Made by a program: the position numbers and the translations under genes
Part shown: positions 1 to 33,061 of the stretch, piece by piece
Position numbering within the stretch: the stretch's first letter is position 1
How the letters are laid out: every line of letters begins with the position of its first letter
The notes under the pieces: generated by a model
What the model saw: the letters and a program-made list of their open reading frames with translations, nothing else
Database searches by the model: none
What the model was told of the DNA's origin: nothing
DNA from: Clostridiaceae bacterium
GTDB taxonomy: Bacteria > Bacillota > Clostridia > DSM-8532
NCBI GenBank assembly: GCA_012520855.1
Contig: JAAYNO010000170.1
Span: forward strand, 1-33,061
DNA: 33,061 nt
Direction of reading: 5' to 3'

Positions 1-23
1 GCCCAGCACTAAGGGTGGGCTAC
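1..23. repeat. Dispersed hairpin repeat, copy 1 (cut by window edge)
   Basis: These 23 bases are the exact reverse complement of bases 18765-18787. The complete copy at 18765-18790 is a 26-base hairpin unit with arms GTAGCCCA and TGGGCTAC. This copy lacks its first three bases because the window begins inside it. The flanks of the two copies are unrelated, so this is a short dispersed element and not a large duplication. Confidence 0.75.
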
Positions 24-36
24 ATTTACTTTTCTC

Positions 37-65
37 TTGATTTCCGTACATATGTTCGATATAAT
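37..65 (+). promoter_or_regulatory. uvrA promoter
   Basis: A -35 box TTGATT (37-42) and a perfect -10 box TATAAT (60-65) are separated by 17 bases, which is ideal sigma-A geometry. Transcription should start near base 72 and leave a leader of about 98 bases before uvrA. The LexA-like palindrome lies in the spacer. Confidence 0.8.
45..58. promoter_or_regulatory. LexA (DinR) SOS box in the uvrA promoter
   Basis: CGTACATATGTTCG matches the Gram-positive LexA consensus CGAAC-N4-GTTCG at all but one arm position. It sits between the -35 and -10 boxes, where bound LexA would block RNA polymerase. SOS control of uvrA is established in Bacillus; its occurrence here is inferred from the site. Confidence 0.75.
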
Positions 66-169
66 TATTCAGACGGATTGTTATGATCATTACTTTGGGT
101 TACAATAATAAAATGACCCCAAGGTTGAACAGAACAGGCTGATTAAGCTTTTATCAGGAAGAAGAATAT

Positions 170-3001
170 ATGAGAGATAAAATATATATAAAAGGTGCGT
201 GCGAGCATAACCTTAAGAACATTGACGTTGAAATACCAAGAGATAAATTGGTCGTTATCACAGGTCTAAGTGGTTCGGGAAAGTCCTCCCTGGCATTTGA
301 CACGATCTATGCCGAAGGCCAGAGGCGATATATGGAATCCCTGTCCTCATACGCAAGACAATTCCTGGGTCTCATGGAAAAGCCCAATGTGGAATTCATT
401 GACGGGCTTTCGCCTGCCATATCCATCGACCAGCGTACAACCTCCAAAAACCCTCGATCTACAGTGGGAACAGTGACCGAAATATATGATTATTTCAGGC
501 TTCTGTTTGCCAGGATAGGAATACCCCATTGTCCGCAATGCGGTAAAGTCATTGCCCAGCAGACCGTAGATCAGATGGTGGATTCTGTTTTAGCTCTTGA
601 GGAAGGGACCCGGATCCAGATTCTCGCTCCGGTGGTGCGCGGGCGTAAAGGTGAGTATACAAAGCTAATCCAGGACGCCAGAAAGAATGGCTATGTCCGT
701 ATACGTATCGACGGCGAGGTAATGGATATAAATGATGAGATCAAACTGGATAAAAACCGCAAGCACACGATTGAAATAGTTGTGGACAGGCTTATTGTAA
801 GACCTGGGATTCAAAAGCGTCTCACCGACTCGATCGAGACAAGTCTGAATCTGACTGGAGGGATTTTGGTCGTTGATGTCATAGGAAAAGAAGAGATGCT
901 GTTCTCCCAAAATTTTTCATGCACCGAATGCGGGATCAGTATAGAAGAGCTTACTCCGAGGATGTTCTCCTTCAACAATCCTTTCGGAGCCTGCCCGAAT
1001 TGCGGGGGTTTGGGAACTCTTATGAAAATAGATCCAGATCTTGTCATCGTGGACAAAACTAAAGCTCTGACCGAAGGGGCTCTTACCACTACTGGCTGGA
1101 ACTTTACCAATGAGGACGCATACAGCCGCATGTATCTGGATGCCCTGGCAAAGCATTACGGCTTTGATATAAATACCCCTGTAGAAAAGCTTCCTCCTGA
1201 GATTCTGGATAAAATCCTCTATGGAACCGGTTCGGAAAAAATTAAAGTGGAATACGACAGAGAATATGGCAGCGGAAGCTTCATGACATCATTCGAGGGT
1301 GTCATAAGCAGCATGGAGCGCCGTTACAGGGAGACCAGATCCGACAGTCAAAAAGAATACTATGAATCATTTATGAGCAATATACCTTGTCAGGAGTGTG
1401 AAGGCAAGCGCTTAAGAAAAGAAAGCCTTGCTGTTACGATAGGAGGCAAGAATATACACGAAATAAGCTCGATGTCGATAAGTGATGCAGTAGGTTTCTT
1501 TAAGGATCTTAAGTTAACTGACCGGGAGCTTCTTATCGCTTCCCAGATATTGAAGGAAATCAACGCACGGCTTAAATTCTTAATGGATGTGGGGCTTAAT
1601 TACCTTACCCTTCACAGGGCGACCGCGACTCTTTCAGGAGGTGAAGCACAGCGTATACGTCTGGCAACGCAGATAGGCTCAGGACTTATGGGAGTTCTTT
1701 ATATTCTGGACGAACCGAGTATAGGTCTCCATCAAAGAGATAATGAAAAACTTCTCGATACATTGAAAAGATTGAGGGATTTGGGGAATACTCTCCTGGT
1801 AGTCGAACACGATGAGGAAACCATGTACGCTGCCGATCACATAATTGATATGGGACCGGGTGCGGGGGAACACGGAGGCAAAATAGTAGCCGAAGGAACA
1901 GTAGAGGAAATCAAGGCAAATCCTAATTCCATAACAGGCAAGTATTTGAGCGGAGCCTTAAAAATAGATATCCCCAAGCAAAGGCGCAAAGTAAACAGCA
2001 GAATACTAAGAATTTTAGGTGCGAAAGAAAATAATCTGAAGGATGTGGATATCGATATTCCACTCGGGGTCTTTACCTGTGTAACAGGGGTTTCTGGCTC
2101 AGGAAAGAGTTCACTTGTAAATGAGATCCTGTATAAAAAGCTTGCCTCAAAGCTGAACAGGGCTAAAACGAAAGCAGGATCGCATAGAGATATACTTGGT
2201 CTGGAGCATTTGGACAAGGTTATAAATATAGATCAATCACCGATAGGACGTACGCCGAGATCGAATCCTGCTACTTACACAGGTTTGTTTGACCTGATCA
2301 GGGATTTGTTTGCCCAAACCGTTGATGCTAAAACAAAAGGCTACAAAGCCGGAAGATTCAGCTTCAACGTAAGAGGAGGAAGATGTGAGGCTTGCAGAGG
2401 TGACGGTATTCTCAAAATAGAAATGCATTTTCTGCCTGATGTTTATGTGCCATGCGAGGTCTGTAAAGGCAAAAGGTATAACAGAGAGACCCTTGATGTT
2501 AAATATAAAGGTAAGAATATTGCAGATGTTCTTAATATGACAGTCGGGGAAGCTCTTGAATTCTTTGAGAACATACCCAGGCTTAAAAGAAAAATTCAGA
2601 CATTGTATGATGTTGGTCTGGGTTATATTCGCCTTGGCCAGCCTGCAACAACATTGTCAGGAGGCGAAGCTCAGCGTGTCAAGCTGGCTACCGAGCTGTC
2701 AAAGCGGGCTACCGGCAAAACCATGTATATTTTAGACGAGCCTACGACAGGACTTCATATGGCTGATGTCCATAAGCTTATCGATGTTTTGCAGAAGCTG
2801 GTGGAAACAGGGAACAGCGTAGTTGTTATTGAACATAATCTGGATGTCATAAAAACTGCCGATTACATTATAGATTTGGGTCCCGAAGGCGGTGACTGCG
2901 GCGGTGAGGTGATCGCAACAGGAACTCCTGAGGAGGTTTCGGCCAACGAAAAATCCTATACCGCCAGATTCCTTAAAAAAGTACTGAATGATGAACCGTA
3001 A
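170..3001 (+). CDS. uvrA: Excinuclease ABC subunit A (UvrA)
   Basis: This is the damage-recognition ATPase of nucleotide excision repair; it dimerises, finds bulky lesions and loads UvrB. The 943 residues match the usual family length. Two ABC modules are visible: Walker [10 protein letters not shown] at 32-40 and GVSGSGKSS at 640-648, with signature motifs LSGGE at 488-492 and 829-833. Zinc-binding cysteine pairs appear near 121-124 and 251-279, and the C-terminal CEAC...CEVC finger lies around 740-770. The ATG follows a purine-rich GGAAGAAG site. The gene has its own LexA-box promoter. If uvrB is nearby it must lie to the left, outside the window. Confidence 0.98.
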
Positions 3002-3085
3002 ACTTATAAACTAAAAATGTGCTATATATTCGTTAGAGATGGGTAAGTAACAGTTGACGAAAAAACATGAAAAGAGGTGTAAGCT

Positions 3086-4270
3086 TTGATACAGGTAAAG
3101 GATCAGATATACCATTTAGGCTTTCGGGATTGGGAACTAAGGAATTTCCACGGTCATGAGCTGTCTACCTTCCACGGCTCAAGTTATAATTCTTATTTGA
3201 TAAAGGATGAGAAAACAGTATTAGTTGATGCGGTATGGTCGCCGCACTCTGATGAGTATATGAACATTTTGGAAGAAGAAGTGGGGATCGACAATATTGA
3301 CTATATTATCATAAACCATTCGGAACCGGACCATTCAGGTACATTGGTTGAAATCATGGAGCTGCGTCCTGATATACCTATATACTGCTCGGTGAAGGGT
3401 GTGGAAACAATCAGGAAGCAATACCACAAAGATTGGAATTTCAGAGCCGTAAAAACCGGAGATACTCTTAATATTGGTAAGTACGAGCTTATGTTTGTTG
3501 ATATGACAATGATTCATTGGCCTGACAGTATGATGACATTCGTGAAGGGCCCCAATGTTCTTCTGTCTAATGATGCATTTGGACAGCACCTGGCTGGTGC
3601 TTCGATTTTTGAGGATGAGTTGGACGAGTGCATGGTATGGCAAGAAGCTATAAAATATTTTGCAAACATTTTGGCGCCTTTTACACCGCTTATCAAGAAG
3701 AAAATCGATGAGGTATTATCCCTGAATCTGCCCATAGAAATGATTGCGCCCAGTCATGGCGCTATATGGAGAAAAAATCCGTTGAGTATTGTGGAAAAAT
3801 ATGCCCAATGGTCTGATAATTATAACGAGGGCTATGTATCTATTATTTATGACACCATGTATAACGCTACAAAGAAGATGGCCGGTGCTATAGCAAAGGG
3901 GCTTGAAAGCAAGGGAGTTAAAAGCAAGCAGTTTAACAGCTCCTTATCCGATATGAGTGATTTGATAACTGAAGTATTCAAGTCAAAGGGCATGATAATA
4001 GGAAGCTGTACGGTCAACAGTGGCCCTTTGCGTTCAATTGCTGCTATCATGGCAGAGATCAGAGGGCATAAACTGAAAAATAAAGTAGGAGCGGCTTTTG
4101 GAAGCTACGGCTGGAGCGGGGAAGCTCATAAAAAGATTCATAAGGAACTGGAAGAAGCCGGTATCAAAGTTGTAATGGAGCCGATTTCGGTTAAATACCA
4201 ACCGGATGATGCAGAGCTTGATGCCTGCTTCCAGTTTGGGCGAGATTTTGCAAATTATTTAAAAAAATAA
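3086..4270 (+). CDS. FprA-type flavodiiron protein (oxygen or nitric oxide reductase)
   Basis: This 394-residue soluble protein belongs to the A-type flavoproteins, which use a diiron centre and FMN to reduce O2 to water, or NO to N2O, and so protect anaerobes. The N-terminal metallo-beta-lactamase-like domain (about 1-250) carries the diiron motif H78-x-E80-x-D82-H83, followed by SNDAFGQH and SHGAIWR, which hold later ligands. A flavodoxin domain fills roughly 255-394. Length and order match class A proteins with no extra rubredoxin domain. Translation starts at TTG, six bases after AGAGGTG; no better in-frame start is nearby. Whether O2 or NO is the main substrate cannot be read from the sequence. 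Confidence 0.93.
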   Translation: MIQVKDQIYHLGFRDWELRNFHGHELSTFHGSSYNSYLIKDEKTVLVDAVWSPHSDEYMNILEEEVGIDNIDYIIINHSEPDHSGTLVEIMELRPDIPIYCSVKGVETIRKQYHKDWNFRAVKTGDTLNIGKYELMFVDMTMIHWPDSMMTFVKGPNVLLSNDAFGQHLAGASIFEDELDECMVWQEAIKYFANILAPFTPLIKKKIDEVLSLNLPIEMIAPSHGAIWRKNPLSIVEKYAQWSDNYNEGYVSIIYDTMYNATKKMAGAIAKGLESKGVKSKQFNSSLSDMSDLITEVFKSKGMIIGSCTVNSGPLRSIAAIMAEIRGHKLKNKVGAAFGSYGWSGEAHKKIHKELEEAGIKVVMEPISVKYQPDDAELDACFQFGRDFANYLKK

Positions 4271-4321
4271 GTTCTGTCATTAAGCGTCCGTATATCGGAT
4301 TATTCGCATTTTTGGGCTTTG

Positions 4322-4397
4322 GGGCTGTCTAAGAACAGGTTGTCACTTTGGCTATTATTTAGCCTCAGAATGGCACGGTAGGTTTTTAAGACAGCCC
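4322..4397. repeat. Small inverted-repeat element (GGGCTGTCT ends)
   Basis: GGGCTGTCT (4322-4330) and its exact inverse AGACAGCCC (4389-4397) bracket 58 bases. Inside is a second weak hairpin, GGCT-attattt-AGCC, whose right part resembles the TCATTCTGAG core of the repeat family seen at 21302. There is no transposase. It lies between the ends of fprA and the opposing HD-domain gene and looks like a degenerate miniature element; no clear target duplication is seen. Confidence 0.5.
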
Positions 4398-4440
4398 TAA
4401 ACATAGTACAGATGTGTTTATAGTGAGGTTTAAGCAACCT

Positions 4441-5037
4441 CTACTTGTCTCTGAGCAGACCCCTTTCCACTGCTTCATCAATCAGCCCGGAGACGAAATC
4501 CCAGAGCTCTGGGGCACCGTCCTTTATGCGACAGTTGCGCTTAATAACCTGTTCCTTGCTTATATTGTGTTCTTTCCACGTCCCGCCATTGTTCAGAAAA
4601 TTCATCAGAACCGGCTGAAGCCTGTCCATAGCTGCTGCAAATCTAGCCTCGGGAGTTTCCATGGCGTCAAATTCTTCCCATAACGCTTTCAGCTCATTGC
4701 CCTGATCTTCGGGAAGAATACCGAATATACGTTCAGCGGCTTTTTGCTCGCGCTCCAGCTTGTCCAGATTCCCTGCAGCGTCATAACAAAAAGTATCCCC
4801 TGCGTCTATTTCGACAAGGTCGTGCACAATACACATCTTTATTACCTTCAGCATGTCTATATGAGATCCTTGGGAGTATTCTTCCAGCAAAAAAGCCATG
4901 AGTGCCAAATGCCAGGAATGTTCAGCGTCATTCTCACGCCGTGTCCCATCATGGATTTTTGTCATTCTAAATATATTTTTTACCTTATCAACCTCTAAAA
5001 TAAATTGGATCTGCTTTTTCAGCCTGTCAGAAGCCAT
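4441..5037 (-). CDS. HD-domain phosphohydrolase (YfbR/HDDC2-like 5'-deoxynucleotidase)
   Basis: This 198-residue protein has the HD metal-binding fold: an AEHSWH motif near residue 40 supplies the first histidine, and IVHDLVEIDAGDTF supplies the HD pair. The spacing resembles YfbR-like 5'-deoxynucleotidases and HDDC2 proteins, which dephosphorylate deoxynucleoside monophosphates. The exact substrate is not shown. An upstream ATG at 5061 is possible, but AGGAAGG lies nine bases before the ATG at 5037, and the promoter would place the transcript start at about 5061, so 5037 is preferred. It faces the COG1900 operon across a divergent promoter region. Confidence 0.85.
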   Translation of the reverse strand: MASDRLKKQIQFILEVDKVKNIFRMTKIHDGTRRENDAEHSWHLALMAFLLEEYSQGSHIDMLKVIKMCIVHDLVEIDAGDTFCYDAAGNLDKLEREQKAAERIFGILPEDQGNELKALWEEFDAMETPEARFAAAMDRLQPVLMNFLNNGGTWKEHNISKEQVIKRNCRIKDGAPELWDFVSGLIDEAVERGLLRDK

Positions 5038-5067
5038 TTTGATCATCCTTCCTGTGAACATAGCAAT

Positions 5068-5096
5068 ATTATATACTATCTTTGCTTAAATCAAAA
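5068..5096 (-). promoter_or_regulatory. Promoter of the HD-domain gene
   Basis: On the minus strand a perfect TATAAT (5073-5068) is preceded at 17 bases by TTTTGA, or at 15 bases by TTGATT. The -10 is strong and the -35 is weak. The predicted start near 5061 supports translation from 5037. Confidence 0.5.
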
Positions 5097-5116
5097 ATAT
5101 ATGTTAACTATTGCGA

Positions 5117-5145
5117 TTGAATATTTATTCATCTAGATATATAAT
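5117..5145 (+). promoter_or_regulatory. Promoter of the homocysteine operon
   Basis: TTGAAT (5117-5122) and TATAAT (5140-5145) are separated by 17 bases. The start should fall near 5152, giving a 5' leader of about 42 bases, too short for a known SAM riboswitch. No T-box or SAM element is seen. Confidence 0.7.
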
Positions 5146-5193
5146 GAAAATTAATTTATTTCTAAATACAATCTATTAAAATGCAGGTGTATT

Positions 5194-6351
5194 ATGAAAA
5201 AGACGATATATGAAATCAATGAGCGGATAAAGAGCGGAAAAGCAGTAGTGTTTACCGCAGAGGAAATAATATCGGTCGTGGAAGAAAAAGGTGTAAAAAA
5301 GGCTTTTGAGGAAGTTGACGTAGTTACCACCGGTACCTTCGGTCCTATGTGCTCCAGTGGAATGTTTATCAATTTCGGACATTCAAGTCCTCCCATACGA
5401 ATGAATAAGGTATGGTTGAATGATGTTCCCGCATTTGCGGGCATTGCCGCTGTGGACGCTTATATAGGAGCTACAGAGCAATCGGAACGTCTGGGCATGC
5501 AGTATGGCGGAGCTCATGTAATAGAGGATTTTATAAAGGGCAAGGACATTGTTTTATATGCTGAAAGCTATGGTACCGACTGTTATCCCAGAAAAGATAT
5601 AAAGACTACGATAAACAAATATAATGTCAATCAGGCATATATGTTCAACCCTAGAAACTGCTATCAGAATTATGCCGCCGCAACCAATTCCACCGATAAA
5701 ATAATGTATACATACATGGGCACATTACTGCCCGAGTTCGGCAATGTTACATACTCGACCTCGGGAGAACTGAGTCCTTTATTAAATGATCCGGAATACA
5801 GAACGATAGGGATCGGTACGAGAGTGTTTATCGGAGGTGCTCAGGGATATGTTGCCTGGGAAGGGACCCAGCATGATCCCAATCAGGAGCGCCTTGAAAA
5901 CGGAGTTCCGGTAGGGGGAGCGGGGACCCTGGCTCTTATAGGGGATGCGAAGAAAATGTCTAGCAGATATATTAAAGCCGCTATATACGAGAAATATGGA
6001 GTTTCGATGTTTGTAGGTGTAGGGATACCAATTCCTATACTCGATGAGGACATACTTTTAAAAACAACTGTCAGGAACAGGGATATCCATACATTGCTGG
6101 TTGACAAAAGCGGCAAGGAAGATCTTAATATACGATTGAACTATGAGCAGCTAAGAAGCGGTGTTGTGGAGATACGCGGCAAGAAGGTCCCAACAGCCCC
6201 GTTATCCAGCCTTAAATTTGCCAGGGAGATAGCAACCGAGCTAAAAAGTCTGATACAGAAGGGTGAATTTATTCTGACTGAGCCTGTTGAGAAGCTGAGA
6301 ACCAATGGCCAGCGGCTGAATAAACTCGAGGAAAGGGAGGTTAAGCCATGA
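5194..6351 (+). CDS. Homocysteine biosynthesis protein, HcyBio/DUF39 family (COG1900)
   Basis: This 385-residue protein matches the COG1900 (DUF39, HcyBio) family, shown in methanogens to be needed for making homocysteine from aspartate semialdehyde and sulfide. Cysteines in the GPMCSSG (C53) and GTDCYP (C130) contexts sit where the family has two functionally important cysteines proposed to carry a persulfide; PRNCYQN (C156) is a third. The gene heads a three-gene operon: its last four bases overlap the start of the ferredoxin-like gene. The ribosome binding site (GCAGGTG) is modest. Family assignment is firm; the reaction is taken from archaeal relatives. Confidence 0.9.
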   Translation: MKKTIYEINERIKSGKAVVFTAEEIISVVEEKGVKKAFEEVDVVTTGTFGPMCSSGMFINFGHSSPPIRMNKVWLNDVPAFAGIAAVDAYIGATEQSERLGMQYGGAHVIEDFIKGKDIVLYAESYGTDCYPRKDIKTTINKYNVNQAYMFNPRNCYQNYAAATNSTDKIMYTYMGTLLPEFGNVTYSTSGELSPLLNDPEYRTIGIGTRVFIGGAQGYVAWEGTQHDPNQERLENGVPVGGAGTLALIGDAKKMSSRYIKAAIYEKYGVSMFVGVGIPIPILDEDILLKTTVRNRDIHTLLVDKSGKEDLNIRLNYEQLRSGVVEIRGKKVPTAPLSSLKFAREIATELKSLIQKGEFILTEPVEKLRTNGQRLNKLEEREVKP

Positions 6352-6758
6352 AAACAATAAAAGTAAGCCTTAAGTACCCCCTTAACAGTATTACAACACC
6401 TTTGGTCAGCACACTTGTCAAAAAGTACAATGTTGAGGTAAATATACTTCATGCAAATATCAGCCTTAATAAAATCGGTACTCTTATTGCCGATATAACA
6501 GGAGAAGAAAAAGATATAGAAGATGCTTTGGACTTCATTGTAAAACAGGATGGCATAAGATATAAAATTTTCAGCAATAAACTCATATGGCAGGAGGAGG
6601 ATTGCGTTCACTGCGGAGCATGTACGGCTGTATGTCCGTCAAATGCCCTTACTATGAACAAGGAGACCTGGTGTTTGGAATTCAGTAAAGAAAAGTGTCT
6701 TGTCTGCGGATTGTGTACAAAGGCATGTCCCCTCAATGTTATGAGTTTGCAGGCGTAA
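6348..6758 (+). CDS. NIL domain plus 2x[4Fe-4S] ferredoxin protein
   Basis: This 136-residue protein has an N-terminal NIL domain (about 2-76), a small ligand-binding-like module also found on methionine ABC transporter ATPases. A bacterial ferredoxin domain follows, with CVHCGACTAVCP (C86, C89, C92, C96) and CLVCGLCTKACP (C117, C120, C123, C127), enough for two [4Fe-4S] clusters. Its ATG overlaps the stop of the COG1900 gene (ATGA), so the two are translationally coupled. In methanogens the same pair works together in homocysteine synthesis, where the ferredoxin is thought to supply electrons for persulfide reduction. An extra cysteine, C109, lies between the motifs. Confidence 0.92.
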   Translation: MKTIKVSLKYPLNSITTPLVSTLVKKYNVEVNILHANISLNKIGTLIADITGEEKDIEDALDFIVKQDGIRYKIFSNKLIWQEEDCVHCGACTAVCPSNALTMNKETWCLEFSKEKCLVCGLCTKACPLNVMSLQA

Positions 6759-6762
6759 AGTT

Positions 6763-7485
6763 ATGGAAACCAATCGCTTTTACCGGGAAAACATAAAAGC
6801 AAAAAATCTGGTATTTTTTCAGGCGTGTGTGGAACAGACCGATCTTTATATAGGAGCCGAAGTAAACCTGAAAGAAAAAGCGACTTCCTTTATAAGGGAA
6901 TACAGACAACAGCTTATTGACTATATAAAACGGCATCCTGAATTCCTTCACAGTCTGGTTCCAATTAAAGCCAAAGGTTTTGCACCACCCATTGCCGTTG
7001 ATATGTGCAATGCCTCAAGCCTGGCAGGTGTTGGTCCCATGGCTGCGGTAGCCGGAGCTATGTCCAAATTCGTCGGGTACAAACTTCTTGAGTTTACTGA
7101 TGAGGTCATAGTGGAGAATGGCGGAGATATATTAATAAAAAGCAATACTGAAAGAATTATAGGAGTCTATGCAGGGAATTCACCCTTAAGCGGGAAAATA
7201 GCTTTGAAGGTCAGCAAGGATAAAACACCCTGCGGTATTTGCACTTCTTCGGGGACGGTTGGTCATTCCCTCAGCTTCGGCAAAGCTGATGCGGCTTTGG
7301 TAGTTCATCCGGATGCATCGGTTGCAGATGCATGTGCCACTGCATTGGGAAACAGCATAAAAGGAAGTGAGGATATTGAAGATGCACTTTCGAATATAAA
7401 TAAGGTTCCGGGGATTCGGGGAGCCCTGGTGATTGTTGGTGAGGCTTTTGGTGCAATAGGAGATATAGAGATCTGCAGGATATAA
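6763..7485 (+). CDS. UPF0280 family protein (COG2122, ApbE-like fold)
   Basis: This 240-residue protein belongs to UPF0280, a relative of the ApbE flavin transferase family. ENGGDI near residue 119, the CTSSGTVGHS stretch near 160-170, and GKADA with ADACATALGN near 174-200 resemble ApbE metal- and FAD-binding elements. It starts four bases after the ferredoxin-like gene, so it is the third member of the operon. Comparative studies link COG2122 with COG1900 and the NIL ferredoxin in sulfide-based homocysteine or cysteine synthesis. Its own chemistry is unproven. No rightward T-tract terminator follows it; the hairpin at 7508-7544 has its T-run on the other strand. Confidence 0.9.
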   Translation: METNRFYRENIKAKNLVFFQACVEQTDLYIGAEVNLKEKATSFIREYRQQLIDYIKRHPEFLHSLVPIKAKGFAPPIAVDMCNASSLAGVGPMAAVAGAMSKFVGYKLLEFTDEVIVENGGDILIKSNTERIIGVYAGNSPLSGKIALKVSKDKTPCGICTSSGTVGHSLSFGKADAALVVHPDASVADACATALGNSIKGSEDIEDALSNINKVPGIRGALVIVGEAFGAIGDIEICRI

Positions 7486-7499
7486 GGATAGTAAAATAT

Positions 7500-7544
7500 A
7501 AAAAAAAGGCCAAACCACCGGGGGGTTGGATATTAGTCTGGCCT
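7500..7544 (-). terminator. Leftward intrinsic terminator
   Basis: On the minus strand, CCAACC pairs with GGTTTGG (one bulge), or AGGCCA pairs with TGGCCT, and the stem is followed at once by eight T (7507-7500). On the plus strand the hairpin is followed by GAAATATAT, so it is a poor rightward terminator. No annotated leftward gene needs it. Confidence 0.7.
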
Positions 7545-7607
7545 GAAATATATCTGTCGCCTATATTATCTTATTACGTTGATGCGGTAAAGAATTACCC
7601 TAAAATC
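7500..7607 (-). ncRNA. Candidate small RNA with C-rich loop
   Basis: Reading leftward, a strong promoter (7614-7642) should start transcription near 7607, and an intrinsic terminator ends it at 7500. The RNA would be about 105 bases. Near its 5' end GGTAA-TTCT-TTACC can form a short hairpin. Its 3' end is the terminator stem, whose loop carries a run of six C (7520-7525), a feature of Gram-positive regulatory RNAs that pair with ribosome binding sites. No ORF with a start and ribosome binding site is seen in it. It does not match an RNA family I recognise. Existence is inferred from promoter and terminator only. Confidence 0.5.
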
Positions 7608-7613
7608 AAAAAA

Positions 7614-7642
7614 ATTAAATACTTGCAAAAGCTGCTTGTCAA
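7614..7642 (-). promoter_or_regulatory. Leftward promoter of the candidate small RNA
   Basis: On the minus strand, a perfect -35 TTGACA (7642-7637), a 17-base spacer and TTTAAT (7619-7614) form a near-consensus sigma-A promoter. It points away from proB toward the leftward terminator at 7500. Confidence 0.65.
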
Positions 7643-7756
7643 AACAGTTTCACGGAGCAGAAAAAATTAATCGCAAAAAACGCATAAGCCAGATATTACC
7701 CGTGTCGAAATAAAATGAAATAAGTAAGGTTATTAAAAATCAATAAAGGAGGAACC

Positions 7757-7864
7757 GTGCCCTGCATTTCTGTGATGATGCTTAATACGAAAACAGGGGT
7801 AAGGGATATTTATGGAAAACCAATACAGATCAAGATTGAAAGAAGCACAAAGAATTGTTGTTAA
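7757..7864 (+). CDS. Possible 35-codon leader ORF overlapping proB
   Basis: A very strong site AAAGGAGG (7746-7752 region) stands four bases before GTG at 7757, which opens a 35-codon frame ending in TAA at 7862-7864, inside proB in another frame. The peptide would start MPCISVMMLNTKTG and end in CC. The proB ATG at 7812 has a weaker GGGGTAAGGG site. This could be a leader peptide coupling translation to proB, or a chance ORF. There is no similarity evidence. Confidence 0.25.
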   Translation: MPCISVMMLNTKTGVRDIYGKPIQIKIERSTKNCC

Positions 7865-8633
7865 GGTCGGAACATCAACGCTGACCCATGATAACGGCAA
7901 GATGAACTTTAGCAGGATGGATCGTTTAGCCATGGTATTGTCGGAGCTTATGAACGAAGACAGAGAAATCATCCTGGTTTCTTCAGGATCGATAGGGATA
8001 GGAATGGGCAAGTTCAGCTTCAAGAGGCGTCCTGCAGGCATGGGGATGAAACAGGCTTTAGCAGCAATAGGGCAATGTGAGCTGATGAATATATACAGCC
8101 GCCTTTTTGCTACATATAATCAGAATGTGGCCCAGATGCTTTTAACCAAGCATGATATTAACGATGACATCAAAAAAATAAATGTCATGAATACATTTAA
8201 AAGTCTTTTCGATCTGGGAGTCATTCCTATTGTCAATGAAAATGACTCTGTTTCGGTGGATGAAATAAAATCTCTTTCAATGTTCGGAGATAACGACACT
8301 TTATCTGCTGTTGTCGCAAAGCTGGTAGGAGCAGATTTGCTTATCATATTATCGGACATAGATGGGTTTTATGATTCCAACCCGAAGGAAAACAAGGAGT
8401 GCAGGCTGATATCGATTGTGGAGAAAATAGATGATTCGATAAAAAAATGCGCCGGAAGTTCAGGAACAAAAAGAGGTACCGGGGGTATGATTACCAAGCT
8501 TAACGCCGCAGAGATTGTGACCGAAGCGGGAACAGACATGATCATAGCAAATGGGACTGATCCTTTGATAATAATGAATATAATTAATGGTGATGAGATC
8601 GGCACTCTGTTTTTAGGAAAGCGCAAATCATAA
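7812..8633 (+). CDS. proB: Glutamate 5-kinase (ProB), short form
   Basis: ProB phosphorylates glutamate to gamma-glutamyl phosphate, the first step of proline synthesis. The 273 residues form one amino-acid-kinase domain: RIVVKVGTSTL at 14-24 binds phosphate, VSSGSIGIGMG follows, NENDSVS contributes to the glutamate site, and GTGGMITKLNAA lies near 220-235. The C-terminal PUA domain of the 367-residue E. coli enzyme is absent, which is common in Clostridia. proA does not follow; the next gene is convergent hup. The ATG has a modest GGGGTAAGGG site, with the stronger site upstream serving a possible leader ORF. Confidence 0.95.
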   Translation: MENQYRSRLKEAQRIVVKVGTSTLTHDNGKMNFSRMDRLAMVLSELMNEDREIILVSSGSIGIGMGKFSFKRRPAGMGMKQALAAIGQCELMNIYSRLFATYNQNVAQMLLTKHDINDDIKKINVMNTFKSLFDLGVIPIVNENDSVSVDEIKSLSMFGDNDTLSAVVAKLVGADLLIILSDIDGFYDSNPKENKECRLISIVEKIDDSIKKCAGSSGTKRGTGGMITKLNAAEIVTEAGTDMIIANGTDPLIIMNIINGDEIGTLFLGKRKS

Positions 8634-8645
8634 TTGAAAATAAAA

Positions 8646-8678
8646 TTAAAGGGCGAAGCAAAGCACTTCGCCCTTTAA
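8646..8678. terminator. Bidirectional terminator between proB and hup
   Basis: A perfect 13-bp stem (TTAAAGGGCGAAG and its inverse) closes a seven-base loop. T-rich sequence follows on both strands (TTTAATGTTC rightward, TTTAATTTTATTTTC leftward). It lies between the ends of convergent proB and hup and should terminate both. Confidence 0.85.
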
Positions 8679-8715
8679 TGTTCATGCGGTTATTCTAAAC
8701 GCACCGGTTTAAAAC

Positions 8716-8991
8716 TTAACCATTAACTTTGTCTTTCAATGTTTTGCCGGCTTTAAATACTGGAGCAATGGAAGCCGGGATGGTAATGGTTTCCTTGGTC
8801 TGAGGATTACGGCCTTTTCTGGCAGCTCTGTTCTTTGTTTCGAATGTTCCAAAACCAACAAGAACAACCTTCTCTTGATTTGCCAATGTTTCCTCAACTA
8901 CTGATACCAATGCGTCAATGGCAGCTTCACTGTCTTTTTTTGTAAGACCGGATTTTTGAGCGACAGCACTGATTAGTTCTGCTTTATTCAT
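8716..8991 (-). CDS. hup: DNA-binding protein HU
   Basis: HU is a small dimeric nucleoid protein that bends DNA without strong sequence preference. The 91 residues match the family: MNKAELI start, [20 protein letters not shown] (about 47-66) forming the beta-arm with the RNPQT tip, and a C-terminal [20 protein letters not shown] lies just before the ATG. A near-consensus promoter lies at 9025-9053. The gene is monocistronic and ends at the shared terminator 8646-8678. IHF-like alternatives are unlikely given length and clade. Confidence 0.97.
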
Positions 8992-9024
8992 CAGGATTAC
9001 CTCCTTATCTAAATTTCGTCATCA

Positions 9025-9053
9025 ATTGTATAACGTGATATGTACAAAGTCAA
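9025..9053 (-). promoter_or_regulatory. hup promoter
   Basis: On the minus strand TTGACT (9053-9048), a 17-base spacer and TACAAT (9030-9025) give a strong promoter, each box one mismatch from consensus. Confidence 0.8.
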
Positions 9054-9130
9054 GCATTTAAACGGTTTTCCCAGAATAGTCGATTTAAGAACAGTATCGA
9101 TGGCTATATTTCATTTTTGATACTTTTGAT

Positions 9131-9159
9131 TTGATTAAACCTTTTAAAAGTTATATAAT
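9131..9159 (+). promoter_or_regulatory. Promoter of the 205-residue protein/birA unit
   Basis: TTGATT (9131-9136), a 17-base spacer and a perfect TATAAT (9154-9159). It should start transcription near 9166 and cover the unknown gene and birA. Confidence 0.75.
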
Positions 9160-9201
9160 ACAGTTGCATAAGAAGATTTTTCTTCATATGGAGGAGTCCA
9201 A

Positions 9202-9819
9202 ATGGCTGAACTCTATTTTTTTGTTTCCAAAGATAAAGTACAAGATGTTGTTGATTGCGGCCTTAAATTATCGGAGTGGTACGACCGTGAAATCACTCTG
9301 CCGGAAACAACCGGAAGCAGAAAAGTTTTAAAAGCCTTTTTAAACCCCAGAGATGACCGGGAGAAATTTAAAGATGATGACTATAAATGCCTTCGGCTTG
9401 ATGTAGACCTGGATTACTGCAAAGTGGCAGATTGGTCCTTATATAGGATCGGTCAGGACGAACCTTATTTGATGCAGAAGTATTATGACAGCATAATTCC
9501 GCTTAAAAACTACCGTTTTGGCACATACAGGGAACCAGAGATCCTGGTACTGACATCTGTTCTCCCTGAATATATTGAGGTAACCGGAATTGCACTGGAT
9601 ATCCCACTTCTATATGAAAGCTCCGAGGCTATATATCTGGTGAACCTGATGCAAAAGCATGAGGAATTGTATAAGGATTCAGGCAACCATCTCCTTTATG
9701 CATTCTTTACATATTTGGAAGCAAGAGGCCAGGTTATACGCTATGAAGACAAAGAAAAAAAGTGCGCTGTTTTCTTTGCTAAGGATAGTGACGAATATTC
9801 GGTATTAAAAATTCCCTGA
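9202..9819 (+). CDS. Conserved-looking protein of unknown function, 205 residues
   Basis: I do not recognise a named family. The protein is acidic, soluble, without signal peptide or membrane segment. TATGGAGGAG lies eight bases before the ATG. It starts LYFFVSKDKVQDVVDCGL, then has AFLNPRDD (about 47-54), YKCLRLDVDLD (about 62-72), ADWSLYRIG, and FGTYREPEILVLTSVLPEYI (about 110-129). The order of a helix-GL start, an NPR turn, a hydrophobic-acidic strand and a late EILV...P-x-YI strand recalls ADP-ribosyltransferase-fold proteins such as DarT, but this is a weak pattern argument. No macrodomain antitoxin is beside it. It shares a transcript with birA, 12 bases downstream. Confidence 0.7.
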   Translation: MAELYFFVSKDKVQDVVDCGLKLSEWYDREITLPETTGSRKVLKAFLNPRDDREKFKDDDYKCLRLDVDLDYCKVADWSLYRIGQDEPYLMQKYYDSIIPLKNYRFGTYREPEILVLTSVLPEYIEVTGIALDIPLLYESSEAIYLVNLMQKHEELYKDSGNHLLYAFFTYLEARGQVIRYEDKEKKCAVFFAKDSDEYSVLKIP

Positions 9820-9831
9820 GGAGTGTAAAAA

Positions 9832-10821
9832 TTGCCGGCAACAGATGACATTTCACTTAGGCTGCTTCATTTCTTGAGGCAGGCAGAAGATTATATTTCG
9901 GGAGAAGAGTTGAGTGATAAATTAGCTGTGAGCCGCACAGCTATCTGGAAACGCATCGGTTCTTTAAAAAAGGAAGGCTTTAATATCGAGGCCTCCACTA
10001 AAAAAGGGTATCGGTTGATCCAGTCAGAAGACCCTTATGGCAGGATTTCGATCCAGAGCAGAATTTCGGGTCATATCCTGGGTAAGGATCTGAAGTTCTA
10101 TCAGGAGGTTGATTCCACCAACAATGTATTAAAAAAGCTGGCGGCTGACAATGCTCCCGAAGGCACAATCGTCATATCTGATGTTCAGTTAACGGGCAGA
10201 GGAAGAAGAGGACGGGTTTGGATGTCCGCGCCGGGGCTGGGCATATGGATGTCTGTTCTGTTAAGGCCAAATCTTCATCCCAGCCAGGTCCAAACTTTGA
10301 CCCTTGCCTCATCCATAGCTGTAATGCGCGCCCTTGAACCATTGGGTATTGAAGGATCAGGCATAAAGTGGCCTAATGATATACTTATAAATAAAAAAAA
10401 AGTATGCGGTATACTGACCGAGCTCTCTGCCGAAGCTGAAAAAATAGAGTGGGTCGTTATCGGGATAGGTCTTAATGCGAATCATGATCCTGACGATTTC
10501 CAAAGTGATATAAGGGATACTGCCACCTCCCTCAAAATAAACAGTAAAGAGCATAAGATCTTTGATCGAAGTGAGATTGCTGCTAATATAATAAATGAAC
10601 TTGAAGCTGTTTATATAGAATTTCTCGAAAAAGGTTCCGGGTGGGTAGCCGGGGAATGGAGAAAGTGGAATGTAACACTGGGTAAAAGAGTTAAGCTCAT
10701 AAGCCAAACAGGCATTAAGGAAGCCGAGGCACTTGATATAACCCCTGACGGCAAGCTTATAGTAAGATATGATGACGGAAAGACCGATGAAGTTTTGTCA
10801 GGGGAGGTCACGCTAAGGTAA
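9832..10821 (+). CDS. birA: Bifunctional biotin-[acetyl-CoA-carboxylase] ligase and repressor (BirA)
   Basis: BirA makes biotinyl-AMP and attaches biotin to carboxylase carrier domains; the long form also represses biotin genes. The 329 residues include an N-terminal winged helix (about 8-65, with SRTAIWKRIGSLKKEG as recognition part), the catalytic domain with biotinyl-AMP loop GRGRRGRVW at 122-130, KWPNDI and a GIGLN motif, and a C-terminal SH3-like domain ending in VLSGEVTLR. Translation starts at TTG 12 bases after the upstream gene, behind GAGGAGTG. The HTH domain suggests control of biotin uptake or synthesis genes elsewhere; none are in the window. Confidence 0.96.
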   Translation: MPATDDISLRLLHFLRQAEDYISGEELSDKLAVSRTAIWKRIGSLKKEGFNIEASTKKGYRLIQSEDPYGRISIQSRISGHILGKDLKFYQEVDSTNNVLKKLAADNAPEGTIVISDVQLTGRGRRGRVWMSAPGLGIWMSVLLRPNLHPSQVQTLTLASSIAVMRALEPLGIEGSGIKWPNDILINKKKVCGILTELSAEAEKIEWVVIGIGLNANHDPDDFQSDIRDTATSLKINSKEHKIFDRSEIAANIINELEAVYIEFLEKGSGWVAGEWRKWNVTLGKRVKLISQTGIKEAEALDITPDGKLIVRYDDGKTDEVLSGEVTLR

Positions 10822-10835
10822 ACATCTTAACAAAG

Positions 10836-10865
10836 TTGAATATTGTTTTTTCTACGGTATATAAT
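10836..10865 (+). promoter_or_regulatory. Promoter upstream of the disordered protein and coaX
   Basis: TTGAAT (10836-10841) and TATAAT (10860-10865) with an 18-base spacer lie just after birA. The transcript would carry a leader of about 100 bases before the 10973 gene. Confidence 0.6.
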
Positions 10866-10972
10866 TACTTCGATGAATAATTTGGAGGTACCCGGATATC
10901 AGCACATGATGATATACACCAAGCAATATCTGATTATCAAGAAACAACAAGAAAATAGATTGGAGGATATTT

Positions 10973-11452
10973 ATGGTCCAAAACTCAAATAACAATAACC
11001 ATAATCCCAAAATGAATTTCCAGAATAATCACGGAAGGTCTGAAGGCAGGTTTTCAGGAAGAGACCGGCGATACTCCCATGATAAAAATCATAGCTCTGA
11101 AAATAAAGATAAGTCGGGTGATCAGGATCAGATCCGATTTAAGGGGAAAGATGATACAAAATATACTTCAAAGCCAAAGGGGATCGAGCGTATCAGCATA
11201 GATGGCAAACAGAAATCTCGTAACAGCAAGAACACGGCATCTTCCGGGCTGTACCAGTCTTCAAAGTCTGGCGGCGGTAATAGCAGGTATAGAAGCTCGC
11301 CGAGAAATTCAAGCCATAGTGAGATTTCGGGAAGACACGCTCAGTCCAGGCGAACTGAGACACTTGAAGATATTAAGGCTGATATAGAAAGAATAGATAA
11401 AGATATTCAGTTCGAGATCAAGCAGATCAAAGCAGTCAAGCTTGGGCTGTAA
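10973..11452 (+). CDS. Low-complexity, probably disordered basic protein
   Basis: I do not recognise this 159-residue protein. Residues 1-125 are rich in Asn, Ser, Arg, Lys, Gly and His with almost no hydrophobic residues, so they are probably disordered; the many RG/RS/SR steps would suit RNA or other nucleic-acid binding. The last 30 residues (ETLEDIKADIERIDKDIQFE onward) form a likely amphipathic helix or coiled coil, the only part that looks structurally constrained. TTGGAGGA precedes the ATG by a good distance. It lies 12 bases before coaX and is probably co-transcribed with it. Confidence 0.65.
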   Translation: MVQNSNNNNHNPKMNFQNNHGRSEGRFSGRDRRYSHDKNHSSENKDKSGDQDQIRFKGKDDTKYTSKPKGIERISIDGKQKSRNSKNTASSGLYQSSKSGGGNSRYRSSPRNSSHSEISGRHAQSRRTETLEDIKADIERIDKDIQFEIKQIKAVKLGL

Positions 11453-11464
11453 TGGGGGAGTTTT

Positions 11465-12238
11465 ATGCTTTTAGCCATAGATGTGGGGAATACCTATAGC
11501 GTGATCGGTGTTTATAAAAGCGATGCCCTGGTTGGGAACTGGCGCATTTCTACTACAAGAGAGCGCACTTCTGACGAAATAGGCATGTTTCTTATGTCAG
11601 TTTTAAACCATGCCGGCATAAGTCCAGGAGAAATAAAAGCCGTTATTATGTGCTCTGTTGTTCCTCCTGCTATGCATTCGATTGTCAACGCCATAAAAAA
11701 ATACTTTAACATCAATCCTATCCTGGTGGAGCCGGGGATAAAAACAGGTATCAATATCAAATATGAAAATCCCAGAGAAGTAGGCTCCGATAAAATTGTA
11801 AATGCCGTAGGGGCATTAAAGCTTTACGGCGGGCCTGTCATAATAGTGGATTTCGGTACTGCGACAACCTTCTGCGCTGTAAATCAAAAGGGAGATTATC
11901 TGGGAGGAATAATATGCCCCGGCATAAAAATTTCTGCAGAAGCACTCTTTGATAAAGCTTCCATGCTCCCCCGCATAGAAATTACCAAACCTAAGCATAT
12001 TATTGGAAGAACTACTGTAAGCAGCATGCAATCCGGTATCATATACGGTTTTATCGGTCAGGTCGATCATATCATCCGCCTTATGAAGAGAGAATTGGCC
12101 ATGAAAGGGATAAAGGTGATCGCAACAGGGGGGATGGCTAATCTTATAGCTTCCGGATCTGAAGCTATCGATGAGGTTAACACTTTTTTAACGCTGGAAG
12201 GACTAAAAACTGTCTATCAGATGAATTCCAATGCTTAA
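11465..12238 (+). CDS. coaX: Type III pantothenate kinase (CoaX)
   Basis: CoaX phosphorylates pantothenate in the first step of coenzyme A synthesis; the type III enzyme is of the ASKHA fold and needs a monovalent cation. The 257 residues show the phosphate 1 motif AIDVGNTYS (4-12), REVGSDKIVNA (104-114) with the pantothenate-site acid, DFGTATTF (129-136) as phosphate 2, GGIICPGI near 146, and a C-terminal ATGGMANL adenosine motif. Length is typical. GGGGGAG precedes the ATG. It follows the disordered protein gene closely and precedes the heat-shock groESL promoter. Confidence 0.96.
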   Translation: MLLAIDVGNTYSVIGVYKSDALVGNWRISTTRERTSDEIGMFLMSVLNHAGISPGEIKAVIMCSVVPPAMHSIVNAIKKYFNINPILVEPGIKTGINIKYENPREVGSDKIVNAVGALKLYGGPVIIVDFGTATTFCAVNQKGDYLGGIICPGIKISAEALFDKASMLPRIEITKPKHIIGRTTVSSMQSGIIYGFIGQVDHIIRLMKRELAMKGIKVIATGGMANLIASGSEAIDEVNTFLTLEGLKTVYQMNSNA

Positions 12239-12346
12239 ACTGAGGAATAAGCTAGATTTAATAAGCAATGACGAGTATGAGAGGGCTATTTTAATAATTT
12301 AGTTTATTTAGGCCTAAAATTGGGCAAAATTATGAAGCATCTTCAT

Positions 12347-12375
12347 TTGATTAACAATAGAAAATTGTTTAATAT
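12347..12375 (+). promoter_or_regulatory. groESL promoter
   Basis: TTGATT (12347-12352) and TAATAT (12370-12375) are 17 bases apart. The predicted start lies at the left arm of the CIRCE operator, the usual HrcA arrangement. Confidence 0.7.
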
Positions 12376-12379
12376 TGTA

Positions 12380-12725
<346 letters not shown>

Positions 12726-12728
12726 TAG

Positions 12729-14373
<1,645 letters not shown>

Positions 14374-14375
<2 letters not shown>

Positions 14376-14410
14376 AATGAGTATCGGGGACGGTCCTTAT
14401 TACTCATTTT
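14374..14410. repeat. GGGGACGGTCC repeat unit after groEL
   Basis: A perfect 10-bp inverted repeat, AAAATGAGTA (14374-14383) and TACTCATTTT (14401-14410), flanks TCGGGGACGGTCCTTAT. The GGGACGGTCC and TACTCATT words recur at 14515-14567 and, in GGACGGTTC form, at 21267-21492. It could also serve as a weak groEL terminator, but the stem is AT-rich. Confidence 0.6.
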
Positions 14411-14514
14411 GTTTTGGCTGACGCAAGATTTTTGATCAGTATATATAGAACAGGCGAACCTGATTCGCCGCGAATAAAGGAACTTGATGCGCCCATATAG
14501 GCGTTGTTAGAAAA

Positions 14515-14557
14515 GGGACGGTCCTTTCTGCTCAAAATGAGTGAGAAGGACCGTCCC
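14515..14557. repeat. GGGACGGTCC hairpin element
   Basis: GGGACGGTCCTTTCT (14515-14529) pairs with AGAAGGACCGTCCC (14544-14557) with one bulged T, and an inner CTCA-AAA-TGAG extends the stem. CCTTTACTCATT follows, as it does after the related element ending at 21484. It is a palindromic interspersed element of a type common in Clostridia, not a gene. Confidence 0.7.
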
Positions 14558-14590
14558 CTTTACTCATTATTGCACAATAAATTCGGTCAA

Positions 14591-14614
14591 AGATTGATAA
14601 AATTTTATCAATCT
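14591..14614. promoter_or_regulatory. Perfect 24-bp palindrome, Rex-like variant site
   Basis: This stretch is a perfect palindrome with core TTGATAAAATTTTATCAA (14594-14611). It has the same 7-4-7 layout as the Rex consensus TTGTTAA-N4-TTAACAA, differing at one symmetric position in each arm. It may be a second operator for adhE. Confidence 0.4.
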
Positions 14615-14637
14615 GCTATTTACTTTTGTATTTAAGT

Positions 14638-14655
14638 TTGTTAAAATAATAACGA
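14638..14655. promoter_or_regulatory. Degenerate Rex-like site
   Basis: TTGTTAA-AATA-ATAACGA: the left arm is a perfect Rex half site and the right arm matches five of seven positions. It lies 58 bases upstream of the perfect box. Confidence 0.35.
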
Positions 14656-14712
14656 AGATAAAAATAATCATATGCATGTATTGAAATAAAGAGTATTATT
14701 TTTTTAATTAGA

Positions 14713-14730
14713 TTGTTAAAATATTAACAA
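14713..14730. promoter_or_regulatory. Rex operator before adhE
   Basis: TTGTTAAAATATTAACAA matches the clostridial Rex consensus TTGTTAA-N4-TTAACAA exactly. Rex is the NADH/NAD+-sensing repressor of fermentation genes, and adhE is a classic target. The site ends 36 bases before the preferred adhE start. I could not place a confident -35/-10 pair here. Confidence 0.85.
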
Positions 14731-14766
14731 TCTGCAGTATAAATACTGAGAAAAGGAGAGATGAGC

Positions 14767-17433
14767 ATGAAGAATCATATTAACAGAGATATCATTGACA
14801 GCGTAGAAAAACTGGGTAATGCTTTAAAAAGGTTAAGAGCTGCCCAGGAGCAGTTTGCCTCCTATACCCAGGAGCAGGTGGATAAAATCTTTCTGGCTGC
14901 TGCATCAGCCGCAAATAAAGAAAGAATACAACTGGCCAAAATAGCGGTTGCAGAAACAGGCATGGGTATTGTAGAGGACAAGGTGATTAAAAATCATTAC
15001 GCCTCAGAATATATATATAATGCATATAAAAACATAAAAACCTGTGGCGTGATAGAAGAAGACAGGACTTATGGCATCAAAAAAATAGTTGAACCAGTGG
15101 GAATTATCGCTGCCGTTATTCCAACCACTAATCCGACCTCTACCGCTATTTTTAAAACACTTATCGCTCTTAAGACCAGAAACGGTATAATATTAAGCCC
15201 TCATCCCAGAGCGAAGAAATGCACCATAGCTGCAGCTAAAATCGTATTGGAAGCGGCTGTAAAAGCTGGGGCACCGGAAGGCATAATCGACTGGATAGAT
15301 GTACCTTCGCTGGAACTGACCAATATGGTGATGAAAGAGGCTGATCTGATCCTTGCCACCGGAGGCCCCGGAATGGTCAAAGCTGCATATTCAAGCGGAA
15401 AACCTGCCATCGGTGTAGGACCCGGAAACACTCCGGCGATAATAGACGAATCGGCTGATATTCTTCTCGCCGTAAACTCCATAATACATTCAAAAACTTT
15501 CGACAATGGTATGATCTGCGCTTCGGAGCAATCTGTCATAGTTGCTGATAAGGTGTACGAAGCCGTTAAGGACGAATTTAATGCCAGGGGATGCTATTTC
15601 CTTGATAAAGATGAAATTGAAAAAGTACGAAAAACAATTATAATCAACGGCGCCATCAATGCCAAAATCGTTGGTCAGCCGGCATTCAAGATTGCTTCAC
15701 TTGCAGGGATCACTGTTCCTGAGAATACAAAAATCTTGATTGGTGAAGTCGAAAGCGTAAGCCTTACAGAGGAATTTGCCCACGAAAAACTATCCCCCGT
15801 ACTTGCCATGTACAGGGCAAAGGATTTTAATGATGCAATGGACAAAGCAGAAAGCCTGATAGCAGCCGGAGGCTATGGACACACAGCCTCGGTATACCTT
15901 GATCCTGTTACAGAGAGGGCAAAGCTTGATGAGTTTGCATCAAGAATGAAAGCCTGCCGGATCCTTTTGAATACTCCATCATCTCACGGAGGAATAGGCG
16001 ATTTGTACAATTTCAAACTGGCTCCGTCCCTTACCCTTGGCTGCGGTTCATGGGGCGGCAACAGCGTGTCTGACAATGTCGGAGTCAAGCATCTTTTAAA
16101 CATCAAAACGGTGGCTGAGAGAAGAGAAAACATGCTGTGGTTCAGAGCGCCTCAAAAGGTGTATATCAAGAGAGGCTGCCTGCCTGTTGCACTTGATGAG
16201 ATAAAGACTGTTTTAGGTAAAAAGAAGGTATTTATAGTTACAGACAGGTTTCTTTATGAAAACGGCTATACAAAACCGGTCACAGATAAGCTTAACGAAA
16301 TGGGAATAAAGCATACGACCTTTTATAACGTGGAACCGGACCCGACCCTTGCATGTGCCAGAGAAGGCGCAAAGCTTATGCAAACCTTTGAGCCTGATTG
16401 CATTATCGCGGTAGGCGGCGGCTCTGCAATGGATGCTGCAAAAATCATGTGGGTTTTATACGAGCACCCCGAAGCCGATTTTATGGATATGGCAATGCGC
16501 TTTTCAGACATTAGAAAACGTGTTTACACATTTCCAAAAATGGGTGAAAAAGCTTACTTTATAGCGATCCCCACTACTGCTGGTACCGGAAGTGAGGTCA
16601 CACCCTTTGCCGTAATCACAGATGAATCCAACGGAATAAAATATCCTCTTGCGGACTATGAGTTAATGCCTGATATGGCAATTGTAGATGCCGACATGAT
16701 GATGAATGCACCTAAAGGCTTAACAGCGGCTTCCGGTATTGATTCTATGACACATGCTATCGAGGCATATGCCTCCATGCTCGCGACCGATTATACAGAC
16801 AGCCTGGCTTTAGGGGCATTGAAGGTAATATTCGAATATCTGCCTCGGGCATATGAAAACGGAGCCAATGATCCGATTGCCCGGGAAAAGATGGCTAATG
16901 CGGCTGCCATGGCAGGTATGGCATTTGCAAACGCCTTCCTGGGGGTTTGCCATTCGATGGCCCATAAGCTGGGAGCGTTCCATCATCTGCCCCACGGCGT
17001 GGCAAACGCGCTGATGATAAATGAAGTTATCAGGTTTAACTCGGCTGAGGTACCTGTAAAAATGGGTACATTCCCACAGTATGACCATCCCCGCACACTT
17101 GCGAGATACGCTGCTATTGCCGATCATCTGGGATTACCGGGAAAAAATAATGAAGAGAAGCTTGATAACCTGATAAAATCGATCGACGATCTGAAAGCAA
17201 AGGTTGGCATAAAGAAGGCGATCAAGGATTACGGAATAGATGAGAAGGACTTCCTTGACAGCCTGGATGAAATGGTAGAGCAGGCCTTTGATGACCAGTG
17301 CACAGGCGCTAATCCCCGTTATCCTTTAATGAGCGAGATAAAGCAAATGTACTTAAATGCTTATTACGGGAAGACCAGAGCAATGTATAAGATTTTTACA
17401 CTGCAGCCAGCCGTATTACCAGCCAAAGCCTGA
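14767..17433 (+). CDS. adhE: Bifunctional acetaldehyde-CoA/alcohol dehydrogenase (AdhE)
   Basis: AdhE reduces acetyl-CoA to acetaldehyde and then ethanol, oxidising two NADH, and forms filaments called spirosomes. The 888 residues have an N-terminal aldehyde dehydrogenase domain (about 1-440, catalytic cysteine C251 in NGMICASEQS, GVGPGNTPA before it) and a C-terminal iron-dependent alcohol dehydrogenase (about 450-870, with VGGGSAMDAAK, GIDSMTHAIEAY and CHSMAHKLGAFHHLPHG carrying iron-binding histidines). An ATG at 14761 is in frame, but AGGAG is only two bases away; eight bases separate it from 14767, which is preferred. A perfect Rex box upstream implies induction at high NADH/NAD+. Confidence 0.97.
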   Translation: MKNHINRDIIDSVEKLGNALKRLRAAQEQFASYTQEQVDKIFLAAASAANKERIQLAKIAVAETGMGIVEDKVIKNHYASEYIYNAYKNIKTCGVIEEDRTYGIKKIVEPVGIIAAVIPTTNPTSTAIFKTLIALKTRNGIILSPHPRAKKCTIAAAKIVLEAAVKAGAPEGIIDWIDVPSLELTNMVMKEADLILATGGPGMVKAAYSSGKPAIGVGPGNTPAIIDESADILLAVNSIIHSKTFDNGMICASEQSVIVADKVYEAVKDEFNARGCYFLDKDEIEKVRKTIIINGAINAKIVGQPAFKIASLAGITVPENTKILIGEVESVSLTEEFAHEKLSPVLAMYRAKDFNDAMDKAESLIAAGGYGHTASVYLDPVTERAKLDEFASRMKACRILLNTPSSHGGIGDLYNFKLAPSLTLGCGSWGGNSVSDNVGVKHLLNIKTVAERRENMLWFRAPQKVYIKRGCLPVALDEIKTVLGKKKVFIVTDRFLYENGYTKPVTDKLNEMGIKHTTFYNVEPDPTLACAREGAKLMQTFEPDCIIAVGGGSAMDAAKIMWVLYEHPEADFMDMAMRFSDIRKRVYTFPKMGEKAYFIAIPTTAGTGSEVTPFAVITDESNGIKYPLADYELMPDMAIVDADMMMNAPKGLTAASGIDSMTHAIEAYASMLATDYTDSLALGALKVIFEYLPRAYENGANDPIAREKMANAAAMAGMAFANAFLGVCHSMAHKLGAFHHLPHGVANALMINEVIRFNSAEVPVKMGTFPQYDHPRTLARYAAIADHLGLPGKNNEEKLDNLIKSIDDLKAKVGIKKAIKDYGIDEKDFLDSLDEMVEQAFDDQCTGANPRYPLMSEIKQMYLNAYYGKTRAMYKIFTLQPAVLPAKA

Positions 17434-17454
17434 TAAAAGATTATGATCTGACTC

Positions 17455-17483
17455 TTGCATTATTACATTTATCTTTATATAAT
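17455..17483 (+). promoter_or_regulatory. Promoter of the cobalamin riboswitch operon
   Basis: TTGCAT (17455-17460) and a perfect TATAAT (17478-17483) are 17 bases apart. Transcription would start near 17490, just upstream of the riboswitch. Confidence 0.75.
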
Positions 17484-17514
17484 TAATTCACAATCAATAG
17501 TGCATGACGGTGCA

Positions 17515-17700
17515 AAGCGTGCAAGGGGTGTTTCAACAATTTCCCCTTGACACACAGAATGCTTAATAGGGAATCGGGTGAGAAGCCCGGGCTGTCCCAG
17601 CAACCGTGAAGCTGACGAAATGGCGTATACCACTGCTTATTTGCGGGAAGGTGCCATGGAGGATGAAGCAAAGCCGGTAGACCTGCCGTGATGAAGTGTT
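17515..17700 (+). ncRNA. Adenosylcobalamin riboswitch
   Basis: The conserved core is clear: AATAGGGAATCGGGTGAGA, CCCGGGCTGTCCCAGCAACC, CCACTG, GCGGGAAGG and the B12 box GCCGGTAGACCTGCC (near 17675-17689). The order and spacing match the cobalamin riboswitch family. It precedes an intrinsic terminator and a corrinoid ABC importer, so high cobalamin should stop transcription. The outer boundaries (P1) are approximate. Confidence 0.95.
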
Positions 17701-17748
17701 TCTTCTGGGGTTTAAGAGTTTACTATGGGATAATTTACCATGTAATGC

Positions 17749-17778
17749 AGCCCCGCTTTTAAGTGGGGCTTTTTGTTT
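17749..17778 (+). terminator. Riboswitch-controlled intrinsic terminator
   Basis: AGCCCCGCTT and AAGTGGGGCT form a 10-bp stem (one G-U) on a TT loop, followed by TTTTTGTTT. TGGGGTT at 17706-17712 could pair with the left arm (17749-17755) as an antiterminator; that alternative pairing is inferred. Confidence 0.9.
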
Positions 17779-17832
17779 GGAAGAAACCTTTTGATTGTAG
17801 TTGGGTCATAAAAACGAAAGGAGCCTTTCCAA

Positions 17833-18735
17833 ATGAAAAAACATTTTATTGTATCAGTAATTCTCACACTTATTTTCCTTGTGACAGGCTGTTCACAGCC
17901 ACAGCAGCCCGGTTCTTCCCTGGTTCTTCCGGACAGCAGAGGTGTAGAAATAACCTTTGATAAAATCCCTGAAAGTGTAGTTTCGTTAGCTCCGGCAAAC
18001 ACCGAAATACTATATGCGCTGAATGCCGGAGACAAAATAATTGCAGTAAGCGAATACTGTAATTACCCCGAGGAGATTGCCAACAAAACAAAGCTGCCCA
18101 CCGGCGAGAAGCTTGATATTGAAAATCTGATAGCATTAAAACCCGACTTGGTCATCACAGGGTATATGTCAGCTATGGAGGATCAATTCAGGCAGTTGGA
18201 AACTGCAGGAATAAAAGTATTTGTGACTGAAGCCAACAGTCTTTCTGAGACCTATGAGACAATTGAAGCAATAGGCAAAATCATCGGTAAGGAAAAAGAA
18301 GCAGACACACTTATCAAAAATATGAAAGATGGGTTTGACAATATAATTAAAGAGGTTGAGGGAAAGGCATCACCCACTATTTATGTTGAGGTCTCACCTT
18401 TGGAATGGGGCTTGTGGACTTGCGGCAAAAACACCTTTATTCAGGAGCTTATTGATATAGTCGGGGCAAGGAATATCTTCGAGGATGTGGAAGGCTGGGC
18501 TGAGGTATCAGAGGAACAGGTCATTTCAAAAAATCCGGACTTTATTGTAACAACTTCAAGTCCCTTGACAGGGATAGAGGATCCTATCGGTGAGATTTCA
18601 TCAAGAGCCAATTGGAGCGGTTTGGATGCAGTTAAAAATTCAAGGATCATGATGCTTGAATCAGACATGATAACCCGTCCCGGTCCCAGACTTTTGGATG
18701 CGGCAAAAGAATTGACAAAAATACTATACGATTGA
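17833..18735 (+). CDS. Corrinoid ABC transporter substrate-binding lipoprotein (BtuF-like)
   Basis: This 300-residue protein begins with a lipoprotein signal (KK, hydrophobic core, LVTGC with lipidated C20), so it is anchored outside the membrane. The mature part is a class III periplasmic-binding fold: VVSLAPANTEILYALNAGDKI and KPDLVITG are typical of BtuF/FecB proteins. The first gene behind a cobalamin riboswitch, and the only binding protein with this permease and ATPase, it most likely binds B12 or cobinamide. Without that context an iron siderophore would be the other option. GAAAGGAG precedes the ATG. Confidence 0.9.
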   Translation: MKKHFIVSVILTLIFLVTGCSQPQQPGSSLVLPDSRGVEITFDKIPESVVSLAPANTEILYALNAGDKIIAVSEYCNYPEEIANKTKLPTGEKLDIENLIALKPDLVITGYMSAMEDQFRQLETAGIKVFVTEANSLSETYETIEAIGKIIGKEKEADTLIKNMKDGFDNIIKEVEGKASPTIYVEVSPLEWGLWTCGKNTFIQELIDIVGARNIFEDVEGWAEVSEEQVISKNPDFIVTTSSPLTGIEDPIGEISSRANWSGLDAVKNSRIMMLESDMITRPGPRLLDAAKELTKILYD

Positions 18736-18754
18736 CATGTAACATGTTACATGT
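18735..18754. repeat. Perfect 20-bp palindrome after the btuF-like gene
   Basis: ACATGTAACATGTTACATGT is its own reverse complement and begins on the last base of the btuF-like stop codon. It is too AT-rich and lacks a T-run, so it is a poor terminator. It may be an operator or an mRNA-processing hairpin between the first and second genes of the operon. Confidence 0.55.
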
Positions 18755-18764
18755 ATATGTATAT

Positions 18765-18790
18765 GTAGCCCACCCTTAGTGCTGGGCTAC
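18765..18790. repeat. Dispersed hairpin repeat, copy 2 (complete)
   Basis: GTAGCCCA (18765-18772) and TGGGCTAC (18783-18790) close a 10-base loop. Its first 23 bases are identical, in inverted orientation, to window bases 1-23. Two perfect copies 18.7 kb apart with unrelated flanks indicate a short interspersed repeat. Confidence 0.75.
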
Positions 18791-18792
18791 GG

Positions 18793-18816
18793 TTCTGAAC
18801 GAAGTGAAGGATCTTT
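18793..18816. repeat. Half-unit of the TCATTCTGAA...GAATCTT repeat family
   Basis: TTCTGAACGAAGTGAAGGAT followed by CTTT is a variant of the motif forming the arms of the element at 21302-21387 (TTCTGAATGAAGCGAAG... GAATCTT). Only one arm is present here, directly beside copy 2 of the hairpin repeat and directly before the ribosome binding site of the permease gene. Confidence 0.5.
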
Positions 18817-18828
18817 CCGGGGGGATAT

Positions 18829-19893
18829 ATGAAAACACCAAAGACTATAAGGAAAGGGATAGGACATACTAAAACCGTGTTGCTGACAGCTTTTGCAATA
18901 CTGCTTTTCTTTGTGGTCTTTTTTTTATCAATATTGATCGGGAGTATTGGCTTTTCACTTAATGAGACTATAAGGCTGACCCTAAATTACTTTTTTGGGC
19001 TCGGTGATACAAGTGATATCCCGGACAGTGTGATTACCATAATCCTTAGTGTCAGGCTGCCCAGGGTGATATTATCGGCTTTGGTGGGAGCTTCTCTTTC
19101 ATTGGCCGGAGCGGCAATGCAGGGGCTATTAAAGAATCCTCTTGCCGATGGTTCCACTCTTGGCATTACATCGGGAGGAGCTTTGGGAGCTGTTCTGTCA
19201 ATAGTTCTGGGTATAAACATCCCCTTTTTCCCTCAGGCGGGATTGGCTGTTATGAGTATATTGTCCTCTTTTCTGTCGCTTCTGTTTATATTGACTCTCA
19301 CCTATAAAATAGACCTTAACCTGTCCAACCAGACTATTATCCTGACAGGTGTCATCTTCTCCATGCTGGCGGGCAGTATAACCAGCCTGCTGGTTGCTTT
19401 GTCAGGCAGTAATCTAAGGCAGGTCGTATTTTGGTCGATGGGCTCGTTTTCTGGTAAAGGCTGGTCCCATGTAGCTCTTATGCTGCCGTTTTTCATAATC
19501 GGTGCTATTCCGCTGATTTCTTTAAGTCGTGAATTGAACGCGTTTTCCCTTGGGGAAGAACAGGCAGGGTTTATCGGGGTCAGTACAAAGAAGGTTAAAT
19601 TTGCAATTTTGATTCTTGTATCGATCCTGGTTGGCATATCTGTTGCGGTAGGAGGTACGATCGGATTTGTAGGGCTTGTTATTCCCCATATCACAAGATT
19701 TATAACAGGTCCTGACCATAAAAAATTGCTTCCGTTTTCGGTCGTTTTCGGTGCAAGTTTCCTGATGGGTACCGATCTTTTGTCGCGAACGGTATTAAGC
19801 CCTGCCGAGATCCCAATTGGTGTTGTAACATCACTGGTAGGCGGGATATTGTTTATATATATTTTTTATACAGGAATAAATTCCAGGAGATAG
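18829..19893 (+). CDS. Corrinoid/iron ABC transporter permease (FecCD/BtuC family)
   Basis: This 354-residue integral membrane protein is a FecCD-family permease, expected to have about ten membrane segments and to work as a dimer. Family motifs include RLPRVILSALVGASLSLAGAAMQG near 73-100, NPLADGSTLGITSGGALGAV near 103-122, and GTIGFVGLVIPHITRF near 275-290, the ATPase coupling region. CCGGGGGGATAT lies before the ATG. The 93-base gap from the binding protein holds three repeat-like elements. With the upstream riboswitch the likely substrate is a corrinoid. Confidence 0.93.
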   Translation: MKTPKTIRKGIGHTKTVLLTAFAILLFFVVFFLSILIGSIGFSLNETIRLTLNYFFGLGDTSDIPDSVITIILSVRLPRVILSALVGASLSLAGAAMQGLLKNPLADGSTLGITSGGALGAVLSIVLGINIPFFPQAGLAVMSILSSFLSLLFILTLTYKIDLNLSNQTIILTGVIFSMLAGSITSLLVALSGSNLRQVVFWSMGSFSGKGWSHVALMLPFFIIGAIPLISLSRELNAFSLGEEQAGFIGVSTKKVKFAILILVSILVGISVAVGGTIGFVGLVIPHITRFITGPDHKKLLPFSVVFGASFLMGTDLLSRTVLSPAEIPIGVVTSLVGGILFIYIFYTGINSRR

Positions 19894-19898
19894 AAATA

Positions 19899-20657
19899 TT
19901 GTTGTTGGAGATCAAAGGAATATCAGTTAGAATAAAGGATAGGAAAATTGTAGATAGTATTTCCTTTAAAGTTGACGAACATGATATCTACATGGTCATG
20001 GGTCCTAACGGAGCGGGCAAAACTACTCTTTTCAAGGCTATAATGGGTATCATGCCCCATAAAGGAAAGGTCTTTCTGGATGGCATTGATATTGAAACGT
20101 TTAAGCCCAAAGAATTGGCTAAAAAAATAGGAGTGCTTTCCCAGAAGCATCAGCCCCAGTTTGCCCACTCGGTTTATGATGTTGTCAGCCTGGGAAGATA
20201 CGCATATCAAAGCGGTATATTCAGAAGACTTTCAGAAAAGGATAAGGAGAAAATAGAGGAAGCCCTTGTTCTTACAGGAATAGAGGATATCAGGGACCAA
20301 TCGGTGCTTACCCTTTCAGGGGGAGAGCTCCAAAGGACTTTTTTAGCCCAGCTTTTTGCTCAGGATCCCCAAATCCTGATACTGGACGAACCGGCCAGCC
20401 ACCTGGATCTGCAGTACCAGATAGCTGTTTTTGATTTGCTGGTAAAATGGGTTCGGGAGAAAAAAAGAGCTGTAATTGCTTCGGTCCATGACTTGAATAC
20501 GGTTTATTCATACGGCACTAAAGCGCTTCTGATGAACAGGGGAAAGGTTCATTCAGAAGGAGCTGTTGATGAAGTTTTAAAGAGGGAGAACTTAAAATCT
20601 GTCTATAATGTGGATGTAGCAGAGTGGATGAAGAATCTCCTGAAACATTGGGAGTAG
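19899..20657 (+). CDS. Corrinoid/iron ABC transporter ATP-binding protein (FepC/BtuD family)
   Basis: This 252-residue cytoplasmic ATPase powers the importer. It shows Walker A GPNGAGKTT (35-43), the Q-loop LSQKHQ (80-85), signature LSGGE (139-143), Walker B ILILDEPASHLD (159-170) and the switch histidine in VHDLNT. The start is the first of three successive TTG codons, nine bases after AGGAGA; the second or third TTG could be used instead. It begins five bases after the permease stop. The methyltransferase gene follows after four bases. Confidence 0.93.
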   Translation: MLLEIKGISVRIKDRKIVDSISFKVDEHDIYMVMGPNGAGKTTLFKAIMGIMPHKGKVFLDGIDIETFKPKELAKKIGVLSQKHQPQFAHSVYDVVSLGRYAYQSGIFRRLSEKDKEKIEEALVLTGIEDIRDQSVLTLSGGELQRTFLAQLFAQDPQILILDEPASHLDLQYQIAVFDLLVKWVREKKRAVIASVHDLNTVYSYGTKALLMNRGKVHSEGAVDEVLKRENLKSVYNVDVAEWMKNLLKHWE

Positions 20658-20661
20658 AAAA

Positions 20662-21258
20662 ATGGAGCATTATTATACCGAAAGGCCTCGCTCTGAGATA
20701 AAAGAGAATAACTTCAGCTATGAGATAAAGGGAATAAAACTGAACTTTGTTTCAGTAAGCGGCGTTTTCGCGTTCGGTGACAGGATCGACAAGGCATCCC
20801 GGCTTCTGATTGAGAATTTCAGACCTTCGGGAGCAAGTAACTTTGTTCTCGACGTAGGCTGCGGATTTGGGCCCATTGCCCTTTACATCAAGCACCGATA
20901 TCCTCATTTGCAGGTGACCGGAGTGGATATCAACGAAAGGGCTGTTGAGTATACAAAAATCAATGCCAGAAAAAATAATCTTGGCATTGAAGTTCTTAAA
21001 AGTGATCTTTATGAGGGTCTTCATGGAAGGAACTTCGGGGATATTGTATCAAATCCTCCTATAGCCGCCGGAAAAGCTTTAAACACAAGACTGATTACAG
21101 AAGCCCGCGAGCATCTTATAAAAAATGGGGCTTTTTGGCTGGTCGCTTTTCATAATAAGGGCGGCAAAACCCTTAAGAAGATTATGAATGAGGTTTTCGG
21201 GAACGTGGAGGATATAGAAAAAAGCGGAGGAATCCGGGTGTACCGGTCAATTTTTTGA
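20662..21258 (+). CDS. Class I SAM-dependent methyltransferase, RsmC-like
   Basis: This 198-residue protein has the class I methyltransferase fold: DVGCGFGPIALYI (64-76) binds SAM, GVDINERAV (87-95) follows, and SNPPIAAG (130-137) is the NPPY-like catalytic motif of base N-methyltransferases. It resembles the catalytic half of 16S rRNA G1207 methyltransferase RsmC. The short version without a pseudo-domain is common in Firmicutes. It starts four bases after the ATPase gene and so falls under the cobalamin riboswitch. Its target here is not shown; a corrinoid-linked substrate is conceivable but less likely than rRNA. Confidence 0.88.
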   Translation: MEHYYTERPRSEIKENNFSYEIKGIKLNFVSVSGVFAFGDRIDKASRLLIENFRPSGASNFVLDVGCGFGPIALYIKHRYPHLQVTGVDINERAVEYTKINARKNNLGIEVLKSDLYEGLHGRNFGDIVSNPPIAAGKALNTRLITEAREHLIKNGAFWLVAFHNKGGKTLKKIMNEVFGNVEDIEKSGGIRVYRSIF

Positions 21259-21262
21259 ACAC

Positions 21263-21484
21263 AAGTGGACGGTTCGAAATTACTGAAAAAGTCCGGGTTT
21301 TGTCATTCTGAATGAAGCGAAGCGGAATGAAGAATCTTAAAACCCGCATAATCAGCTAATAAGATTCTTCGCTACGCTCAGAATGACATCTAAGGAACGA
21401 CTTTTTCAGCAGTTTCGGACGGTTCCTCTGTGCACTTCTAATAAGGTTTCTTCTGTGTAGAGAGCACAGAGGAACCGTCCACTT
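21263..21484. repeat. GGACGGTTC palindromic element, split by an insertion
   Basis: AAGTGGACGGTTC (21263-21275) is the exact inverse of 21472-21484, and GGACGGTTCCTCTGTGC (21417-21433) is the exact inverse of 21464-21480. Removing the insertion and one target copy joins these into one perfect 21-bp stem around a 30-base loop. TTTACTCATT follows, as after the related element ending at 14557. Confidence 0.8.
21276..21416. mobile_element. 141-bp miniature inverted-repeat element (MITE) with 9-bp target duplication
   Basis: The element begins GAAATTACTGAAAAAGTC and ends GACTTTTTCAGCAGTTTC; these 18-base termini are inverted repeats matching at 16 positions. Inside, TCATTCTGAATGAAGCGAAG and GAATCTT face CTACGCTCAGAATGACA in a second long hairpin. 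GGACGGTTC directly flanks both sides (21267-21275 and 21417-21425), a 9-bp target duplication. There is no transposase, so it would be moved in trans. Confidence 0.8.
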
Positions 21485-21640
21485 TTACTCATTCTGCCCA
21501 AAATAATGCAACATATGCCAAACTTCAAGGATTTAATGCATAACCCTTTAAAAATATAATGAAGATAGATAACTATACCTTGTTGTCAGTCAGCATATAA
21601 AATGCAGGAGAACAATTTTTCGGAAAGGGTGTAAAATCAA

Positions 21641-24034
21641 ATGAGATACGGATATTTCGATAATTCTAAAAGGGAGTATGTGATTGAAAGACCCGATATC
21701 CCCGTGTCATGGACCAATTACCTTGGAGTCAGGGATTTTTGCACCGTTATTTCTCATAATGCAGGAGGGTATTCATTTTATAAATCAGCCCAGCATCGCA
21801 GGCTTACACGATTCAGACCTAATGCTATTCCTTTGGACAGACCCGGTCATTATGTTTATTTGAGGGACGATGATACTGCTGATTACTGGTCGGTTTCCTG
21901 GCAGCCTGTCGGCAAGCCTCTTGACCAGGCAAAATACCAGTGCCGTCATGGATTGTCATACTCTCGATTTTCCTGTGATTATGCTGATATCCAGGCAGAA
22001 CAGACACTTTTTGTTCCAGTCGACGACGATGTTGAGCTTTGGGATGTGAAGATTATCAATAAAAGCGACAGGCCGCGTAATCTCAGCATTTTTTCCTATG
22101 TGGAGTTTTCATTCAATCTTATTGATATCGATAACCAGAATTTCCAAATGAGCCTTTATTGCAGCGGTTCAAGCTTTGATGACGGGATAATCGAATTTGA
22201 CCAATTCTATGACCCCGGGTCCTTTACATATATGGCTGCAAATTTCATTCCGGATAGCTTTGACGCTTTAAGAGACAAATTCATTGGTCCCTACAGGACA
22301 GAAACAAATCCAATAGGTGTTGAAAACGGCATCTTAAGCGGCAGTACCGAACTGGGCAACAACCACTGCGGAGGATTGCACAAAAAAATCACAATAAAGC
22401 CCGGAGAAGAAAAGCGGGTTCTTTTCCTTTTAGGTGTCGGGAACAGGGCAGCAGGAAAGGCCATGAGAGAGAAATATTCCGATTTTTCCAAGGTGGATGA
22501 AGCCTTTGACAATCTGACAGCATACTGGGATAAAAAACTGTCTGCCTTCCAGTGCGATACGCCTAATGAAGGCATGAATACAATGCTGAATATATGGAAT
22601 CTGTATCAGGCCGAGACTAATGTAGTCTGGTCAAGGTTTGCTTCATTCATAGAGGTTGGAGGAAGAACCGGTCTGGGGTATCGCGATACTGCTCAGGATA
22701 CGATGTGTGTACCTCATACTAACAAAGAAAAATGCCGCCAGAGAATCATCGAGCTTTTGCGCGGTCAGGTAAACGAAGGTTATGGCCTTCACCTTTTTGA
22801 TCCCGAATGGTTTAATCCCCATAAAACAGAAACCAAGTTCAAATCCCCAACAGTAGTGCCGACTCCTGACGCGAAGGACATGATCCATGGAATAGAAGAT
22901 ACCTGCTCAGATGATGCGCTCTGGCTTGTACCGTCCATTCTTGAATATGTGGCTGAAACAGGTGAGGAAAGCTTTTTTGATGAAATAGTGACCTTTGCTG
23001 ACGGAGGAGAGGCATCGGTTTATGAGCACATAAAACGAATCCTGGACTTCTCTGCCGAACAGGTCGGCCCGACTGGAATCTGTAAGGGACTTCGGGCTGA
23101 CTGGAATGACTGCCTGAATCTTGGCGGGGGCGAAAGCGCATTAGTTTCCTTCCTGCACTATTGGGCTATCCAAGCCTTTTTGGATATTGCCCGTTATTTA
23201 GGGAAAAACGAGGATGTCGAACACTATGAGAAAATAGCTGAGAAGGTAAAAGCGGCATGTGAGACTCACCTCTGGGACGGTAAATGGTATATCCGCGGAA
23301 TAACCGCTAAAGGTGATAAGATAGGAACTCATACCGATGCTGAGGGAAAGGTCCATCTGGAATCAAACACTTGGGCCGTTATTTCGGGTTGTGCTTCTTA
23401 TGATAGGGCCATATCTTGTATGGATGCCGTAGATGAGTATCTGTATTCAGATTTTGGTCTCCATCTCAACGCTCCATCCTACAGTAAGCCAAATGATGAT
23501 ATTGGCTTTATAACCCGTGTATATAAAGGTATAAAGGAAAATGGAGCTATATTCAGTCATCCAAACCCCTGGGCTTGGGTTGCCGAGTGCAAGCTGGGAA
23601 GAGGCGACAGGGCCATGAAATTCTATAACGCCTTACTGCCCTACAATCAGAACGATATGATCGAGATTCGTGAAGCAGAGCCATATTCCTACTGCCAGTT
23701 CATCATGGGCAGGGATCACACCGCCCATGGCAGGGCAAGACATCCATGGCTGACAGGAAGCGCAGGATGGGCTTACTTCGCCGCGACCCATTATATGCTT
23801 GGAGTGAGGCTGTCTTTAAAGGGACTCATTGTAGACCCATGCATCCCTTCCGATTGGGAAGGATTCAGTGTTAAAAGGCGGTGGAGAGGAGCTTATTATA
23901 ATATTATAGTAAAAAATCCCGATAAAGTCTCAAAAGGTGTGAAAACTATTTTGCTGAACGGTAAGCCCATTTCAGGTCCAGTTCCGCCCCAGGAAGAGGG
24001 AAGTATTAATGTGGTAGAAGTTGTAATGGGTTAA
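21641..24034 (+). CDS. GH94 disaccharide phosphorylase, N,N'-diacetylchitobiose phosphorylase type
   Basis: This 797-residue GH94 enzyme breaks a beta-linked disaccharide with phosphate, giving a sugar-1-phosphate and a free sugar. The catalytic general acid is D487 in RADWNDCLNLGGGES. Segments such as NYLGVRDFCTVISHNAGGYS, FASFIEVGGRTGLGYRDTAQ, CSDDALWLVP and SHPNPWAWVAE agree, from memory of the family, with Vibrio chitobiose phosphorylase and less with cellobiose phosphorylases, which have GIGRGMGFRDSNQD instead. The substrate is therefore likely (GlcNAc)2, but cellobiose cannot be excluded. AAAGGGTGT precedes the ATG. No signal peptide, so it is cytoplasmic. A phosphohexomutase follows after 76 bases. 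Confidence 0.88.
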   Translation: MRYGYFDNSKREYVIERPDIPVSWTNYLGVRDFCTVISHNAGGYSFYKSAQHRRLTRFRPNAIPLDRPGHYVYLRDDDTADYWSVSWQPVGKPLDQAKYQCRHGLSYSRFSCDYADIQAEQTLFVPVDDDVELWDVKIINKSDRPRNLSIFSYVEFSFNLIDIDNQNFQMSLYCSGSSFDDGIIEFDQFYDPGSFTYMAANFIPDSFDALRDKFIGPYRTETNPIGVENGILSGSTELGNNHCGGLHKKITIKPGEEKRVLFLLGVGNRAAGKAMREKYSDFSKVDEAFDNLTAYWDKKLSAFQCDTPNEGMNTMLNIWNLYQAETNVVWSRFASFIEVGGRTGLGYRDTAQDTMCVPHTNKEKCRQRIIELLRGQVNEGYGLHLFDPEWFNPHKTETKFKSPTVVPTPDAKDMIHGIEDTCSDDALWLVPSILEYVAETGEESFFDEIVTFADGGEASVYEHIKRILDFSAEQVGPTGICKGLRADWNDCLNLGGGESALVSFLHYWAIQAFLDIARYLGKNEDVEHYEKIAEKVKAACETHLWDGKWYIRGITAKGDKIGTHTDAEGKVHLESNTWAVISGCASYDRAISCMDAVDEYLYSDFGLHLNAPSYSKPNDDIGFITRVYKGIKENGAIFSHPNPWAWVAECKLGRGDRAMKFYNALLPYNQNDMIEIREAEPYSYCQFIMGRDHTAHGRARHPWLTGSAGWAYFAATHYMLGVRLSLKGLIVDPCIPSDWEGFSVKRRWRGAYYNIIVKNPDKVSKGVKTILLNGKPISGPVPPQEEGSINVVEVVMG

Positions 24035-24110
24035 AAAATATGATAAATTATTTTATACATTTGTGACTTTCAATATGAAAGCCACATTTCCGGCGGAAGG
24101 AGAATTATTA

Positions 24111-25526
24111 ATGATCAAATTTGGTACAGGCGGCTGGAGAGCGCTTATTGGAGAAGAATTCACAAAAGCCAATGTTCAGATATTGACCCAGGCAGTAGCT
24201 GAGTTGATGAAAGAGCAGGACTGCAAAGAAAGAGGGTTTGTCATAGGCTATGACAGAAGATTTTTGTCTGACAAGGCAGCCCGCTGGATGTCTGAGGTTC
24301 TTGCAGGGAATGACATACCTGTTTACTTTGTAGGGAAAGTAGCCCCCACGCCCCTGGTCATGTTTACTGTAAAACGAATGGAAACATGCTATGGAGCCTC
24401 TGTCACAGCAAGTCATAACCCGGCCGATTATAATGGCATAAAAATCTTCACCGAAGGCGGAAGGGATGCCACTGAAAAAGTGACCGGGCTTATCGAAGAA
24501 AAAACTACTCTGATCAATGAAAAAAACATAAAAATAAAAGAGTTTGAACAGGGTATCAGGGAAGGAATAATAAAAAAAATTGATCCATTCAATGAATATA
24601 TTGACACAATACTTTCCATGATAGATGTCGAAGCAATTAAAAACAGTAAACTTAAGATACTACTTGATCCAATGTTCGGAGTCTCAAAAACCTCTTTGTC
24701 CACAATCCTGATAACAGCACGCTGCGAAGTGGATACTATCAATGACCGTCACGATACTCTCTTCGGCGGAAGACTTCCTTCTCCCAGCTCCCACACACTC
24801 CACAGGCTGCGCGATCTTGTTATGGAGAAGGATTACGATCTGGGAATCGGTACTGATGGAGATGCGGATCGACTGGGTATTATAGATAATAACGGCAGAT
24901 TTATTCACCCCAATGAAATCATGGCCTTATTATACTATTACCTGGTCAAGTACAAGGGCTGGAAGGGCGGCGTAGTACGTAATGTAGCCACCACCCACCT
25001 TCTGGATAAAATTGCCCAAAGCTTTGGTGAGGAGTGCTATGAGGTTCCTGTCGGGTTTAAGCATATCAGTTCCAAAATGGAGGAAAAAAATGCTTTGATA
25101 GGCGGCGAGAGCAGCGGCGGACTTACCATAAGAGGTCATATCAAGGGAAAGGACGGCATATTCGCTGCAAGTCTTTTAATAGAGCTCATAAGCGTAACAG
25201 GAAAAAGCCTGGGTGAAATGCTTGATGAAATAAACAGCCAGTTCGGGTATTTCTATACAAATGAAAGTGACTTCAGATTCGGTAAAAGCGATAAGCCTCA
25301 GCTAATAAAAAAATTATTTGAGGATAAAAGTATCCCCGAATATAAATATGAGATTGAAAAGATAAGCTATTTGGATGGTCTGAAGATTTACTTCAGGAAC
25401 GGGGGCTGGATCACAGCCCGTTTTTCCGGAACCGAGCCGCTTTTGCGAATATTCTCTGAAATGAGTACCCAAAACGAAGCCGACGAAGTGGTTGAAACCA
25501 TGAAAGCTTTTTTAGGAGTGAATTAG
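24111..25526 (+). CDS. Phosphoglucomutase/phosphomannomutase-family phosphohexomutase
   Basis: This 471-residue enzyme interconverts hexose 1- and 6-phosphates through a phosphoserine. All four family motifs are present: TASHNP with phospho-S101 (99-104), metal loop DGDADR (249-254), sugar loop GESSGG (332-337) and phosphate loop RFSGTEP (437-443). The frame extends to a GTG at 24063, but GGAAGGAGA seven bases before ATG 24111 sets the start. Beside a GH94 phosphorylase it probably brings the released sugar-1-phosphate into glycolysis: glucose-1-P, or GlcNAc-1-P if the phosphorylase acts on diacetylchitobiose. Substrate cannot be settled from motifs. Confidence 0.92.
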   Translation: MIKFGTGGWRALIGEEFTKANVQILTQAVAELMKEQDCKERGFVIGYDRRFLSDKAARWMSEVLAGNDIPVYFVGKVAPTPLVMFTVKRMETCYGASVTASHNPADYNGIKIFTEGGRDATEKVTGLIEEKTTLINEKNIKIKEFEQGIREGIIKKIDPFNEYIDTILSMIDVEAIKNSKLKILLDPMFGVSKTSLSTILITARCEVDTINDRHDTLFGGRLPSPSSHTLHRLRDLVMEKDYDLGIGTDGDADRLGIIDNNGRFIHPNEIMALLYYYLVKYKGWKGGVVRNVATTHLLDKIAQSFGEECYEVPVGFKHISSKMEEKNALIGGESSGGLTIRGHIKGKDGIFAASLLIELISVTGKSLGEMLDEINSQFGYFYTNESDFRFGKSDKPQLIKKLFEDKSIPEYKYEIEKISYLDGLKIYFRNGGWITARFSGTEPLLRIFSEMSTQNEADEVVETMKAFLGVN

Positions 25527-25562
25527 GTATATCAATAGAACAAAGATCAGATATACTATAAC

Positions 25563-25588
25563 CAAAAGTGTCCATACGGACACTTTTG
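25563..25588 (+). terminator. Terminator after the phosphohexomutase gene
   Basis: A perfect 11-bp stem CAAAAGTGTCC / GGACACTTTTG with loop ATAC, followed by CTTGATTTTCC. The T-tract is interrupted, so efficiency is uncertain. It separates the sugar genes from the str cluster. Confidence 0.7.
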
Positions 25589-25695
25589 CTTGATTTTCCC
25601 ATTACAATTTCTCTATTTGCGGAAGAAGCATCAATGCACCCTGATTTCCAGCAGGTATGCAGACTTTATAACTTTGCAGGCACAAAAAAGTTTGC

Positions 25696-25725
25696 TTGAC
25701 AATTTTTAATAGTCGGTGATACAAT
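25696..25725 (+). promoter_or_regulatory. Promoter of the str ribosomal cluster
   Basis: A perfect TTGACA (25696-25701) and TACAAT (25720-25725) with an 18-base spacer. The transcript would start near 25732 with a leader of about 70 bases that includes the imperfect hairpin TGCGAAC...GTTTGCA. Confidence 0.8.
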
Positions 25726-25802
25726 AATTTAGCGTGCGAACGTGGCAGTTTGCATGGTTTTGTGGTGTTGCGATTTATTAGACATATTCCGGAGGAATTA
25801 TT

Positions 25803-26045
25803 GTGATCGAATTGCTGAAAACTAAAGAAAAGGTTATAGGCGCCAAACAAACCAAAAAATCAGCCGAGCTGGGGAGACTGGAAGTGGTTTTTATCGCTTC
25901 TGATGCCGATCAGAGAGTTGTGGAACCTATAAAGCAGCTTTGTGAAAGCAAGGGAATCGGTATTCATTATGTTGACACTATGAAACAGCTTGGGAAGGCG
26001 GCAGGTATTGATGTTGGAGCTGCCGTAGCCGGTGTTTTAAAATAA
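25803..26045 (+). CDS. L7Ae/L30e-family ribosomal protein (YbxF-like)
   Basis: This 80-residue protein belongs to the L7Ae/L30e/S12e family of kink-turn RNA binders, represented in Bacillus by YbxF in the same position before rpsL. It has the expected alpha-beta-alpha pattern, with VVFIASDADQRVVEPIKQLC (about 29-48) and a C-terminal LGKAAGIDVGAAVAGVLK containing the family GxxxGI-like turn. The start is GTG behind CCGGAGGA. In Clostridia it usually follows rpoC; here it is first behind its own promoter. Association with the ribosome is inferred from relatives. Confidence 0.92.
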   Translation: MIELLKTKEKVIGAKQTKKSAELGRLEVVFIASDADQRVVEPIKQLCESKGIGIHYVDTMKQLGKAAGIDVGAAVAGVLK

Positions 26046-26058
26046 TTAAGCAGAAAAA

Positions 26059-26087
26059 CGTATTTGTGCTCTGACGCACAAAATACG
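26059..26087 (+). promoter_or_regulatory. Leader hairpin before rpsL
   Basis: CGTATTTGTGC (26059-26069) pairs with GCACAAAATACG (26076-26087) with one bulged base. No T-run follows, so it is not a terminator. It may be a processing or translational-control structure between the L7Ae-like gene and rpsL. Confidence 0.4.
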
Positions 26088-26159
26088 CTGAGTATTTATG
26101 CGATGACGCGCATGAAATGCGTTATCTATAGATATTTTGGTCAAGGAGGTGAAAAATGA

Positions 26160-26573
26160 ATGCCAACATTTAACCAGTTGGTCAAAAAGAGCAGAGAGAA
26201 AGTTTTGTACAAATCCAATTCACCGGCTCTTCAGTTAGGGCTGAATACTCTGAAGAAGAGAACTATTGAATTGAACTCTCCCCAAAAGAGAGGCGTATGT
26301 ACAGTTGTTAAAACTGTAACTCCCAAAAAACCTAACTCAGCTCTTCGTAAGGTTGCAAGGGTGCGCTTGACGAACGGTATCGAAGTGACCGCATACATCC
26401 CCGGTATCGGACACAATCTGCAGGAACACAGCGTTGTTCTGATAAGAGGTGGTCGTGTAAAGGATCTTCCTGGTGTGAGATATCACATCGTTCGCGGAAC
26501 ACTGGATACAGCAGGTGTAGCCAACCGCAAACAAGGCCGTTCGAAGTATGGCGCGAAACGCGCAAAGAAATAG
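26160..26573 (+). CDS. rpsL: 30S ribosomal protein S12
   Basis: S12 sits at the decoding centre and is the site of streptomycin resistance mutations. The 137 residues contain [20 protein letters not shown] with the sensitive-type lysine and [18 protein letters not shown] with the other resistance-prone loop intact, so the protein looks streptomycin-sensitive by these positions. AAGGAGGTG lies nine bases before the ATG. An out-of-frame ATG four bases earlier opens a five-codon ORF. It is followed by a 172-base structured gap and rpsG. Confidence 0.99.
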
Positions 26574-26745
26574 CAGACTATCTGAAAGAATCTGCTTGAC
26601 AATTGAACAGGACGAATCAACGTGCCGGACGTTGTTATCATATAGATTTTAACGTTTTGCACTGACGAACCCGAGAAAATCGGGCCGAGTACCTGTGATA
26701 CCGGGTTATCATACCCGCAGTTATCATGCAAAGGAGGGAAGAAAA
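26574..26745 (+). other. Structured rpsL-rpsG intercistronic region
   Basis: No gene is seen in these 172 bases. Several short hairpins can form: AACGT-gccgg-ACGTT, CCCGA-gaaaa-TCGGG and CGGGT-tatcat-ACCCG, close together. In E. coli the S12-S7 gap holds the S7 autoregulatory site; this may be the equivalent, but no specific 16S rRNA mimicry was shown. A TTGACA at about 26597 has no matching -10. Confidence 0.4.
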
Positions 26746-27216
26746 GTGCCAAGAAGAGGACATACACCTAAAAGGGATGTTTTAGCCGATCCTATTTACA
26801 ATGATAAGACAGTTTCAAGGCTTATCAATACTATCATGCTGGATGGCAAAAAAGGTATTGCCCAAAAAATATGTTATGGTGCCTTCGATATAATCAGGGA
26901 GAAGACAGGAAAAAATCCCCTTGAAGTATTTGAAGAGGCAATGAATAACATTATGCCCGTACTTGAGGTCAAGGCCAGAAGAGTCGGCGGCGCAACATAT
27001 CAGGTACCTATGGAAGTAAGACCTGAAAGAAGGCAAGCTCTTGGGCTGCGCTGGCTTGTAGGCTATGCCAGAAAAAGAAGCGAACGCACCATGAGGGAAA
27101 GACTTGCAGCAGAAATATTGGATGCAACAAACAATCTTGGAGCGGCCGTCAAGAAAAAAGACGACACACACAAGATGGCAGAGGCCAACAAGGCGTTTGC
27201 TCACTACAGGTGGTAA
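26746..27216 (+). CDS. rpsG: 30S ribosomal protein S7
   Basis: S7 is a primary 16S rRNA-binding protein that nucleates the 30S head. The 156 residues match the usual length: [18 protein letters not shown] at the start, [20 protein letters not shown] in the middle and AFAHYRW at the end. The start is GTG at 26746 behind AAAGGAGGG; the frame is open further upstream to 26695, but that extension runs through the intercistronic hairpins. fusA follows after 46 bases. Confidence 0.99.
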
Positions 27217-27262
27217 TATATCGCAGTAAACATCGCACCAATACATCGGAAGGAGGGTATCG

Positions 27263-29344
27263 ATGCCCAGAGATTTCAGCCTGGAGAATACACGAAACAT
27301 CGGTATTATGGCACACATCGACGCAGGCAAAACTACCACCACTGAAAGAATATTGTTCTATACCGGACGCACCTATAAAATCGGCGAAACTCACGAAGGT
27401 TCTGCTACTATGGACTGGATGGAGCAGGAGCAGGAAAGAGGTATCACCATAACTTCTGCTGCGACAACCGCCCAATGGAAAGATTGCCGGATCAATATAA
27501 TAGACACACCCGGACATGTTGACTTCACTGTCGAAGTTGAGCGTTCCTTACGTGTACTTGACGGTTCGGTCACGCTTTTCTGTGCAAAAGGCGGAGTGGA
27601 GCCCCAGTCGGAAACTGTTTGGAGACAAGCTGACAAATATGGTGTGCCCCGCATTGCATATATCAACAAAATGGATATAATGGGCGCTGACTTCTTCAAC
27701 TGCATCAAGATGATGAAGGAAAGGCTGCAAGCCAATGCGATTCCGATCCAGCTGCCCATAGGCAAGGAAGATCATTTTCAAGGAATAATCGACCTTGTTA
27801 AAAACAAAGCATACTATTACAGAGATAATCTCGGAAAGCAAATCGATGAAGCCGAAATCCCAAAGGATATGAAGGCACAGGTCGAAGAATCAAGATTTAA
27901 AATGATCGAAGCCATCGCCGAGCTTAACGAGGATCTTTTAACCAAGTACCTTGATGGAGAAGAGCTTACTGAAGACGAGCTTAAAGCCGGAATAAGAAAA
28001 GCTACCATTGCCACTAAGATCATACCCGTGACCTGTGGTTCTTCATACAAGAACAAAGGTGTTCAAAAGCTGCTTGACTGTGTGGTGGACTATTTGCCGT
28101 CACCGTTGGATATACCTGATATAACAGGTATAAAGATGGATACCGGGGAACCAGATTCCAGGCCTGCTGCGGATGATGCACCGTTTTCAGCGCTTGCTTT
28201 TAAGATCGTGACCGATCCGTTCATCGGAAGGCTCTCATACTTCCGCGTTTATTCCGGAACATTGAGCTCAGGCTCCTATGTCCTTAACTCAACGAAGAAC
28301 AAGCGTGAGAGAATTGGACGTATTCTGATGATGCATGCAAATGATCGCAAGGATACTGATATGGTTTATTCAGGCGATATTGCTGCCGCTGTGGGTTTAA
28401 AGTTCACCACAGCCGGCGATACCTTGTGTGACGAGAAACATCCAATCATACTGGAATCCATGGAATTTCCGGAGCCGGTCATCAATATAGCTATCGAGCC
28501 GAAGACAAAAGCCGGGCAGGAAAAAATGGGTATCGCTCTGCAAAAGCTGGCTGAGGAAGATCCCACATTCAGGGTTTACACCGATCAGGAAACAGGGCAG
28601 ACCATTATAGCCGGTATGGGGGAATTGCATCTTGAAATCATCGTTGACCGTTTATTGAGAGAGTTCAAGGTAGAAGCTAATGTGGGCAAACCCCAGGTTT
28701 CTTATAAAGAAACAATACGCAAGGCTGTTAAGGCTGAGGGCAAATTTGTACGACAGTCAGGCGGAAAAGGGCAATATGGACACTGTGTTATTGAGGTCGA
28801 GCCCCTTGAAGCCGGCAAAGGCTATGAATTTGTTAATAAAATTATTGGCGGTGTTGTTCCAAAGGAATATATACCATCGATTGACAGCGGTATTCGGGAT
28901 GCCATGAACAGCGGCGTAATAGCGGGTTATCAGGTTTTAGACATTAAGGTGACTCTGGTTGATGGGTCATACCATGAAGTTGATTCATCAGAAATGGCAT
29001 TTAAGGTTGCCGGTTCCATGGCTTTCAAAGAAGCCATGAGAAAGGCAGATCCTGTACTTCTCGAACCTATTATGAAGGTTGATATCACAACACCCGAAGA
29101 ATATACGGGTGATGTTATAGGAGACTTGAATTCCCGTCGTGCCAGAATTGAGGGAATGGACGCAATACCAGGAGCACAAAACATTCATGCTTTTGTTCCT
29201 CTGTCCGAAATGTTCGGATATGCTACCTCTCTTCGTTCCAGCACACAAGGACGCGCCGTATATACTATGCAGCCGTCACATTATGCTCAGGTTCCAAAGA
29301 ATATGCAGGAGCAAATCGCAGAAGGCAAAAAGCCAAATGCATAA
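27263..29344 (+). CDS. fusA: Elongation factor G
   Basis: EF-G is the GTPase that drives translocation of tRNA and mRNA on the ribosome. The 693 residues have G1 AHIDAGKTT (17-25), the switch [11 protein letters not shown]3 DTPGH, G4 NKMD, and domains II-V ending in the AEGKKPNA tail. It has the standard EF-G length, the GTPase motifs are intact, and the gene stands in the str position, so it is the main EF-G and not a tetracycline-resistance-like relative. GGAAGGAGGG precedes the ATG. Confidence 0.99.
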
Positions 29345-29350
29345 TAAATC

Positions 29351-29378
29351 AACAAGTCAGACATCCGTCGGACTTGTT
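29351..29378. promoter_or_regulatory. Hairpin between fusA and tuf
   Basis: AACAAGTC (29351-29358) and GACTTGTT (29371-29378), with inner GAC-atcc-GTC, form a stem right after the fusA stop. CATATAAAA follows instead of a T-run, so termination is probably partial at most. Confidence 0.45.
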
Positions 29379-29396
29379 CATATAAAACAGATACTA

Positions 29397-29425
29397 TTGA
29401 TTTAAATAATTAATAATTGTATAAT
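29397..29425 (+). promoter_or_regulatory. tuf promoter
   Basis: TTGATT (29397-29402), a 17-base spacer and a perfect TATAAT (29420-29425). It gives tuf its own transcript besides read-through from fusA. A palindrome TTTGAATCA-TCAG-TGATTCAAA (29426-29447) lies over the predicted start point. Confidence 0.8.
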
Positions 29426-29466
29426 TTTGAATCATCAGTGATTCAAATGAAGGAGGTTTATTCCAA

Positions 29467-30672
29467 ATGGCAAAGGCTAAATTTGAACGTACAAAGCCCC
29501 ATGTAAACATCGGTACAATTGGTCACGTTGACCATGGTAAGACATCTCTTACCGCTGCAATTACCAAAGTACTTGCTTTAGGAGATCCTAACATTCAGAT
29601 TAAAGACTACGCTGCAATTGACTCAGCCCCAGAGGAAAAAGAAAGAGGTATTACCATTAACACATCCCATGTTGAGTATGAGACAGCTAATCGTCACTAT
29701 GCTCACGTGGACTGCCCTGGCCATGCTGACTATGTTAAGAACATGATCACTGGTGCAGCTCAGATGGATGGCGCTATCCTCGTTGTTTCCGCAGCTGACG
29801 GACCTATGCCTCAAACTCGCGAGCATATTCTTCTTTCCCGTCAGGTTGGTGTTCCCAGTATCGTAGTATTTCTCAACAAGTGCGATATGGTTGATGATGA
29901 AGAGCTGATCGAATTGGTTGAAATGGAACTCAGAGAGCTACTTAACGAATGGGAATTCCCTGGTGATGATACACCTTTCATCAAAGGGTCTGCTCTTGAA
30001 GTTCTTGAATGCGATTCCAAGGATCCTAACGCTCCTGAATATGCTTGTATTCATGAGCTTATGAAGGCTGTTGACGAGTATATTCCTACACCTGCACGTC
30101 CTACAGATCTTCCTTTCCTTATGCCTGTTGAGGACGTTTTCACGATCACAGGCCGCGGAACTGTTGCTACAGGCAGAGTTGAAAGAGGAACAGTTAAAGT
30201 TGGAGATGAAGTTGAGATCGTAGGTTTGATGGATGAAGCCAGAAAGACCGTAGTTACCGGTGTTGAAATGTTCCGTAAGATTCTTGATTCTGCTGTTGCA
30301 GGTGATAACATCGGTGCTCTGCTCCGTGGTGTTCAAAGAACTGAAATCGAAAGAGGACAGGTTCTTGCAAAGCCCGGTTCAATCACTCCTCATACAAAGT
30401 TCACCGCACAGGTTTACGTTCTGACAGCTTCTGAAGGCGGCCGTTCAAAGCCCTTCTTCTCAGGCTACAGACCGCAGTTCTATTTCAGGACCACCGACGT
30501 TACCGGGAACATTAAGCTTCCTGATGGCGTGGAAATGTGTATGCCTGGTGACCACGTAACTATGGAGATCGAGCTTATTACTCCAATCGCCATGGAAAAG
30601 GGTCTCAGACTTGCTATCCGTGAAGGCGGCAGAACTGTAGGTTCAGGCGCGGTTGTTGATATTATTGCTTAA
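29467..30672 (+). CDS. tuf: Elongation factor Tu
   Basis: EF-Tu carries aminoacyl-tRNA to the ribosome as a GTP complex. The 401 residues show G1 GHVDHGKT (19-26), switch [14 protein letters not shown]3 DCPGHADY, G4 NKCD and the domain II-III sequence through [14 protein letters not shown]. Length is normal for Clostridia. AAGGAGG precedes the ATG. The gene uses more U-ending codons such as GTT, GCT and CCT than its neighbours, consistent with very high expression. Confidence 0.99.
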
Positions 30673-30700
30673 TATGAGCTAAATACAACTAAAATATCTA

Positions 30701-30731
30701 AAAGGGCTTTCTGTTAAGAGAGTCCTTTTTT
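30701..30731 (+). terminator. Terminator after tuf
   Basis: AAAGGGCTTTCT and AGAGAGTCCTTT form a 12-bp stem (two G-U pairs) on loop GTTA, running into TTTTTT. It ends the str cluster transcript. Confidence 0.88.
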
Positions 30732-30753
30732 GCTTTACTGGTAAAAGAAACAA

Positions 30754-30782
30754 TTGAAAAGTATGATGGTCATCAGTATAAT
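30754..30782 (+). promoter_or_regulatory. lon promoter
   Basis: TTGAAA (30754-30759), 17 bases and a perfect TATAAT (30777-30782). No CIRCE or clear CtsR site was seen next to it. Confidence 0.75.
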
Positions 30783-30862
30783 AAAGATGCTTTCACCAAG
30801 CAGGAATTGCTGTTGACACCTTAGACCTTAAAAGGCATTGGAGTATGAAAGGATGAATAAAT

Positions 30863-33061
30863 ATGCCTAGAACAACAAAAACTGCACAAGCCTACAGCAT
30901 ACCCATGCTGCCGTTAAGGGGGATCGTGGTTTACCCACATATGATACTGCATTTTGATGTAGGCCGTGTTAAATCTATAAAAGCAATAGAAGCAGCTATG
31001 CTGAATGACCAAAGGATCTTTCTCACCGCGCAGAAGGATCCTAATATTGATGATCCATCATTTGATGAGATCAATACGTTTGGAACCATTGCGCATATAA
31101 AACAGCTATTAAGGCTGCCCGGTGATACCATAAGGGTTCTTGTCGAAGGTATGATAAGAGCTAAAGTAACCAAATTTATTGACAGTGAACCTTTTCATAT
31201 AGTTGAAGTACAAGAGGTGAAAAAACGTTCACTTAAAAGCAGTAAACCGGATATACAAGCACTTTCAAGACAGGTTATCGAATATTTCGAGAAATATGCT
31301 AAGCTATCGGGGAAAATATCACCGGATGCTACCATGTTGATTACTAATATTGACGATTTGGCAAGGCTTCCTGATTTGATTGCAGCAAATCTCGGGATCT
31401 CAATTGAATTAAAGCAGGTCATTCTGGAAGAGATATCACCCAAAAAGCGTCTTGAAAAGCTTCTTGATATTCTTGCAAAGGAAAATGAGATTCTTGAAAT
31501 AGAGAAAAGCATCACGACAAAAGTTCGCCAGCAAATAGACAAGAATCAAAAGGAGTATTACCTTCGTGAGCAAATCAAGGCTATACAAAAAGAGCTTGGT
31601 GATTATCAGGATGTTACGACAGAAGTCGACGAATACAAGGAAAGAATCGAAGAGGCAAATCTTCCTGATGAAGTAAAAGCAAAAGCCCTGAAAGAACTGC
31701 AAAGATTATCCCGTATGCATTCCACTTCTGCAGAAAGCGGCGTTATACGAACTTATCTGGATATAATTCTGGATCTGCCATGGAAAAACAAAACTGAAGA
31801 ACGGCTTGATATCAGTTTTGCCCAGGAGATCCTTGACAGGGATCATTATGGTCTTGATAAGGTAAAAGAAAGAATTCTTGAATATCTGGCAGTAAGAAAA
31901 ATGAAAAATGGCCTCCACGGCCCCATACTATGTTTCGTGGGACCTCCCGGCGTAGGCAAGACATCTATAGCCAAATCCATAGCTGAAGCCCTTAACCGCA
32001 ATTATGTGCGAATGTCATTGGGAGGGGTAAGGGATGAGGCTGAAATCAGAGGACACAGAAGAACCTATGTGGGGTCCATGCCAGGCCGCATTATAAATGC
32101 TCTGAGACAGGCAGGATCGGCAAATCCGTTGATCCTGCTCGATGAAATAGATAAGATGTCCAATGATTTCAAGGGTGATCCTGCTTCAGCAATGCTTGAG
32201 GTACTGGACACAGAGCAGAATAAGGATTTCAGAGATCATTACCTGGAACTGCCATTTAATTTGTCAGATGTTATGTTCATTACAACAGCAAACTATAAGG
32301 AAGCCATTCCAAGACCTCTGCTGGACAGGATGGAGGTTATTGATATCTCCGGGTATACCGAGGAAGAAAAGCTAAATATAGCTTCCAAATATCTGGTTCC
32401 GAAACAACTAATGCTCCATGGTGTTGAATCTAAAGTTGTCCGGTTCAACGAACCGGCTCTGAGAGAGATTGTTGTTCATTATACCAGGGAAGCCGGGGTC
32501 AGAACACTTGAGAGGCAGATTGCCGCGGTAATACGAAAAGCGATAAAGAAGATCGTGACCGATGAAAAAGCATCGGTCAGTGTTACCAAAAACACTATCA
32601 AGGAATATCTGGGACCCAGAAAGTATTTGTATGACAAGGCAGCCGAAAAGGATGAGATTGGAATAGTCAGAGGCCTTGCCTGGACACCTGTTGGCGGGGA
32701 TACCATGCCTGTCGAGGTTAACATCATGCCCGGAGACGGGCAGCTTGAGCTCACAGGGCAATTAGGAGACGTAATGAAGGAGTCTGCACGTATAGCTCGA
32801 AGCTTTATTCGCTCTGTTGCAGAAGAATATGGGATCGACCATGATTTCCATAAGAAGTTTGATATCCATATCCATGTTCCTGAAGGCGCAATACCGAAGG
32901 ATGGGCCATCTGCGGGCATAACTCTTGCAACAGCGATTATTTCGGCCTTGACCGGGGTACCTGCCAGAAAGAATGTGGCCATGACAGGGGAAATAACGCT
33001 GCGCGGCAAGGTATTACCGATAGGCGGGCTTAAAGAAAAGGTCCTGGCAGCCCACAGAGCC
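30863..33061 (+). CDS. lon: ATP-dependent Lon protease, 3' end outside window
   Basis: Lon is a hexameric AAA+ serine protease that degrades misfolded and regulatory proteins. The first 733 residues are present and in frame to the last base. They include the N-terminal substrate domain ([15 protein letters not shown] at about 13-27), a coiled-coil middle, Walker A GPPGVGKT (360-367), Walker [10 protein letters not shown], and the protease domain with S683 in PKDGPSAG and K724 in GGLKEK, the catalytic dyad. About 70-80 residues are probably missing. There is no membrane segment, so it is the LonA type. AAAGGA precedes the ATG, and the gene has its own promoter. Confidence 0.97.

Follow-up and report, generated by a model that had tools for sequence, protein, structure and literature searches.

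A conserved C-rich hairpin beside proB in two related genera of Clostridia, a candidate trans-acting small RNA for G-run ribosome-binding sites

RNAIII of Staphylococcus aureus, which is about 514 nt long and has many domains, carries C-rich loops that mask Shine-Dalgarno sequences. For staphylococcal IsrR, C-rich regions are likewise described as acting on Shine-Dalgarno regions (PMC9410917), and RnaC/S1022 of Bacillus subtilis is described as using a loop to pair with abrB and act on it (PMC4366234). In the open-licence literature, nothing was found on trans-acting RNAs in the group of Clostridia studied here, Thermoclostridium included, on a Clostridium small RNA with a C-rich loop acting at Shine-Dalgarno sequences, or on a GGGGGG Shine-Dalgarno sequence of abrB.

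The locus described here lies in a stretch of 33,061 nucleotides (the window) from a draft genome (2.33 Mb, 268 contigs) of a Clostridiaceae bacterium. A preliminary description had proposed a leftward C-rich small RNA gene between the homocysteine operon and proB, and comparison with related genomes strongly supports such a gene. The RNA appears to represent a conserved small RNA family that is apparently undescribed; it is tiny, single-copy and near-invariant, and a named strain, that of Thermoclostridium caenicola DSM 19027, is among its carriers.

Arrangement and conservation of the locus

The putative RNA gene is located in a gap between proB and a gene ending at 7485 that matches the PRK04334 model in a profile search and that we take to be UPF0280-like. 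Direct reading confirms that no coding gene lies between 7485 and 7812. On the minus strand, the letters read GGCCAGACTA-ATATCCAACCCCCCGG-TGGTTTGGCC, followed by eight T, and the strand, the terminator and the six-C loop had all been described correctly. The loop motif ACCCCCCGG is found inside the 16-nt loop of this near-invariant hairpin, and its conserved, exposed C-run (Table 1) is a feature of C-rich trans-acting Firmicute sRNAs. The putative stand-alone intergenic unit has a predicted promoter and terminator that are conserved in 17 of 17 aligned rows.

Table 1. Positions of predicted and observed features in the window.
Feature	Position	Strand	Remarks
Predicted small RNA, ~57 nt	7500..7556	-	start inferred 6-8 bases past the -10; end at the T-run
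Hairpin	7508..7543	-	stem 7543-7534 with 7517-7508 (10 bp); 16-nt loop 7533-7518 (ATATCCAACCCCCCGG)
Exposed C6, proposed seed	7520..7525	-	invariant in 17/17; mean predicted unpaired probability 0.91
Terminator U-tract, eight T	7500..7507	-	direct reading; retained in homologues
TTGACA-N17-TTTAAT, promoter of the preliminary description	7614..7642	-	TTGACA 7642-7637, TTTAAT 7619-7614; present, not conserved
Conserved promoter	7563..7591	-	-35 TTTACC 7591-7586, 17-base spacer, -10 TAATAT 7568-7563; 17/17 homologues
Inverted repeat GGTAATTCTTTACC across the -35	7586..7599	-	similar block in g1 rows, absent from g7
proB, glutamate 5-kinase, divergent neighbour	7812..8633	+	TIGR01027, E 4.8e-90, above cut-off
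Conserved block ATTACCC-GTGTCGAAA, near proB	7695..7710	+	includes TGTCGAA 7703-7709

The family comprises 32 genomes, including 14 from the genus of the window (g1) and 5 from a second genus (g7) to which T. caenicola belongs. The exact 18-mer ACCCCCCGGTGGTTTGGC was detected in 12 of the 14 g1 genomes and in all five g7 genomes, and in none of the 13 genomes of the five other genera. Chance is far from explaining the hairpin, as 17 of the 32 genomes carry the 18-mer exactly, once each and with the same hairpin and T-run around it. BLAST searches with a 171-base query found the element in 12 of the 14 g1 genomes, with the best agreement over the hairpin. In G005, a g1 genome without an exact match, the contig with the element breaks off within the C-run (L146, G005:C23), and G013, which is 82% complete, yielded neither the element nor proB. 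The contig end in G005 suggests that the hairpin may break assemblies and conceal more copies. In G021, one of the 13 genomes from other genera, there is a match with two mismatches (ACCCGCCGGTGGTTTCGC), and covariance model R1 finds nothing there.

The covariance model was built from the 17 rows and recovers positions 7559-7500 of the window at E 2.3e-17, as it must by construction, the window itself being one of the rows. Searches across the order (33 genomes) and in 391 Clostridia genomes gave nothing else convincing; 20 of the 391 pass with model R1 at E 0.001, and the five outside the family are weak (E 2.8e-5 to 3.3e-4). The exact core occurs in 17 records of a genome-contig collection, 16 of them from the same taxa, mostly bins titled Clostridiaceae bacterium together with T. 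caenicola DSM 19027; the other, from an Enterobacterales bin, falls within a coding region and was taken as chance. Viral contigs contain no copy of the exact core. A sister C-loop terminator was also sought in the genomes that lack the RNA, where a pattern search gave 35 rows in 12 of 13 genomes, and folding of 20 loci revealed no terminator with a C6 loop shared between relatives.

Mean identity between g1 and g7 is 89% in the hairpin and 58% in the promoter stretch, whereas the flanks and the 5′ part of the RNA itself are only 24-31% identical, which is about the random level. Purifying selection thus appears to be confined to two pieces, the promoter and the hairpin. A similar GGCCAAACC stem does occur elsewhere, as in G005 at L049, a match set aside because it is an ordinary terminator without the C-run, and the element could in principle be merely a strong, conserved terminator that stops transcripts arriving leftward or antisense from the side of proB. 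However, an invariant ACCCCCCGG loop would be superfluous in a terminator, the flanks diverge around a loop that is kept, the promoter just upstream is also conserved, and the element was kept in a genome that has lost proB (G007). We therefore regard this alternative as very improbable.

In the stem, all 170 pair cells in the 17 sequences are standard and 7 of the 10 pairs are invariant, with the remaining three varying as GC/GU/AU, GU/AU and UG/CG. Covariation over the 17 rows does not exceed that of shuffles because the stem, like the loop, is nearly frozen. The single-sequence fold of the 109-nt RNA originally supposed is unremarkable (z -1.3; 17 of 200 shuffles do equally well), and, as judged from the sequences, the case for the hairpin is one of conservation and not of energy. 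Four g1 species are predicted to have a longer RNA of 87-91 nt with an extra A+T hairpin in front. The stem varies hardly more than the loop, which goes beyond the needs of simple base pairing and would be expected if the hairpin bound a protein, as an RNA sponge or decoy with the C-loop as the protein site, but the invariant core of the loop is a plain C-run, a usual seed of Firmicute sRNAs (PMC9410917), and a protein-binding role is considered improbable.

The TTGACA-17-TTTAAT promoter exists as the preliminary description had stated, but relatives do not keep it. TTGACA is present at that place in the window only, the nearest relative having TAGACA and the other relatives unrelated letters, so that of the features expected to persist in relatives the C-run and the terminator are conserved and the named promoter is not. 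The conserved promoter is weaker and lies approximately 50 bases nearer the hairpin. Its -35 reads TTTAC[C/A] or TTTGCC, its -10 is TAATAT, TATNAT or a poorer box (TAAACT, one row), and the spacer is 17 bases in 15 rows and 18 in two; as these 17 rows themselves served for fitting the pattern by eye, the count of 17/17 is descriptive. From this promoter the start would fall near 7556, and the predicted length of ~57 nt (7556-7500) replaces the 100-110 bases, with the hairpin ~105 bases past the promoter, that had been proposed. An RNA of ~105 nt from the TTGACA promoter is rejected because that promoter is not conserved. Judged by eye, the spacing does not fit a SigH promoter. The automated scan lists neither the TTGACA promoter nor the hairpin, as its -10 rule requires A at position 2 and its terminator loop is limited to 8 or fewer. 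The inverted repeat across the -35 is a possible operator.

In 16 of the 17 genomes with the full element, proB is divergent to the RNA gene on the same contig and a few hundred bases away. In the other, G007, the RNA is retained without proB, hence the RNA is not simply a component of the control of proB. The 3′ side is variable, with the UPF0280/homocysteine operon, an HD-domain-like gene (named by eye) or others, and the emphasis previously placed on the homocysteine operon has to be transferred to proB as the constant neighbour. A cis element of proB (T-box, riboswitch or other known type) was rejected, as the unit runs away from proB and matches no known family.

Several other elements were seen nearby. 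The automated scan lists no plus-strand terminator behind the homocysteine operon (window 7485-7560, +), and read-through from this operon would give an RNA antisense to the entire small RNA. A strong symmetrical hairpin at 8645-8679, between proB and the HU gene, is probably a two-way terminator. The conserved block near proB may serve proB instead of the RNA, and its TGTCGAA is a Spo0A-box-like word. GGGTAAT occurs twice in g1 intergenic regions, ~100 bases apart, one copy overlapping the -35 of the RNA (as GGTAA-N4-TTACC) and the other preceding proB, and the two (7586-7599 and 7695-7710) are perhaps sites of one regulator.

G-run ribosome-binding sites and AbrB paralogues

The best explanation is, on balance, a trans-acting C-rich sRNA of ~57 nt that masks G-run Shine-Dalgarno sequences. 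The RNA would be made leftward from its own sigma-A-like promoter, and leftward transcription is highly probable. The terminator hairpin would double as the recognition element, with the 16-nt loop presenting ACCCCCC, the core of the pairing with GGGGGG(U). It is rather likely that the C-loop pairs with ribosome-binding sites that hold a G-run; ACCCCCC would pair with runs of at least 5 G in Shine-Dalgarno sequences and block ribosome binding. A specific target set is proposed, in which the mRNAs of AbrB1 and AbrB2, AbrB-type growth-phase regulators, would be under the RNA and AbrB3 would escape; AbrB1 and AbrB2 as the main targets is a tentative assignment, with the odds somewhat against it.

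The sequence GGGGGG-N3-11-ATG is found at 38 places in the genome of the window versus 21 in a reversed control, and at 72, 59 and 70 sites in G010, G028 and G031, respectively. Such sites are thus far from rare, a point against the proposed targeting. In the window's genome, G010, G028 and part of G031, 88 ORFs of 40 aa or more with GGGGGG located 3-11 bases before ATG were read, a sample that covers ATG starts and G6 sites, without GTG/TTG starts and G5 sites, and is incomplete for every relative. Clustering revealed one orthologous group common to both genera, an AbrB-family regulator. A dehydrogenase pair from G010 and G028 was weak (31% identity) and was not counted as orthologous.

Genes of the window's own genome account for 25 of the 88 rows and include, as named by eye, a ZIP-like transporter, acetate kinase, ClpX, a metal ABC permease and a FecCD-like permease (18819). 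Together with the presence of G6 at AbrB1 in genomes without the RNA, this number would suit an sRNA whose targets are other mRNAs, with a broad, species-dependent set of G-run ribosome-binding sites in which AbrB is incidental. However, only AbrB recurs in both genera, within a sample of ATG starts and G6 sites that is incomplete for each relative, and we consider the broad set rather unlikely. The FecCD-like permease gene (by eye; 18819-18831, +) lies behind CCGGGGGG, an 8-base complement of CCCCCCGG in the RNA, and is a possible second target inside the window; its site is downstream of a cobalamin riboswitch (17531-17704). Antisense pairing to one long target was rejected, as there is no extended complement, and the only GGGGGGTT(N)GGA in the window's own genome is the RNA gene itself.

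The AbrB paralogues differ in distribution. With the TIGR01439 model for the AbrB domain (cut-off 28.3), AbrB1 scores 35.0 bits and AbrB2 27.6 bits, just under the cut-off. In a family search, AbrB2 (79-95% identity) was detected in 14/14 g1 and 5/5 g7 genomes, including a partial copy in G011 at 89%, and in none of the 13 other family genomes, where the best matches are 63-68% identical and G021 has none. AbrB1 is in nearly all genomes, and AbrB3 was found at ~50%.

Among the readable g1 and g7 genomes, in which G013 is counted for AbrB1 and AbrB2 although the RNA was not found there, AbrB1 ribosome-binding sites have G6-G8 in 18 of 18 and AbrB2 sites have G5-G8 in 18 of 18 (G6 or more in 13). 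AbrB1 also has G6 or G7 in 12 of 12 relatives without the RNA, so its G-run is older than the RNA or independent of it. AbrB3 sites have G5-G7 in 11/11 genomes lacking the RNA, and no run longer than G3 in any of the 15 counted g1 and g7 genomes; this count leaves out one g7 row (G028, start MRTTGYV, GGGAGG site) that is outside the counting pattern, and the sites in these two genera are of GGAGG or GGGAGG type. In the sRNA genomes, mean duplex energies between loop and Shine-Dalgarno, which ignore mRNA folding, are -18.5 for AbrB1, -16.5 for AbrB2 and -9.2 for AbrB3, and those for 33 window ORFs have a mean of -8.6 (sd 4.1, lowest -19.9). The pattern suits an RNA that controls two abrB genes while the third escaped, but does not prove it.

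GGGGGGTT-N2-9-ATG occurs 69 times versus 43 in reversed controls in the 19 g1 and g7 genomes (G013 included), and 91 versus 24 times in the 13 others (Fisher 0.005). Depletion where the RNA exists was given little weight, as it is confounded by kinship and base composition. In a proB tree, all sRNA genomes are on one side of a well-supported split, and every contrast between genomes with and without the RNA is thus one evolutionary event, so Fisher values are not independent evidence.

Spo0A-box-like words

The Spo0A-box-like word TGNCRAA was found in the abrB1 leader (TGNCRAA/TGTCRAA) of 10 of 12 relatives without the RNA (L323-L328, L330-L334, L420), where it stands at -41 to -49 relative to the start codon, and in the abrB1 leader of none of the 18 genomes from the two sRNA genera (L335-L352). 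Upstream of the hairpin, TGNCRAA is present in 15 of 17 rows at varying places, in most cases 95-215 bases away from the loop core; two g7 rows lack it, and in a further two rows it is doubtful. As the places differ, Spo0A control of the RNA itself was not retained on its own and is kept only within a wider reading, a rewired sporulation or transition switch. In the ancestor of the two genera, the Spo0A site in the abrB1 leader would have been lost and AbrB2 and the C-loop RNA gained; abrB1 and abrB2 would have kept the G-run, abrB3 would have lost it, and control of AbrB would have moved from DNA to an RNA with Spo0A-box-like words upstream. This scenario is speculative and doubtful. If it is true, transcriptional control was replaced by RNA control, and the replacement can be placed on one branch of the tree.

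Comparison with described small RNAs

Membership of RsaE/RoxS or other sRNA families described in Rfam is not indicated, as there is no covariance-model match. Rfam searches gave no match on the element at gathering level, and none at E up to 5 for the window locus and three homologues; with E up to 10 allowed, the one match was a chance-level one to a fungal snoRNA (E 3.8), at 7596-7692 and off the hairpin. The sole Rfam match in the window is the cobalamin riboswitch.

RNAIII is a multi-domain RNA whereas the present RNA is almost only a hairpin, and both have C-rich loops. IsrR and RsaE/RoxS resemble the present RNA in an exposed C-run that is proposed to pair with G-rich Shine-Dalgarno sequences, but they belong to another lineage (Staphylococcus, Bacillus), and the present RNA is only ~57 nt and without an Rfam match. 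IsrR also has its own promoter and terminator and three C-rich regions before a separate terminator (PMC9410917), whereas the present RNA has a single C-loop placed in the terminator hairpin. RnaC/S1022 is described as dependent on SigD and sits between yrhK and cypB (PMC4366234), while the present promoter reads as a weak sigma-A type and the RNA lies beside proB, the comparison being one of promoter and locus. RnaC/S1022 is also described as pairing with abrB from the ribosome-binding site to +19, most strongly inside the coding sequence (PMC4366234), whereas for the RNA described here pairing is proposed with the G-run of the Shine-Dalgarno sequence.

Follow-up and report, generated by a model that had tools for sequence, protein, structure and literature searches.

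The spacer between two genes of the window (the whole 33,061-nucleotide stretch of a Clostridiaceae bacterium that was analysed) contains a 141-bp unit lodged within a palindromic repeat, which raises the question of what this unit is, which transposase moved it and what marks the site at which it landed. A first-pass annotation had proposed a nested insertion with a definite order of events, exact element ends and a 9-bp target duplication. The features of the locus are as follows:

20662..21258, + strand: upstream neighbour, small-domain methyltransferase (MTS, PF05175)
21260..21432, no strand: interrupted palindromic unit CACAAGT-GGACGGTTC-CTCTGTG, with halves at 21260-21275 and 21417-21432
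21267..21275, + strand: left copy of the 9-bp target duplication GGACGGTTC, directly adjoining the element
21276..21416, + strand: non-autonomous 141-bp element (MITE) with IS1182-type ends; copies in its own genome, ends and target common to full-length IS1182 elements
21276..21293, + strand: left terminal inverted repeat GAAATTACTGAAAAAGTC
21301..21388, + strand: MITE interior, a copy of an independent dispersed repeat (TGTCATTCTGA...GAATCTT...TCAGAATGACA), with the core alone in genus genomes
21399..21416, - strand: right terminal inverted repeat GAAACTGCTGAAAAAGTC, read on the - strand
21417..21425, + strand: right copy of the 9-bp target duplication GGACGGTTC, directly adjoining the element
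21464..21484, - strand: 3' arm GCACAGAGGAACCGTCCACTT, a second palindromic unit in inverted orientation
21641..24034, + strand: downstream neighbour, glycoside hydrolase family 94 (PF17167)

Structure of the inserted element

The stop codon of the methyltransferase gene falls just ahead of the palindrome. The two 18-bp ends of the inserted unit, GAAATTACTGAAAAAGTC and GAAACTGCTGAAAAAGTC (as reverse complement), are identical at 16 of 18 positions. Removal of the element together with one 9-mer joins 21263-21275 to 21426-21433 and yields AAGTGGACGGTTCCTCTGTGC, which pairs perfectly over 21 bp with the segment at 21464-21484. There is no ORF of 100 aa or more inside the element, and with its short length, lack of coding capacity, terminal inverted repeats, many dispersed copies and target duplications it has the attributes of a MITE. 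An Rfam search gave no match at the 141-bp element; elsewhere in the window, a cobalamin riboswitch (RF00174, 78 bits) lies at 17531-17704, upstream of an ORF at 17833.

Sister genomes that lack the terminal repeats contain many copies of the core repeat that makes up the interior of the element, and it is also found on cyanobacterial plasmids of Planktothrix, Calothrix and Tolypothrix; when the plasmid collection was searched with the MITE, the match was limited to this core, in cyanobacteria. Since the core occurs independently of the terminal repeats, three levels of nesting can be recognized, namely a dispersed repeat within IS1182-type ends, which in turn lie within a REP-like palindrome.

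Copies in the host genome and the nature of the flanking 9-mers

The first-pass annotation had called for a search of the host genome, and this draft assembly (2.33 Mb in 268 contigs) proved to contain about 30 copies and fragments of the 141-bp element, with up to 99% identity. Their boundaries are constant, which bears out the proposed element ends; neither variable boundaries nor a lack of other copies with these ends, the two outcomes that had been named as counter-evidence, was encountered. Several contigs (L002, L008, L009, L011 and L017) end inside MITE copies, which makes this number a minimum. All ends carrying the MITE interior were read, giving 39 distinct ends. The adjoining 9-mer matches the consensus GRACSGTYC exactly at 17 of them, with at most one mismatch at 31 and with at most two at 36, leaving three that do not fit, against a window background of 0.05% of positions for up to one mismatch and 0.5% for up to two. 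The association is not due to chance, and the excess over background at one mismatch indicates that the 9-mer, besides being the duplicated target sequence, is also the sequence preferred for insertion.

Among the ten two-ended MITE copies, the 9-mers of the two sides are identical in five, differ by one base in four and by three in one. The presence of a nearly self-complementary 9-mer at almost every end might be taken to mean that it belongs to an extended terminal inverted repeat of 27 bp, with no target duplication. We rejected this reading, which is extremely improbable, on comparing the flanks in both orientations: over 18 two-ended MITE and IS copies, they mismatch at 9/162 positions as direct repeats versus 57/162 as inverted repeats, and this far better direct agreement identifies them as target duplications, as originally claimed. 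Furthermore, the rare variants AAACGGTTC and GCACCGTTC are found on both sides of one copy, uninterrupted palindromes such as the one described below (L143) have a single 9-mer, and the duplications of related elements are unrelated in sequence.

The palindromic target

The element preferentially enters the middle of a REP-like palindrome, of the form CACAAGTGGACGGTTCCTCTGTG, rather than an incidental host site. The GRACSGTYC consensus is self-complementary, and uninterrupted sites of this kind in the host genome mostly form the exact centre of a palindrome, typically AATGAGTAWAGG-GGACGGTCC-TCTTTACTCATT; just about five of the sampled sites are non-palindromic, too few for a comparison of sequence versus structure. 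Three more uninterrupted sites are present in the window itself (14388, 14516 and 14548), and the longer pattern GGRACSGTYCY gives 149 matches in the host genome versus 14 for the reversed control. The palindrome is thus short, dispersed and present in many copies, as is characteristic of REPs. The first-pass annotation had emphasized the 21-bp stem. This stem is real, but the 9-mer sits within one of its arms, and the target unit instead looks like the small palindrome CACA-AGT-GGACGGTTC-CTC-TGTG, centred on the 9-mer. The palindrome arms vary by copy and by genome, with TGAGTA in the host genome, TGTGCA in the sister genome G007, and CACAG, ACCAGA and TTGTCA also being seen, and the varying arms remain self-complementary around the constant central 9-mer.

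Empty sites equivalent to the predicted pre-insertion sequence were sought both within and outside the host genome. The host genome contains a paralogue of the window site that has not been interrupted (L143, contig C72, positions 4090-4280). Its AACACAAGTGGACGGTTCCTCTGTGCACT is identical, with 29/29 nucleotides matching over the predicted junction, and the second palindromic unit, in inverted orientation, is retained as well. The nested insertion and the proposed order of events are upheld. The orthologous site could not be aligned: the spacer of G007 (L107), which has related palindromes and the core repeat without the MITE, is too rearranged for alignment across the junction, and in the other members of the genus the palindromes are absent from the corresponding spacer.

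Both in the host genome (L062, contig C201) and in G007 (L061, contig C69), palindrome copies flank a single-copy Y1_Tnp (RAYT-like) gene, and this gene could be invoked for a scenario in which the palindrome and the 141-bp unit form one composite repeat, spread together by a RAYT/Y1 transposase or the like, with no separate insertion. We find this scarcely credible, given that the palindromes far outnumber the MITE and are mostly uninterrupted, and that the MITE is found in host palindromes with a constant centre and different arms (CACAG, ACCAGA and TGAGTA). Nor does the presence of Y1_Tnp track the palindromes: the palindromes occur in G003, which has no such gene, and the gene occurs in G001 and G002, which have no palindromes.

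Full-length IS1182 elements and the source of the transposase

A class-wide search was made with a pattern spanning the junction of target and element end (GTYC followed by GAAAYTRCTGAAAAAG), the reversed pattern serving as a control. In other families of the class, this junction gave 40, 29 and 27 matches in the genomes G095, G191 and G232, respectively, and the control gave 0-2. In G232 there are five full-length copies of 1705-1717 bp with the same ends and identical 9-bp duplications (GGACGGTTC or GAACCGTCC), along with a sixth (L182) whose flanks are unequal. Their transposase of 516 aa contains the Pfam domains DUF772 and DDE_Tnp_1 and scores 373.5 bits with the IS1182 model NF033551, for which the cut-off is 270. 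A similar 1.70-kb element in G369 encodes an intact transposase of 511 aa and is flanked by slightly unequal 9-mers. It is from such full-length elements of the class, alike in ends and target, that the transposase family is identified as IS1182. With these 1.70-kb members the 141-bp element shares GARRCCACTGAAAAA-type ends (the terminal repeats being GAAACCACTGAAAAA in the MITE and GAAAYTRCTGAAAAA in the full-length elements), the 9-bp duplication and the GRACSGTYC target; the ends are all that the elements themselves have in common, as the MITE is devoid of the transposase gene and its interior is an unrelated repeat.

A 289-bp element in G117 (L175) has these same ends, is flanked by a perfect duplication of GGACGGTTC, and retains the first 46 codons of an IS1182 transposase, with 56% identity over 45 aa; it is a deletion derivative, a step between the IS and the MITE. 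The Sporomusa termitida plasmid pSPTER carries a split transposase that is 52% identical, and the left end there adjoins GAACCGTCC. A search of the phage collection gave no match. On the whole, we consider it highly probable that the 141-bp element is a non-autonomous MITE that owes its mobility to a DDE transposase of the IS1182 family, and that this enzyme inserts it centrally in a palindrome or hairpin with a stagger of 9 bp.

Duplications of 9 bp are also typical of the IS4/IS10/IS50 and IS5 types, and one of these could have moved the MITE if its IS1182-like ends were convergent. Such an origin would be in keeping with the MITE interior, which is unlike that of the IS1182 copies, and with a DDE_Tnp_1 fragment in the host genome. 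It is nevertheless quite unlikely, because end sequence, target and duplication length all coincide with those of the full-length IS1182 elements and of L175, and because the DDE_Tnp_1 locus of the host genome (L093) is without the ends. This locus and seven DDE_Tnp_1 loci in the genus, which likewise lack the ends, were ruled out as the mover.

A transposase of the IS1182 type seen in G232 was not found in the draft genome of the host, or in the genus or order as sampled. The full-length IS with the same termini, which the first-pass annotation had anticipated, thus exists in other genomes of the class and was not recovered from closer relatives. In the host the mover is absent, lost or unassembled, several of the 268 contigs ending in MITE copies. 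This distribution leads us to infer that an IS1182 transposase acts on the MITE in trans.

Insertion at hairpin centres in more distant relatives

More distant IS1182 members on named plasmids, with 33-35% identity and ends such as GAGGCCACTGAAAAAG, are inserted in hairpins resembling transcription terminators. The hosts are Peptoclostridium, Metabacillus, Priestia and Enterococcus (two sites), in addition to a plasmid labelled as Bacteroides. The 8-9 bp duplicated at these sites (GCTTTCGGC, GGATTTTG, GTAAAAAC, GAAAAACTC, TCTTTTGA and GTTTTAAAA) have no common sequence; they lie within 0.5 nt of the hairpin centre at all six independent sites, and the reconstructed sites fold better than shuffled sequences (z -2.6 to -9.8). 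These observations suggest that IS1182 elements of this group aim at the tips of DNA hairpins. The reconstructed window site has a moderate z of -3.1, and the 9-mer is off-centre in its lowest-energy fold; folding of the G232 site is weak (z -1.6). Given these weak or off-centre folds, it is the relatives and the symmetry of the site that point to hairpin recognition in the GRACSGTYC clade. Still more distant members, of the ISBspe1 type, are also situated in hairpins; their apical repeats are larger and, being self-complementary, have limits that cannot be fixed. Among the more distant relatives, L203, L204, L207, L212 and L213 show no clear duplication of 8-9 bp at the apex, and L208, L210, L211, L214 and L215 have such larger, self-complementary apical repeats without definable ends.

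Proposed mechanism

Under the mechanism proposed here, an IS1182-family transposase would recognise the GAAAYYRCTGAAAAAGT ends and place the element in the middle of a small palindrome or hairpin, and its 9-bp stagger would leave the apical 9-mer copied on both sides. The usual landing site in the lineage of the window is the REP-like repeat centred on GRACSGTYC, and more distant IS1182 relatives apply the same geometry to terminator-like hairpins of unrelated sequence. The transposase may recognise its target in the form of an extruded hairpin, or bind as a dimer to a symmetric site. The second option in its strict form, with the same IS1182 MITE, a transposase dimer bound to the symmetric sequence GRACSGTYC and hairpin formation irrelevant, is one to which we give tentative credence, somewhat short of even. 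The symmetric primary sequence is very strongly constrained in the GRACSGTYC clade, the G232 target folds weakly, and IS10 prefers a symmetric 9-bp target site. It accounts poorly for the relatives with ends of the same type, which use unrelated 9-mers that are always hairpin-centred, and for the targets of IS1272, which have no common sequence (PMC5678879, PMC4923244).

Hairpin recognition can also be framed more broadly, in a scenario on which our confidence is evenly poised. Here, a branch of the IS1182 family would choose its targets by hairpin geometry and join at the loop edge, thereby duplicating the apex. In Clostridia it would have specialised on one REP family, with MITEs and REPs forming a stable nested parasite system whose landing sites are ready-made and mostly harmless.

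Relationship to known systems

IS1272 and TnSha1 of staphylococci, which belong to the IS1182 family, similarly have an inverted repeat or terminator hairpin as their target, and delete the target DNA with neither sequence preference nor duplication (PMC5678879, PMC4923244). Whereas the hairpin is deleted or replaced in those cases, here the apex is duplicated and its sequence is nearly fixed in this clade; the duplications of 9 bp in the clade and 8-9 bp in the plasmid relatives set both apart from IS1272-type replacement. Wan et al. (2017) drew, but did not observe, an alternative route whereby the loop would be duplicated through joining at its edges, and the apex-duplication pattern is the prediction of that pathway. 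According to a review cited in this literature (Siguier et al. 2015), some IS1182 members target palindromic sequences. Our searches of the open literature for IS1182 with MITE or palindrome found no report of the present pattern, and a search with the 9-mer returned nothing relevant. Hairpin-targeting IS1182 elements are known; those described here add apex duplication and REP specificity.

Tobes and Pareja described the targeting of REPs by members of the IS3, IS110, IS4, IS256 and IS5 families, with IS1182 and MITEs absent from their account (PMC1525189). The elements concerned are ISPsy8, ISPa11, ISPpu9, ISPpu10, ISRm22, IS1397 and IS621, of which ISRm22 is inserted on the axis of the palindrome, with repeats of 6 bp (PMC1525189). 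The present case resembles these in that insertion recurs at one and the same point of a dispersed palindrome, and differs in that none of them is an IS1182 member, the mobile unit here is a MITE and the duplication is of 9 bp. The likeness to REP/RAYT systems lies in the dispersed palindromes and in the Y1_Tnp gene between copies in two genomes; however, this association is inconsistent across the genus, and the arms vary around a constant central 9-mer.

With these observations, the IS1182 family gains a clear 8-9-bp duplication at hairpin centres, a feature that IS1272, the member studied best, is reported to lack, and the position of the duplication makes hairpin (cruciform) recognition directly testable. 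IS1182 elements and their MITEs also join the transposons that use REP-like palindromes as landing sites, which accounts for the occurrence in genomes of Clostridia of palindromic repeats nested in this way.

Variant elements

A MITE subtype (L012, L013, L020, L021 and L025) has half of the core swapped for a GAACATACAAAGTATGTTC hairpin segment, and its two-ended copies are 162-164 bp long. A 142-bp MITE in G095 (L176, contig C12, 68250-68700) has the GGACGGTTC palindrome in its own interior, and a single GGACGGTCC is common to it and a neighbouring MITE, as if the element carried its own landing sites. An element of 54 bp in G191 (L177, contig C1, 274450-274800) comprises barely more than two terminal repeats and is flanked by a perfect 9-bp duplication, GGACTGTTC.
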